Shown here one piece after another: positions 1 through 64,000 of a stretch of DNA of 64,000 nt. The position numbers were made by a program, and so were the translations under genes. Each line of letters starts with the position of its first letter. Position 1 is the stretch's first letter. This DNA comes from Thysanoteuthis rhombus (Eukaryota; Mollusca; Cephalopoda; Oegopsida; Thysanoteuthidae). The notes under the pieces are model-generated. The model was given only the letters and a program-made list of their open reading frames with translations, was not told the DNA's origin and ran no database searches. The stretch spans positions 41,071,750-41,135,749 of the forward strand of contig OY735227.1 in the NCBI GenBank assembly GCA_963457665.1, read 5' to 3'.

Positions 1-9
1 GAATGAAAT

Positions 10-485
10 AAGACTGATGTGAAACAGGTCTGGTTAGTCACTAAGTAGAAACCGGCATGTGATCAATGTCTTGACAGCATGCCATTTTAGGGTGATCAAT
101 TAAATTTCGAAAAACGGGTTCTCAATGAAGAAGTTATTTCTGCTTCTCCTTGGATCATTAAAAAGTCCGAATTTCCAAAAGGAATAAACAAGTGTGAATG
201 CTACCGGACACAAACTAAGCGACCAATTTATCATATACTTATATTGCAAGTTGAACCCCTCCCTAAAAACCTATTATTGGGAGCAATTTTGAACCCCCTA
301 AAAAATCGTTTCCGTAGATATAAAATAAATGTTGAAATATTCAGTCCTCTGGCTCCATCAGTGCGGCCTGCACGTCTGATACATAAATACATACATAATC
401 AGCCAGACCAATTTGGAAACTGACAGAAATCTACGTTGACTGTTTTCGTTTCAATATCGGTTGACAGTCTCTAATGAAACCCTAT
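10..485 (+). repeat. Repeat F, copy 1 (near full length)
   Basis: Dispersed non-coding repeat of about 450 bp recognised by comparing copies inside this window. Shared landmarks in order are AGGTCTGGTTAGTCAC at the start, several TGATCAATTA words, a ttgcaagttgaacccct word with ctaaaaacctat, a 'cagcc(a)gacca' segment, and an end near GACAGTTTTGGTTGACGGTTTC. Other copies lie at 25500, 27965 (reverse), 37090, 57105 and 63885 (reverse). No reading frame is conserved between copies and I see no terminal inverted repeat. Class is unknown. Confidence 0.6.
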
Positions 486-885
486 GTTCAACGCCCCTTA
501 ATTGCTTTCTTTCTTGGGGTTATCCAAAAAGCGGAATCTCAAGTAAACATCAATTCTTTTGTTGTAAGGGCCCTTATTATTCAAACTCTTGATTTTTTTT
601 TCATAGCAGTGGGATTGTATATGTCCACAGCATGTGGTTAGCAACAACTCGCCCTCCTCTGTGCCCACATCTCTTTATTTATTTATTTATTTTTCACAAT
701 GTTGGCGCTGATACTTTCTCTGCTCCTGTGCGATTCAATAGTCCCTCCTTATCCGCTGAGGATATGTTCCAAGGGGTGAATGGACGTTACTGCCGCGGAT
801 GTTTCAAATGCAGATATTTTGACCATGGACTTATCGGCCTTATTTTGTTCTTATAGGGGAAAAGTAACCAACAACGCGTAACTTG
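486..885. other. Unassigned stretch
   Basis: No feature recognised. A 74-codon open frame at 632-856 has no family resemblance and no copy elsewhere in the window. The last 13 bases (873-885) form the left target-site duplication of the SINE that follows. Confidence 0.5.
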
Positions 886-1249
886 GTATATCTCTGAATT
901 TTTGAGATGAGGTATTATTATTATTTCTATTATTATTCGGACTATCCTCATTTTGGTTGTTTTTCATTTGCTCCGGTTGTCCATATGGACACATAGCGTA
1001 ATGGTTACAGAATCAGACAAAATAACTGCCAGTAATCTGATGGTTCTAGGTTCAATCCCAGTGTGAGACAATAATAATACTACTAACGCTAAGAGGGGAG
1101 TGTGGTCAATTTACCCCCGTCGCTTATATAAAGGGTTCGGTTCGTTACTTCCCCACACCTACCAGATGATACCTGATGAAGGCCGTAGAGTACAACGGCC
1201 GAAACGTTGTATGAAAAACAACCAAGATGAGGATAGTCCGAATAGAAAT
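886..1249 (+). mobile_element. SINE-E copy 1: tRNA-headed foldback SINE with hammerhead-like hairpin
   Basis: The 13-bp word AACGCGTAACTTG stands at 873-885 and again, perfectly, at 1250-1262, so 886-1249 is one insertion with a target-site duplication. Inside is a tRNA-like RNA polymerase III promoter: A box near 994-1008 (TAGCGTAATGGTTA) and B box at 1049-1059 (GGTTCAATCCC). A body follows, then CTGATGA (1173-1179), a hairpin, and GAAAC (1201-1205). The first ~80 bases are the reverse complement of the family's 3' end, giving inverted termini. Other copies lie at 10765, 12291 and 41497, with a fragment at 49566. The duplication length fits target-primed reverse transcription. Mobilisation in trans by a LINE or Penelope-like element is inference. 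Confidence 0.75.
1173..1222 (+). ncRNA. Hammerhead-like core motif in SINE-E copy 1
   Basis: Layout seen: CTGATGA (1173-1179), stem GGCCGT (1181-1186) pairing perfectly with ACGGCC (1195-1200) across loop AGAGTACA, then GAAAC (1201-1205), then GTTGT (1206-1210) pairing with ACAAC (1218-1222) across a 7-nt loop. Hammerhead ribozymes have CUGANGA, stem II, GAAA and stem III in this order. The cleavage triplet expected right after stem III is not seen (sequence is CAA, not UH), and stem I pairing is not obvious. The hairpin is well supported; catalysis is not. Confidence 0.45.
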
Positions 1250-1389
1250 AACGCGTAACTTGAAATGAAATGGAACCATAATATTTAAATCTAATGAAAT
1301 TTATTTGATGTTTATTGTTCCATTTTAAAAAAAAACTTTTTATTGATAATTTCTGTTAATTTATTTATCAATTTAAAAAAAAATTATTT

Positions 1390-1545
1390 TGGAGCTCAAA
1401 TACGAATCAAAATGCAGACCGTTCAAGCTTTTAAAAGCCCTGAGCATTGTAGCTCTAAAAAGAAATGAAAATATCAACTTTTCGCAAGTAGCACGTTGGG
1501 TAATTATCATGCGAAGTCACTCATTTCTATTACGTTTTTTCCCCC
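1390..1545 (+). repeat. Repeat H, half copy
   Basis: Shares the words aatgcagac.gt.caagctt, GTAGCTCTAAAA, GAAAATATCAACTTT and CGTTGGgTAaTTATCATG with copies at 6465-6605, 6905-7045 (reverse) and both arms of the palindrome at 34505-34745. It appears to be one arm of that foldback element. The 70-codon frame here is incidental because it is not kept in the other copies. Confidence 0.55.
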
Positions 1546-1900
1546 AAAACATGCCTATCATAAAGTTTAATTTGAATATTGGGAACAATTTTAGTGATTA
1601 GCAACAATAACTGATAATAAAATATAACTATTATAACATAAAATGTAAAAAAAAATCTATCAGAAATTGAAGATTTGTTTTTACTGTTGATCTCTGCACT
1701 CATAGCATTACTTTGCTTATAACGTTGATAACGTTCATCTTTCCATTTGAAGGAAGCGTTCCTCCAAGCCTTTCCCGGGCATGTATCACGTCTCTTACTT
1801 TAAGACCATCATCAAGTAAAACTTGTGAATTGTTAATTTTTGTGGTTGACCGCGGATCATTGAAACTGCTCAAAAGAGCAGGCCACTAAAAATAAATTCA
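1546..1900. other. Unassigned AT-rich stretch
   Basis: Nothing recognised on either strand. Confidence 0.5.
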
Positions 1901-1917
1901 TTAATGAGACTTACAGA

Positions 1918-1947
1918 TAAATTGATGGATAGATAGATTGATGTGTG

Positions 1948-1991
<44 letters not shown>

Positions 1992-2004
1992 GGATAGGTG
2001 TATG

Positions 2005-2044
<40 letters not shown>

Positions 2045-2138
2045 GGATGGATGGATGGATGGATAGATAGATAGATAGATGGATAGATAGATGGATTGGT
2101 GTATGAAATAGATAGATAGATAGATAGATTGGTGGACG

Positions 2139-2214
<76 letters not shown>

Positions 2215-2227
2215 GGATTAGTGTATG

Positions 2228-2265
<38 letters not shown>

Positions 2266-2274
2266 GTGTATGAA

Positions 2275-2328
<54 letters not shown>

Positions 2329-2337
2329 TGGTGTATG

Positions 2338-2381
<44 letters not shown>

Positions 2382-2418
2382 TGATTGATTGATTGATAGA
2401 TAGATGGTTTGGTGTATG

Positions 2419-2450
<32 letters not shown>

Positions 2451-2488
2451 TGGTATATGAAATAGATAGATAGATAGATAAATAGAGA
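1918..2488. repeat. GATA/TATC microsatellite with recurring spacers
   Basis: About 570 bp of GATA units broken about every 40-110 bp by variants of ATTGGTGTATGAG (for example near 1940, 1997, 2097, 2218, 2265, 2330, 2412 and 2450). A short GATG-rich block (ggatggatgg) lies near 2042-2065. The spacers share sequence, so the array grew by copying larger GATA-plus-spacer units as well as by slippage. A long reverse-strand open frame exists only because TATC repeats lack stop codons in that frame. Confidence 0.9.
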
Positions 2489-2649
2489 CATTTACTATTT
2501 TTCGTTACTGATCAGTTTCACTCAGCCATTGCGATCGATGTACAACTGCTTTTTCTTATTTTCCTCTTGCCTTTTCATAGAACTAGAGAGTGTTGTTTTT
2601 ATAAGCTAGTTTTTCTCTTATCATTATTTGAATTTATTGTTCTCAGTTC

Positions 2650-2730
2650 CTGTGCATTGGTTGAACCCCTCACTAAAAACCTATTTATAAGAGGAATTTC
2701 CTCGTGACAGTTTCTAATAAACATTGAAAG
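2650..2730 (+). repeat. Repeat F fragment
   Basis: Contains ttgaacccctcactaaaa followed by acctat and gaggaattt, then gacagtttctaat. These are internal and 3' landmarks of repeat F brought close together, as in an internally deleted copy. Confidence 0.45.
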
Positions 2731-2864
2731 TTGCCAAGGAACTATTTGGAAATCCAAGATTGGAACAAAATGCTGTTGAAAGTCTCTAAAACGTTTCAGA
2801 GGTATTGAGTAAACAGACGACAAGAGTGAATACATATAGATATATTACAAACAATTAATTAAGA

Positions 2865-3190
2865 CTGGCTACTGTTGGAAGAAACTCTCCCAAACTTCTA
2901 TTCCGAGTGAAGATGGTTACAATAACATTCCTATTGTACATATAACCGAAAAAAAATAATAAAAATATAGATTTATTCATTATTGAGTAATATGGTTTTC
3001 GATTTGATAAACTTTCATTAAGACTAAGACTTGTCAATTCAACCCAGTCAGCAAGACAACTTCCGGTCAATTTGCGAGTTCGAATCACGGTAGGGGGTGT
3101 AGGTCTTGCTTATCAGTTTAAACTCCTCATGTGTGAGAATAGTTCTTGTTACGGTAGGAAAACAAAGTCAATTCTAGAGTTTGACGATAC
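2865..3190 (+). mobile_element. SINE-B copy 1 (tRNA-derived)
   Basis: Family order: a 5' segment with CTTCTATTCCGA.TGAAGATGGTTACA (2895-2925), an AT-rich spacer, then a tRNA-like region with A-box-like caacccagtcagcaag (about 3040) and B-box GAGTTCGAATCAC (3077-3089). A body follows with gttcttgttacggta and acaaagtcaa. Seven copies in the window share this order (4795, 5040 reverse, 7400, 41260, 41675, 50610 reverse). It is too degenerate to be a working tRNA. SINE status is inferred from copy number and promoter boxes. Confidence 0.65.
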
Positions 3191-3294
3191 TTCATTTAAA
3201 GAATTGAAACAATATGTCTATATGATTATGTAAACAAACAATACACCTTGGACAAAATCGGATGAGGAAGAATGCAACTTCAAATTTCGCATGC

Positions 3295-3390
3295 AGGTGG
3301 ATCTCTGTGGCATATTTGGTAAGGCATCATCCATGATAGACGAGCTCTCAAGGATATGTGCGTGTTCAAATCTCATCGGAGACTACATCT
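3295..3390 (+). mobile_element. SINE-G copy 1 (tRNA-like)
   Basis: tRNA-like boxes: TGTGGCATATTTGGTAAGGCA (A box, near 3308) and GTGTTCAAATCTCAT (B box, 3363-3377). The upstream word gcaggtggatctctgt matches a reverse-strand copy at 17770-17850. Two degenerate copies only, so the family call is tentative. Confidence 0.4.
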
Positions 3391-4790
3391 GCATTAAATA
3401 TAGAATATATCTCCATAGTCTGGTAGAAGTAAATGATTAGTTTGAAATAGGGCCAGCATTTTTCATCTGGCCTGGGCCTGTTACCAGTTTTGAAGAAGGG
3501 GCCTGGCTGTTGCGAAGAGCCGGAACAGATCGACAGATTTTTTGCTCCCTCGTGAGGCAATTCACTAAATTTGTGAGGGGGTAAACGAGCGTCGTCTTTC
3601 ACCCGCATGTTGTTTCTTCTTTCTGACGAGATGATGATGTTGCGAGCCGAATGCATTTTATAATTCGCCAACCGGCTACGGAGTCTGTCAAACAATTACC
3701 GTGTCATCTACACCCGAGCGGTGCCCTCACTTGATTAAGATTATTGTATATTATTGACCGGGCGGACAATCGGACAGATGGGTGGTACTGTCTATCACTC
3801 GGTCAACACCGTCAGATCTGGAATAGGGTTTGTCGCAAGCATTGGCGAGTCGTAGTAGTCGTGATGACGGAGGCTCAATTGATTTACTAAAAAGGACGAG
3901 GGTGACATTCAGCAAGATAGGATAAATACTAAATGACAGGGAGAGAGAAGGAGAGTGAAGACGCGGCACAAATAAAAGGTGGGATTTATAAGAAGAGAAA
4001 AGTGTTTGATGGGTGATTAGCGGGCCTTGCGATGATGTTTAAGCAAACAATTATGTACAAGAAGGGCAAGGAAGAAAAAAAAAATAATGCTCAAGTAGGA
4101 GTCGGCTTGTTTAGATCAAGAAGGAGGCAGAAACAGTTAAAAGGGGAGGGTACGAAATTTATAAACGACTTGATATGGCGGTCCCTTCTGTTTAAATTTA
4201 CTCATCTTTGGAACAAAAACGCATGGAAATAACGCCTGTCGCTATGTAGCTTGGGCGTCCAAAAACATCGAATTTTAGAAGCTTAAAGGTGATCATACTT
4301 TTAATCGGAAAGAAAGAATTTCACAATTATCATTTTTACACCCTTTTTATGTTTCTTTTGTAGATGTTAGGTAATCCGACAGAACGTTGATAGTAACTTG
4401 TCAAAGTGAAAGTGAAAGAAGGTGTGTTGCATCTAGGAAAGGTATCATAAAAATAAGGCTTACAAGGCTTGATGCATTTCACCCGGTTACGCTTGGCGTC
4501 CTCAGAGGTTCTCATTGTCTCGATGTGTGACGGACTGCACTTGCTACGGTTATCGGCATTGCAAAAAAACGTTTCTGAAGACGCCGATTGGAACGAGGCA
4601 AATTGCATTAAGCCTGGTAAGCCAAATCATTAAGATAAAAATCTTTTAGACATAACACACCCCCTTCTTTCTCTTCTGCATTGAAGATGATTATTGCAAA
4701 CTTTGCACACAAAACAAACAAAAAACTAAACAAATATATATTTTTTGTGAAAACAAATTCGTTTATTAGAAAGAAATAAACCCACGCTTA
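3391..4790. other. Unassigned stretch
   Basis: About 1.4 kb of mixed composition with several 60-110 codon frames on both strands. None shows a known motif, splice-supported exon structure or a second copy. It is the longest repeat-poor stretch in the first 15 kb, so it may be unique sequence. Confidence 0.45.
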
Positions 4791-4794
4791 TCCG

Positions 4795-5010
4795 TTTAAG
4801 ATTTGTCAATTTAGCTCAATCAGTGAAACAGCCTTCTGTAAATCAGTTGGTCGTGATTTCAAATCACACCGGGATGGGAGGTGAATTTTATATTTCAGTT
4901 TACCCCCGACATTTTGGTGAGGATTCTTCCTCTTCTTATAATAGTATGGAAACAAAGTCAACCTCAGACTTCGCACTGGAATTTGACAGCAACCTAATTG
5001 CTTAGTTTGT
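4795..5010 (+). mobile_element. SINE-B copy 2
   Basis: A box TTAGCTCAATCAGTGAAAC (4811-4829), B-box-like TGATTTCAAATCACACC, then the family body: gggaggtgaattttata, attttggtgaggattcttc and caaagtcaacctcagactt. It faces copy 3, giving a convergent inverted pair. Confidence 0.65.
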
Positions 5011-5039
5011 GTATTATCACAGATTTTGGGATAGATTAT

Positions 5040-5270
5040 GGAACAAGAATAATCCTCACCAAAATGCAGAGTGCAAAATGATGTGCTAATTCAACGTTCC
5101 CCGACGAGACTCACTATCAACTGATTTCCAGGAGGCTGCCGAACTGACTGAGCTACATTGACACGTCCTGGATGAAACGAAAAATACGCTCGGAATTATT
5201 TAATTCTTAAAGGAATAGACGTTGGTATGGAGGATGTCCCTACAGCAGCTAGTCTTGCTTCATTTTTAAA
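5040..5270 (-). mobile_element. SINE-B copy 3
   Basis: Read on the minus strand it has TGTAGCTCAGTCAGTTCGGC (A box), cctcctggaaatcagttg, a decayed B box (gagtctcgtc), and the body word attttggtgaggattattct. This mirrors copy 2 less than 60 bp away. Confidence 0.6.
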
Positions 5271-5534
5271 CTGTAAATACACTAATATATGTATCTATCC
5301 GGTATGCCTAAGTCTGCCACAAGGCCACGATGGTAGGGCATCTAGGCATGAAACCAAACACCAATGATGGTGTCTGAGACTTGCTCGCTAAACAGCTCTA
5401 TGATTGGCGTTTTTTCACAGGATTAGAAAAAAATAAACGTACCATATAATGATCCAAGCCCTTTCTATATTTGGCACAAGGTATAATATTTATTCCAATC
5501 TACTAAAAGCATCCATAACCCACAAATTATTTCT

Positions 5535-5690
5535 CGCAAATTCTCTATAGAGTTTTGATCTGGAGAGTGTCCAGGCCAAAACAAAGTCTGAATTTCTTGG
5601 AATATGTTTTTGATTGATTTAGCGGAATGTGTAGGAACATTATCTTGTTGGTGAATTGCCAGAATAAGATGGAGAAGCCGTTGGCTGATG
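5535..5690 (-). pseudogene. Tc1/mariner transposase remnant (DDE region)
   Basis: Minus-strand translation gives HQQDNVPTHSAKSI (Asp codon at 5642-5644) and then FWPGHSPDQNSIENL (Glu codon at 5543-5545). In Tc1-like transposases the same segments read QQDN.P.H and WP.QSPDLNPIENLW and hold the second Asp and the Glu of the DD34E triad. Here 32 residues separate them, two fewer than the usual 34. Upstream and downstream sequence does not continue as a transposase and terminal repeats were not found, so this is a dead fragment. Confidence 0.75.
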
Positions 5691-5799
5691 GGAACGAGAT
5701 GCTTCTTTAGAATATCTCCTTGTTGTAACTGACAGTGACACGGTTATTACGACGGATCAATTGTTGAACATTTTTGACTTGTGAAATTGTACCGACGCC

Positions 5800-5985
5800 A
5801 TTATGACACTACTTCCACACAATTGCGTTGGTTGTAGGTTGCTCAAACCGAAGTCACCATAGGTGGTGATGGGTTCTGTCCATTTTGTAAACATATTTAC
5901 GTGTGTTAGCGTGTGTTTCAGCGCCTCTGGCCATACTGTTTTGTCTACTGATTTGAAAATTGGCATCCGTACTCCACTTAATTTT
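5800..5985 (+). repeat. Repeat I, copy 1
   Basis: Shares GGCCATAC.GTTTTGTCTAC, GACTTGAAAATTGGCATC and a preceding gtgtgtt-rich segment with 51280-51440. It lies just beyond the Tc1 remnant but is also found without one at 51.3 kb, so it is probably an independent repeat. Confidence 0.5.
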
Positions 5986-6052
5986 TTTTCAATTTCGTTT
6001 TGACCATATCATTGATGGGCTTATGAATAACACCTAGATTCTCCAGAGCTGC

Positions 6053-6111
<59 letters not shown>

Positions 6112-6167
6112 CTACCACCACCACCACCGCCACCATCATCATCATCATCATCATAACCATCACCACC

Positions 6168-6198
<31 letters not shown>
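6053..6198. repeat. (CAT)n/(CAC)n microsatellite, probable LINE 3' tail
   Basis: CAT repeats interrupted by blocks of CAC. The array directly abuts the 3' end of LINE copy a, as also seen at 25064 and 47287, so it probably grew from the element's tail. Confidence 0.8.
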
Positions 6199-6450
6199 GC
6201 AGCAGCAGCAACCTTTTAGCGCCAGTCATTGGACATAGACCTTCCCCAGGATACGCCAGCCCCCTCTCTCTCATGGGCATCGCGATGCTAATATTTTCTG
6301 AACCTGTCTATTTCGTAACGTCATTTTATATTTTACCAGCTGCACTTTTGCAAACAAACTCTTGGGTGCCACGTTGTGAGATGTGATATCCAGCGGCTGT
6401 TTGACATTCTTGCAACACGGCCAGCCTATCGCCATTTTAGTTTTCCAATG
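6053..6450 (-). mobile_element. 5'-truncated non-LTR retrotransposon tail (RTE-like), copy a
   Basis: On the minus strand, decayed codons match the C-terminal end of a LINE reverse transcriptase: KMAIGWPCC (compare W.WAGHVAR in copy d), DITSHNV, and the final 'W.TLGKVYVQ'-like coding near 6240-6215. The element ends in an (ATG)n tract seen as CAT/CAC repeats at 6053-6198 on the plus strand. RTE-clade LINEs are known to end in short tandem repeats. Clade assignment is inference. Confidence 0.6.
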
Positions 6451-6464
6451 GATAGTAAGCCTGA

Positions 6465-6605
6465 AAATCATACCAATCGTAATGCAGACTGTCCAAGCTT
6501 GAAAATTAAAAATAAATGAGCTGCGTAGCTCTGAAGATAGCGAAGATATCAACTTATTTAAAAATTGTTCGTTGGGCACTTATCATGCGCGGTGACTCGA
6601 ATATC
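6465..6605 (+). repeat. Repeat H, half copy
   Basis: Has aatgcagactgtccaagctt, GTAGCTCTGAAGATA, gaagatatcaactta and CGTTGGGCACTTATCATGCG, matching 1390-1545. It directly follows the LINE tail region. Confidence 0.5.
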
Positions 6606-6900
6606 CAATACACACAGACTGTTTTATACTGACGTTTAACGTCTAATATGCATGCACTCAAACGCACATCTGTCCAGAAAAGAAATAAGAGAAGAAGAAG
6701 ATATTACGAATCACATCTCTTCAACCCGCATTGTTTTAGTGGGTTTTGTGCTGAAAGATGAGGGATCTTTTTTTTTTTAGGGAGACAGACTGGCTGGGGA
6801 CGAGCAAATAAATAAATAAATGAGAAAAAAAAGTACGGGCGAATAAAAACTGAGTAGTGAGTGGTCAGCTAAATCAACTTGATTTCAACCTGGTTTTGTT
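6606..6900. other. Unassigned stretch
   Basis: Nothing recognised apart from a short AAATAAATA run near 6806. Confidence 0.5.
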
Positions 6901-6904
6901 TAAG

Positions 6905-7045
6905 AATATACGAATGGCCGCACATGATAAAAGTCCAACGAACCATTGTTTGAAAGGTTGATATTTTCGTTACTTTTAGAGCTATTATGTTATTATTTTA
7001 AAATCTATTTCGAAGCTTGGGCACTCTGCATTATGATTTATAGAG
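6905..7045 (-). repeat. Repeat H, half copy (reverse)
   Basis: Reverse complement of the H arm: gcacatgataaaagtccaac, GTTGATATTTTCGTTA, AGAGCTATTATG and cgaagcttgggcactctgca are all present. Together with 6465-6605 it forms a split inverted pair. Confidence 0.5.
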
Positions 7046-7300
7046 TGTCAACACGCCATGGGCTCGAGCCGTGTTGACAACTCGGCGATAATTTTCGCGC
7101 TTGTTTAACCACCAAAAAGTGCTAAATTAAGAAAGAAATAGCCTAAATGCCCTCAAAATGATCAGATCATACCATCTAAAAATGGCCAAAAATTTACAAA
7201 AAAACTCTAATTTAGCAATTTTCGCACTAACAAAACTAAAAAAGCGTTAGATCTAATGCGAAAAGCGCTAAATTGGCAACTCTGAGCCAGCGTGTATTTG
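7040..7300. repeat. Repeat G, copy 1
   Basis: Contains repeated short words such as GCGCTAAATT, AAAAATGGCCAAAAATTT and TTTTCGC. Related sequence lies at 26690-27010 and 45705-45970 in various orientations. No coding capacity seen. Confidence 0.4.
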
Positions 7301-7399
7301 GCCCATTGCCCCCGCCCCTGCTTTGCATTTACAGGGGGTGGCCTATATTTAATAATGTCAAACCTCAAAATTTGATTTTACTGTACAAGCATGGCTGCT

Positions 7400-7695
7400 G
7401 CAGGGTGAAACTCCTCAACTTCTATTCCGACTGAAGATGGTTACAGCAACTTTTCTATTGTATGTTGAATCAATAAATTTGAGAATATACAAAACTTGTC
7501 AGTTTGGCTCAGTTGTTAAGAGATCTGCCTAAAAATCAGATTGCGATTTCTCGATCGGGAAATGTTAATTTTATATATTCTTGATTTAAGGGTAATGGGA
7601 TAGACAAACAACAAAAAGTTGACTTTCTTGAATTTGATGAGGATTGTTCTTGTTATAGGAGTTGGGGAAATAAAGTCGACTTGAAGTCATAACCT
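7400..7695 (+). mobile_element. SINE-B copy 4
   Basis: 5' segment CTTCTATTCCGACTGAAGAT (7419), A box TTTGGCTCAGTTGTTAAGAG, B-box-like GCGATTTCTCGATCGGGAAA, and body gaggattgttcttgttata with aaagtcgactt. The order matches copies 1 and 5. Confidence 0.65.
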
Positions 7696-7699
7696 TTCA

Positions 7700-8450
7700 A
7701 GGATCTTTCTGCACTTTTGTCAGTAAGATTACTAGTCTCCACCCGTTCCATTTAAGTTACAACAAAGAATAATTCCATTCCCAGCTCAGGAACAACTGCT
7801 CTGGATATTTACTCATCTTGGATTAGTATGATACAAGCCAAAAACAAATATATAGAGTCGTAGGAAGATTGTATTGTAATAATCTTCTAAGTGGGAAAGG
7901 CCAACTTTTCTTTTCTTTTCTTTTTTTTACCTAGGATCGAAAGAGGACCTCTGCCATTGAGAGAATGTCACAATTTCTTCTATGAAGTAATTTCTCGGAT
8001 TATCCTTAGAGACCAGTGTTTTCTGTGAAAGTAGGTTTTGTGGACGCCTGGGCGGTTCTACAAATAATATTCGTGGATCCGTCTTCCCTCGGCGAATCTC
8101 TTGGCCGAGGCAAAGCACCACCCATAGCACAGCTATTGGAAAACACTCATCAAAATTCGAATAAATATAAACCATTTGAATGAAGATTTTTTAAGATCAA
8201 ACATTGCTTGCTATTGTAATTCATTGATTATAGTCTAAGAACTAATTGCTAAAAATAAGGAACCATCACAATATTTCCTCTATACAGGGATCCTTGATTT
8301 TTCAAAGTTTCGAAATCACTTAAAAAAAACACTTTGTGAAAATGTGTTTATTTAGATTTTATGATACTGGAAGATTTATGGAAGCAGTTTTGATATTTAT
8401 GTATCGGCACAAATATCACAGCTGTGTTTCAACTTTGATACATTTATTAG
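7700..8450. other. Unassigned stretch
   Basis: Nothing recognised. An 82-codon reverse frame at 7927-8175 has no family motif and no second copy. Confidence 0.45.
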
Positions 8451-8504
8451 TTTGATGCAGACGTTTCTAGCATTTTCTTATTGGATAAAATCTTTTAGCC
8501 GTAA

Positions 8505-9335
8505 AAATTCATAGTATCGTTGCTCAGTCATCGTAGTATTTTCCTTGGCAATCTTTTGAATTGATATTTTTCATTATACTCAAAGCATCGTTATTCAGTC
8601 ATTTCCTCCGGTTTTCTCTGACCTTACAACACCTTTCAGATGGATTGGCTATTCCATAGTATTGAATTAATGCAAAAATTAGCAACTTTTTTTTCAACAA
8701 ATTCCTTTATTGATGAAATTTCATAGCATCATTGTACAGCAAAGTATTTTCCTCCTCTATCATTCAAATAATGGTGCATTCTATTATGTTCATAGCATCA
8801 TTATTCAGTCATCAAAGTATTTCCTCTGGCTTTCTCTGACCTCACAACACTTATTACATAAATTGGGTATTTCATTATATAAGAGCGATGCAAAAACTTC
8901 CCGGCTTTTTTTCGACAATATCTTCATTCTATACAAATTTTATTCCGTCATCAAAGCATTACTTCCGACTTTTTCTGACTTTACTGTGCCTTGTAGATTG
9001 AGTTTTCAAAGATATAAAATCAATGCAAAAAATTGTCCAGTATTTATTTAACAAACTCGTCAATTCGTATAAATTCATAGCATTATTATTTAGTCATCAC
9101 AGCATTTCCTCAGGTTTCTCCGAACTTACAACGCCTTTTACATAGACTGGGTACGCCTTTATATAAAACCGATGCGGAAATTTCTGGCAGTCTTTAACAA
9201 AATCCTCCATTCATACAAATTCATTGCATCATTATTCAGTTATCGTTATCATTTCCCCTGGCTTCTTCTGACAACACCTATTAGATAAATTGGTATACTC
9301 TATAAGATTGATTCAAAAGCATTGGAGACTGCATA
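8505..9335. repeat. Degenerate tandem satellite, ~144-bp unit
   Basis: The word CATAGCATCATTATTCAGTC or a close variant begins at about 8511, 8579, 8722, 8791, 8930, 9076 and 9222. Full units are 139-146 bp and two short intervals are about 68 bp. Each full unit also carries tttcctc.ggttttctctgac, cacaacacctttta.ata and a ga.tgcaaaaattt word. Divergence between units is high, so the array is old. No reading frame persists. Confidence 0.7.
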
Positions 9336-9377
9336 TGTTTAACGAAGACTCTTCGTGCATATGGGCGTTTGTTTATA

Positions 9378-9408
9378 TGTGTGCGTGTGTGTATGTGTGT
9401 GTGTGTGT

Positions 9409-9452
<44 letters not shown>
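9378..9452. repeat. (GT)n microsatellite
   Basis: GT/CA run with a few TATG interruptions. Frames crossing it are repeat translations. Confidence 0.9.
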
Positions 9453-9459
9453 TTGGGGG

Positions 9460-10290
9460 CAGGGGCTGATTATGTGCGTGTGCCTGCGACTTTTGTAATT
9501 GATCCTGTACTTGTGGGCAAGTGCGTCATCATAGCGAAAGTGTTGGCTACCCTCATTGGCTTTGTTATTCTTTCTTTCTTCCCCTCTGCTCAATTCAAGA
9601 ATTGTGAAGGCTTTCTCTTAATAATACCCAGCTCAATTACAGAAGTCTGCGACAAAAAAAAAAAAAAAGAAAAAGAAAAAAGAAGTGGGGTCAGAGAAGA
9701 GCCCTGATCCTCATCGGAAACTTCGAAACAGGCCGATGTTTTACTGAACAGATTCAAGTTATTAATTATCAATTGCATATAAACAAACGAAAACTAATTC
9801 TCATTGACAGATCCCGAACCAACCTCTTAGCTGAGATTTGTTATGTATTTCCTATTACCTGTTTTCAGTGGTTGGAGATCAAGCCCAAGCTTGAAAAAAA
9901 AAAAAAAAAAAAAGAAAGTTACAACAACTGATGCTCGCCTCTTTTGGAAGTTTGGAGCAACACAATCGTTTCGTCTTAAACTCCCCATTATTGGATATAG
10001 TACTAAATCAAGGTAAGCTTCGTAATAAAGAATTTTGTCTAATTTTCTGTGATGCTTACAGATTTCCAACTTGTGCTGATGATTGGTGTTTGAACCCAGG
10101 CAGAATAAAGAAATCAAAAATGAAAGGAAAAGGAAATTTGATTTGGAAAGCTGGTTTTCGAAGAAGCGAATTTGAACCCCCTCAACTGTGAAATTAACAG
10201 AAAGATCTCCCAACCAGCTTGAACTTTCTCGGTCTTGAGCCAGACTAAGCTAATCTTCATTTATCTTTTTTTAAAAATGTGTGTGAGTTT
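9460..10290. other. Unassigned stretch with A-runs
   Basis: Holds A-rich runs at 9652-9680 and 9894-9916. No gene or repeat family recognised. The A-runs could be tails of old retroposed sequence, but no source is identifiable. Confidence 0.4.
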
Positions 10291-10299
10291 GTTTGTTTA

Positions 10300-10752
<453 letters not shown>

Positions 10753-10764
10753 ATTAATTGCAAG

Positions 10765-11056
10765 AGATGGGATGGTTCTAGGTTCAATCCCAGTGTGAGA
10801 CAATAGTAATACTACTAATGCTAAGAGGGGAGTGCGGTCAATATACCCCCGTCAGTTAAATAAAGGGTTCGGTTCGTTACTTCCCCACACCTACCAGATG
10901 ATACCTGATGAAGGCTGTAGAGTACAACAGCTGAAACGTTGTATGAAAAACAACCAAGATGAGAATAGTCCGAATAATAATAGAAATAATAATACCTCAT
11001 CTCAAAAATTCAAAGATATAGTATCAATACTTTGTTTATTGATAGCAGCTGTTGTA
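10765..11056 (+). mobile_element. SINE-E copy 2
   Basis: Begins inside the tRNA-like head just before the B box (GGTTCAATCCC, 10784-10794), so the A box is lost. The body, hammerhead-like hairpin (10905-10937) and a full 3' terminus (AATAATAATACCTCATCTC with a following ttcaaagat) are present. Imperfect words ATTAATTGCAAG (10753-10764) and ATTAATTGAAAG (11057-11068) could be a target duplication, but they are AT-rich and weak. Confidence 0.65.
10905..10951 (+). ncRNA. Hammerhead-like core motif in SINE-E copy 2
   Basis: CTGATGA (10905-10911), stem GGCTGT (10913-10918) with ACAGCT (10927-10932), GAAAC (10933-10937). Compared with copy 1, a C-G pair has become T-A on both sides of the stem, a compensatory change, and the first pair became a G-T wobble. 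The GTTGT...ACAAC second hairpin is intact. Confidence 0.45.
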
Positions 11057-11106
11057 ATTAATTGAAAGCTACAATTATTACCAAGCAACTCAGTGGTTTA
11101 ATTATT

Positions 11107-11492
11107 GAAATGGAAAGATTATTCATTATTCGTTTAGACAATCGAATAATAGTCGGTCTATTACGCTTATCATAGAGTTAGAAAAGGCTCAAAGACTTTA
11201 CAATAATTTATAAGCTGTAATAGCTGTAACTGATCGTGATTGTAATAGAGATTTTGTTCCGAGTATCATGAATGTAACACCAATAAGGCAATATAGTATA
11301 GAAATGGAAAGATTATTCATAATTCGTTTAGACGATTGAAATCAACATAGTCGGTCTATTACGCTTATTATAGAGTTAGAAAAAGCTCAAAGACTTTACA
11401 ATAATTTATAAGCTGTAATAGCTGTTACTGATCGTGATTGTAATAGAGATTTTGTTGTAAGTATATATATTACACCAATAAGGCGATATTGC
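11107..11492. repeat. 194-bp tandem duplication
   Basis: The segment starting GAAATGGAAAGATTATTCAT at 11107 repeats at 11301 with few differences over the whole unit, including agtcggtctattacgctta and ctgatcgtgattgtaataga. This is one tandem duplication, fairly recent by its similarity. No coding potential seen. Confidence 0.85.
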
Positions 11493-11499
11493 CTGATTA

Positions 11500-12290
11500 A
11501 CGTTTTTACTAAAAAAAGAAAGAAAGAAAGAAAATAACACATCTTTTTGATCTGATCAAAAGTTTATTTTATCAGTACGAAGATGAAAACAAATAGTATT
11601 TTACGATATGAATATTATATAATCATATTTTTTTTTCTCGAAAAATAAGTGAATTTCACCGATTAGCCAATTTTACCTATTTGGCGTAATGTATATACTG
11701 TATACTAAGACATACATTTGACTAATTGACGTTGAATACGAACAGTATGTACTTACTCCGACTTACGATTAAATTCGGTCGTAACCTGGAGACTGTATTG
11801 TCGGACTAGAAGGTGCCTTTCAAGGGAAATTAGTTGAAGAGGATGTAGATTATGTCTAAGTATCTGTGGAGGTTTGTGCTGTTGTTTATGGAGGAAGGTA
11901 CTTAGAAAGATAAATAGAAAGAAGATAACCGTAAGAGCCAGGAGCTTCAGTTAAGTATTGATCTCAGCGACTGTAGATGTTCAGGCACTTTATGGGGGTA
12001 CTGGATGGCATAACGATTACCCACACGGAAAACGGAATCGGCGAAGCGACCAAGAAATAGTGCCCCTTCGGAAAAGCATGAATTCACTTCTTACCCCGTT
12101 ATAAGTGAATAGCTGTTAAAACCCTTTAGACTTGTATGACAGTGCAACTCAGAGGAGATTACTTTGATAGCAAAAAAAGCTAACCAGATGTTTAGCCCCT
12201 TAGGAAGACCCGTGGTAAATACTGCCTCAGTGTTTTTCTTGGCTTCCAGGGAAGGAAACACTGGGCCCTATCATTGATTTTAAAGTAATC
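11500..12290. other. Unassigned stretch
   Basis: A short (AAAG)n run at 11516-11532. Nothing else recognised. Confidence 0.45.
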
Positions 12291-12560
12291 TAATGGTTCT
12301 AGGTTCAATCCCAGTGTGAGACAATAATAATTCGAAAATACTACTACTGCTAAGAGGAGATTGCAGTCTATATACCCCCGTCAGTTAAATAAAGGGTCCG
12401 GTTTGTTACTTCCCCCACACCTACCAGATGATACCTGATGGAGGCCGTAGAGTACAACGGCCGAAACGTTGTATGAAAAAAAAAACCAAGATGAGGATAG
12501 TCGGAATGATAATAGAAATAATAATAATACTTCATCTCAAAAATTCAGAGAGATGTTAAA
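12291..12560 (+). mobile_element. SINE-E copy 3
   Basis: Starts near the B box (GGTTCAATCCC, about 12302), lacks the A box, and keeps the body and a 3' end of TAATAATACTTCATCTCAA then ttcagagagat. The hammerhead-like core is mutated at one conserved base: CTGATGG (12435-12441) in place of CTGATGA. The stem GGCCGT/ACGGCC (12443-12448, 12457-12462) and GAAAC (12463-12467) are perfect. Confidence 0.65.
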
Positions 12561-12589
12561 GGTGTTTTGCAGCGTACAATTTACAGAAT

Positions 12590-12870
12590 TCTACCTCTTT
12601 GAAATTTTGGTACAGCCTTTCATAGCAACAGTCTTTCACGATGGCTGCGACATCTTTCAGTAGGACAACCATTGAAACCGTACGAGTTGTATGGGAATGG
12701 TTTCAAAAAGACTTCATTGAGTGGCTCTGGCCACCAGATCTCAATCCCATTGAATACTTAGATCAACAGAACAAAAACAGAACTAACCACGGTTAAAGGA
12801 ACCAGAGGTAACATCCTGGCACAATATTGAGGAAGCATTTGGAATGTCTTGAAGGGTTCAGGTCTTCAGT
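12590..12870 (+). pseudogene. Tc1/mariner transposase remnant (frameshifted)
   Basis: Translation in one frame gives IFQ-stop-DN with the Asp codon at 12664-12666, where Tc1-like enzymes have QQDN (the second Gln codon is now TAG). In another frame it gives FIEWLWPPDLNPIEYLD with the Glu codon at 12752-12754, matching WP..SPDLNPIE. The 88-nt spacing is short and out of frame, so a deletion plus frameshift occurred. Terminal inverted repeats were not found. Confidence 0.75.
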
Positions 12871-12879
12871 TATTAACAG

Positions 12880-13205
12880 GAACCATTTCAAATAAGAGTT
12901 TCAATATGATATAACGCAATAACCATATATCCATTTCTTAGTAACATAATTGTCACGTTGAAAGAAACAAATACAGCAGATATTGACTGTGAATAAACAA
13001 GACGGGAATTTGGAGTAGAAAGAATTATTTGGGTCATCGTATTACCAGAGGCTATTTAGCTAAATTGTAAGAGTAACGCCACGTTGAAAGGAGGTACCCT
13101 TTCAGTTGCAGGTTCAATTCCTGCAGCAGCTCCATTTTCTTTAACTGTTCATTTCATAGACGTTGTTTAGACCAAATGATACATCTACCGCGTAATAACG
13201 AACGC
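12880..13205 (+). mobile_element. SINE-A copy 1 (tRNA-like)
   Basis: Body words GTTTCAATATGATATAACGC (12898) and gttgaaagaaacaaatacag precede a tRNA-like region at about 13047-13133. This has A box TTTAGCTAAATTGTAAGAG, B box GCAGGTTCAATTCCTGC and a cagcagctcca end. The acceptor stem does not close, so it is not a functional tRNA. A 325-bp tandem copy follows. Confidence 0.65.
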
Positions 13206-13560
13206 CCATTTAGAACAGGAGTTTCAATATGATATAACATAATAATCACACATCCATTTCTTAATAACATAATTGTCGCGTTGAAAGAAACAAATACAGC
13301 AGATATAGACTGTGAATAAACAAGACATGAATTTGGTGTTAAAACAATTATTTGGATCCTTACTCTACCGGCAGCTATTTAGCTTAATGGTAAGTGCACC
13401 GCCGCGTTGAAGCTGCTACCCTATCGGTTGCAGGTACGATTCCTACAGCAGCTCCATTTTCTTTAACTGTTCATTTTATTGACGTTGTTTAGACCAAGTG
13501 ATACATCTACCGCACAATAACGCACGACCATTTAAAACAAGAGTTGTCAATATAATATAA
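13206..13560 (+). mobile_element. SINE-A copy 2
   Basis: Repeats copy 1 at a spacing of 325 bp (GTTTCAATATGATATAACAT at 13223). The tRNA-like region at 13372-13457 reads TTTAGCTTAATGGTAAGTGC and GCAGGTACGATTCCTAC. The next unit's start (GTTGTCAATATAATATAA) follows, so the array is tandem and truncated. Confidence 0.65.
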
Positions 13561-13564
13561 AGCT

Positions 13565-14090
13565 CTTCATAATCATACATATATGTATAGAAAGAGGGGA
13601 GAAAGAGGGAGAAGGGGTGAGAGAAAAAGGATCCATTACATTGAAAAAAAAAAGTGAAAAAGTAAATAGAAGCCACACTCGTTGAAAGTTTTCAGATATT
13701 TGATAATACCCAATCTTTTGTAAAATAAGACATTAGGTTCGTAGCCCAAACTGGTTTTGTGTTACTTCCGGTGGTCTGAACTAAGGAATGTATTAATTAA
13801 AAGATCTTAGAATGCCGTTATGTCTTCAGTTAGAATCTATAAATGTGAAGTCAGGAAAGCTTTACAGCTTCGGTAACTGAAGATGTTGCTAATTTTTTAG
13901 TTTTGTAGCATTGTAGATGTTATTACGGAAGTTTTGTCTTTAGTTCTTATCTACGGAATTTTAAAACTTTCTGTTTATTTCATTCATGTTATGTAAGTCA
14001 ATTATCCACTAATAACTATTAATGAAAGACGTTTGAAGGGATTTACATTATTTACACTGAATTAGACGCTAAAATACTTGAGCGAAATTT
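13565..14090. other. Unassigned stretch
   Basis: A short GA-rich run near 13590-13630. Nothing else recognised. Confidence 0.45.
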
Positions 14091-14101
14091 TCGTGTGCAA
14101 T

Positions 14102-14475
<374 letters not shown>

Positions 14476-14479
14476 TGTT

Positions 14480-15295
14480 ATCGTTACCTCTGGAGTCCAT
14501 TCATGTTTGTATATATTAAGAGGTTGATACTGTGCATACGAATAAAATTTGTTTTGGGAGTGTTTTGGCAGAAAGACAGATAAGAAAATGTAATGGCAGT
14601 AACCAGGTGTGTGCCGAAAATAGATTCAGCGTGAAAAAAAGGGGGGAGGGTTGGCACGCAAACACTTACGTTGGTTGTTTTTCTTGTTAAACATACGAAC
14701 GCCAATGCATTTAAAGGAACAAAACAGTTTCATGAGAAAAAACAGTTCATTGCTCGAAAGAAACAAAAAAAAAAAAAATAATACAAAGAAAAAACGGAAC
14801 AAGTTCAGATATTAACAATGTGAACAAAAAATAGAATGGAACAGACATTACCTAATAATCTCAAGTTGCCCGAATTTCTGGAGATGTAGCATTTAGTCCG
14901 GGGACCTCATGGGCCTGTCGCTAGTGATGGGTCTGCCGCCAATGATGGGCACAGCTAACGAAAATGATGAATTGATGAACCGCTAAAAGCTTAGCGGAGG
15001 TGAACTTTTATTACATCAATTTAGGTTCGATTCATTTTTTTTTTCGATCCAAAAGCCTTAAAAACGGGCTGAAAGAGCTGAAAGTTGGATAAATTGTAGT
15101 TTAGGCATAGACTCCCCCGCCAAAGGCATATCATGCCAATGATGACGATCGTGGTTTATATAAACAATAAAATGATTAGATGAAATTAAACATAAGTCAA
15201 CATTCGACAAGAAGTATATTTAAAGCTCTATGTCTAGGCTACATCATATCAAAAGTTCAGTTACCTCGGTCTGTTTTAAAGGTTTTAGAGCAAGA
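14480..15295. other. Unassigned stretch
   Basis: Nothing recognised except gttgcccgaatttctg with gatgtagcattta near 14867, which resembles the unit of the satellite at 16015-16560. Confidence 0.4.
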
Positions 15296-15299
15296 AAAA

Positions 15300-15530
15300 A
15301 AAAACGAATCAAAGCTAGACATCACGACTCACACCATAGATGCCCAGAGATCCTATGCGAACTTATGTCCGACAGAAAGTAAGATAGCGTGACGAGCTTG
15401 ATAAATTCTGACAGTACTGGCGCCGCGATGCCCATGATAGATAGGTCTGGCATATCTTGGGGAAAGTGTATGTACATCGACAGACGCTGAAAGGCTTGCT
15501 GCTGCTGTGGATGATGATGATGCTGAGAGC
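15300..15530 (+). mobile_element. RTE-like LINE tail, copy e (plus strand)
   Basis: Plus-strand sequence has decayed coding for the reverse transcriptase C-terminus (for example LDITTHTIDAQRSYA, equivalent to TTW.PRDHMRNRG in copy d), then gcgatgcccatgatagatag, gcatatcttggggaaagtgt and a short (GATGAT) tail at 15506-15522. It is the only copy on the plus strand. Confidence 0.55.
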
Positions 15531-15539
15531 AAAAATTTT

Positions 15540-16010
15540 AAACCGAAGCTTAATTCATATAATGAAATTTAGCGATTAGCGCTTATCCTTGCTTCCGCTA
15601 AATTCTTAGCAGTTCATTAATCTAGTTTCCGTTAGCTGAGTCCAACACTTGCTACCGTCCAGCCCTGGTATCCTTCAACATATTGATTTTCGGATAAATA
15701 CATGTCTTTATTTTATGGTTCGGATAATTGCACAGACTTATTTTGGCAAGAACTATGATTTTAGGGGGTATTTTTATGGGTTACTGATGTCTCAAAAATT
15801 GTAGAATCGAAAATACTGATTATTTGTTTCTTTTGACACAAAATTGTCATACAATTAAGGGCTAGGCTAGAGATTTAGGGGCCCCTTGTAATCCTCCCCT
15901 GCGACATTTAGAGCAGTATTTCCTAACATTGGACTGCAGACCCCTGATGGTTCGCAACGTTATTAATGAAGTTCCGTGGACAGACCTTTCAAAAGCTTTG
16001 AGTCCGTGAA
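15540..16010. other. Unassigned stretch
   Basis: Nothing recognised. Confidence 0.45.
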
Positions 16011-16014
16011 CTTA

Positions 16015-16560
16015 CATGATTGATTTCATACTAGTCTATCTTTCATCTTATTTTTGTTGCTTGTTTGCACCAAGTAATTGTAATAGATGTTATAGTCACG
16101 AGTCGTCCGAATTTCTGAGGTGAAGCATTTACGTTTCGATTAATTTCTGACTAGTTTATCTTTCATCACATTTTCGTTGCTTATTTGCGCGTAGTTATTG
16201 TTCTAAGTTGTCTGAATTTTTCAGATGAGGGATTTACGTTATCATCCATTTTTGACTAGTTTATCTTTCATCTCTTTTTTGTCGCTTGTTAGAATTTAGT
16301 CATAGTAGTAGACATAATAGTTTTAAGTTGTCTGGATTTCTCAGTTGAAACATATTCATTATTCATTACAAACTAGTTTATCTGTCATTTCTTTTTTGTT
16401 GCTTGTAGTAAACGTAAGAGTTTCAAGTTCTCCGATTTCTTAAGATGAAGCATTTACATTATGATTAATTTCCGACCTGTTTATATTTCATTTTATTTTT
16501 GTTGCTTGTTTGGAATTATTTATAGTTATAGTGGTAGAGGTAATATATGTGCTTTACATA
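16015..16560. repeat. Degenerate tandem satellite, ~103-120-bp unit
   Basis: The word GACTAGTTTATCTTTCATC followed by TTTTTGTTGCTTGTT recurs at about 16026, 16146, 16251, 16365 and 16468. Each unit also has aagt.gtc.gaatttctcag, gatgaagcatttac and gattaattt. Stray related units lie near 14867, 17270-17350 and 17640-17740, so the array may once have been larger. Confidence 0.7.
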
Positions 16561-16599
16561 AATGAATCACCGTAGTTCGATCGTGTACCAGAACTAATT

Positions 16600-17018
16600 A
16601 TCTGATAAATTATCTGGAAAAACATAGGTCTTTCTATCTGAAATTATCTAGAAAAACAGATCTTTTATCTAAAATCATCGACTTGAATAGATTTTTAATC
16701 TAAAATTATCAACAAAAATAGATCTTTTATCTAATGATATCTACAAAAATAGATCTTATATCTAAAATCATCAACTAAAATAGATCTTTTATCTAAAATT
16801 ATCAAAAAAGATAGATATGTTATATGGAATTATCTAAAAAATAGATATTTTATCTGAAATTATCTAAAAAATAGATCTATCTAAAATTATCTAGAAAAGA
16901 TTTTTTATCTAAAATTATCTAAAAAAATAGATCTTAACCTGGAATTATCTACAAAATAGATCTCCTATCTAAAATTATCTAAAAGAAATAGATGTCTCAT
17001 CTAAAATTATCTAAAAAA
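16600..17018. repeat. Minisatellite, 30-31-bp unit (ATAGATCTTTTATCT core)
   Basis: About 13 units of AATAGATCTTTTATCTAAAA plus attatctaa, with successive starts 30-31 bp apart (for example 16749, 16780, 16811, 16841, 16871). The same core repeats at 40380-40745 and appears once at 31143. Not CRISPR: no constant repeat with unique spacers. Confidence 0.85.
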
Positions 17019-17029
17019 AACCCAAGCAC

Positions 17030-17765
17030 TGTTGGTTCAAGATGACCCTAGTGATCCGAAAGAGCATTTCTTTGTAAAAAAAAAATATTTTAAGTTTTTA
17101 GTTGGTGGCTAGTGGTGTACTCCTGCTATTTTTCCTTTAAGGTTAGAGCCCCTGAGATGAGACCTGCAAGCTCCAATTATTCATACAAACCAGCAAAAAA
17201 GGAGAATCTGTAACGCACTTGGCTGGTTGGTCTGGCGAGCCATTTGTGGGGCTACAGTGATTCGATCAGTTTAAGTTGCCGTATTTCTAAGATATACATC
17301 ATGATTAACTTGACGCTAGTTCATCTTGAAACTTATTTTTGTTGCTTCTCATCACAACACTCGGGTCTTTTCTACATTCTACGACCAATAATCGAACGAC
17401 ATGATAATAAAAAAATAAAAAATAAAACAAAGACAAAGGAAAAAGAAACAACAAAATTCATAATTAATTGTCATAATAACAATACAGTAATTCGTATGAA
17501 TATAATCACATTCTCCTTTCATTCATTTTTTTTCAAAATTTATTTTTGCTCATAGCATTTCATTGTATGATCGCACTCAAGTCGCTTGCACAATTCTCGG
17601 AATCACTGTTCCAGCCGGATGTCCATATTTGATTGACTCTTTATGTTTTTATCATTTATAACAGATTTGTTCATCTTTCATCTAATGCTTGTCGCCTCTC
17701 ATTGCAATGCTCGTGGTGTTTTGCAATATAAGACTTAAAAAATTGATCGGGAAATGGTGAAGTAG
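17030..17765. other. Unassigned stretch with stray satellite units
   Basis: Contains related units of the 16-kb satellite at 17270-17350 and 17640-17740. The rest is unassigned. A 103-codon frame at 17244-17555 overlaps the satellite-related segment and has no family motif. Confidence 0.4.
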
Positions 17766-17769
17766 TCTT

Positions 17770-17850
17770 CAATAGGATTTGAACAAAGTCCGTCTGGCAT
17801 AGGTAATGCCTCATTGGATAGACCATACAGATTCATCTGCAGGTGAAATT
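17770..17850 (-). mobile_element. SINE-G copy 2 (tRNA-like)
   Basis: Minus strand reads cacctgcagatgaatctgt, ATGGTCTATCCAATGAGGCA (A box) and TTGTTCAAATCCTATT (B box), in the same order as 3295-3390. Confidence 0.4.
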
Positions 17851-17854
17851 CAAG

Positions 17855-18715
17855 TTAAGTATGATATTATAGCTTCATTCTTCCTTGTTTTATTTTGTCG
17901 AAGACATATGATTTATTTACGCTCTCAGTCTAAGAATTGTTTGAATATCTTAGAAGGAATATTTTCATTATTAATCATTTTTGCGGGTAGCCTACTTGTA
18001 AACAACGGGAAGAATGCAATCGGAGTTCTATCTCTGGTTGAAACAGTTCATACCAATAGCTTTGGGGAAAAAATATATCCAGCAATTTCCCCTCAAATTA
18101 TCGGTGAATAACAGGACAGACGGGGGTCTCTAGCCATGGTTGGCAACCCGTCTAGTTGTTGGACAACACGTTTTGGAGGTTATAAACGTGACACGCAGAG
18201 CACACTGGTCATCCACTCAATCCCAATCTCTCTCCAGTCGTCTTGCCGTTTGGCCAAGGGACAAGAGGATGGGAAGTCTCCCTTACCAAAATTACAGTCA
18301 AGCAATTGCTAGTTGTGACTTCAGACCTTGCAGTGCACTGTGTATGTGGGATATAGGAGGGATTCTGCAAATGAAATCTCAACACAGACTGCGATAAGGG
18401 TGGGTAGAAAGGGAGAGAGGAGGAAGCAAGGTAGGTGTACGCGAAAACATAGAGGGTGAAACATAAATATATTCACTAATTGCAAACGGCTGAACTCATG
18501 ATAGATTCAGTTTTTTTGCCAAATTAGAGAACGCAAACAAGCTTGTCTTATATAAAACAGTCGTACATTGCAAAACAACGCGAACTATAATGCTTTTATA
18601 TTTCAGATATCACAATGCTTTAGATTTTCTATCCTCTGCAAAGCAAATTGTACTTTACTAAAACATTTCTTTAAATTGATTACTTCAGTAGATTTTAATA
18701 GATTAATGTATTTCG
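17855..18715. other. Unassigned stretch
   Basis: Open frames of 101 and 85 codons exist here but show no domain, no signal and no second copy. 18110-18190 weakly resembles SINE-D. Confidence 0.4.
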
Positions 18716-18719
18716 CGGA

Positions 18720-18890
18720 GGACAAGTTGTGTCATGGTTGCCGGGACGGAAAATAGAACCAGCGAGCCGAATTCTAATTCAGACCGAGCCTCTTAGCATT
18801 CACTAATGTCCTTGAGAAAAACATGAATCCATCACTTTTCCCCCCGGCTATGGAAGAAACCATGGAAGACTGGGCTCTCTAACCTTGGTT
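18720..18890 (+). repeat. SINE-D-like fragment
   Basis: Shares cactaatgtccttgagaaa, catgaatccatca and the following C-run with the tandem copies at 35165-35420. The tRNA-like head is not clear here. Confidence 0.4.
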
Positions 18891-18894
18891 GATT

Positions 18895-20320
18895 CCGATT
18901 TCATTAGAATAGATTTTATATCATTCTGTTCTGCAGAAACTAGCAATTTCTTCTTTTTTAGAATTTGTAACTTTAAACAAAAACGTATTTTCTATAAATG
19001 GAGAAGAATTATTAACATGCCAACTTTTTTTAAAGACAATGTAAACTCTTCTCAACATCAAAGACTTGGTCGCAACGTTTCGGCCGATTCGTTTCTTTTC
19101 CTTACTGATATTACATTTTACACCTGAAGAATGTCTTAGTGATGAATCAGTCGAAAGGGCGCGACTATATCGAAGATAAGAACAGTTTAGTTTGTCTAAA
19201 TATCTAATTGTTTAAAGTAACTAAAGATTTAGATTACGTGTGAAGACAACTCCATTCGATGATTTTACAAGCATACATCTGTAGTGCGCTGGATATGACG
19301 AACAAAAAAAAAACAAAAACGTCTTAATGCTCAGACCTAAACTTCAGCTTGATCCGAACAACTCCACACACGCTCAAGTAGTTGAGATCTTGTTATTACA
19401 GATCTAGCCACAAAAGGCGTGGTCGACGAACAACTGACTTACAATGTAGACATCTGTTTCCTCGCTCGAGTTTATTGAAAAACTAGTTTATCTTTGCCGT
19501 CAAAAAATGGCGGCTGTATCAAAATACTTTTACTGTTGCATTGTACTTTCGAAGTATTGAAAAAATTACGAAGCATTTTCTTGTGTATTTATAAGCTAAA
19601 TGAAACCGGATCTTTTTTTTCACATCTAAAAAAAATGGGAAAAAAAAGCAAAACAATAAAAAAAATAGTAATAATAAGGGAGGCTACTCTACGATTAGCT
19701 TTTATCAGTTATCTCCCTGGACAAATTCTACAGACAGAAAGTATAATCCATCGCCTGGCTTATTATATAAGTAGATGATAAACACTTTTAAGCAGAGCAG
19801 CTATTCCATTCCCGAACTGGGTAATAAGCAAGCAAGTAATCTAAAACTCTTCACCATTTAATGGAATGAATTACTGTGTGAGTTCTGAAAGATAGTTTTT
19901 GATGAGACAGTGGGCGGAGGAACAATTTGGAGTGGTTTTAGCCTGGGTTGCGGTGGGGGTCTGGTTTTGATAGTCGCTTCTCAATACGCCTAAATCCTCC
20001 AATTTTCTGAAATCGAATATCATAAGCCGCAGACTAGAATGATTAATCATAAAGATAAGATTGAATAGACACATATCAATTGTGACACTCATTTCTGTAT
20101 TTATTCATTGAACTAATGCATTCCTTGTTTGTATCTTACTGCAGACGGCTTTGTTGCTGCCGGCACAACTTAAGGCGTGGATTTATTTATTTATTTTCCC
20201 TTGTTACTTCTTTCCTCTTTTTTTTTCTTTTCTTGTTTTCGTATTTTATCACTTTTTTTTAAAAAGAAGTATTGACTTATGGCGAATTATGTATACACGG
20301 TAATGTTTAAGCTGTGATTA
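18895..20320. other. Unassigned stretch
   Basis: Nothing coding recognised. One possible decayed CTGAAGA...GAAA module at 19124-19156 and a GCAACGTTTCGGCC word at 19072 resemble the SINE-E hairpin vocabulary. AT-rich otherwise. Confidence 0.4.
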
Positions 20321-20329
20321 AGGGGATCA

Positions 20330-21160
20330 GTACTTTTCTTTCTTTTTATCTTTGTCGTTTTAGCATCCCCTCTTATTCTATTTCTGTTTCCTTTTTGCTT
20401 TTAACCTCACTTTCTTTCTTTCTTTCTCTCTGTGGAAGCTTTACCTCCCCTCTTATTTTCTTTCGCTTTTTCTTTTTTTCTTTCTTACTTTGTTGTTGCA
20501 GCATCCTTTCTTATTCTTTTTTCTGTTCCCGTCTTGCTTTCAACCTCTCTTTCTTTCTTTCCTTCTTTCTTTCTTTCTTTATCTCATTCATTCTTTCTTT
20601 CCGTCTTTCTTTTGATGCTTTACACCCCTTATTGTCTTCTTTTTTTTCTCTTTTTGCCTTTCTTTCTTTGTTGTTTTATTATCCTCCTTTGTTTTCGTTC
20701 TATTTTCTTCTTGCTTCCAGTCTCACTTTCTTTCTTCCTTTCTTTTGATGCTTTATTGTCACCCTTATGTCTTCCTTTTCCTTCTTTATTCTTTTCTTCT
20801 TTCTTTTTTTCTTTCTTTGTCGATTCCCTTATCTCTTCCCTTCTAGCTTTTAGCATAACTTCCTTTTTTTTATTTCCTCTTTCCCCTTTTATTCCTCTCT
20901 CTCTCTCTTTTTTTCTTTCTGTCTTTCCTTTCTTTCTTCCTTTCTTTCTTTCTTTCTTTGCCGACTCCTTGGTTCTCTTTCCATCTAGCTTTCAGCATAG
21001 TTTCATTTTCTTACTTATTTTATCTTCCCTTTTTCCTTCTCTCTTTCTTTCTTTCTTTCTTTCTTTCTTTCATCTTCTCTCTTATTCTCTTTCCCTTTTC
21101 TCCTAGCCTCACCTTTTCCCTTTCTTTCTTACTTTGTATGATATCATTAAAAATAAACGC
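20330..21160. repeat. Polypyrimidine tract (CTTT-rich)
   Basis: About 830 bp nearly all C and T on the plus strand, built from TTTC/TTCT/CCTT units with periodic gatgcttta-like and cttc.ttctagctttcagcat interruptions. All long frames across it are Ser/Phe/Leu-rich translations of the repeat. Confidence 0.9.
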
Positions 21161-21164
21161 AGAA

Positions 21165-21520
21165 TCATTTTCCGATGTAATCAAACCTGAATAACGTGAC
21201 TCAAATTTTATCAGGAGAAAACTTATAAGAGAAAAAGGAAAAGAAAACACTTTTTTTAAAGTATTTTTCAAGGCCTTTTTAATTCTGAGAACTTTTTTTT
21301 AGTGTAATTAAGCCCATTCCTGGTAAGAATTAACCGGTTTCATTAAATCCGATAAATAAACACCGTATTAGTTATCATAAAAGACCCCAACTTATTTCAA
21401 CAGGGGATATCACGAGAAAGAAAACAATAACAACAACAATGAAACAAGAACAACAAAAAAAAAAAAATAAACAAAAAATGCATTTCCCTGAATTTCTCTC
21501 ATTCATCGCCCAGATTTCGC
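21165..21520. other. Unassigned AT-rich stretch
   Basis: Nothing recognised. Confidence 0.45.
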
Positions 21521-21523
21521 TCC

Positions 21524-21586
21524 AAATAATCGTAATGTAATCCCCAGAAGGGTAATACCCTTCTGGAGATTACATTACGATTATTT
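21524..21586. repeat. 63-bp near-perfect palindrome
   Basis: Arms AAATAATCGTAATGTAATC... (21524-21554) and ...GATTACATTACGATTATTT (21556-21586) pair with one mismatch around a single central base (GGGTA-A-TACCC). It could extrude as a cruciform. It stands next to the iterated word at 21640-21735. Confidence 0.9.
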
Positions 21587-21639
21587 TTTGGTGTCCGTTG
21601 TGTTTGGATAAAGGTAGCAGAACACCGTGGGAGACTATT

Positions 21640-21738
21640 GAGCGTGCAACTATAGTGCAGTGACATTTGAGCGTGAGACAATTGAGCGAAGCAGGGGGGG
21701 GGGTGAGTGCGTGACAATTGAGCAGAGGACAATTGATG
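21640..21738. repeat. Iterated word ACAATTGAGC
   Basis: The words gactattgagcgtg, gacatttgagcgtg, GACAATTGAGCGAAG, GACAATTGAGCAGAG and GACAATTGATG follow each other at 10-30 bp spacing. Closely spaced short words are seen in subterminal regions of some DNA transposons. No matching opposite end was found. Confidence 0.55.
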
Positions 21739-21779
21739 TATCTATATTACACCTATCATTATTTACAGAATACGGTGTT

Positions 21780-22495
21780 GCAAAGACGAAAACAAGGAAG
21801 GAAAGATGGGAACAGAAATGGCTACAAGGGTAAATTCAAAAGACAGATATAAGAAATATTGCACACGAGTGATCTTGAATATGCCTACGCAAAGGAAACC
21901 TGAAGAGAGAAACAGAATCCCTCATCACGGCAGCTAAAAGCAAATGACAAACCATCAGTAACTAGAAACCACCCTGCAAAGTGGATGCCATGAATTACTT
22001 GGAGACTTTGACATCCAAACAGACCACTATATCCAAGCAAGTAGACCAGATCTGGTAGCTGTATACACAGAAGAAGGAACCTCCCAAATCAGAGACGTAG
22101 CTGTGCCTGCAGACCATAGATTGAACGCTTAAAATAATACCAAAGATATTGGAGTCGAGCTTGGAGGGAAGGGAGATATTATAAGGAGATAAGGCATGAG
22201 ACTATATAAACCACGGCACTTCTGATGTCTGCAAGAATACTGGGGAGGGTATTGGAATCTTCAGTCACCAGAAATGGCCAGATAACTAGACAGAACATTG
22301 CATGTGTGAGAAAAGCTGGATGGGGTAGAGATAGCACAAAGCATAGCGCTGTCGTGATGTGTAAGGATGCTGAGAGAAGGGCTAGAGACCCTAGGAGACT
22401 TAATGTCACTCACTCTTCAGCGATAACCACCAGATATCCGGTGTTTAGATTTAGGCGAAAAAAAAAATCATTATTATTATGATTATTATTATTAT
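21780..22495 (+). pseudogene. Non-LTR retrotransposon polymerase C-terminal fragment (second lineage)
   Basis: The plus strand encodes DIQTDHYIQASRPDLVAVY (near 22010-22070) followed by IRDVAVPADHRLN, and after a frame change MSARILGRVLESS (22225-22263). These are typical of the C-terminal end of some LINE polymerases (patterns like F.I.TD..I..RRPDLVV...., .I.DVAVP.D and LL..A.ILRRVLE). Frames are broken and the catalytic domain is absent. A 3' tract of TTATTATTATTATT at about 22472-22498 may be the tail. Confidence 0.65.
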
Positions 22496-22499
22496 TTGG

Positions 22500-22765
22500 A
22501 CTTAATGAATTTATTCTGAAATCCTCACTCTGAGTTGCCGTAATTTCTTCCTTTTTCGTGTTTTTTGTACATGGCCTTATGTCAGACTTGGTATAATATG
22601 GAGACAAAAATGCAAAAATTGAATATGTCCTCTGAAATGCAATTGGCATAACAAACTGACGATAGTAAGTTTCAACTTGGGTCTTCGTCGAGACCTGGCT
22701 AGGCTTAGGGAGATCAAAGACCTGATTTTAGATAAAAGTATTTGATGAACAAATAAAAATTGACG
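22500..22765. other. Unassigned stretch
   Basis: Nothing recognised. Confidence 0.45.
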
Positions 22766-22769
22766 TTGG

Positions 22770-23115
22770 TTTTATAGTTACTTTGATGTTGAATCATGTT
22801 ATCCTCAGAACATCATGATAATGATATATAATAAAGTAACTAGAGTCGTCGGTAGTTTTGTGAATATTTCGATGTTTATTCACATCAACCTTTGCGCATT
22901 TATCATTCCATTAAGGAACTAGAGTCATTAGTTTTGTGATTCTGATTTGCCTCAGAAAATAATCATAAAATTTGATTATGAAAGTAGACGTTATTTTGGG
23001 AATATTTCGATGCTAATTCACATCACCCTCATAATAACATCATAAGTTATTTCATTAAAGAAGTAGAGCCGTCCATAGTTTTATGAATACTTTGATCCAC
23101 GCCCTTCTCTGAAGA
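22770..23115. repeat. Degenerate tandem repeat, ~60-90-bp unit
   Basis: The word TAGTTTTGTGAATATTTCGA recurs with changes at about 22772, 22855, 22932, 22990 and 23078. Between copies lie attcacatcaccctca, ataatcataa and attaaggaactagagtcg. Old and irregular. Confidence 0.55.
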
Positions 23116-23119
23116 TTGC

Positions 23120-24180
23120 CTTTCAGATGAGTGATTAAACAATCAAATCAATCAATAGCTTTTGTTTCAGGATCAAATAATGATTCCTTGTAAGTATGTT
23201 TCTCGGAATCACCTTCATGTCTTATTGAATTTTTAAAAGATCCTCTCGTTCATTCCGATTGTTATTATTATTTCTCAGCACCATTTCTTATGCAGTGTTA
23301 GGAAACGTCTCTAAAGTTTATGCAACCTTTACTTTTGAAAACAGTCAACTGTAGTACGGCATTTATGAGTGTTAACCAATTTATACCTTAAGTCGGATTT
23401 TGATATTATTAGAAATTAGGGTTAAAAGAAAATATATTAGTATAGTAATGCAATTTTACTAATTTTAAAACTTAGAATCAAAGCATATTGAGCGTGTTCA
23501 TAAGTGATCTGATCCCTTTTCTTTCGTTATTATGTATATTAATATACTTGTTTCCAATTAGTGTGGGATAGAACCTGCAATTTTTCTCTGCTAGTTCCTT
23601 CGCGTCACAAAAAAATACAAAGAATTGCAATTCTTCAATCAACCCACATCTTTTGATACCCCTGTGTCTGTTCCGCAGATTTTTATAAATAAACAAATAT
23701 CATAACAAACAGAGTGATAATTCTCCTTTAAAGCTAATGTTCAGCTTCCTTTGTGGTTTAATTATTGTTTATAAAACTTGAATCCTATTAGCTTGTTTCG
23801 GATCCCTTTGATGTCTTCTACTCAGATATTTCCTACCTTTTTTCTTTTCTTAACTTCCTTCCAAGACTTCAAGTAGCTTGGGCTCTGTCCCAAGAGTTAA
23901 AAAGATCCCGTATGTGCACAGATATGCGTGGTCCGTCCAGATGTAAGTGGACACCGAGCATCGAGCGAAGGTTAACACATATACAGGCTGGCAACCATCC
24001 CCAGACACTTCCCATGTGTACACGTGAACGGGACATTAACACCCCTATGCAAGTGGTTCGGTAAAGTATGTTTGGATACATTAACACAAGTGGATGGGTA
24101 AACACGGATAAAGACTCTTAGAATTAGGCCACTGACTATGCGAACTCCTTCATTCACGCCTCAAAACATACACAAGACTC
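23120..24180. other. Unassigned stretch
   Basis: Nothing recognised. Short frames on both strands around 23870-24157 have no supporting motif. Confidence 0.45.
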
Positions 24181-24197
24181 AAAACGTTCACATAAAG

Positions 24198-24259
24198 AAA
24201 CACACATACACACACACACACGCATATTTATATGTATGTATTTATATTTATATATATAC

Positions 24260-24355
<96 letters not shown>

Positions 24356-24358
24356 GTG
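24198..24358. repeat. (CA)n then (TA)n microsatellite
   Basis: CA run followed by about 120 bp of TA with a few TATG/AAAT breaks. It abuts the SINE-A palindrome at 24359. Confidence 0.9.
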
Positions 24359-24850
24359 TGATTATAAATTGCGTTATAGTAAATACAAACTCTTATTTGA
24401 AATGATCTCCTATCATTACACGGTAAATGTATCGCTTGGCCTAGATAACGTAAATAGCCACATTTTCTTTAATTGTTTATTCTGTTTACGTCGTCTACGC
24501 CGAATGATACATTAACTGTGTAATGATGGGTGATCATTTCAAATAAGGGTTTCAATATAAAATTAAGCAATTTATAATCATTCTGTCAGATCATATTTAT
24601 CCTTTCCGTAATACTTAACCGTCACGTTGAAAGAAACGAACAGAGAAAATAAGATATTATATATTAGATATAAAGGAGGTGAGAATTTGCAGTGAAGGCA
24701 ATTATTTAGGCCTATGCATCACCAGCGGCTGTTTAGCTCAATGGTAAGAGCAACGCTACTTAGAAGCGGGTACCCTGTCGATTTCTACAGCGGCCCCATT
24801 TTCTTTCAAATGTTTATTCTGTCGGATCATATATACCAGTTAATCCATAA
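24359..24850 (+). mobile_element. SINE-A copy 3 with foldback 5' part
   Basis: 24359-24460 and 24484-24580 are inverted arms (TGATTATAAATTGC at 24359-24372 pairs with GCAATTTATAATCA at 24567-24580). The common body (gtcacgttgaaagaaacgaa) and the tRNA-like region follow: GTTTAGCTCAATGGTAAGAG at about 24730 and a decayed B box. Tail words match copies 1 and 2. The tRNA-like A box is the best preserved in the family. Confidence 0.65.
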
Positions 24851-24854
24851 TGAC

Positions 24855-25060
24855 ACACTTACTTCTCCTAAGAACAGCAACTAAATGGGGAAGGGAAAAA
24901 AAGAAAATAAATATAAATAGAATAAGAGGAAAGGTTTTCCACCCTGGAAATTTGTGACTAAAATCAGTCAAGGTTTTTTCGAAGTGACTTTTTCTCTCCT
25001 TCTTTTCTTTCTTTCTCTATTACTTTCACGAACACACAGACACATGAAAGCAACCAAACA
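24855..25060. other. Unassigned stretch
   Basis: Nothing recognised. Confidence 0.5.
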
Positions 25061-25061
25061 G

Positions 25062-25063
<2 letters not shown>

Positions 25064-25112
<49 letters not shown>

Positions 25113-25375
25113 TTTTTAACGTCAGTTATTGAACATAGACCTTCCAGAGGATTCGCAATATCTCTCTGTCGTGAGCGTCGCGGAACCAATACTTTCAGAA
25201 CTTGTCTAGTTCGTCTCTGCATCTCGTATTCTGTCGGCCTCGGTTGAGCATATGATCTCTGAGGGTCCATGCTGTAAATTGCGATGTCCATCAGTTTACT
25301 TCCATTCTTGCAACATGACCAGCCCATTGCCATTTATTTCTCTAATGGAGTCTAAGATGTCTCGGACTTCTGTTA
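25064..25375 (-). mobile_element. RTE-like LINE tail, copy b
   Basis: Minus strand reads MAMGWSCCKNGS, IAIYSMDPQRSYAQPR and VLKVLVPRRSRQRD, which are decayed forms of the reverse transcriptase C-terminus seen best in copy d. The 3' end is an (ATG)n tail, shown as CAT repeats at 25064-25110. 5' truncated. Confidence 0.65.
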
Positions 25376-25379
25376 CAGA

Positions 25380-25495
25380 AACCCACCTATAAACATACCG
25401 GCACATTGATGAGTTTCAATAAAACATTATTGAAAATAAAATGAATAGGTCTGAATAGAAACCGTCGCCTGATTCCCGTCTTTTTATAGCATACA
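25380..25495. other. Unassigned stretch
   Basis: Nothing recognised. Confidence 0.5.
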
Positions 25496-25499
25496 TTGC

Positions 25500-25910
25500 T
25501 GGGGTGATCAAATAAAAAAAATAGAAAAGGGGGAGATCATTAAATAAATTACTACCCCCCCCCCTTCTGTGGGATAGTGATCGCTAAAAAATGTCAGATT
25601 TTTCGAAAAACAAAGGGGGATGCTGCTGGGCACAAACAAAGGGATCAGTTTATCATGGACTCCTATTGCAAGTTGATCCTCCTCACTAAAAACCTATCAA
25701 GAGGGAATTTGAAAAAAAAGAAAGTTTTATTTGTTGACACAATAAGGGATAAATGTTAAAATTTTCAGCCCTCTAACTCCATATGCGAAGCCCGTAAGCG
25801 TGATACATTCATAAATAGCAAGCCCGTCAATCAGCAAGACCACCTTAAAAACTGAAGCATCGTATGTAGACAGTTTTGGTGACAGCCTCGCTTATCGGTT
25901 TCTAATAAAT
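25500..25910 (+). repeat. Repeat F, copy 2
   Basis: Has gctggggtgatcaa, attgcaagttgatcctcct, cactaaaaacctat, cagccctctaactccat, cgtgatacattcataaata, agcaagaccacctt and GACAGTTTTGGTGACAG in the same order as copy 1. Confidence 0.6.
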
Positions 25911-25914
25911 AAAT

Positions 25915-26685
25915 AAATTGCTCTCACCATCGTGGGGACAGAAAAAATACCCCTTATGACAATGCTCCTTATAGCCCTGACAACTTACTTGAGACCGTGG
26001 AGATCGTGGAGACCGTCCCTTTTATAACCTCCCTCTCTTATATTCTACTTAACCCTCTCCCTTTTTCCTATCAATGATCCTGTGAGAGTGGATAGAAGCT
26101 GGCCCCCTACTTGAGAGAACTAGCAGCTGCTTTGAAAAAGGTAACGGGAGTGTCACTTATAACGGCTCAAGAGAAAAGGAAGAAAAACCTATTCATCCGA
26201 TTAAAAAGAAAACATTATAATTAGTAATTCAATACGTTTGAATAAATTCCATGTCGAAACAAATACGACAAAACCAGTTTTTTTTTCTGAAAAAAGGAGA
26301 AATTTACGCGTATGAGCTTCCGTAAAAAAATCATGGTCCAAAATCGCAAGACGTATGGATGCTTTATCGGGAGCATGGCCTGAGTATCAGTTTATGCTTT
26401 GACGGTTTATTTAATGCATTATCGATATTTACTAAATGCAGCACAAGGCCACCGTAGGAAGACATCGGGTAGGAAGATTGTGTTGCGTTAGTCTTTCAAG
26501 TTAGGTTGACTTGAGAAATAGCATTCAAAATCCTGGCGATGATCGAACGACTTCTTACAAAACGTCAATTTGTCTCCCTTTTGACAAAAAAAAATAAATT
26601 ACGTTCTCCAGATAGACTAAAAACAGTACGAACTTGAATGTATAATAACCGTTAACGTCTCTTTATTACATGTAGTTGTGGGCCT
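25915..26685. other. Unassigned stretch
   Basis: Nothing recognised. Confidence 0.45.
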
Positions 26686-26689
26686 GTCG

Positions 26690-27010
26690 CCAGGTCGAGC
26701 TGGCACCTTCTGGTAAAAATGAATGCGATGTGAATTAATTTACGAAAAAATAAATTGAAAAACTATTTTTACGACAAATCTCCAGCGCTTAATACAGCTT
26801 CACCTTTCATCATACAGTTGGCCATAAGTAGTCCAAGTACTTCGGGCGTGCTTAAACATTTTGGCCATTTTAAGCGTATTTTTATCTATCATTTTTAGTG
26901 TCATTTTGGTCAATTTTGACGTGTTTTTTTCCATCAAATTTAGCGCTTTTATCGAAATCAAGAATGAGCACTTTTTCTCGCGCCAAACGGACTTACAAAG
27001 GTGCTCCACC
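26690..27010. repeat. Repeat G, copy 2
   Basis: Contains gatgtgaattaattt, TTTTGGCCATTTTAAGC, agtgtcattttggtcaatttt, aaatttagcgctttt and a ctttttctcgcg end, in the order seen at 45705-45970. Confidence 0.5.
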
Positions 27011-27071
27011 CTTTGCTGACTGTCCCTTTGCTACGTACCAGTGTATTTGCCGTTGTTAACACTGCTTGTAA

Positions 27072-27211
27072 ACCGCAGAGTACGGAACACCGCTAATGGA
27101 CCGCAGTGTACGAAACACTGCAAATGGACCGCAGTATACAAAACACCGCTAATGGACTGCAGTGTACGAAACACTGCTAATGAACCGCAGTGTACGAATC
27201 ACATTGTCAAC
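27072..27211. repeat. 28-bp minisatellite, five units
   Basis: Units start at 27072, 27100, 27128, 27156 and 27184, exactly 28 bp apart (ACCGCAGTGTACGAAACACTG plus ctaatgg). Each unit has a CAGTGT...ACACTG hairpin. 28 is not a multiple of 3, so the frame spanning it is not a repeat protein. Confidence 0.9.
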
Positions 27212-27214
27212 ACA

Positions 27215-27960
27215 TCCGAGTGGCTCAGTCTGTCCAAGTTCTTTTTTTTTCTGTCTGCATTGACCTCTTTTCATAAAATTTGGAAATGACCACACGAAAG
27301 ACGAAACTATCTCCGCCTGTAGGTTGGCTCGTAAATCTTTTATATGTAATACATTCCGGTTATTTGATACACAATAAAGAAATAGTCCCAATTAGGTGGC
27401 CGTCTCCAATCATAAGACTAAAAATTTTTAGAGTACATTCATTTTTTTATACTTATAACTTAAATAACAAACGAAGTCACTGAAATCGTTAATTCCATTG
27501 ACGTTTGGATAACTTATCGTATGTATTGTTAGTCTCTTGAGTGATTGCTTGTGAACAAATAAGTACAGGTATCGAGTGAAGATAACGGACTGTCTATATT
27601 AGCCTCTTGAATGAAAGAACATCGCAATCCACTTGTTTCATTGCATCTTGACTGGTCCCGTCGCAATTTTAGGGGTCTGCAATTTTGCATTATCTAAATG
27701 ACATATATAATTGTACCTATACTCTAAAAGGCTACTCAAGGTTAGCAGACACAACCAAACTGAGTAAGCAATAACCAACCACAAATTTGTTTGGTATTCT
27801 CAAGCTGATCCAGTTGAACATCTTGATGGTCCAGATAAGCGGGAGGAACGGCTAGGAGCCCCAAATAAGCGGAGGACATACACTTATTTTGAATTCCAAG
27901 ATATGGATCAAATAAATAATGGATAACCGGAGATCCGATCAATTGGATCCCATATAAATT
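27215..27960. other. Unassigned stretch
   Basis: Nothing recognised. Confidence 0.45.
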
Positions 27961-27964
27961 TGTT

Positions 27965-28412
27965 TTCTAATATTAGAAACCATCAACCAAAACTGTCAAC
28001 ATGGTTTTCTTCAGTTTTCAAGTTAGTCCGATTGGCTGGCTCTATACGTATGTTTGTATCACGCTTAAAGGTTGCACCGTTGTCGCTAGAGGGCTGATAA
28101 TCGAAAAGTTTACTCTGTATTGTGTCTATAAAAAGCACTCTTTTTTTAAAACCCACCCCTATATAGGTTTTCGAAAGGGGGGGGGGTCGATTTGCAACGA
28201 AAGTTTATTCTAAGTTGGTCCCTTAGTTTATGTCCGACAGCATTCACGTTTGTTTTCCGAAAATTCAGACTTTTTAATGATCACTACCAAACAAAAGTAA
28301 CTCATTCATTGATCACACCTTTGTCGATTTTTTTAAATTGATCATCTCCATATGCTGCCAAAAGACGTTTCTATTGAGCGACCAACCAGACCTGCTTTCT
28401 TTATTTATCGAA
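27965..28412 (-). repeat. Repeat F, copy 3 (reverse, near full length)
   Basis: Reverse complement of copy 1. It starts at the 3' end with gaaaccatcaaccaaaactg and finishes with gagcgaccaaccagacctgc. Comparing its ends with 57105-57565 sets the family limits at AGGTCTGGTT... and ...GGTTTCTA. Confidence 0.65.
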
Positions 28413-28414
28413 TG

Positions 28415-29755
28415 TACGAGTGTGGATCCCAACGCCGTGAAGTAAGATGAATTCAGTTCAAACAATTTTTGCTAATCTTCGTCCACTGGACATTTTTCAG
28501 CAAGTGGGTGTCTACTGATGCTATGGTAATATTCGTTTTTTTAATTATTTTTTCGTTCTTAAACAGTATTCATGAAATTATCGGCTCTGTGATCCTCACC
28601 ATAAAAATGAGGATACTCGTCTGAATAATTCATGGAATAATAATAGAACTTCATTTCATAACTTCAGGAAATATCGACGAAGGTCAGAGATTTAAAATGA
28701 AGACTTACCATACGGTCAATAATTGAACAACCGTAGAGTGAAAATGTGAGGTCGTGTAAACAAAAGAAAAATACATATGGTCAGATCAAATTATATTTAT
28801 GAAAACACTAGCGTTTTTCCTTTGGAAGACACATAAAATATAATTAAAAAAATACATTTAGAAGCATATAGATTCTGGAGAATCTAGATGTTATTGATAA
28901 ACCCGTCAAAATAATCCCTAGAAAAGATCAGAAAAGCCTTTTTTTCAAATATAAAAACATTATCAGAAGAATTCTAGAGTCGATCACTGATACTCATTTT
29001 CAAGTTTGTGGATAAAACGGTATGGCCAGGAACAGTGGGACACACAAACATATGCACATATAATCAGGATAGAACCCTTTGATACATTTGGTTGCTACGT
29101 TTGTTTAGAGCAATACTCACCGAAGTGATATACGGAATCATGATTAGACAACATCTAAGAACTTGATAACTTTAAGAAAGCGATACAAAGACACCCTCGA
29201 TCTTCCGGAACCATTTTGCCTGACCAACAGAGGTCACATAATGACAATTCAGTAATACACCTCTGAACGGCTTATGCACATTTCATAGCACATTTCATGA
29301 TTATAAGAAAATTAAACTGAACAAATATCAGATGTGAATCAAAAGTTTTAATGCATACATTGATGTAAGTATTAATATAAGTAACAAGCTTGGCTGCGCT
29401 AACTTCCTTGCTTCATTGAGGTAAAAAATGAAATTCAAACAAAACAGAATTGATTTCTCTGTACAACATTATTCCCAAACTACGTGTCTTATTTCAACTC
29501 CTTTATAAGTATTTCTTGTAATTGGGATTCGCAAACTGTAGCTGAACAAATCATTGTTGTTACTTACGAAAATAAAATCAAAACTCGATAGTAGGAGTTA
29601 AATAAAAAAAAAAGAAGAAAAAAGAAAGAGAACGTCAAATCAGCCTGATGGTTAAACTGTCACTACCCTCGAAGGCAATGGAAGTAGAAAAAAAAAAGAA
29701 AAGAACTACTTAGACTGATGGTGAATCCACCACTGATTTCGGAAGCAAAGAAGAA
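28415..29755. other. Unassigned stretch
   Basis: Only a short reverse fragment of repeat L near 28690-28760 (ggtcaataattgaacaaccg) is recognised. The rest is AT-rich with no coding signal. Confidence 0.4.
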
Positions 29756-29759
29756 AGAG

Positions 29760-29840
29760 AGAATCACCTGCAGGTGGATTCGGTCCTGAAATCTACTGAT
29801 TACAAGCCGAACACCTATAACCGCTGACCCACGAACGTAT
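29760..29840 (-). mobile_element. tRNA-Thr-like SINE head
   Basis: Minus strand reads GTGGGTCAGCGGTTATAGGT (A box), an anticodon-like loop with TTGTAAT (TGT, Thr) and CAGGACCGAATCCACC (B box). The anticodon stem and the acceptor do not close, so it is a pseudogene or SINE head. Confidence 0.5.
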
Positions 29841-29879
29841 TGAGGAAATGGCTAATCTATTTGTGTTTCTAAATCATAT

Positions 29880-30125
29880 TATAGTCAAAAACTGCTTTTT
29901 TGATTTGGGGGAAAAAACCTTTTTGGCCTTTTGGGAACCTTATTTTGACAGGTTTTGTTCCTAGACCTTTTTTAAAAAAAAAAACCTCTATTTTAGATGT
30001 TTTCCATTGTAACATGCCTGCGGTGTCATAAATATAATTTATTCTGACCATATCTATTCTTCGATGGGATTATCCAAATTTTGACTTTATGGTTGTTCTA
30101 TTATTGACTCTGATTCTAAGGTTTT
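29880..30125 (+). repeat. Repeat L, copy 1
   Basis: Shares TTTTTGGCCTTTTGGG, tctattttagatgttttcca, gtgtcataaata and CAAATTTTGACTTTATGGTT then attattgactctgat with 51445-51690. Short reverse fragments lie at 30285-30365 and 28690-28760. Confidence 0.5.
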
Positions 30126-30129
30126 TCAT

Positions 30130-30440
30130 TATTCATTTTTATTATTAGATAAAGTATTGTGAACGATCTCATTAATTTGGACTAGTACAGAATTTTATCC
30201 TAATTTTGAATTGTCTTTATCACAGCTCAATTCTTTTATTACGATCCACTGTTTGTTCACTGTCGTAGATTGACGGTCTAGGTTGGTTTAAGATAAAAAA
30301 AAACAACTGAATATTCACCGTCACAGTCAATAATTAAACAACCATAGCGTCAAAAGGGAAAGGAAAAGATATCACTCAGACCCAACGTTATAAACGTTCT
30401 CGTCATTTTAGAAAAAAGATTCTGTTTTACCAATATCACA
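30130..30440. other. Mostly unassigned; repeat L fragment
   Basis: 30285-30365 is a reverse repeat L end (cacagtcaataattaaacaa). Nothing else recognised. Confidence 0.4.
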
Positions 30441-30451
30441 TTCGAATAGAA

Positions 30452-30545
30452 CACCTGACGGTAGCTGGAGAAGGGATCGTCCGAAACGTCGTGTGAAGAA
30501 GACAAACAACATGAAGGAGTTCAATCGTCCGGAAAACTCTTTGAA
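30452..30545 (+). ncRNA. Hammerhead-like module, diverged
   Basis: CTGACGG (30455-30461), an interval whose GACG (30457-30460) can pair with CGTC, then GAAAC (30483-30487), then GTCGTGTGAAGAAGACAAACA. The 3' layout (hairpin with purine loop, then ACAAC) follows SINE-E, but the base CTGANGA is broken at its last position. Likely a distant relative or decayed copy. Confidence 0.3.
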
Positions 30546-30549
30546 AATC

Positions 30550-31035
30550 TTGTGTTAACGAGGCTCTGCTTCTAAGGGACTAAATTAAGGGTGATGTATT
30601 CCCTTTCAAAGAACGACTTTGAAGGCATAAACCGGGGTTGAAGATAAAAATAAAAAAGGGAGATTACTATTGAATGATCTTGCAATAAGAAAGCAGAGAC
30701 CTGATTCGGATAATATGGATATTGCCTCCGACCAAAATAGACAAAGATCGATTGATATGCACTTGAGAGGTTAAAGAACGGACTAAAAATGTCGGGCGGG
30801 AAAGTGTCTGACAGGATGTAAAGAAATGTGCATCGGGGCGAGGAAAAAAGGAGCATCATAGAAATAGTGAATGGTACAAGGAGAACGGGCTCTGACGAAA
30901 TGGCTGTGAGGACGAAGAAATAAAGAATTAGGAATCTAAGTATAATCAAAGAAATTTCTGTGTGGGTGTAGGTGTGTGTATACACCGCGATTACTCATCA
31001 ACTGGCCATTATACGGGGTTGATATCTACCATATA
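30550..31035. other. Unassigned stretch
   Basis: A 137-codon reverse frame at 30572-30985 shows hydrophobic stretches but no recognisable family and no copy. I do not call it a gene. Confidence 0.4.
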
Positions 31036-31040
31036 TATTA

Positions 31041-31287
31041 GTCAGCACATCAGGCATTGCAGTGTAGAGTTGGGAGGTTTGTTTTTTTTTTAGATCAGTG
31101 GTTCTTGAGAAATCCATTAAAAATATATAAGATAGTACACTGTATAGATCTTTTATCTAAAATTATGAATAGATGTAGAATTAAAAGATCTAAATTGGCT
31201 CACATCTACATTTAGATGTAAAATATCTAAATTGGCAATGTATTTCAGTTACTTATCTTCTGTGTTGCAAATTTAGATATTCTATAT

Positions 31288-31290
<3 letters not shown>
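31041..31290 (+). mobile_element. Element K, copy 1 (single core unit)
   Basis: Left end GTCAGCACATCAGGCATTGC with agtgta, a segment gatcagtggttcttgagaaa, a core with ATAGATCTTTTATCTAAAA and AGATGTAAAATATCTAAATT, and a right end cttctgtgttgcaaatttag. The reverse copy at 42127-42603 has both ends but a core expanded into a 38-bp tandem array. This architecture resembles non-autonomous Helitron-type 'pearl' elements of molluscs, which carry a tandem core. That comparison is inference. Confidence 0.55.

Positions 31291-31350
<60 letters not shown>
31291..31350. repeat. (TA)n microsatellite
   Basis: Uninterrupted TA directly after element K. Confidence 0.95.
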
Positions 31351-31351
<1 letters not shown>

Positions 31352-31354
31352 ATT

Positions 31355-31960
31355 ACATAAAGCAAACATTATACAGCGAAAATTTCAGATCAAATTTCAG
31401 CTAATAACTACGTATCAAGCTACAGACTTATTAATCCACACTGTATATACAGATAGAAGTATCCGATACATTTCCAGAAATTAATGCCAGCATCTTTTTA
31501 CAGCTTCAAAATTGTCAGAATTTGGACCAAAGTCTGAAAAAACACGAGAATCAAGAACGACATTGGAACTAGAGTGAAAAGTTTCGTTTAAGAATCAGAA
31601 ATCTCTGGTCCAAGTTCTGTCATTCTAGAAAGTATATTTCGAAATAAACTTTCAGGAATGTATCGGCTACTTCTTGCACTCCCTGTATTCCTTTTAAAGT
31701 AGTGATAAATAGGAGTCTAAAATTGCGAATTTAAATGCACTGATTCGCTATTCGCTAATTTGGGATGCGTTAAACTTTCACGCCGTGGTGGAGCCACTCA
31801 AAACGACGGGAAACAGCGAGACTTCGTTTGTAGCATGATAAGATTCAGAAGTAGACCAATTTAGGCCGTGCAATTGTTTGCCGTGTTTGAAACATGCGCA
31901 TTACTTTCTCTTAAACACGACATTTGCATAATTATTATTTAAACTAGTTTACCCACGCCG
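31355..31960. other. Unassigned stretch
   Basis: Nothing recognised. Confidence 0.45.
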
Positions 31961-31971
31961 TCAACAATGAC

Positions 31972-32008
31972 GACACACACACACACACACACGCACACAC
32001 ACGCACAC

Positions 32009-32042
<34 letters not shown>
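31972..32042. repeat. (CA)n then (TA)n microsatellite
   Basis: CA run with CG interruptions, then a TA run. Confidence 0.9.
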
Positions 32043-32043
<1 letters not shown>

Positions 32044-32049
32044 TTGCAT

Positions 32050-32695
32050 TTTGTATATATACATGGATAATTGAGATCTACACTGAAGTGAGCTTGGAGA
32101 ATAGCGTTCAGTTAACCACAATTGGATTTTTTATTATTTTTTGTTTTTGTTTTATTACTTTTATTATTTTCATGTTATCATTAAAATCCTGCATCTGTTA
32201 TTACGTTATTAGAACAAGAATGAAATTCAATTTTGCTACGTTGGCTGAATGAGCAAAGTTTTGTTTCGCTGCGCCAGTTGTGTCCCCTGGCGTGACAGAA
32301 AATATCTTCACGTCGTGAAGTATTATATGTGTGGTTAAAATCTTCTCATTATAGACAAAGAGTAATAACATCGTAACTCTCAGTGATATCAAGTGGAATG
32401 GCTATGTAGTCAGAGGCTGCAATGAAGATCGGATGAAATATGAATTGATCGAGAATTACAACAATTGTAATGAGTTGCTAGAAGCTACGGCAAAGTCTTT
32501 CTTGATGCAATTATTTTTTAACTTTATTGTTTTTTCTTCTTTCATTTCAGGTATTTTATTCCCTTCTCGGTTACTGTCATTCTTTTCAGTTATTCTCTTA
32601 CTTCTTTTCCTGTTTTTCTTCCCCTGCAACGTTCTTTTGTCGTTCCTTCCAATTATTTTCTTCCTTCTGGTTTTTTTCTTTCTATTTCAAGGCTT
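32050..32695. other. Unassigned stretch, T-rich 3' half
   Basis: 32510-32690 is pyrimidine-rich, giving a 95-codon Phe/Leu frame with no family match. Confidence 0.4.
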
Positions 32696-32714
32696 GATTC
32701 ACACATTTATGCAT

Positions 32715-32985
32715 ACCTGATATATATATATGTATATATAAAAATATATATATATATATATGATTATGAATTGCGTTATACCATATAAAAATTCTCATTT
32801 TAAAAATGATCACCCGTTATCACATGGTGAATGTACCATTTGGCCTAGAAAGCGTAAGTAGAATGAACAATTTAAAAAATGGGGCTACAGCAGTATTCCA
32901 ACCGGCCATCGATATGGTATTTGCTTTACCGTAGCGATTCTATTTTCATTGAGCTAGACAGTCGCCAGTAGTGCAAAGGCCCAGA
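32715..32985 (-). mobile_element. SINE-A copy 5 (reverse)
   Basis: After an imperfect (TA)n at 32719-32760 comes tgattatgaattgcgttata, the reverse tail of the family, and ggggctacagcag. On the minus strand the tRNA-like region reads TCTAGCTCAATGAAAATAG and GGTTGGAATACTGCTGTAGC. The (TA)n at the family's tail is seen here and at 24.3 kb. Confidence 0.55.
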
Positions 32986-33052
32986 TTAGTGTTCCCATCT
33001 CCAAATTTTCATTTTGTTCATTTACTGTTCATATCTGCTCTATCTCTGTCAG

Positions 33053-33117
<65 letters not shown>
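33053..33117. repeat. (TA)n microsatellite
   Basis: About 64 bp of uninterrupted TA. Confidence 0.95.
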
Positions 33118-33120
<3 letters not shown>

Positions 33121-33234
33121 GAAATAACCGCTTTATCCCCACTACCTCCTCTTGGTCGTTCACTGTCAATATCTCCACGAACAAATTTATCATCAAGAAG
33201 TGGATATATAATCCGAAAGAAATAATTATAAATG

Positions 33235-33610
33235 CATTGTATTATTTTAAAACAGTATTTGAAATGATCTCCTATTAATATACCGTGAACGTATCATTTG
33301 GCCGAGACAAAATTATATGAGAATAGAGCAGATATGGACAGTGAATGAACAAGAAGACAATGTGGGGTGCAGATATAATTCACCAGGCAGTTCATCTTTA
33401 TGGAAAGAGCGGCACTACGTAAAAGCAGTTAACCATCGGTGACAGTCTCTATTCCTACAACAGCCCCATTCTTTTCACTTGTTTATTCTATTTAACCTGT
33501 CGGGGCCAAATGATACATTCATCGTGTAATGACAGAAGGTAATTCACCGTGTAATGACAGAAGGCCATTCCAAATGGACTAACAAAATGATATAACGCAT
33601 TTATGATAAC
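33235..33610 (+). mobile_element. SINE-A copy 4
   Basis: Reverse tail words (tttgaaatgatctcctatta, gtatcatttggccgaga) come first, then a plus-strand body and a decayed tRNA-like region near 33392-33470 ending in ctacaacagccccatt, then the forward tail (gccaaatgatacattcatcg). Same foldback layout as copy 3. Confidence 0.55.
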
Positions 33611-33801
33611 ATGAATATACATATTTATGTCCTTGTAAATATTTTTATATGTATATACGCGCTATACGAATCAGGAATGAAATATGATATCATACAACAC
33701 AATATCTGATGAGTAATGGGTTCATTCCATATAGTGCTCGATATGTTCTATGTTAAACATTAAGTTGAGTCAGAGTAGAGCTTAAAATATGATTGAGTAA
33801 A

Positions 33802-33896
33802 GGATTCGTTACAAAAAAATGTTTATGTTTCAGCCCTGTTTGGGCTTCACCTGAAGAAACCCAAACAGGGCTGAAACATGTTTGTGTAGTGAATCC
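33802..33896. repeat. Repeat M palindrome with CTGAAGA...GAAAC
   Basis: Perfect 19-bp arms TGTTTCAGCCCTGTTTGGG (33826-33844) and its complement (33860-33878), with imperfect continuation out to GGATTC (33802-33807) and GAATCC (33891-33896). The right side reads CTGAAGA (33851-33857), a CCC...GGG hairpin, then GAAAC (33873-33877). Partial copies lie at 14212-14265 and 60925-60985. Confidence 0.75.
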
Positions 33897-33904
33897 TTAC
33901 TTCA

Positions 33905-33929
33905 TCACACACACGCACACACACATATG

Positions 33930-33998
<69 letters not shown>
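33905..33998. repeat. (CA)n then (TA)n microsatellite
   Basis: CA run, two TATG units, then about 68 bp of TA, starting 9 bp after repeat M. Confidence 0.95.
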
Positions 33999-33999
<1 letters not shown>

Positions 34000-34001
<2 letters not shown>

Positions 34002-34500
34002 TGTGGAAGCGCAAATTCCTTTATTTATATAAATATTAAAAAAATGAAAATAGAGACTGAAATAAACTGTCATATAACTAAAGAGGACGAGAGAAGATGG
34101 GTGGTCATCGCACAGAGTCTCTCAAACAAACGAACCCGTACTTAAACAAGAAAGCACTCGGAGAACGTATACACCAGACAACGCCATTGTTACTGAAAAC
34201 AGAATGATATCAATCCGCATGTCACCTCGATGCAGGGGAGATGACTCCGAAAAATTCCCAGATTCCCCTGCTCTACCCTCAAATGATAAATACTTTCTCG
34301 ACCCATCACCCTATCTTCTAGAAAATGTCATTGAAATTATTGAGAACTTTTGGATTGTGGGAACAAACATCACTAAATACATAAATACATAGAAAAAATG
34401 AAAAAAAAAAAAAATTCCACCCTATGGCCTACAGCACCAGAAATCTTCGTTGAGAACATTTCGAGATATCGTGGACAGCCCGGTAGATAGACAGATACGA
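34000..34500. other. Unassigned stretch
   Basis: Nothing recognised apart from a short A-run near 34400. Confidence 0.45.
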
Positions 34501-34504
34501 GTGA

Positions 34505-34745
34505 ATATGTATGAGTTGCTGCGAATGATAAATACCCACTTTTAAAAGAGTTGATATTTTCGTTATTTTCAGAGCTGCGATGCTCAGTTGTTTATCTTGC
34601 TTTGAAGTTTGAACACTCTATGAACCAAAATGCAGAATTTACTGGCATCAAAATAAGAAAAAAAAATGACCTTGTAGCTCTAAAATTAACGAAAATATCA
34701 TCTTTCGAAAAAAATGGCTCGTTGGTTACTTATCATGTGTAAAGA
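34505..34745. mobile_element. Repeat H, full foldback (MITE-like)
   Basis: Left arm has atgataaatacccac, GAGTTGATATTTTCGTTA and AGAGCTGCGATGCT. The right arm has GTAGCTCTAAAATTAACG, AAAATATCATCTTT and CGTTGGTTACTTATCATG in reverse complement. A central aatgcagaat segment lies between. Other copies in the window are single arms. No transposase and no clear target duplication seen. Confidence 0.6.
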
Positions 34746-34749
34746 CTCA

Positions 34750-35160
34750 TATACCTCTCCTAGTTTCGTCGACAGAAGTAAATGTCTTCGCGATGACAGG
34801 TTGTCAAACGATCTGAGATCGATTTTAAAGGATGGTGCTGTTGGCTGCGATGATCTGCAGCGTTGTGCGATAATGACACCACCTGGCGAACGACCGACGA
34901 CCGAATTGGGCGAGTGTCACGTCTGTCGTGCCTCTCGCCCGAGTCCGATAGATGCGGGCGGCTCAATGAGTTGGTGACGCTTGTAGGGAAGTTCTGATCA
35001 ACGTGCGTGGCCCACTTAGACGTATGTTGGGGAACAAAAGGCTACGTCACTTTGAACAATGGACGGCTGTTCGGGCTGCTAATGGTGGAAAAGTTACACT
35101 TGCGCGGCCGTGTGTGAATGAAAAGCCCCTTTTGAATTTGACGGTGTCTTGTTTATTAGG
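34750..35160. other. Unassigned, GC-richer stretch
   Basis: Composition rises in GC and CG compared with the surroundings. Frames of 63-103 codons on both strands show no domain. It could be old gene-derived or regulatory sequence, but nothing supports a call. Confidence 0.35.
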
Positions 35161-35164
35161 GAAG

Positions 35165-35420
35165 TGGGGCGTGGTCGAGCGGTTAACGTCATGAAGAATA
35201 GACTTGTCTCCGGCTGAGACGAGTCCGTGTTCACTTCTCACTAGTTCCCTTGAAAAAGGCATGAATCTATTCCTCCCTCTAGTGCTTGACGATGCGGAGA
35301 ATAGACTCAGTGTATCAGATTCAACCTCTGGCTGAGTGATCTTGTGTTCACTCCTCACTAATAACCGTGGGAAAGGGATGAATCCATCCCCTTAACTACG
35401 GGTAAAATAGTGCATGGTGA
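35165..35420 (+). mobile_element. SINE-D, tandem pair
   Basis: Begins with a tRNA-like A box GTGGTCGAGCGGTTAACG. Two ~115-bp units follow, each with gaatagact, ctggctgag, tgttcact.ctcactag and a gaaa(g)ggcatgaatc end followed by C/T-rich sequence. Related fragments are at 18720 and 45980. Confidence 0.5.
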
Positions 35421-35424
35421 AGTG

Positions 35425-35655
35425 AGTGAAGCCATACCGGGTGCTTGTGGCCTCTACACCATTCACATATACAGTTTCACACATTGCAAACCAATGCCAA
35501 GACAGAAAAAATATTTAAATTAGCAACACTGAAGAGAAATAACCGAAATACTTCGAAGCCATGGTTTTGTGCGGCTAGTGGAAAATTATTTTGGGGGAGC
35601 AGGCTGCTCCATACTCCAAACAGTCTGGCCCCTTGCAGACATGCACATAGTTAAA
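35425..35655. other. Unassigned stretch
   Basis: Nothing recognised. Confidence 0.45.
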
Positions 35656-35659
35656 TAAA

Positions 35660-35965
35660 CGGCTACTTTCAGTATGTTCTGTCTCTACAGACAATGGCAC
35701 ATCCCCTTCGGGGCACATGCCAGGGCGAAGCGTGTGGAGATCCTAAGATGCCCAGTCGTCAGAATCGCCCTATCAAACGCGCTGATGTAGTCCAGAGGAA
35801 AACAGAGAGTGATACGCCTGGCATAAGTTTGGCTGCAGGAGCTGCCGGAAGGATATCAAATCGGGCGTTGAACAGCCTCCAGAGGGCTCTACTTCCTGGT
35901 TTGGAAACAGAGTTGCCCCTCTCCTAGACTGGGTGCCTTTCCAAGGCTAGATAGCCCATTCTGTC
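35660..35965 (+). mobile_element. SINE-C copy 2 (body)
   Basis: Shares tctacagacaatggcacat, gtggagatcctaag, gcccagtcgtcagaat, cagagagtgatacgcctgg, ggctgcaggagctgccg and ctggtttggaa with 39590-39895 and 50050-50365. The tRNA-like head is missing here. Confidence 0.6.
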
Positions 35966-35969
35966 TATT

Positions 35970-36850
35970 ATACCTATGGCTGGCCGGGGGGTTGGGATGG
36001 AGAGATGGATTCATACCTTTCTCAGGGGAATTATTGGAAACATTATATAATTATGATTTAGTATAGCTTTTGTCACTAGCAAATATTTTTCAAGTCTGAT
36101 ACTAGGGGGTGTTTATAGCTCTTGTCACCGTACAAGGATTTCGACCTAAAGAACCTATAAACCATCTATAAGTCGCCTTTCAAAATTCGACTTTTAAAAA
36201 ATTAAATCGACTTATAGACGAGTAACTGTGGATGTTGGGCATGTGCGTACGACGTAAGCGCGGGTGATTTCCGTGTGCATGCGTACACGTGCAGTAATGT
36301 GAGGTGGGTTCGACCGCAAACGATTGACCCGCACTCTAGCGACACCAGACACTCAAAATGTCCATCTGGTGTGGCTGAGTTTTTTTCTCAGCTAAAAAAG
36401 AAAGTCGGTCCCGCTAATATTTCAAAGGAGAAGGAAAGGGCAAGGAATATGCTCCTTTCTTCTTCATATAACATAAGCCATGCCGCTTGAGAGCGAGAGA
36501 GAAATAGAGCGAGAGAGAGAGAGAGAGATCCGATAAGGAGTAAAACTCAAGCTCTCTCTCAACATTTAACTCCGCCATTGTTTCTTAACCTCGACAATGG
36601 GATTTCGGACATTTCCAACTGCGGGTTTCATTAACGACGTCCATGAGGGAAAACTGTTTTGTTTTTTTTAACAATTTTCCCGAAATCTCAGTAAGTTGCA
36701 AGCGACAGTTTTATTATCTTTACCGTTGGTCAACCTAAGCAAAGCCTTTCGGTCACTTCTCACGATAAAAGATTGGTAAAAGCGACATTATTTCATTCTT
36801 AATTCAGCAGTGGGTGAATTAGTTAACTTTGCAGATCAAAATAACGAGTA
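35970..36850. other. Unassigned stretch
   Basis: Has a short (GA)n at 36493-36530 and the reverse SINE-D word ggatggattcatacctttct-like near 36000. Nothing else recognised. Confidence 0.4.
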
Positions 36851-36854
36851 ACTT

Positions 36855-37080
36855 TCCGGTGAGAATCGAACTCATGCACTTCTAAATCGGAGGATGGTTC
36901 GTTTAACTCAAGACCGTTCTTACCACGTTAAGCAAGCTACCCTCCGGCAGAAGGGGGCGTGAGTTCGATTCTCACCTAGGGCATCTCTATTTCGATCTGC
37001 ACTATTAATTTATTCACTCACTGCTGGACCCAGCCTGAGCTTAGTTTTGATAAAAAGCAACAGCACTTAAGATGAATGTA
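36855..37080. mobile_element. Two tRNA-like SINE heads, head to head (SINE-J)
   Basis: GTGAGAATCGAACTCA (36860-36875) and TGAGTTCGATTCTCAC (about 36970-36985) are inverted B-box regions. The minus-strand unit also has TAGCTTGCTTAACGTGGTAA as an A box. The plus-strand unit continues into ttattcactcactgctgg and ttttgataaaaagcaac, a body shared with 45330-45480. Neither folds as a proper tRNA. Confidence 0.5.
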
Positions 37081-37089
37081 AACAGCATC

Positions 37090-37325
37090 AAGTTGGGGGT
37101 GATCAATTAAAAAATTGGGGGGAGGTGTGATCAATGAAAAAATTACTTCTCTCACCATTTGTTTGACTGTGATCAGTAAAAAGAATTGTCAAAGAAATAA
37201 GCGGGCACACACTGAGACCAATTTAGCATAAACATACATTACATATTGACACCCCCAGCCCGGAAACCTAGGCAAATTTTGAAAAATAAACCCAAACAAA
37301 CTTTTCAGAATTCATTGAGTGTTTT
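37090..37325 (+). repeat. Repeat F, copy 4 (partial)
   Basis: Has ggggtgatcaattaaaa, gtgatcaatgaaaaaatt, acttctctcaccattt, ctgtgatcagtaaaaag and cccagcccggaaacct in family order. The 3' part is missing. Confidence 0.55.
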
Positions 37326-37329
37326 TTTT

Positions 37330-37715
37330 TTCACTATATACGGAAAGGGCAGGACAAAGATGGATAGATAGATAGATCTGAATGTCAGAACACTTGAAAA
37401 AACTAAACCCAGCAATAGTGATTAAACAGGTCTGCTGTGGGTAGCGGAGATTATTGGTGTTCAAATTATAAAAGTTAGAAACACTAAAACATAACATATT
37501 TAAGATGAAGACTAAAAAGCAATAGGAAAATTAAAATGACTTAAAAATAATAAAAATGTTGTTGAAATGGCTTATTGCTGTTAAAATTATGAAAGTTATA
37601 CACACTAATATGAGGCATGTTCATTTTTCGGCATATAAATAAAAGGTTGGTTTGTGGGCGCCCGCTACCCATTTTCCAGGGATGTGGCAGAAGGTGAAAG
37701 TATATATTCAAGGAG
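37330..37715. other. Unassigned stretch
   Basis: Nothing recognised apart from a short GATA run at 37361-37376. Confidence 0.45.
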
Positions 37716-37718
37716 GGT

Positions 37719-37720
<2 letters not shown>

Positions 37721-37772
<52 letters not shown>

Positions 37773-37800
37773 GAATATATATATATATCTGAATATCAGT
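37721..37800. repeat. (TA)n microsatellite
   Basis: About 50 bp of TA, then a short duplication of atatatatctgaatat. Confidence 0.9.
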
Positions 37801-37804
37801 TGTC

Positions 37805-39500
37805 AGGTAAAGGGACTAGGGAGTTCTTGAGCTGTAACTCGTTCTAAGCTGTCTCTGTTCATAAGGAGCCGTTGATCCTTCGGCCTCTATCAAGTTGCAA
37901 CTCTCAAGGCCATTTCGCCCTGGATGAGAAGGCTTGGTTCATGGGAGTGGTGTCTAATGCTCTATTACCCCCATCCCTGCGGACGCCTATGGGCAGGTCT
38001 TTTTCTTGCAGAGGATTGGACTAATGACTGAAAGGTCATTTTTTTTTTACTTAAATGGAGAAGGTTATCATCAAAGACGATCCTTATTAATGAATTTGAC
38101 TAATATATCATACGAGAGAGGTTACAAACTGCGGTTCTGTTCTGACGCTTATGAATAATCGAACACAGGTCAATATCGTTGATTAGGTATTATAAATGCA
38201 CCGAATAAAAAGAAAAAAACATTGATACTTGTTGATGAAAATAATTTGGGCTATTCTAGCAAAAACACATCAATTCACCATTTTTAAACAGTCTGTTTTA
38301 ACATTGGCTATTTTCAATGGCTAAAAGTGGTTAGATTTAAAAATGAGAATGAGTAGATTTTATCGCTATGTAACCTAAAAATTTCATTCCCTCTGTATTA
38401 ATGTTAATTCAGACCAATAAAATTATCCAAAGGTCATACGTATAATGCACATGAATGAATTTTAAAAAAATTGTTTAATTAAAAAAAACAAACATTTTAA
38501 TACACGGATTCTCAACTTTTCTAAAATACACAGGTTGATTTTTTTTTACGATAAAATAAAAATTTTTAAAAAATTAATAGTTTTTATTATTGAATATTGT
38601 GTTTAAACCCAAATTCTTAAACCTAGTTTAATGTTATTTGAGCAACGATATCTATGAAGCAACTTTTAGCCATTTGGAATTGCCAATATGAAAATGGCCA
38701 ATATCAAAATGGTGACATGATGAATTATTGAAAAGTTAACCAATCTTTTTAAAATTAAATCCACTGTTTTTCTACTGATATGTAAAGTTATCTCATTAAA
38801 AAATATTCTATGTCAATTAATCCCCCCGAAAATTGATTTTAATCTAAAATGAAATTTATGATAAATACTAAATCAAATTGAATAAGTAATAATTAATAAA
38901 TGTGCAATTCGAACTGTTTCAGAAACTAATCTTGAATCTTTTACTAATATCAACAAAATATTTGCCGATTACTGATTTTACAAACATTTTGGAAATTCCC
39001 AAAACCAACCAAGAACCTATCAGCGAACTTAGAACTTTAGTTAACAACTGACACTAATAAATGCACCAACAATTAAGATAGATGCTAACTCATTATTTAA
39101 CTATTATTTAAAACTATATTTAACTGATGAATTTAAGTCCATTTTATTTTCACATAAAAATCATTCTTAAAAATCAGATACGCATAATTTGAAAATAGCT
39201 AATTGATGGAACAACTTGATAAAGATTTGACATAATCATATTCTAAAATCTAGAAGGACATTTGTATCTTTTTCTCAATAGTAGTTCAGCCAAAGATCCA
39301 AGAAGGAATGTCTGCGACAAATTTTCCGGCAGCAAACCTTCCTAGAACCTTTTGTTCGGTACGACTAAAATACTGTCACCAGAAACTCAAAGGGAGGAAA
39401 ACAAATTTGTATCTTTGATAGAGATCTGATCTATTTCCCATTCAATCAGTTGCTTTTAAAAACCATGATCCCCAAATGACAACATTTACATATTTAAAAA
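37805..39500. other. Unassigned AT-rich stretch
   Basis: About 1.7 kb with very high A+T from 38200 onward. No gene, tandem repeat or known element recognised on either strand. Confidence 0.45.
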
Positions 39501-39504
39501 GCTG

Positions 39505-39895
39505 CTTGTTGGACTTGGATGGTTGGCGTGCTCAACTTGCAAGACCAGGGCAGTGAGTTCGATCCCCAAAGAGTGTCCCGCCTCTGTGGTTCTGTGCAAG
39601 ACTAAATTTTAAAATTTTCATGGCCCTGTACTGAATAGAATGGCCTCTGACTAGACTCTACAGACAATGGAACAGCATGGCGATTCCTGGGATGACCAGT
39701 TGCCAGAATCACCCTCTTGCCCTCGCTGAGGGGAGCAGAGAGTGGTACGTCTAGCATCAGAACAGCTAGAGGAAGGCTAAATTGGCCTTCAAACCTCCTC
39801 AAAGGGGCTCTCCTGGTTTAGAATTAAAACATCTCCAAAGACTATAGAGCTCAATCTGTCCTGCTATTTATCCACAACTGATGGGATTTGGTCCA
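39505..39895 (+). mobile_element. SINE-C copy 1 (with tRNA-like head)
   Basis: tRNA-like head: TGGATGGTTGGCGTGCTCAA (A box, about 39518) and GTGAGTTCGATCCCC (B box, about 39551-39565). The family body follows: tctacagacaatgg, ccagttgccagaat, gcagagagtggtacgtctag, ggctctcctggtttagaa. This is the only copy with a head, so it defines the family as tRNA-derived. Confidence 0.65.
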
Positions 39896-39899
39896 ACAC

Positions 39900-39982
39900 T
39901 CTTCATTCGTACCGGGAATCGAGCCCACGACCTCCTGCGTCGGAAGCAGAAGTGCTAATCATTATACCATCCGGGTGGTATG
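39900..39982 (-). mobile_element. tRNA-Arg(CCG)-like pseudogene or SINE head
   Basis: Minus strand reads ACCCGGATGGTATAATGATT, an anticodon arm TCTGC-TTCCGAC-GCAGG (anticodon CCG) and a B box GTGGGCTCGATTCCC. The anticodon arm closes with one wobble pair. The T arm has four pairs and the acceptor 3' strand (TACGAAT) does not pair, so it is not a working tRNA gene. Confidence 0.6.
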
Positions 39983-39984
39983 AT

Positions 39985-40375
39985 GTTTAGTAAATACGAA
40001 AAGCTCAGAAGCAATAGTTAATGTCGTCAAAGAGATCAATTTTATTACTACCGTTCCGAAGAGATAAGATTTTGAGTTTTAAGACAATCTCGTGGGTGGT
40101 CCTCGAACACAAATACAGATCGTTAAATTTGACTATCTCTTGTATCCCGGACGTGTTTCCGTTACGGTCTATTGTTTACACTAAAAAGATGGTAGAATAG
40201 AAAAGAGGCGCAAAAATGGTGAGGTTGAAGCCTTTTGAGCTCTTGAAAGTCTTTCGAGAAAAACGGGTCGCCAAAATGATTATTCTTACTAATAACAACT
40301 TCCAATGCAATATCTTGCATAAATAAACCACCATTGCCCATACGTACACTGGAAATAATTATCAAAAATATTATA
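39985..40375. other. Unassigned stretch
   Basis: Nothing recognised. Confidence 0.45.
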
Positions 40376-40379
40376 TAAA

Positions 40380-40748
40380 ATCATCTAAAAAATAGATCTT
40401 CTATCTAAAATAATCTCAAAAATAGATCTCTTGTATAAAATTATCTAAAATATATATTTTTTTAATCTAAAATGATATAAAAAAAATAGATCTTTCACCC
40501 AAAATAATCTGAAGAATAGATATTTTATCTAAAATCATCTCAAAAATAGATCATCTCTAAAATGGATCTTTCACCTAAAATTATCTGAAAAATAGATTTT
40601 TAAAATCTAAAATCATCCCAACAATAGATCTTTCATCTTAGATAATCTTGAAAATAGATCTTTTATCTGAAATTATCTCAAGAATAGATCTTTTATCGAA
40701 AATCATCTTGAAAATAGATTTCTTATCTAAAATAATCTAAAAAATGCT
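40380..40748. repeat. Minisatellite, ~30-bp unit (ATAGATCTTTTATCT core)
   Basis: About 12 units such as AATAGATCTTTTATCTAAAA plus taatctcaa, starts about 30 bp apart (40392, 40422 and onward). Same core as 16600-17018. Both arrays are followed by a ttggttc.a.aatga.c segment, suggesting the flank is shared too. Confidence 0.85.
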
Positions 40749-40749
40749 A

Positions 40750-41255
40750 GTCAAAGATATTGGCATTTTTGGTTCTAAAATGATCACAGAGACCAAAAAA
40801 GAAAAAAGCCGTTAAAAAGTTGGATACACCAGTTCTCGTGAGATCACTGAGGTTAAGCAACGAAGCTGACCTGTCAAGCCGGAATTCGGTCTTACATTAG
40901 TGTCCACATGTACCTACCCCGATGAAGGTATAAGCAGAAAGTGATTACTCATAGGGGAAATCAGGGTACAGTGGATCACAGGGTACGGTGGATCATTATC
41001 ATTTTTTTTTTTTTTACAAGTGCAAATCCACAACAAGATGACTGCTACTTCCGCTTCTCAACACATCAGCCATATTATTTTATGAAAGACTTGCCTGCTT
41101 AGGCTTGACTGGTATAAGTAATGAGCTCGATTGAGTATTGGTTAGTTGGTTTCAATAACGTCATAGTGAAGGAATAGACTTATCGGACAAATGTTAACAA
41201 ACTAAGTTGTACCATAAAGAACTTAAATTAGAACAAGCCTATTCGTTGCTGAATC
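40750..41255. other. Unassigned stretch
   Basis: Nothing recognised. Confidence 0.45.
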
Positions 41256-41259
41256 AAGC

Positions 41260-41450
41260 TCCACTCCAACGTTTATTAAGACTGAAGATGATTACTGTAA
41301 CTTTTGTATTGAATATACAATAAATAATTTATCATACATGAAAGACTTGTTAGTTGGTATCAATCTGTATGAAAGCCGGCAACCAATCACTTGGTCATGA
41401 TCTCAAATCAGGGCCAGGAAATGTTTTTTTTTTATATATAAATGTATTTA
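41260..41450 (+). mobile_element. SINE-B copy 5 (5' part)
   Basis: Has the 5' segment (ttattaagactgaagatga, ttactgtaacttttgtattg), then gacttgttagttgg and ggtcatgatctcaaatcagg. Ends before the body. Confidence 0.55.
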
Positions 41451-41496
41451 TAAGAATGAAATATGCCTTTGCGTTTTTCTAACATAAATTGTATAT

Positions 41497-41642
41497 TATT
41501 TCTATCAATATTCGGACTATCCTCATCTTGATTGTTTTTTCATACAACGTTTCGGCCGTTGTACTCTACAGCCTTCATCAGGTATCATCTGAATATTAAT
41601 AGAAATAATAATAATACCTCATCTCAAAAACTCAGAGATATA
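41497..41642 (-). mobile_element. SINE-E copy 4: 146-bp mini-element with hammerhead-like hairpin
   Basis: Flanked by ATAAATTGTATAT (41484-41496) and ATAAATTGCATAT (41643-41655), a 12/13 target duplication. On the minus strand it consists of the family's inverted 5' terminus, then a direct jump to agatgatac, CTGATGA (41575-41581), stem GGCTGT/ACGGCC, GAAAC (41549-41553) and the 3' terminus. Everything between the inverted end and the hairpin, including the tRNA-like head, is gone. It shows that the inverted 5' end belongs to the family and is not a chance neighbour. Confidence 0.7.
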
Positions 41643-41674
41643 ATAAATTGCATATCTCTAACATATTTTTTGTA

Positions 41675-41895
41675 AATATGTAACACTTATTATCAATTTA
41701 GCTTAGTTACCAATCAGCTGGTCGTTATTTCAAATCAGCGTAGGGAGATGCTAATTTTACATAACGGTTCGGTTTAACGAGGTAGTACAAAAAAAACAGT
41801 GAAAGGTTCAATCTCCTAAACCTTCTTGTTGTTACGGTAGAAAAGCAAAGTCAACTCCAGACTTGGACCAGAGTTTGACATGTGTGTTATAACAC
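41675..41895 (+). mobile_element. SINE-B copy 6
   Basis: tRNA-like atttagcttagttaccaatc and ggtcgttatttcaaatcagc, then gtagggagatgctaatttt, acggtagaaaagcaaagtca and ctccagacttgg. Confidence 0.6.
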
Positions 41896-41899
41896 TGAA

Positions 41900-42125
41900 G
41901 AGGGGCTTGCAAGGTTTAAGAAACTATGGCATTCCTATGCATGAACTAAAAAGGTCTGTGTACTATGACTATTTATTTACTTCAAGTTTCTGAATACCCT
42001 TTACAAATATAAGGAAAGTCCCTTTCTCTTCAGAAGGGTCTGAACTGTGTGGAGCAACCTGCCATTATTGTTATGTAAAATAATTTTCCATCCGTCGCAC
42101 GAAACCATTGCTTTGAATTATTTCG
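41900..42125. other. Unassigned stretch
   Basis: Nothing recognised. Confidence 0.5.
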
Positions 42126-42126
42126 G

Positions 42127-42603
42127 TTACTTCTGTTAGTGTTGCAATTTTAGATATTTTACATCTAAATTTAGATCAGTGGCTAATTTAGATGCTTTAT
42201 ATCTAAATTTAGATCAGTGGCTGATTTAGATGTTTTATATCTAAATTTAGATTTGTGGCTAATTTAGATGCTTTATATCTAAATTTAGATCAGTGGCTAA
42301 TTTAGATGTTTTATATCTAAATTTAGATCAGTGGCTAATTTAGATGTTTCAGATCTAAATTTAGATCATTGGATAATTTAGATATTTTAGATCTAAATTT
42401 AGATCAGTGGCTAATTTAGATGTTTTATATCTAAATCTAGGTCAACGGCCGATTTATATATTTTTAAACTAAATTCAGATCAGTAATTTTTTGGTAGAAG
42501 ATCTATAATCTGTAGTTTTTGAAAATTCACTTTCATCATATTTCTCATGAACCGCTAATCCAAACAACTTCAAAGCAGACACTGCAATGCCTTGCGTGCT
42601 GAC
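42127..42603 (-). mobile_element. Element K, copy 2, with 38-bp tandem core
   Basis: Ends match element K copy 1 (minus-strand left end gtcagcacgcaaggcattgc at 42584-42603; other end near 42129-42155). The core from about 42150 to 42480 is about eight 38-bp units (GGCTAATTTAGATGTTTTAT then atctaaatttagatcagt). Each unit contains the perfect palindrome ATCTAAATTTAGAT. Copy 1 has no such array, so the core expanded after the copies diverged or differs between subfamilies. Confidence 0.65.
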
Positions 42604-42609
42604 CAATGT

Positions 42610-44665
42610 ATAAGGTGAATGTCAATTGTAGAATTGCCAGTGGTTGAGTAGTTGAAGTGCACACAAACGCACTCATCCACAAACACATACGTATCTATTG
42701 AATTATGGTTTGATTAAATGTGCGTAATTAGTTGGTCAATGGTGTATTAAATTGTTACCACATAACCTCTGTCGGTGCAGGAGAATGGATAATCACAATA
42801 TGATTCTTGAACGAAGGGTGCCAGAAAATCATTGACGTACCTGTATCTACTTTAAAAGTTAGTAACAGGTGTGCTGCTGTCCACAAGTGGGCCATGGATT
42901 GAGGAGTCCTCCATGGGCGTCGGACCTCTTCGGAAAAACTTTCAAATTTCATGTATTTGTCGATCATTGGTCAGTTAGAAGCTTTTAGATTATTTTTTGT
43001 GTAACAACTTGTTTAGAAAGTCTTTTGTATCACATTTCGTTTAATTTTGCTTGCTTAAGCATTGCATAGTATGAACTATTTACCATAGGCGTGCCCACTG
43101 ACTTAAGACAAATCAAGACAAATGCCGATAAACCCAGACTTTAGAATTATACCAAAAATCAACTAATTGGCAAATTTCGATAAAATTTTCAGTTGTTATT
43201 TACTATATAATTTAATTTTCATATAAAATTGGTACTTTGTCAGAAATATTTTTTTTCAAGTCAGTTACCCCGCCTTCTTTTTATGTTAGAAAGCATAAAG
43301 TTTTCCAACAGAAGTCTCCTTTTGGTCATTGGTTTGAAGAGCAAGTGATTACTGCTACAACTACTTACATTAAAAAATCACGGAGGTCAATGAAAGACCA
43401 CAATCTTCACGCTGATGCTTATTTTCCTGTTCAATTTCTATTGAACTGACTATATAAATAGATAAATATAAAGACTTGTTGTAGATTTTTATACTACTTT
43501 TTGTTTACTAAGTAAATAATCAAAATTTATTGGCAACAAGGGAAAATGCTTATATGTAAGATATACTATAATATACATGTAGTCCATGGGCGAAACTAAA
43601 AAAAAGCAGAAGTCATACATTCATAAATGCTTTTGTAGGTAAATCAATAGATTCGTAGTCTCAAAGGAAATCATTTATCTTAACGTATATCTATCTTCCA
43701 ACGTAATATCCAACCTTGGTAAATGTACTTAATTCAGTGATGTATATTAATCACATAGATCAAACATTATACAAGGTAAATATCAGATCAAAAAACCATG
43801 TGAATTACTACATATCTATCTATTCATCTATCTATCTATATCAGTCTTGAAATGCATCTACGTTTGAGTAAATCTATTAACTCAGTAGAGGTTATCGCAA
43901 CTGTATATATTAAATGCTCATCCTGACAGTGTCTATCTGTGATCTTTGCTCCATCGAATAGCGCACCATTCTTCGTGCATACGTTCGGAATTCTCTATGC
44001 TATAATTTGACCAGATTTGTCTGCAGTTTGTCAGGCAGAACCATTCCCTACTCAGGAATCAGAAACGTGGAATAATTCTCCGTTGCAGACAAGTTCTTAA
44101 AGCCGAGGGCTGACATACTCGTATCTGCTTTGGCTTGGATTTTTATTCCTCTTATTTGGGTTCTTCCCTCGTGTTCCAATATTAGCAAAGAACTGATTCT
44201 AGACATTTGAACAAGAACGCCATTGACGAATATATCAGTAACGACGTGGGCTGCTGGTTACTGGCGTTTCCAGGCCAGGGCTCACAGCAGCTTGCCTGGT
44301 CTTTGCCTGTGGCTCACAGAATTTAATCCCAACTCATATTATTTCTTATATAAAAACTTAGCCCGTCGTCATAAGTCTCTGATCGAACCTTGTCTGGGCT
44401 GGTACAAAACGCTGGCACCGCCACTGGTGCAGGGAACATAGTTACTTAATACGACCTGATGACTGTAGCAAAAAAAGAAACTTACTTTTTTTTCGTAACT
44501 TACCGTATAAAAAAGATTATGCTATTAATTTTGCTACGTGTGTTTTCAAGTGAATACTACGATTACATCTTAATCTCTGCAGCAAAAGCCGAGGTAACCA
44601 GGTGTTTAAGAGGTTTAGTCAATTACTACGTAAAAAGGACCTCGAGTCGTATTTTGTATTTACGG
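42610..44665. other. Unassigned stretch
   Basis: About 2 kb without a recognised repeat or gene except short TATC units near 43812-43840. Frames of about 70 codons (42755-42967, 43237-43449, 44223-44441) show no domain. Possible unique sequence. Confidence 0.4.
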
Positions 44666-44669
44666 GTGA

Positions 44670-45185
44670 GGAGAGCTGATACTTCATCTCCGGAATTCAG
44701 ACATAGAATCCAATGGGTAAAGCAGCCGAGACGTTTTGAGAAATAAAAACAAAAACGAGGAAATTGTTCTGAAAAAATGTGAATCGGTAACAACACCCAT
44801 TCTCAGACATTCAATCAGAAAGGAAGTCTGATGGTATGGCAATCGAAACCTTGTGATAATGACAACAATTAAAAGGAAACTAGTCTGAAAGAATCGACGT
44901 ATACTAGTAAAACACTTTCAAAGAAGGAAGGCCGATGAGTGCAGCAGCTGTAACGTTGAAATAAAGACAACAAAGAAAAGAAAATCAATCAATGTTTTAT
45001 AGTTACAAATCGTAATCTCAAAATGAAAGCCGATACAAAAGAATTAACACATAGTTATAACAACATGAGGAGGGTCAGAAGGTACAGCAGTCGAAACGCT
45101 GAGAAAAAAAGATAGCAAAGTCAAGGAAACTGTTATGAAAGAATCAATGTATGATAGTAAAGGTATTTAATCTCAGAAATTCACC
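44670..45185 (+). repeat. Tandem modules with GAAACG-type hairpin words
   Basis: Four degenerate modules about 100-140 bp apart: ccgagacgttttgag (44726), CTGATGG...CGAAACC (44828-44850), gccgatga...gtaacgttga (44931-44958), and cagtcgaaacgctgag (45088). Each is followed by A-rich sequence with acaacaa or agcaaagt, and by a (g)aaact.tctgaaagaatc word. A relative sits at 61800-61980. Vocabulary resembles SINE-E but the modules are tandem. Confidence 0.5.
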
Positions 45186-45329
45186 CAGAATAAGAAAGAT
45201 AATAATCTGCATAATTCATAACTCATGTACTACATTTCAAGATTATTTTGCCCCTGTTTTTCATTTCTATTAGGTGAAATATCATAAATCATCATTATTT
45301 TGGATTTTTTTTCAACTACGTTTTAACTT

Positions 45330-45485
45330 AATCTTAATTTTTACGCCACGGACATACAGTTTCGAACCCCACCTATTTTCTGATCGACGCTATTTACTCA
45401 CTGCCGGGTTGGTCGCTATGCAGCCTTGGCAAAAGTTTCGATAAAAAGCAACTAATTAAAAGAATTAGGATGAAGGTAAAAAGTA
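45330..45485 (+). repeat. SINE-J body, copy 2
   Basis: Shares tcgaaccccacct, atttactcactgccggg, ttttcgataaaaagcaact-like and aggatgaa words with 36985-37080. The B-box remnant (tttcgaacccc) suggests the head was present. Confidence 0.45.
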
Positions 45486-45635
45486 GTGAAAAATAAGATA
45501 AAATTATGTCCTTTATATTGTTTTCTATAATATATCGAGAATTTTGTCGAATCATGACTATTACATTCATATGAGCATGCGTAGTGAATACAAGCGAATA
45601 AAGGAATAATTCTTTCGAAAACTGCTCTATGAATG

Positions 45636-45702
45636 CTGGTGGCCGACCGGTTAGCACTGCAGAAACCCAAAGTTCAAACTCTAGCTTAGACACGGTAGGC
45701 CT
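45636..45702 (+). mobile_element. tRNA-like SINE head
   Basis: GGCCGACCGGTTAGCACTGC resembles an A box with D arm. AAAGTTCAAACTC resembles a B box. Short and degenerate. Confidence 0.4.
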
Positions 45703-45704
45703 GT

Positions 45705-45970
45705 AGCCAAATGGGGGGCTGGCTCCTCCCCCCTCTGAACACGATGTGAATTAATGTTTGTCATAATTGTGAAGTACTTGTGATATTACAAATTTTGTGC
45801 GTTTTAAGCTAAATTCAGCGCCTTTGTTGAAAAAACACTATAACACATTTTGGTCACTTTGTGCGTGTATTTGACCATTTATAGTATCTTTTTGTTTTGT
45901 GTTTTGGTCATTCTTAGGCATTTTTTTTTTGGTTCTAAATTTAAAGAAAAAATTGCGCTTCTACTCGTGG
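45705..45970. repeat. Repeat G, copy 3
   Basis: gatgtgaattaatgttt, cattttggtcactttg, tttgaccatttatagt, ttttggtcattct and attgcgcttctac occur in the order of 26690-27010. Confidence 0.5.
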
Positions 45971-45979
45971 TACCCCGGA

Positions 45980-46190
45980 CAATGAATTACTCCCTATATA
46001 TACTGGCCCTAATGGGCTCGAGAAAGACATGATTTCGTCTCCTCCCAGCTGTGAGTAAAATCGTGACGCCACTTCGGTTATTTGAGACTTCGAAGTCTAT
46101 TTCACACATCATGAACCTCGAACGACTATCTAGCCGAGACAAAGAAACTTGGGATATACGAAGCCTGGCTGATGCCTTAGCCAGCACAAG
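45980..46190 (+). repeat. SINE-D-like fragment
   Basis: ctaatgggctcgagaaagac then atgatttcgtctcctccc and agctgtgagtaaaatcgtgac match the 3' part of SINE-D. Confidence 0.4.
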
Positions 46191-46194
46191 GGAA

Positions 46195-46595
46195 CTACTT
46201 TAACTTTGTTAAACGCCGCTCTATTGAATTGAGTTTGAAATTCATAAAACTGTAATCATACTTAGCTGAAAGCTTATTTTCAGATGGCGTTTCCGTGGTG
46301 TTTCCGACGCGCCAATCCACTCTGTGACTTGATAGTCTCGCAGTATTTGGCGTGGTGGCATTAAATTCCTTGTAACTGCTGGTCGAAACATATACCAGAG
46401 AGATGTGAGCTAATTTTGGGTAAAATAATCACAGATTAGATTACTAATGGCTTTTGTATTCGCGTGACCCGGACACGAGCCTTTTGTTTAAGCTGCCCCT
46501 ATGGGTCAGTTGTTCGTGCGACTTGGCTTTCAAACCGTGTTCAGCTCTTCGAGTTACCGTGTAAATTGTGGTATTATTTACCACTGTCAGCGAAG
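46195..46595. other. Unassigned stretch
   Basis: Nothing recognised. Confidence 0.45.
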
Positions 46596-46601
46596 TTGGA
46601 G

Positions 46602-46638
<37 letters not shown>
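46602..46638. repeat. (TA)n microsatellite
   Basis: About 36 bp of TA. Confidence 0.95.
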
Positions 46639-46639
<1 letters not shown>

Positions 46640-46641
<2 letters not shown>

Positions 46642-47065
46642 ACGTCTGTTCGTCTGTCGGTCTGTTAACACGATATGTCCGAAAAAAATGCGGATGGATT
46701 TCAATGAAATTTTGTGAAGAGGTGGGAAGTGAGATAAGAAAGGTGTGGTTGAATTTTGGGGGCGAATCGAGGTCTTTTGGACTGAGAGATATTCTTCTGT
46801 TATCCCTCATGCGTTTATATATATACACTCATGAATGTCCACACTATATCTCCGGAGGTTCTCAATCGATTTCTATAAAATTCTGCGGAGGCGTGGAAAA
46901 TAGACCAGGGAAGGATTGGTTAGATTTTGGAGCAGTTCCACGCACAAATTCACCCCAACGTCGTAGTTATATGTCCAAACCACATGATGTTGTCAAAATT
47001 TCATATCTGTCTACACGATATCTCCTCAAGTTCTCAATGATTAGAAAATAAGGTACAAGCCTTAT
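46640..47065 (+). repeat. Three-module repeat (ACGATATCTCC.GA)
   Basis: Three modules about 155-165 bp apart at about 46668, 46838 and 47012. Each begins with a (c)acgatat.tcc.(ga) word then ttctcaat.gattt. The first two continue with caatgaaattttg/ctataaaattctg, gaggtggga/aggcgtgga and gttgaattttggg/gttagattttgga. Part of a 195-codon frame lies here, but modules differ in frame, so it is not credible coding. Confidence 0.55.
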
Positions 47066-47069
47066 GCAG

Positions 47070-47280
47070 GATTCGAACTCACTACTTGTTAAATCATAGG
47101 ACTTTCTCGAGCGGGGCCGGGGGGTCTAGTTTGTGGTAATGATACGTCAGCCCCGAAGCCATGCCTGACTCCAGTATCACCATCTGATGAAGGTTTTATT
47201 GTCGGTAGAGGTGTTTTTTTCTAGCAAGATGGGTATGATATCTATATCATAATTTGTCACGGGTCAGGTTGTCTGTCATA
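47070..47280. other. Unassigned stretch
   Basis: Nothing recognised. Confidence 0.5.
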
Positions 47281-47285
47281 CTTTC

Positions 47286-47286
<1 letters not shown>

Positions 47287-47320
<34 letters not shown>

Positions 47321-47595
47321 CCACCACCATCATCATCCCTTTAGCTTTTGTCACTGGACATGCATTTTCCGAGACCTCTCGATTATGGGCGTTGCTGGGC
47401 CAATACTTAATGTGTTTATCTATTTGTCAAGCCATTTCACATATGATCGCTGGAGATTCACGTTGTGAGTCGTGATGTTCAGTGGTTGCCTGATATCCTT
47501 CCAAAGTGAGCAACCCGTCGCAATTAGAGTTTTCTAACAGATCTTATGATATCTCTGATTTTTGTTTTGTCTCGAATATACTGTGCCGTCTTATG
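47287..47595 (-). mobile_element. RTE-like LINE tail, copy c
   Basis: CAT repeats (47287-47336, an ATG tail on the minus strand) are followed by cttttgtcactggacatgca, gggcgttgctgggccaatac and gtgagtcgtgatgttcagtgg, matching copies b and d at the same positions. 5' truncated. Confidence 0.6.
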
Positions 47596-47599
47596 ATCT

Positions 47600-47772
47600 C
47601 TCCCGAGACCAGGAAGTGTGTCTAAAATATTTTGTTGTTTCAAGTTTAATACAAAATGAACACAAGAGTGTTAGTGAGCTAAACTTTGAATCAACCTTTT
47701 AAATTACTGTGTAAACATACTGGCACAAAGCATTTTCAGGTTTACCGTTTAAAAATCGAATGTTAATTTACT
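47600..47772. other. Unassigned stretch
   Basis: Nothing recognised. Confidence 0.5.
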
Positions 47773-47777
47773 AGTTA

Positions 47778-48280
47778 TACAGGGTGGCGTAAAAGTCGCG
47801 ACAGGTTTTGAAACATTCGTATCTTTTGAGTTTTAATGATTAAAAAATATGTTTTCAACACAAACAATGTATAAACAAGGGATTGAATTTAATTAACCAA
47901 TGTACGAAAAATTGTTTCTTTCAAATGACCGCCATTTTCAATTTCACGAATACTGGCTCTTTTAATTACATTCTGCATAAAATTTCGAAGGATATCCGCT
48001 CTTCTGCATACGTATGTGATTTTCAACATTTCGGACTGAACGTGGTCTCTCTGTTCAGGGATGATTACTAATGGAGTCAAATTCTCGAAAACGCGCTAAC
48101 AAATGACGAATCATGAACCAAAAACCGAACTTTCAAATAACGACAATGTGCCCTTTGGGTTAACGTCAAAGTTGAATTCTATTATTTCAGTTAGTTGCTC
48201 AGTTGCCCCCCCCCCAAAATATTTGATGGAAAAAGTTATGATTGTTTCAGACCCCTTCGCTACTCTCGAGTCACCCTGTA
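47778..48280 (-). mobile_element. Internally deleted mariner-type transposon
   Basis: 503-bp element with imperfect ~28-bp inverted ends starting TACAGGGTGGCG on the left and TACAGGGTGACT on the right (read inward). It is bounded by TA at 47776-47777 and at 48281-48282, the target duplication of this superfamily. On the minus strand 47890-48080 encodes a transposase C-terminus, including FMQNVIKRASIREI and ENGGHLKETIF. Family members typically end in MQN...R...CI...GGHLE. The DDE domain is missing, so it cannot move on its own. Confidence 0.8.
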
Positions 48281-48284
48281 TAGC

Positions 48285-48445
48285 CGTTTGAAAAAATCAG
48301 TTCGAAATAATGATAATAATTCATCTCGGTAATTCAGGCAGAAATTCTTGTCTTCTTTGGGTCATCTCTCATTTGTCAAGCGCCTCTTCTACCATCAGTT
48401 CTTTCCCTGTACCCACTTCGGTATTAGAGCATTGGGGACACTAAG
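48285..48445. other. Unassigned stretch
   Basis: Nothing recognised. Confidence 0.5.
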
Positions 48446-48451
48446 GCTGTA

Positions 48452-48461
48452 GTTGTTGTTG

Positions 48462-48504
<43 letters not shown>

Positions 48505-48512
48505 AACTACTA
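48452..48512. repeat. (CTA)n microsatellite
   Basis: About 18 units of CTA. It lies next to the short CAT tail of LINE copy d, and may have arisen in the same tail. Confidence 0.9.
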
Positions 48513-48517
48513 AAATA

Positions 48518-48910
48518 AATCATCATCATCAGTCTTTTAACGTCCATCGTTGGACGTAGACCTTCCTCAGGGTTCGCCATACTTTTCTATCATAGGCGTC
48601 GCGGAGCCAGTACTTTCTGAATGTGCCTAGCTCGTCTCTCCATCTAATATTCTGCCGGCCTCGGTTCCGCATATGATCTCTAGGGATCCACGTCGTGAAT
48701 CGTGATGTTCGTCAGTTGGCTGCCATTCTTGCGACATGGCCAGCCCATTGCCATTTGAATTTTTTAATGGATTCTATGGTGTCGCTGACTCTTGTCTTTT
48801 CCCTGATGTACTGCGCTGTCTTGTGGTCTCTCCATGTGAGGCCCAGCATAATTTTCTCATATACACGTTGCATGATTCTCAATTCAGCAGCCCAAATACC
48901 GAAAATTTTT
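48518..48910 (-). pseudogene. RTE-like LINE tail, copy d (best-preserved reverse transcriptase C-terminus)
   Basis: Minus strand, one nearly open frame: RVYEKIMLGLTWRDHKTAQY, then REKTRVSDTIESIKKF, KWQWAGHVARMA, PRDHMRNRGRQNIRWRDEL, and YWLRDAYDRKVWRTL followed by a VYVQRWTL-like end. The WAGHVARM, RGR...RWRDEL and W..L..VYVQ.W motifs mark the C-terminus of LINE reverse transcriptases. It ends in a short ATG tail (CAT at 48519-48533). The catalytic and endonuclease domains are absent by 5' truncation. Assignment to the RTE clade is inference. Confidence 0.75.
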
Positions 48911-48914
48911 TAGG

Positions 48915-49555
48915 ATAGGCTGATATGGTAAACAGTACTTCTTTCCTAAAACCTACAAATCTTCCTTTTTCGAAACGGGCAAATTTCCGAATGCCTCTGT
49001 TGATAAATAGACGAAAAGAAAATAATGGAATGATAGTTTTTTTTCAGCTTTGATTGAACTTGCAAAGTTCAACCTAACCACATTTTAAAATTGTTGTTAG
49101 AGATACTGTTTTTTTGTGTTTTTTTTTTTCAAATATTTACATCGATATATTTGTGATTTTACGTCAGAGGTTTTTCTTTCTTTTATGAGAAAGTTATTTT
49201 TTCCTTCGAGAAAAGATATTTTAAAGAGATTTTTTTATATAATCGAATGAATAAATAAGAATAAAACAAATCGTTATGCGTCCAACGGCCGTCTCCGGGT
49301 GATAAAAGGACGTATTCATCTTTTGTCATCGGGACGGAAAACGCCCGTCTCGTTGGTCGCATGGAAACGTACGCATTCCATTGTCTAATATCGAGTGTGG
49401 TTGATTTTTTTATTTCCACAATTGTTGGCTGTAATTGGTGTCAAAAGTCCATGGTTGTCTGGAGTTGATACTTTGAGGGGGGGGGGCTTTGTTGGGGGCA
49501 AAAAGCATCTTCGTCGGACACGATCTGAAGTGTTAGCCGCAGTATTGCATTTTGT
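48915..49555. other. Unassigned stretch
   Basis: T-rich around 49100-49150. Nothing recognised. Confidence 0.45.
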
Positions 49556-49565
49556 TTGTGTTTGG

Positions 49566-49600
49566 AGACGGCCGTAGGATACAACGGCCGAAACATTGTG
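49566..49600 (+). ncRNA. SINE-E hairpin fragment (copy 5)
   Basis: Perfect stem GGCCGT (49570-49575) with ACGGCC (49584-49589) across AGGATACA, then GAAAC (49590-49594). The upstream CTGATGA has been lost, so only the hairpin half survives. Confidence 0.5.
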
Positions 49601-49609
49601 TTAAAAAAA

Positions 49610-50045
49610 AACTTTACATAATGATTCTCTCTCATTTAAAAAAAACTCAAACAAATCTTACTATTGTTTTGTTTGAAAACAGATAGTTCTGGAGGTCGTT
49701 GCGGTGTAAATAAAAGGAAAGGATTGAAGATGCAATTATGAGAAAAAGTAACTGAAAAAGTACAATGAAAACAAATAGTAATAAGATAAAATTAATTGTA
49801 ATGATTGTTCAAATCATCACAATACTGCAGCACATACCAAAAATTAGAATTTACTTAAAATACTACTGCAACAAAAGACAACTTGTTTATAAGTCGCAAA
49901 CGGAGTAATCCTCATTTGCCAACAATTAAAAATAAAACAATGAGGTAGATATTTATATACGATGGTACGCAAATGACCGGGACATGATATACCTGTCACC
50001 TTTTCCAAACAGTGTTGGCTTTTTCTAGCCACAATATGAATAAAT
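49610..50045. other. Unassigned stretch
   Basis: Nothing recognised. Confidence 0.45.
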
Positions 50046-50049
50046 GAAT

Positions 50050-50370
50050 TAATGGCCTCCGTTCAGTTTCTACAATGGAAATTCCTCGCCAAGGGGGGTG
50101 CGTGTGGAGATCCTGAGACGCCCAGTCGTCAGAATACACCTCTCATCTTCGCAGATGTAGTTTACAGGAAAGCAGGGAGTGATACGTCTAGGCATCAGCT
50201 GGGCTGCAGGAGCTGCCGAACAGATGTCAAATTGTGTATCAAACCTCCTTAAGAAGGCTTAACTACCTGCTTTGGAATCAGAGTTGTCCTCCAAGACTGG
50301 GCGCCTTCCTTAGGCTGGAGAGTCCAATCCGTCCAGCTAATTTTGCTCATAGCTGGAGGCGGGGAGTAGA
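50050..50370 (+). mobile_element. SINE-C copy 3 (body)
   Basis: gtggagatcctgagacgccc, agtcgtcagaatacacc, gcagggagtgatacgtctag, gggctgcaggagctgccg and ctgctttggaatcagagttg match copies 1 and 2. No head. Confidence 0.6.
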
Positions 50371-50374
50371 AATC

Positions 50375-50605
50375 ATATCAAGTGCAATAGTGCGAAGGGA
50401 ACAGCCCCGACACAGTATTGAAATCGGATAACCAAATCCATTGTCCAAGTCGTAACCGACTACAACACTATATGCATGCATTTATCATCGTTCCCTGCGT
50501 ATAAATCTATCGAAGATGTCATGGTGTTAGGTACATAAGGGCAATTGCCTGTCGAAGTTTCGTTTTGGTAACTAAATTAGCTATATTGGTCACCCATCCA
50601 GCTCG
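50375..50605. other. Unassigned stretch
   Basis: Nothing recognised. Confidence 0.5.
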
Positions 50606-50609
50606 ACGT

Positions 50610-50985
50610 TGCTTAACTCTTGAAATAGAGTTGACCTTATTTTCCAACCGCAACAAAAACAGGAACAATAAGAAGAATCCTCATCAAAATTTAGAATGCA
50701 AACTGATGTGTAAAATTCATATTCCTCTACCGTGATTTGGGCTTGCGTCCAACTGATTGCAAGGAGACTGCCTTAATGATTGAGCTTAGATATCAACAGA
50801 TTTTATCACTGAGATACACACGGACTTATTTCAGATTAACAAATGGATGCATTTATACAAAAAATATATTTTTTATAATTTTCTTAAAATTCATTAAATC
50901 TACGATACTGAAGTTGATGTATTCATCTTCAGTCAGGATATAAGTTAGAGAGGAGTTTGACCCTGCAGCAGTCAGTGTTGTTCCA
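50610..50985 (-). mobile_element. SINE-B copy 7 (reverse, near full length)
   Basis: Minus strand has the 5' segment (ctgactgaagatgaatacat), tRNA-like agctcaatcattaaggcag and cttgcaatcagttgg, and the body with gatgaggattcttcttattg. Spans the whole family order. Confidence 0.6.
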
Positions 50986-50989
50986 TTTC

Positions 50990-51280
50990 CCCTCTTTCCT
51001 TTTTCATTCGTTCTCATTCTTTCCAAGTGCATTGCTTTCTCTCGTTCCTGTTTTCACTTATTCTACTTCTTTCATTTTCCTTCCGTTTTGAATCTTTCTA
51101 TTCATTCATTATTTTTTTCATTTTTTTCAATCCTCCTTTCTTTATTCATTCTCCTCGTTCCCAATTTCTCTCGTTCTTCTAATTCCTTCTTCCTCTTTCT
51201 TTTTCATTCCTTCTTTTTCTTTCCTTTTTTTTATTCTCATAGTTTTCTTTCTCGCACTTCATTTTGCTGTCTTTTCCCAT
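50990..51280. repeat. Polypyrimidine tract
   Basis: Plus strand almost all C/T with recurring TTCATTC and TTTCTTT words. Continues after 51650. Confidence 0.8.
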
Positions 51281-51440
51281 TGAATAGCCGTAGCCACCAA
51301 AGGTGGCAAGAGGTTCAATCCCTTTTCATATGAGCGTGTGTTACTCTGTTTGAGTGTCTATGTGTTTGTGTGTGTTCGAGCGCTCCTGGCCATACCGTTT
51401 TGTCTACAGACTTGAAAATTGGCATCAGTCTTTTTTAATT
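51280..51440 (+). repeat. Repeat I, copy 2
   Basis: gccaccaaaggtggcaagag, gtgtgttcgagcgctcctgg, GGCCATACCGTTTTGTCTAC and gacttgaaaattggcatcag match 5800-5985. Confidence 0.5.
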
Positions 51441-51444
51441 TTTA

Positions 51445-51690
51445 TTTTTGGAAAAATGCTTTTATGGCCTTTCTTTGGGTTTGGGACATTTTTTTCACCT
51501 TTTTGGGGTCTCATTCATTAAATACATCTAAAAAATTTTCCAGAATCTAAATGCATTTTACTCTATTTTAGATATTTTCAAGTGGAAAACGCTAGTAATG
51601 TCATAAATAGAATCCACTATGAACATTTTTTGATTATTTTTTTTTCCTAGATGACTTCAAATTTTGACGTTACGGTAGTTCAGTTATTGA
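51445..51690 (+). repeat. Repeat L, copy 2
   Basis: cttttatggcctttctttgg, ctattttagatattttcaag, gtcataaatagaat and tcaaattttgacgttacggt with attgactgtgatg, as in 29880-30125. Confidence 0.55.
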
Positions 51691-51691
51691 C

Positions 51692-52850
51692 TGTGATGTT
51701 ATTTTTTTTCTTTTATTTCCTGCTTATTTCTCTTTTCATTCTCTTTTTCGTTTTCATTCCTTTTTCTCCTTTCATTTTTCATTCGTCCCGTTTTTTTTCA
51801 AGTCTTCGTCTCCATTCAGCTTTTATTCATTCTTTTTTCCCTTTTTCTTATCCTTTTCTCTCTTCCCTTTTCCTCTTCCCCTTTTCATTCCCTCATATTT
51901 TTTCATTCCACTTCGTCTTTCCTTTTATATAAAGTTTTGCTTTCCATACATTCTCCTCCTTTTCTCTATTTCATTCCATCTTTTTTTTTTCATTTCTCCA
52001 TATTTCTTTCCCTTCGTTCTTCGTTTTTTCCCTTTTCTTTCTATTTTCATTCGTTCTTATATTCACCTTTACTTTTTTAATCCAGTTTGCCTTTCTCATT
52101 CCTTCTTCTTTCCGATTTTTTCATTCCTCTCCTGTGACCTTTCCGAAATCTTTCTTTCTTTTTTTCATTATTATTTTTCCTCTTTTCTTTTTGAACTCAC
52201 CTCACGCTAATCCTTTTCCCCTCTTTTCTTCTGTCACCCCTTTTTGTTATTTCTCACTCTTTACCTCCCCTTCGTCCTATCTCTCTCCTCTATTTCTCTC
52301 TCCTCTTCTTTCTTTAACATTTTCTTTTCGTTCTTATTGTCCAATCCCAAAACCCTTCTTCTTTCCCTCCCCCTTTAAAAATTTTCTCTTCATCCCCACT
52401 TTGTCGACACCTGCTTCCCCTGCCTCCCAGTTGTCTCCCCTTCCTCTATTCTACACTTAAACCCCCTCTTTCTGTCACCCCTTTCTTTCTTTTATCTCCC
52501 GCCCATTTGTCTTATTCCAAAATCCTCTTTTTCTGTCTCCCCCTTCTTTCTTCACCTTCTTTTTAGCCCCTCCTTGTCCTATCACGAACCCTCTTTCCCC
52601 GAACTTTCGTTAATCTTTCAAAATTTCTTTTCATACTCTCTTTTTTCTGATTCTCCCTCCTTTTATCTTACATTTTCTACCACTCTCTTGTCCCTATCTC
52701 AAACCTCTCTTTCTCTTACTCTCCCTCCTTTCTCTTACCTATCTTTTACCCTATCCTTTCTCTGCTTCCCTCTTCTTTCTTTCAACTTCTCCTCCTCCTC
52801 CTCTTTGTCCTGAACTCGAAACCGTCTCCCTCTTCTCCCCACCAACATCT
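51692..52850. repeat. Polypyrimidine tract
   Basis: About 1.15 kb nearly free of purines on the plus strand, with irregular TTCATTCC, CCTTTTC and CTCTTTC words. It becomes C-richer to the right. All long frames across it are Phe/Ser/Pro-rich repeat translations. Confidence 0.85.
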
Positions 52851-52854
52851 TCAA

Positions 52855-53425
52855 GTCACCGATTATTACGACTCGCCTCCTGATAGTAATGAGTTTATAA
52901 CGAAATGAACACCTTGACGCAAACATTTCCTATCAACCGGACTCGGACGCTCAGTCCGGACGAACACCAATCATTACTGTTTGTTATAGCGAATAAATTG
53001 AATTTACGTCACCCTCTTAAACGAATCCTCTCCTGTCGCCGTGCCGCGACCGGCGAAGTACGCCACCGACCCAGCCACCAACGGCTGTTTCTTTTGATTT
53101 CCCCTCTATCGATATAATGATAGTCGACGTCACCGAATGACGGTGTTGTTAGCGGCAACATAATGAAATCACGTGGTTTTGGAACTTGTTTCGCTTACTC
53201 CTCTCTTGGCCTGCAAGGCTTGGTCTCTATGATTAGAGTCGACCTTGCACTCAGATAAAACAGGAATCTCGTATGCACAAGTAGACAGTTTTACGTACAT
53301 GTATGGGAGTAATGGGCTGCATCGATGCGGACCTGTGTGTCCGTCGCAGATAGGTGCCGACGCCAGAATGTGAGAGAAGGCTAGCTCTACGCATGTAGAC
53401 AGACAGCTATACACCAACGAATTCC
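52855..53425. other. Unassigned, GC-richer stretch
   Basis: Contains CG-rich words near 53030-53090. No gene recognised. Confidence 0.4.
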
Positions 53426-53427
53426 AA

Positions 53428-53430
<3 letters not shown>

Positions 53431-53506
<76 letters not shown>

Positions 53507-53587
53507 ATGTCTGTGTCTGTGTGTCTGTGTGTAGATAGATAGAGAGATAGATAGATATATAAATGTAGATAAACAGATGATATGATC

Positions 53588-53629
<42 letters not shown>

Positions 53630-53662
53630 AGAGAGAGAGATAGATAGATAGATAATATGATC

Positions 53663-53744
<82 letters not shown>

Positions 53745-53768
53745 TGATCCGAGATTTACATATGTATA
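53431..53768. repeat. Compound (TA)n/(GT)n/(GATA)n array with ATGATCCGA spacer
   Basis: Three rounds of a higher-order unit: ATATGATCCGA, a TA run, then GATA or GA units (spacers near 53579, 53656 and 53740). Confidence 0.85.
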
Positions 53769-53769
53769 T

Positions 53770-53783
53770 AATTTATGTATTCA

Positions 53784-53820
<37 letters not shown>

Positions 53821-53850
53821 GATAGATATATAGATAGATAATACGATCTG

Positions 53851-53939
<89 letters not shown>

Positions 53940-53956
53940 GATTGAATACATAAATT
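53770..53956. repeat. Microsatellite bounded by a 22-bp inverted repeat
   Basis: AATTTATGTATTCAATCGAT (53770-53789, continuing AT) and its exact reverse complement ending at 53956 bound TA, GATA, CA and TA blocks. The whole unit could fold back. Confidence 0.85.
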
Positions 53957-53959
53957 TTC

Positions 53960-54200
53960 ACTATGACAATAGCATACCCTCGTTTTGCTTTATTCAGCTC
54001 TTCAGATAGACAATTTAAACTGGGCCTTACAGTTTATATGCTCGGAAGATAACTTCCTCTGTGATTTGAAATATGACGATTGGAGTGAGTTGTAATTATT
54101 CATCTTGAAAGCATTAGATGATATTAGTTTATCCGACTCAGGGTATTAAGCACTGTTGGAATAAAGATTAATATGTACTTTTGGTATATATTTCAGCCCC
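53960..54200. other. Unassigned stretch
   Basis: Nothing recognised. Confidence 0.5.
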
Positions 54201-54201
54201 C

Positions 54202-54205
<4 letters not shown>

Positions 54206-54251
<46 letters not shown>

Positions 54252-54262
54252 ATGTGTGTGTG
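54206..54262. repeat. (TA)n then (TG)n microsatellite
   Basis: About 30 bp TA then about 25 bp TG. Confidence 0.95.
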
Positions 54263-54264
54263 AG

Positions 54265-54555
54265 TAGATAGATATATTGATATGAACAGACAGAGATGGA
54301 TATAAACGAACTGAAATAGATATGATCAAACTGAGATAGGTAGATATGAAACCGCATGTAATGTTTTGCACATGCAGAATTACATGGAACACCCCATCCC
54401 ACACACAAGCATGTTCTGGGATATGCGCAGACGTACACATACCACATCACACATACACATCAACTCTAACTTCCTGCTGCATACAGACACATTTACTATT
54501 ACACACGTATGACGTATGGGCACTGCCACTTATTCAAATTCACATACACCCTCAT
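54265..54555. other. Unassigned stretch
   Basis: CA-rich towards the right. Nothing else recognised. Confidence 0.45.
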
Positions 54556-54557
54556 AC

Positions 54558-54561
54558 ACAG

Positions 54562-54605
<44 letters not shown>

Positions 54606-54622
54606 ACACACGCACACATACG
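54558..54622. repeat. (CA)n microsatellite
   Basis: CA run with few interruptions. Confidence 0.95.
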
Positions 54623-54624
54623 TT

Positions 54625-55640
54625 CAGAGGGATAATCGCACAAAAAGATAGAGGAGAGATGGTAGATTAGGTTAATGGTTCCCAACTTCAGACCGCAAAG
54701 TATGTTCTATTGAGCCGCATAAAAAACAAAACAATCAAAATGATATCATTTGACAGTATTTCATTGTAAAATAAAATAAAGTTGTCTCGCACGTTTAAAC
54801 AAACAATTTTATTATTATCCCTAATCACGGGGGTCATTAGAGATCTTGAGCAGGGCAGATCCAAATAAGTGGCAAAGTTTGGCCACGAAACTAAGAGGAC
54901 GGGCAAAGTTTTTATATAAGTATTTATACGTCATTAAGATCAAATTTTTCAAGCCCGGGCAAGGCTACTAGGAGTCCGAGACTTCCCATGGCCTGACATT
55001 GCCAGTGACCAAAATTTACAAATTAGTTTGGAAACTCTTCAAAATAACAATGTGATTTTCGCATTTTCAATCCCCCTGAATGATTATGAAAGAGACTTTA
55101 GGAGGATAGAAAAAAGAATTATCATTGTTTTTATTTAACAATTTCAATCCGAAAACATTGTCACGAAATTTAGCATTCAGAACCATAAAAACATGACTAA
55201 ATGCATGCCCTTATTGTGCTAATTGTAATAAAATTTAGTTTTTTCTTGTTTAATGATTCGGTTTTTCCCAATAAGAAACGAAATATCTGTCCGTTCCAAT
55301 ACTTATGATGAGTATTGCATATATATAAATATATTGTGTCATCAACAGACAGCTGCTTCGGTGTATTACATCTCCTCAGTGTGGCAATAGACTTTCCATT
55401 ATCCCATCCAGTACCTCGTGGCAGAATTGAAACATTCACATCCTACCCAGAGGCCGATGTTCTACCTATGGACCACGGAGCTGGACAGTCAGTAAGACTG
55501 AATTTAAGCAATATATCAATTTACACACAGAAATTCCTCATCCACCAGAGTGCTCTATTCCTGTAGAAGAGCATTGCATAAGCTTACAATGGATGAGTTA
55601 CCTCACTTAAAGAGTGCTCAACCCTAAATAGAGGAGCATT
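54625..55640. other. Unassigned stretch
   Basis: About 1 kb. Nothing recognised. Frames of 72-83 codons show no motif. Confidence 0.4.
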
Positions 55641-55644
55641 ATAT

Positions 55645-55646
<2 letters not shown>

Positions 55647-55704
<58 letters not shown>
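55647..55704. repeat. (TA)n microsatellite
   Basis: About 56 bp of TA. Confidence 0.95.
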
Positions 55705-55705
<1 letters not shown>

Positions 55706-55707
<2 letters not shown>

Positions 55708-56550
55708 TTATTGCCTTGTTTGGGTTGGTTTAAAGTTCGAGGATTAGGATTTGGGCTCAAAGAGAAAGATGCTTTATTGTGGGGTTAGGATAAGTTTCCT
55801 TTGAAAAATCCTGCCAAACTGAAATGCAGAGAAATTCGGATCATATGACGTCTGAAAAGTAAGGGTGTAGTTCAGCATTATTGTAACATTGTAAATAGAG
55901 CCATCCTCTAAAACCTCATTATTTTTTTCAAGGTTTCATGAATTAAAAGCACATTGAGTTAAAAGAAAAAAGTTTTTTTTCCTGTGCTTTCAACAACTTG
56001 ACCACTGATATTTCCATTGATTTTTTGATGAATAGATACATCTTTAAATTGGAGCTTACAAATTAGGGGTTATTTTTTGCGTCACTTCAGTCAACCATTT
56101 CCCAATATCAGCCAACGCAATTTATGTAATCTTCCAAAATGTTTTTTCGCCTACACTTGGTTATTATTGCACTATGCATAAATTGTCTCTTCTTAGGATC
56201 AACTGTTGTTTACCATGTAACCGTTTCGGGGATTTAAAAAAAGTAAAACAGTTATGTTCACATAGCACCCCAGCAGTGTTGATCAAACACTCCTTTTCTT
56301 TTATATAATATAGTTTATGTCATACATATAATTTGGGATTTAATACAAGATTTTAAGTGTATTGTATATATTGATATTATTTCATGATACATATTTATTT
56401 TTTGAGACAAGGTTTACACACGTAGGTTACGGTGAGGGATCAGTAAGTATATCAGACGTGACTCGCTGATCGTGTCATTTCTATTGAGTGTTAACCCATG
56501 CGAATATTAAATCCGTTGTAGCAGTTTTAGTATCAGACTGCATGCAAACC
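55706..56550. other. Unassigned AT-rich stretch
   Basis: Nothing recognised. Confidence 0.45.
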
Positions 56551-56552
56551 AA

Positions 56553-56555
<3 letters not shown>

Positions 56556-56645
<90 letters not shown>
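56556..56645. repeat. (TA)n then (TG)n microsatellite
   Basis: About 56 bp TA then about 31 bp TG. Confidence 0.95.
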
Positions 56646-56647
<2 letters not shown>

Positions 56648-56684
56648 ATCTCAGTGCTAACTTTTCCATTTGACCATTTCTCCT

Positions 56685-56710
56685 CTGATGATGACCAAAA
56701 GGGTCGAAAC
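56685..56710 (+). ncRNA. Hammerhead-like core motif, unrelated context
   Basis: CTGATGA (56685-56691), stem GACC (56693-56696) pairing with GGTC (56702-56705) across a 5-nt loop, then GAAAC (56706-56710). The flanks do not match SINE-E. It lies between two TA microsatellites. No stem III closing or cleavage triplet was found. Confidence 0.4.
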
Positions 56711-56778
56711 TTGTTAGGATATATAAAAATGAAATAAAACCATTTTCCACTCACTCCTGTCAGTGCGTCTTCCATATG

Positions 56779-56780
<2 letters not shown>

Positions 56781-56822
<42 letters not shown>
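56781..56822. repeat. (TA)n microsatellite
   Basis: About 42 bp of TA. Confidence 0.95.
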
Positions 56823-56824
<2 letters not shown>

Positions 56825-56827
<3 letters not shown>

Positions 56828-57100
56828 AAAGAACTGACTTGATTCCATCCGACCTTCTCTTGCGACTTCTGCTGGATATTACCCTCTCACGTTCGTTGTT
56901 TAAGTGATACCATCAGAATGGCACCCTTCCATTAGAAAGAAAGGAACGGGTTTTATTTAATTGACTCCCGTCTCTACCTTCCTTTTGGTCGCAAGTGAAT
57001 CATGGAGCGTTCATTTTAATTCGTTTTCATTCGAACACCATCTATGCGAGAGACTGCGACACCGAGAAGCAGGAAGAACACGAGAGAAAGAAGGGAAAGA
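56825..57100. other. Unassigned stretch
   Basis: Nothing recognised. Confidence 0.5.
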
Positions 57101-57104
57101 CAGA

Positions 57105-57570
57105 GGTCTGGTTAGTCACTCAATAGAAATTGTAATATGACAAGCCGGTATGCTATGCTGGGGTGATCAATTATAAGAATTGGAAAAAAGGTTTGTGGCC
57201 AATGAATAAGTTACTTCTTTCGCTTTTCGTTGGGCAGTTATCACTAAAAAAAAATCTGATAATACTTCTGAACACCGACGAAGGGATCAAATTATTTGAT
57301 TTAGAATAAACTCACATGTTGACTTGAAACCCCCACTGAAAATCTGTTACGGGTGGGATTTTCAAAAAATAAAACAGACCGTTTTTTTCTTGATGTCATA
57401 AGGAGTAAAAATTCAATTTCTGAGTTCAGTTGCTCCGAAGGCGCGCCCGATACGCGTGATTCATGCATGCATAGCCACCCAATCAGTCGGCCATCCAGGC
57501 AGACCATCTTGAATACTGAAGAAACCTATGTCGACAGTTTTGGTGACAGTTTTGGTTGACGGTTTCCGAG
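57105..57570 (+). repeat. Repeat F, copy 5 (full length)
   Basis: Starts AGGTCTGGTTAGTCACTC and ends GACAGTTTTGGTTGACGGTT with ttcc. It contains gctggggtgatcaat, cagttatcactaaaa, gacttgaaacccccac, cgatacgcgtgattcatgca and aggcagaccatctt. Best reference copy in the window. The two 68-87 codon frames inside are not kept in other copies. Confidence 0.65.
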
Positions 57571-57574
57571 AGGA

Positions 57575-57645
57575 AAGAACGAAAAGAAAGAAAGAAAGAA
57601 AGAAAGAAAGGAAAAGGGGCGGAGGAAAGAAAGCAAGAAAGAAAG
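57575..57645. repeat. (GAAA)n run
   Basis: Purine-rich GAAA repeat directly after repeat F. Confidence 0.85.
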
Positions 57646-57649
57646 TGAC

Positions 57650-58435
57650 ATCAAGGCGGAATTGAAATATCGCAATTTCGAGGGGAGAGATATCGTTTCC
57701 ATCTTTGCAAGAGGCCCGAACCAACAGATGAATAGCTGTAAGGTCAAGGGTCAGAAAAGGCCCCAGCGACTAATTTACCGGCGCTCTAATCTTGACCGAA
57801 ACATTTCTTTGGCGGGCCAATTTACAACAAGATGCAAATATTATACATGAATGGGGTGGCCTTTCGCCGTGAAACGGGCTCGCGTCACGCGTCTGGCTAT
57901 CGAGGAAATACAAAATTATTGGAACATGTTTTTATTCCGGCCTCGCCTTACCCGCCAATTCTTGCCTCCTTCTCTCCCCCACTCTCTTTCTCTCGCTCGC
58001 ACACATTGGCACTGCCAAATGGAATATAATGACTAAGAATTAGACTACACCATCAGACAACGCACGCATTGGATAGTTTGCGGTGTTTACAGGTTAGAGC
58101 GTGTTCACAGATTTAGAAGGAAGCGAGAGAGGTTGGATGGGAAGAAAATTATATGAGTGGTTATGTTATAAGAAAAACGTTTTCGAGGCTGGCCGTCGAT
58201 GTTAGCAAACTAATCTAGTCGATACTGAGTTCGATTTCTACAAGGTATTCTATATATGTAGACTTCTCTCAGACTATATACGTAGCCTTGTGCCAGACTA
58301 TGTGGCCTAAACATGCAGTCTTATATCAGACTATATACGTTACTTATGCATGTTATCTCAATATATGTAGCCTTGTGCCAGACATGACTAATGCCTTTGA
58401 AAATCCGATATTCGTTTATTCTACGGTCATTCATC
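57650..58435. other. Unassigned stretch
   Basis: A near-repeat of acatgcagtcttatatcaga-type words (actatatacgtagcc, ccttgtgccagac) lies at 58270-58385. Nothing coding recognised. Confidence 0.4.
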
Positions 58436-58439
58436 TTAT

Positions 58440-58803
58440 ACTACCTTCATTTCTAAATTATTTCTCTCTCTTTCTCTCTCTCTCCGTCTAACTCTCTCTT
58501 TCTTACACCCTTTCTTTCCTTTTCATTTCAAGTTCTTCCTTTCCTTTCCTTCTTTTTAATCCTTTTTTCTTCCTTCTTCATTTTTTCTTTTTTTTTATTC
58601 TAACCTCTTCCTTCACTTGACTTTTCTTATTATTTTCTCATTCTTTATTCTTCATATCAATTTTCAATGTCTTAATTTCTTGTTTTTTTAATGCATTTTT
58701 CTATATCTTTCTCCATTCTAACCCACTCTTTGTCATTTTTCCATCTCTTTCTTTCTTCTGTTTCTTGACCTTTTCCTTTGCCCCGTCTCTTTCTTTCTTT
58801 TAT

Positions 58804-58859
<56 letters not shown>

Positions 58860-59050
58860 TTCTATTTTCCCTTTAGCCTTTCCTTTACTCCTTTTTTAAA
58901 AATTGTTTTTCCACGTTCTCCCTGTATATTATTTTCTCTCGTTCTTCATGTCTTTCTGAGTCACCTATTTTCTTCTTGCCCATTTCTTTCTTTCTTTCTT
59001 TCTTTCATTCTTTATTTCTTTCTTTTTTCTTCCTTTTTCTGATCAAGCGT
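58440..59050. repeat. Polypyrimidine tract with (CTTT)n
   Basis: C/T-rich on the plus strand. The clean (CTTT)n block is 58785-58860. Confidence 0.85.
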
Positions 59051-59054
59051 TCTA

Positions 59055-59560
59055 TCACTCTTTGTTTTTCTGGGCCTGCTCCCCTCCTTTACATATTCCT
59101 GTCATCACTGCAACTATTTCAAAACAAGCCTGAAAGTCAGACCATAGATGCGTTAGTTTGATCTTCATTTATTTTAAAAGCTCCTTTCATTCGTTGTGTC
59201 CTTTCCTTCAAAGCTCCCACCATTGAAAGGCCTTTCTTCTGGCAGCAACTACATTTGACGTTAATATCGTAGTAAAACATTCATGCAATTGACGTAAGTT
59301 GGTCTTCTGACGTAGTAAAATAGAATTCCATGTTCTGATGACGTAATGATGACATTTAGGCAACACCAGATTCATAGCGGGGGTATCAGGGAATGCTTCA
59401 CGGTGATGGTTTGAGGCATTTGCTATGTCGATTTGTCAGTCAAATGATCAGTCACTCAGTGTCAGTGATTACTGCTATAGATGCTAGCGCATCTAAAAAC
59501 CTCTTTTCTTCACGTTTACTCAACGACCAATACATGATACTTTCTCTTTTCCTGACACGT
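59055..59560. other. Unassigned stretch
   Basis: Nothing recognised. Confidence 0.45.
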
Positions 59561-59564
59561 TTCT

Positions 59565-60075
59565 TCTTCTCCTTCTTCTTCTTCTTCTTCTTCTTCTTCT
59601 TCTTCTTCTTCTTCTTCTTCTTCTTCTTCTATTTTCTAATTTTCCTTCTTCTTTTTCTCCCTTTTTCTCATTTTCCTTCTTCTTTTTCCTCTTCTTCTTC
59701 TCATTTTTATTCTTCTTCTTCTTTTTCTCATTTCCTCTTTTTTTCTCATTTTCCTTCTTCTTCCTTTTCTTCTCATTTCTTCATCTTTTTCTCTTTCATC
59801 TTCTTCTTTTTCTTCTTCTTCAACTTCTTCTCATTTCTTTTATTTTCTAATTTTCCATCTTCTTTTTGTCCCTTTTTCTCATTTTTCTTCTTCTTCTTCT
59901 TCTTCTTTTTCTTCTTCTTCTTCTCATTTTTAATTTTCCTTCTTCTTCTTCTTTTTCTCCCTTTTTCTCATTTTTTTCTTCTATTTTCTAATTTTCCTTC
60001 TTCTTCTTCTTTTTCTTCTTCTTCTTCTTCTTCTTCTTCTTCTTCTTCTTCTTCTTCTTCTTCTCATTTTTCTAC
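59565..60075. repeat. (TTC)n-rich polypyrimidine array
   Basis: About 510 bp of TTC/CTT blocks separated by recurring TTTTCTCATTTTCCTTCTTC spacers. The 331-codon frame crossing it is a Phe/Ser repeat translation. Confidence 0.9.
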
Positions 60076-60079
60076 TTCT

Positions 60080-60448
60080 TTTTTTCTCGTTCCCCTGACC
60101 ATCTCATTTGCTGTCCATCTGGCTTTTTCTCTACTCATTGCTCATCTACAGTCACATCCACCTCTACACTTCCTCTCTTCAATGGAACCAGTGGCGTGTT
60201 ATTCCCGCCTTTACCGACAATTCCTCCACCCAACCCTCGACAGGAGCGTGAGCGCCATATTTGACTTCCATCTCAAGGTAGCATTTTTCATCGGCTGGCC
60301 CCCATTTACATGCATTGAACATGATAAGAAAGTGTTTATAGAGAAAATTCTATATTCTCTTATTTTCGCTCAGACTTTTCATATATAAGTGACGTGGCGT
60401 GTCTATAGAAAGAGATTAATGCGATCAGTTATTGGTTTACCAATGGTT
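60080..60448. other. Unassigned stretch
   Basis: Nothing recognised. Confidence 0.45.
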
Positions 60449-60450
60449 CT

Positions 60451-60454
60451 ATCG

Positions 60455-60493
<39 letters not shown>

Positions 60494-60677
60494 CACCTAT
60501 CTATCTATCTATCTATCTATCTATTACTTATTCATACTTATCAGAGGTATTCATCTATCGCTGCTCATCCATTTTTAACATCTACCTATTTCAGTCTATT
60601 AATATCTGTCTATTCATATCTGTCTATTTTGTCTTGTCATTATCAGTTCCAGTTTATTCATATCTATCTATCTATCC

Positions 60678-60711
<34 letters not shown>

Positions 60712-60900
60712 GTCCCAGTCTATTTATATCTGTACTTACTAGCTTCCCAACAAGAACAAGATGTAAGTCATGTTAATAGGGGGTTCCAGTCAACTCATAT
60801 TTATCTATCTCTGTCTATTCACATCTATCTATTTATCTATCTCTGTCTAGTCATTTATATACCTACCAATTTAGCTAGTCGTCTCTCTTCATCTATCTCT
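60451..60900. repeat. (TATC)n blocks and interspersed CTATT.ATATCTGTCTA words
   Basis: Clean TATC at 60452-60526 and 60661-60712. Between and after, words such as tctattcatatctgtctatt recur, a degenerate form of the same repeat. Confidence 0.85.
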
Positions 60901-60919
60901 CACACTTCCTATTTGTACC

Positions 60920-60985
60920 CTGTATGGGCTTCAGGACAGAGACATAAAAGTGTTTGTGTAGCGAATCCTCATTCTACTATATTTT
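60920..60985 (+). repeat. Repeat M fragment
   Basis: ctgtatgggcttcaggac, agacataaaagtgtttgtgt and AGCGAATCCTCATTCT match one arm of 33802-33896. Confidence 0.55.
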
Positions 60986-61107
60986 TAGCTCTACTCTAAA
61001 CCAGCTGAATATCCAAAGTTGAAAGTATCGAGCCCTCTATGAAATGAACCCATCATACATCGGATATTGCATCATATCACATTATATTGCATCACTGATT
61101 TGCACTG

Positions 61108-61136
61108 TGATAAATATATATATATATATGTATACA

Positions 61137-61186
<50 letters not shown>

Positions 61187-61189
61187 TAA

Positions 61190-61258
<69 letters not shown>
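61108..61258. repeat. (TA)n microsatellite
   Basis: TA with a few TATG/AAAC breaks. Confidence 0.95.
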
Positions 61259-61259
<1 letters not shown>

Positions 61260-61309
61260 TTGGTGATACTTTTATAATAAATGATTATTTGATGGTTGTA
61301 GTGATTTTT

Positions 61310-61555
61310 GCACCAATTGTGTCCCGAACTAATTGCACAAAATAAACATTTTCCAAGATAATGGAAATAAACAATATTCCACGAAAATTGCTCTGAATAA
61401 TCGTATTCCAAAATATTTGCAATAGTTCCCAGTAATAATTGCACTAAGTAATCGAGCTTCATAATAATTGCAATCGTTTTACATCCATTGAAAATCAAAT
61501 AATTGCCATAAACTAATTCCCCAAATGCTGGCAATAAATTGGTACCCGTGAATTC
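61310..61555. repeat. Iterated-word element (AATTGCA)
   Basis: Words such as AATTGCAC, AATAATTGCA, aaaattgct and tttgcaatag recur about every 20-35 bp (for example 61332, 61382, 61420, 61436, 61468, 61500). Between them are shared cc(a)a fragments. It lies between two long TA arrays. Confidence 0.45.
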
Positions 61556-61562
61556 AAAGTAT

Positions 61563-61796
<234 letters not shown>

Positions 61797-61799
61797 AAC

Positions 61800-61980
61800 T
61801 ACCCATTCCAGAAATTCAGACAGAAAAGAAAGTTGGAAAAGTACAGAGGTTGGAATGTTATGATGAAGACAACAAAAACGTAGACGACGTCTTGTCCCCA
61901 AAAATCCAGTCAGAAAGAAGATTGAAGAGTGCCAAAACGTTATGATATCAACAAAGATTAGGAAAATAGTCTGAATGAAT
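61800..61980 (+). repeat. Two modules related to the 44.7-kb array
   Basis: ccagaaattcagacagaaaa then ggttggaatgttatgatgaa and gacaacaaaaacg, followed by a second round (aatccagtcagaaagaagat, ccaaaacgttatgat, caacaaagatt, gtctgaatgaatcaatgg). Same vocabulary and spacing as 44670-45185. Confidence 0.5.
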
Positions 61981-61984
61981 CAAT

Positions 61985-62130
61985 GGATAATTCCCGGTGA
62001 CCAGCCATAAAGTCACAGTACCTAAAGTCCCGGCTCTGAAGTCACAAAGTAAGTGTCATGCTGTGCCACCTACGAAACGTAACCGGACATAAAGTCACAG
62101 CGAACGAATTCACGTGTATCTTGCTTTCCT
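61985..62130. repeat. Iterated-word block (CATAAAGTCAC)
   Basis: CCATAAAGTCACAG, cctaaagtcccgg, ctgaagtcacaaag and ACATAAAGTCACAG follow each other. Reverse forms occur at 62463-62476 (GGTGACTTTATG) and 62806-62820 (atgtgactttaggg), so the ends of a 0.5-0.85-kb element may lie at those places. Confidence 0.5.
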
Positions 62131-62455
62131 TTGAAAGCTAGTTGAAACGAAATAAATAAATCTCAAAAGTAACCTTTAGTCATTTAGATTTACCAATGAT
62201 AAACAGTACATTACTTAATAAGTACAAATCAGAAAAAATATAACTTATTTTATAAAAAAAAAACACGATTCAAGTTCATCGAACTAGTTTACGAGTATCT
62301 CGCTTTCCTTTCAAAGCAAAATGAATATTCTTAAATAAATCATTATAAAACCTTTATTCATTCTAGTTACATAAAAATTGCATCACCTAATGAAAATTGA
62401 ATCAAAATATTACTTATTTTATTGAAAAAAAAAGAGTATAGAAATTTTCGATCTC
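62105..62455. repeat. ~183-bp direct repeat, two units
   Basis: gtatcttgctttcctttgaa (62114) and gtatctcgctttcctttcaa (62295) start units that both continue with aaataaatc, aacctttat/agtcatt, atcacctaat-like, tacttattttat and an A-run. The pair is inside the iterated-word element. Confidence 0.6.
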
Positions 62456-62484
62456 ATACTTCCGGTGACTTTATGATCATCAAC

Positions 62485-62990
62485 GTTTTGTTCTGAATTT
62501 AGAACAAAATTTTTTTACTGAATCCAGAGAAAATTTGTATGTATCTAAAGTTGAAAGCTTAAAATAAAATTATAAATGAATGAAGAAGGTTAGAATTGAA
62601 TATTTCGTAGAAAAAACAATTTTAGTTGTGCAAGGGATTTCTTAAAAAAACAGGGAGAAGGAACAAAGACGCAACAGGCTGAGAATAACGTAACATTTTT
62701 AGTCATTCACAAGGAATTTGTTTTCATTGTTAGAGAGTTGAAATAATCCTGGGAATTTGAAAAAGATTGACATCAAAAAGCGTGCCATCTACGCAGTGAC
62801 ATTGGGGAATGTGACTTTAGGGCCAGGGAATTCATGGCCAGGATTCTAATTCTCGGTGCTTCATTCAACTATCGTTTTGTTTCAGGCAAGCACGAGACAC
62901 TTACTTTTTCTAATAAGATTCCCAAGAAAAAAAATATCATCTATTTAAACGTATGTTAGTATGTATTGCACTTGTTTGTTCAAGATAGGC
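62485..62990. other. Mostly unassigned
   Basis: Apart from the reverse word at 62806-62820 nothing is recognised. Confidence 0.4.
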
Positions 62991-62993
62991 ACA

Positions 62994-63078
62994 TACACAC
63001 ACACACATATATATATATATGTGTATATATAAGTGTGCGTGTGTGTGTGTATGCCTATCTATACACACACACACACTC

Positions 63079-63130
<52 letters not shown>

Positions 63131-63132
63131 AT
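62994..63132. repeat. (CA)n/(TA)n/(GT)n compound microsatellite
   Basis: CA, TA, GT, then CA, TA, GT. The two rounds are each roughly palindromic. Confidence 0.95.
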
Positions 63133-63184
63133 ACGTGTTCATGTCTGCACGTATGCCCGACACACATATTGGAAAACAGAAATG

Positions 63185-63447
63185 CTGTAGATTCCCGTTA
63201 TTACGGCACATCCAGGGTGTGTCGTTATAACGAATTTGCCGTTATAATGAGGTCGATTTGAAAAATACAGTATGTGAGAGGAAAAAATTCGGCAAGTAAA
63301 TAAAAATCTACCTTTTGATTTGCTTGAGCAAAGGTTTTATCCTCAGAGAGAGTCTTGCGAGAAAATAAAAATAAAAGTGCCGTAAGAACGCAACTTATCA
63401 TTATTTAGCACCGTTAGATCGAGTGCTGTTAGAACGAGAGTTTACTG
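63185..63447. mobile_element. pogo/Tigger-like MITE
   Basis: Inverted ends: CTGTAGATTCCCGTTATTAC on the left and, read inward from the right, CAGTAAACTCTCGTTCTAAC. Internal copies of GTTATAACG support the family. Many pogo/Tigger elements have termini like CAGTA.A.TCTCGTTATAACG and TA target duplications. TA is present on the right (63448-63449) but the left side has TG. Length about 263 bp, no transposase. Confidence 0.6.
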
Positions 63448-63449
63448 TA

Positions 63450-63770
63450 GCATTAGTGGTCACGGCAAGAGAATCAGATTTAATCTTGAGTTTAGGGAAG
63501 GGGTAAACAAATTGAATTCGGATGGGGGTCAAAGGTCATCGGGTTCCGCCGGAAAAAAGTCATGAAGTCTAATGGTTTAATCGCATCTCGCAAGATATTT
63601 ATATCTGAATGACTGATTTGCAATCGGCACGGGTCAGATAGAGGAGTATTTATTAAGGGCTTTTAAGATAGGGTGACAACCCCACTGCGCATGACCGGAA
63701 ACTGTTTCTTGTGGTGGGAATGGGATAGACTAATTTTGGCGTGTGTTCGGCGTCGGGAAGTGATGTCGAA
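63450..63770. other. Unassigned stretch
   Basis: Nothing recognised. Confidence 0.45.
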
Positions 63771-63777
63771 AAAGAGG

Positions 63778-63862
63778 CTCCTCTCTTTCTCTGTCTCTCC
63801 CTGTCTCCATCTCTTTCAGATTTTCTCTCTCTCTCACAACCCTCTCCTCTGTCTCTTTGATC
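63778..63862. repeat. (CT)-rich run
   Basis: CTCTCT and TCTGTCTC words over about 85 bp. Confidence 0.8.
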
Positions 63863-63884
63863 CTATATTCATTTAAACAATAGT

Positions 63885-64000
63885 TTGCTAAATAGAAACC
63901 CTCAGCCAGAACTGTCCATAAAACTGTCAAAATAAGTTTCTCCAGTTTCTAAGCCTGATTGTCAGTCTGGCTGACTGGCTGTGTAATCACGTGTACTGAC
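63885..64000 (-). repeat. Repeat F, copy 6 (reverse, runs off the end)
   Basis: Starts tagaaaccctcagccagaac, has aaactgtcaaaataag, then tcagtctggctgactggctg. This is the 3' end of the family entering from the left. The rest lies beyond the window. Confidence 0.55.

What the first reader, a model, noticed from the sequence alone, without database searches (positions are those of the whole stretch)
1173..1222. Hammerhead-like hairpin inside a tRNA-derived SINE, with covariation between copies
Seen: CTGATGA, six-pair hairpin, GAAAC, then a second five-pair hairpin, in copies at 1173 (+), 10905 (+), 12435 (+, CTGATGG) and 41581 (-), plus the hairpin half at 49570. Between copies 1 and 2 a C-G stem pair changed to T-A on both sides, and copy 4 has a T-G wobble at the same place, so the stem is kept while its sequence changes. 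Known: CUGANGA, stem II, GAAA is the hammerhead ribozyme core, and hammerheads occur in Penelope-like elements and some SINE-like repeats. Inference: this SINE carries a working or former self-cleaving RNA. Against: no UH cleavage triplet after stem III and no clear stem I.
Basis: partly seen in the sequence, partly recalled or inferred. Interest (0 to 1): 0.8.

Follow-up and report, generated by a model that had tools for sequence, protein, structure and literature searches.

The report
Penelope-driven SINE with minimal hammerhead motif
The hammerhead-like RNA motif is real but comes from a Penelope-like retrotransposon, whose 3' end makes up a tRNA-headed short element that appears to be copied by the Penelope enzyme, an unusual partnership that also hints at how Penelope elements insert.

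Summary
The sequence is there. The claimed covariation is not: in 100 listed of 2,944 genomic copies, paired changes match independent CpG decay (3 double changes, 4.4 expected). With stem III reduced to ACGU, as printed for Penelope-like elements (PLEs), GUU is the triplet and AUAC/GUAU is stem I; this descriptor, written afterwards, has 3 window hits and 1 hit in 200 shuffles. The 'SINE' is the 3' end of a PLE family in the same 2.73-Gb genome: tRNA-like head, minimal hammerhead, and the PLE ORF start up to two ends like the two internal RT starts of the Anolis PLE. Tile counts are 1,161 (PLE coding), 1,196 (leader) and 4,084 (tRNA head), so the head seems to start its own amplification. Insertions show PLE hallmarks: inverted arms, 8-15 bp target duplications, one long plus one short end in 30 of 32. 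Best reading: a tRNA-headed SINE mobilised by a PLE; ten searches of open-access papers listed none. Ribozyme activity is untested; an extra A beside the core and a competing fold argue against efficient cleavage.

The parts
873..885 (.). Left target-site duplication of copy 1, AACGCGTAACTTG (13 bp)
   Evidence: same 13-mer at 1250-1262
886..967 (-). Inverted 5' arm of copy 1: reverse complement of the element's 3' end (unit positions 228-309, the long 'tail' end)
968..984 (+). 17 nt resembling the PLE leader that precedes the tRNA head in PLE copies
   Evidence: sequence
985..1070 (+). tRNA-like head; A-box-like TAGCGTAATGG 994-1004, B-box-like GTTCAATCC 1050-1058 (box consensus recalled; the script tested copy L017, the window letters were read by eye)
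1071..1165 (+). Body, with a TATA-like TATATAAAG at 1125-1133 upstream of where the least truncated PLE copies start (promoter role inferred)
1166..1249 (+). Start of the PLE reading frame (ATG at 1166, if that is the start codon: MIPDEGRRVQRPKRCMKNNQDEDSP..), ending at the short end
   Evidence: sequence
1169..1212 (+). Minimal hammerhead: stem I AUAC 1169-1172 with GUAU 1209-1212; CUGAUGA 1173-1179; extra A 1180; stem II 1181-1186/1195-1200; GAA 1201-1203; A15.1 and C15.2 1204-1205; GUU 1206-1208; predicted cut after 1208
   Evidence: hammerhead numbering recalled
1206..1222 (+).
1250..1262 (.). Right target-site duplication of copy 1
10772..11020 (+). Copy 2 (unit positions 57-308, 5'-truncated); hammerhead at 10901-10944
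12283..12551 (+). Copy 3 (unit positions 47-304); hammerhead at 12431-12474 with core A9 changed to G
41484..41491 (.). Target-site duplication of copy 4 (CAATTTAT, second copy 41643-41650)
41494..41591 (-). Copy 4, sense part (unit positions 180-276, short end); hammerhead at 41542-41585
41588..41642 (+). Copy 4, inverted arm (unit positions 254-308, long end)
49570..49607 (+). Diverged stem II + GAAAC half in another context, no CTGATGA

Best explanation
The 309-bp unit is a tRNA-headed SINE whose body and tail are the 3' end (pseudo-LTR plus ORF start) of a Penelope-like element family in the same genome. Proposed working: RNA starts at the tRNA-like head (Pol III inferred), runs through the minimal hammerhead and into the first 30 to 42 codons of the PLE frame. 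The PLE protein (RT plus GIY-YIG endonuclease) recognises that segment, cuts both target strands 8-15 bp apart, and primes cDNA from both strands at two internal start sites about 35 nt apart, each used once per insertion. One cDNA becomes the sense copy, the other a shorter inverted arm. The hammerhead-like motif is the minimal, helix III-less PLE hammerhead carried along in that segment. Shown here: shared sequence, step in copy number at the head, arms, target duplications, one-long-one-short rule, RT domain and GIY-YIG homology of the PLE. Inferred: Pol III transcription, trans-mobilisation, the cutting and priming steps, any RNA cleavage.
For: PLE coding sequence, then a leader, precedes the head in L032 and L004. 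Of 20 PLE loci fetched, 17 carry the unit downstream of the coding part, 15 of them with the head; 4 also show its 3' part in sense at the 5' end, from position 176 and 181 in the two least truncated. L051 ORF has RVT_1, E 2.4e-9, and its RT-to-C-terminus part aligns (E 6e-12, 3e-6, 2e-5) to 3 of 7 loci that pass the Pfam GIY-YIG cut-off. Copies with up to 3 mismatches: PLE coding tile 1,161, leader 1,196, tRNA head 4,084, tail 17,551; controls 0. Target duplications of 8 bp or more in 26 of 50 copies against 1.1% of shuffled flank pairs. Inverted arms in 32 of 50; 30 of these 32 have one long and one short end, none two long, one two short (L087), one unclear (L079) (Fisher 5.7e-8 on 31); 10 of 10 PLE loci with both ends scorable agree. 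The two ends resemble the two internal RT starts and 'tail' of the Anolis PLE (PMC11167929, main text read). Minimal hammerhead descriptor: 3 window hits, 1 in 200 shuffles.
Against: The hammerhead descriptor was made after seeing the sequence. Window copy 1 itself keeps 17 nt of leader, so it may be a truncated PLE product and not a head-started RNA. In the 20 tail-selected copies only 4 start at unit position 1-3; others start near 136-139, 179-184 or elsewhere. Tile counts allow 3 mismatches and can be skewed if tiles diverge at different rates. The tRNA head scores below Rfam's cut-off in window copy 1 and in the PLE loci scanned. Pfam does not score the GIY-YIG domain of this PLE directly. 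No transcription data. One organism, unnamed, so no test of how old or widespread the SINE is.
Confidence: 0.8

Rival explanations
1. The hammerhead is an active ribozyme in the SINE or PLE life cycle, working as a dimer (two motifs pairing their ACGU) or with the PLE protein's help, to trim transcripts.
For: Core, triplet, stem I and at least 5 of 6 stem II pairs intact in 60 of 86 aligned copies, 3 of 4 window copies, 14 of 20 arms from PLE loci (3 of the 86 are the same DNA fetched twice). Core position N7, the one that hammerheads leave free, is the core position that differs most (T 61, C 23 of 86). PLE minimal hammerheads are reported to cleave as dimers (review PMC7761336, passages and reference title), and the Anolis one only with protein (PMC11167929).
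Against: A base between core and stem II in all 86 aligned copies (A in 85); Rfam models do not score it; the longer transcript prefers another fold (-17.9 against -12.9 kcal/mol) that uses the core bases; the main N7 change is also synonymous in the PLE frame; in the Anolis PLE hammerhead mutants still insert in vitro.
Confidence: 0.3
2. The motif is kept for its coding and protein-binding role (PLE N-terminus and RT-start signal); the hammerhead likeness is a relic without cleavage.
For: The segment is in frame in the PLE ORF. The Anolis PLE needs the first 172 nt of its ORF in the template and starts reverse transcription there (PMC11167929). No significant covariation among copies.
Against: A review says all available PLE sequences carry hammerhead motifs, usually minimal (PMC6155905, passage), which coding alone does not explain; stem I, both core halves and triplet all fit at once.
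Confidence: 0.4
3. There is no SINE: the short copies are 5'-truncated PLE insertions.
For: Copies with leader or PLE coding upstream exist (L014, L023, L026, L032 among the 30 best matches); most tail-selected copies are truncated at other places (16 of 20).
Against: Copy number is flat from the PLE 3' coding end to the leader (1,161 and 1,196) and rises 3.4-fold between two neighbouring 35-base tiles at the tRNA head.
Confidence: 0.12
4. Inverted-repeat DNA transposon or fold-back element.
For: Inverted arms and target duplications.
Against: Arm length varies freely while the outer ends sit at two fixed sites, arms are not seen in 18 of 50, and the unit is shared with an RT-coding element.
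Confidence: 0.02

Closest known systems
Minimal (helix III-less, dimeric) hammerheads of Penelope-like elements (Cervera & De la Pena 2014; Lunse et al. 2017: both seen only as cited in PMC7761336; the papers are not held)
   Same: Type I layout, core CUGANGA/GAAA, no more than ACGU in place of helix III, in the pseudo-LTR of a PLE, dispersed in thousands of copies
   Different: One extra base between core and stem II; GUU triplet; carried by a tRNA-headed SINE
Poseidon PLE of Anolis, PAc (PMC11167929)
   Same: RT plus GIY-YIG ORF, hammerhead at the ORF start, two adjacent internal RT starts giving ends with and without 'tail'
   Different: Here each insertion shows one end of each kind (30 of 32); the 3' UTR carries a tRNA-like head
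Bdelloid rotifer Penelope families (PMC3846280, passages)
   Same: Inverted pLTR upstream, 31-bp tail on one of the inverted pLTRs, pLTR holding the first 12 codons, 8-10 bp target duplications, solo pLTRs
   Different: Only several solo pLTRs are reported there and the passages mention no tRNA head; here thousands of head-bearing copies
Metazoan non-LTR retrozymes (PMC7229834, passages)
   Same: Short non-autonomous elements with type I hammerheads, PLEs proposed as helpers
   Different: Retrozymes are tandem repeats with canonical hammerheads; this is a dispersed unit with tRNA head and a tail shared with its PLE
tRNA-derived SINEs with LINE tails (PMC10886601, introduction passage)
   Same: tRNA-derived head, and a tail like that of an autonomous partner
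   Different: Partner is a PLE, not a LINE; inverted arms at insertion

Membership tests
Hammerhead ribozyme | Core CUGANGA and GAA with A15.1 and a UH step | tested here: met
   window copies 1, 2, 4; 73 of 86 aligned copies
Hammerhead ribozyme | NUH cleavage triplet | tested here: met
   GUU at 1206-1208 in the minimal reading
Hammerhead ribozyme | Stem I and stem II | tested here: met
   stem I 4 of 4 pairs in 74 of 86, stem II at least 5 of 6 in 84 of 86; one unpaired base before stem II
Hammerhead ribozyme | Stem III within the molecule | tested here: not met
   only ACGU, which would have to pair with a second copy; PLE hammerheads are described without helix III
Hammerhead ribozyme | Match to a curated covariance model | tested here: not met
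   E up to 10, 451 nt; E up to 1, 10 of 20 PLE loci
Hammerhead ribozyme | Covariation of stems among copies | tested here: not met
   stem II: (best p 0.09); stem I hardly varies
Hammerhead ribozyme | Self-cleavage | not testable with these tools
   needs in vitro RNA
Penelope-like element (partner) | Reverse transcriptase | tested here: met
   RVT_1 E 2.4e-9 in L051
Penelope-like element (partner) | GIY-YIG endonuclease | tested here: met
   not scored by Pfam directly; met only through homology to L043, L044, L045, which pass the PF01541 cut-off
Penelope-like element (partner) | Repeated pLTR, inverted arm, two end types | tested here: met
   target duplications were scored on the short copies, not on the PLE loci
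tRNA-derived SINE | tRNA-related head with A and B boxes | tested here: met
   boxes found; tRNA model 15.6-25.2 bits, below cut-off 29
tRNA-derived SINE | Copies start at the head | tested here: met
   3.4-fold step at the head; only 4 of 20 tail-selected copies start at 1-3
tRNA-derived SINE | Pol III transcription | not testable with these tools
   no RNA data
tRNA-derived SINE | Tail shared with a LINE partner | tested here: inconclusive
   tail is shared with a PLE; no LINE search was run

The most novel reading that the evidence does not exclude
A third retroelement class, the PLEs, has its own tRNA-headed SINE parasite, and PLE insertion follows a two-start rule: the two cut target strands prime on the two different internal start sites of the template, one each, so a head-to-head insertion has exactly one tailed end. 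The PLE has taken the tRNA-headed promoter into its own 3' UTR, so autonomous element and SINE share one unit.
Probability: 0.55. Interest if true: 0.75.

Novelty: new variant of a known kind. Interest (0 to 1): 0.6.

Why it matters
SINEs are described as users of non-LTR (LINE) machinery; a tRNA-headed SINE built on a Penelope-like element would extend that rule to the telomerase-related PLEs and gives many insertions from which PLE integration can be read. The one-long-one-short rule turns the optional 'tail' into a testable model: one start site per target strand. It also shows how a PLE minimal hammerhead can be spread genome-wide as a passenger, and warns that paired CpG transitions can imitate stem covariation.

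Tried and rejected
Covariation among copies: rejected. Selection on the ribozyme inside the family: mean variation is 4.5% in 15 core columns, 2.0% in 8 stem I columns, 6.2% in 12 stem II columns, 5.8% in the other 47, so no clear constraint in these mostly dead copies. Cross-family covariation: a scan of all held DNA with up to 2 core mismatches gave only members of the same family, and the relatives at 30482, 44844, 19072 and 33820 are too decayed; not claimed. A genome count of minimal hammerheads with other spacers (103 against 29 in the reversed control) could not be read out. Pfam on 10 of 105 open frames of the window found nothing. Structure prediction was not used: loci taken from the genome are not on its stated list.

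Papers: PMC11167929 main text read; PMC3846280, PMC7229834, PMC6155905, PMC3088659, PMC10886601, PMC7761336 passages only; all others from search listings. That a PLE-tailed tRNA SINE is not in print rests on the listings, all within open-access text; subscription papers and Repbase were not searched.

Full report
What was checked. The hairpin-GAAAC pattern has 5 matches in the window and none in 100 shuffles. It is part of a large family: the 35-base tail has 17,551 copies with up to 3 mismatches in the 2.73-Gb genome, none in the reversed control.

Covariation. I left stem II free in a genome pattern (2,944 matches) and took the 100 that were listed. The pair reads C-G 61, C-A 20, T-G 16, T-A 3. 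Independence predicts 4.37 T-A; Fisher (greater) p 0.87. The neighbouring pair has 1 double against 1.3. Both pairs are CpG sites on both arms. In 86 aligned copies (copies whose match did not reach nearly from end to end of the 82-nt segment were dropped; 3 of the 86 are the same DNA fetched twice) the same pairs have 2 against 1.79 (p 0.57) and 2 against 0.56 (p 0.09). The changes look like CpG decay of dead copies. Stem I hardly varies, so it says nothing either way.

Hammerhead fit. PLE hammerheads are described as minimal variants lacking helix III, in the pseudo-LTRs, which may cleave as dimers (PMC6155905 and PMC7761336, passages). Read that way the window copy fits: AUAC-CUGAUGA-A-GGCCGU..ACGGCC-GAAAC-GUU-GUAU. 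Stem I is 4 bp, the triplet GUU is legal, and ACGU is self-complementary as a dimer would need. A descriptor (4-bp stem I, perfect core, stem II of 4 or more, 0 or 1 nt between core and stem II) finds copies 1, 2 and 4 and has 1 hit in 200 shuffled windows. It was written after the sequence was seen. Against activity: the extra base, no Rfam match, and a competing fold of the longer RNA at -17.9 against -12.9 kcal/mol. Transcripts that stop at 1212, 1216 or 1220 fold with stems I and II in place, plus extra pairs that use core bases; at 1225 the competitor wins. In the Anolis PLE the hammerhead needs the PLE protein and is not needed for insertion in vitro (PMC11167929).

What the element is. 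Blast of the 30 best genomic matches (of 40 scored, 1,693 candidates) showed inverted fragments of the element itself against its 5' end, and some copies run upstream into a coding end..CVYSIPCSCGHEYTGETCRPLKVRVEEH.., read as a PLE endonuclease end. A search with the RT part gave 150 scored matches out of 887 candidates; I fetched 20. Eleven of the 20 have open frames of 559-865 aa. L051 carries RVT_1 (E 2.4e-9). Its C-terminal domain is not scored by Pfam, but the protein aligns to 3 of 7 loci that pass the GIY-YIG cut-off. The C-termini of 7 copies chosen for long frames are 96-100% identical, which suggests recent activity. In 17 of the 20 loci the unit lies downstream of the coding part, in 15 with its tRNA head; 4 show its 3' part again at the 5' end, starting at 176 and 181 in the two least truncated. 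In L051 it runs in frame into the ORF (..MIPDEGRRVQRPKRC.. with KNNKDED following). So the hammerhead-like segment is also PLE coding sequence.

Why a SINE and not only truncated PLEs. Tiles of 35 bases with up to 3 mismatches count 1,161 (PLE coding end), 1,196 (leader) and 4,084 (tRNA head), controls 0. The number is flat over the PLE end and rises 3.4-fold between the leader tile and the head tile, one base further on. About 2,900 head copies therefore lack the leader, which points to starts at the head. The head holds A- and B-box-like sequences and the unit has no TTTT run, compatible with Pol III; the transcription itself is inferred. In 20 copies picked by their tail alone, 4 begin at position 1-3, 3 at 11-21, 3 at 136-139, 3 at 179-184 and 7 elsewhere; the 136-139 group includes a subfamily with other sequence upstream. 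Copy 1 of the window keeps 17 nt of leader and may be a PLE-started product.

How it inserts. Of 50 copies (30 best matches plus the 20 tail-selected), 26 have direct repeats of 8 bp or more at the outer ends, against 1.1% of mismatched flank pairs (40 shuffles); 20 have 10 or more against 0.05%. Copy 1 has AACGCGTAACTTG at 873-885 and 1250-1262, copy 4 CAATTTAT at 41484-41491 and 41643-41650. 32 of 50 have an inverted arm. The outer ends fall at two places, near unit position 273 and near 308. In 30 of 32 one end is long and the other short (16 arm-long, 14 sense-long), none has two long ends, one has two short (L087) and one arm ends at 291 (L079); Fisher p 5.7e-8 on the 31 that could be classed. 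One of the 50, L009, is window copy 1. All 10 PLE loci, of 20, in which both ends can be scored obey too, and so does window copy 4. The Anolis PLE protein starts reverse transcription at two adjacent internal sites and cleaves and extends both strands; the sequence between the sites is the 'tail', and no difference in start site between strands was seen there in vitro (PMC11167929). Rotifer PLEs carry the tail on one of the inverted pLTRs (PMC3846280, passages). The simplest model is that the two cut strands prime on the two sites, one each, in one complex. SINE and PLE copies obey the same rule, which is the best evidence that the PLE machine copies the SINE.

Verdict. A tRNA-headed SINE made of, and most likely moved by, a Penelope-like element, carrying that element's minimal hammerhead motif. 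Membership in PLE-type minimal hammerheads is supported by layout and place, not by model score, covariation or activity.

Noticed in passing
window 33820-33894: A second PLE-like head-to-head piece: inverted arms around CCTGAAGAAACCCAAACAGGGCTGAAACATGTTTG; Rfam Hammerhead_1 at 33845-33894 scores 21.3 bits (cut-off 34; E 1.7 for the window; E 0.0048 in a 181-nt stretch).
   Followed up: partly
window 30440-30530 (+): CACCTGACGG...CGTCCGAAACGTCGTGTG: decayed relative of the PLE motif with GUC triplet and ACAC/GUGU flanks; stem II not intact.
   Followed up: partly
window 44844 (+), 19072-19085 (-), 49570-49607 (+): Further GAAAC + TTG-type fragments in other contexts.
   Followed up: no
L073 (minus strand, near 227) and L030: SINE copy L073 is inserted beside another GACCGAAACGTTGTG..AACAAC hairpin, and L030 holds two similar ones: a GAAAC or GAACC + ACAAC hairpin shared by several contexts.
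   Followed up: no
G000 genome, e.g. C46:5910241-5911099: CTGANGAN{8,18}GAAACGTCG matches 103 times against 29 in the control, three of them within 0.9 kb: possible other minimal hammerheads or retrozyme-like repeats; letters could not be read.
   Followed up: no
genome pattern: Among the 100 listed matches of CTGATGA N16 GAAAC (951 in all, 240 in the control) another partly palindromic repeat recurs, of the type CTGATGACATTGTAATGATATCAGAAAC.
   Followed up: no
window 13050-13132 (+): A tRNA-like sequence just over Rfam's cut-off (30.2 bits) near copy 3, possibly another tRNA-headed repeat.
   Followed up: no
L076, L077: A subfamily with the same tail but a different, AT-rich sequence upstream of unit position ~136 in place of the tRNA head.
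   Followed up: partly
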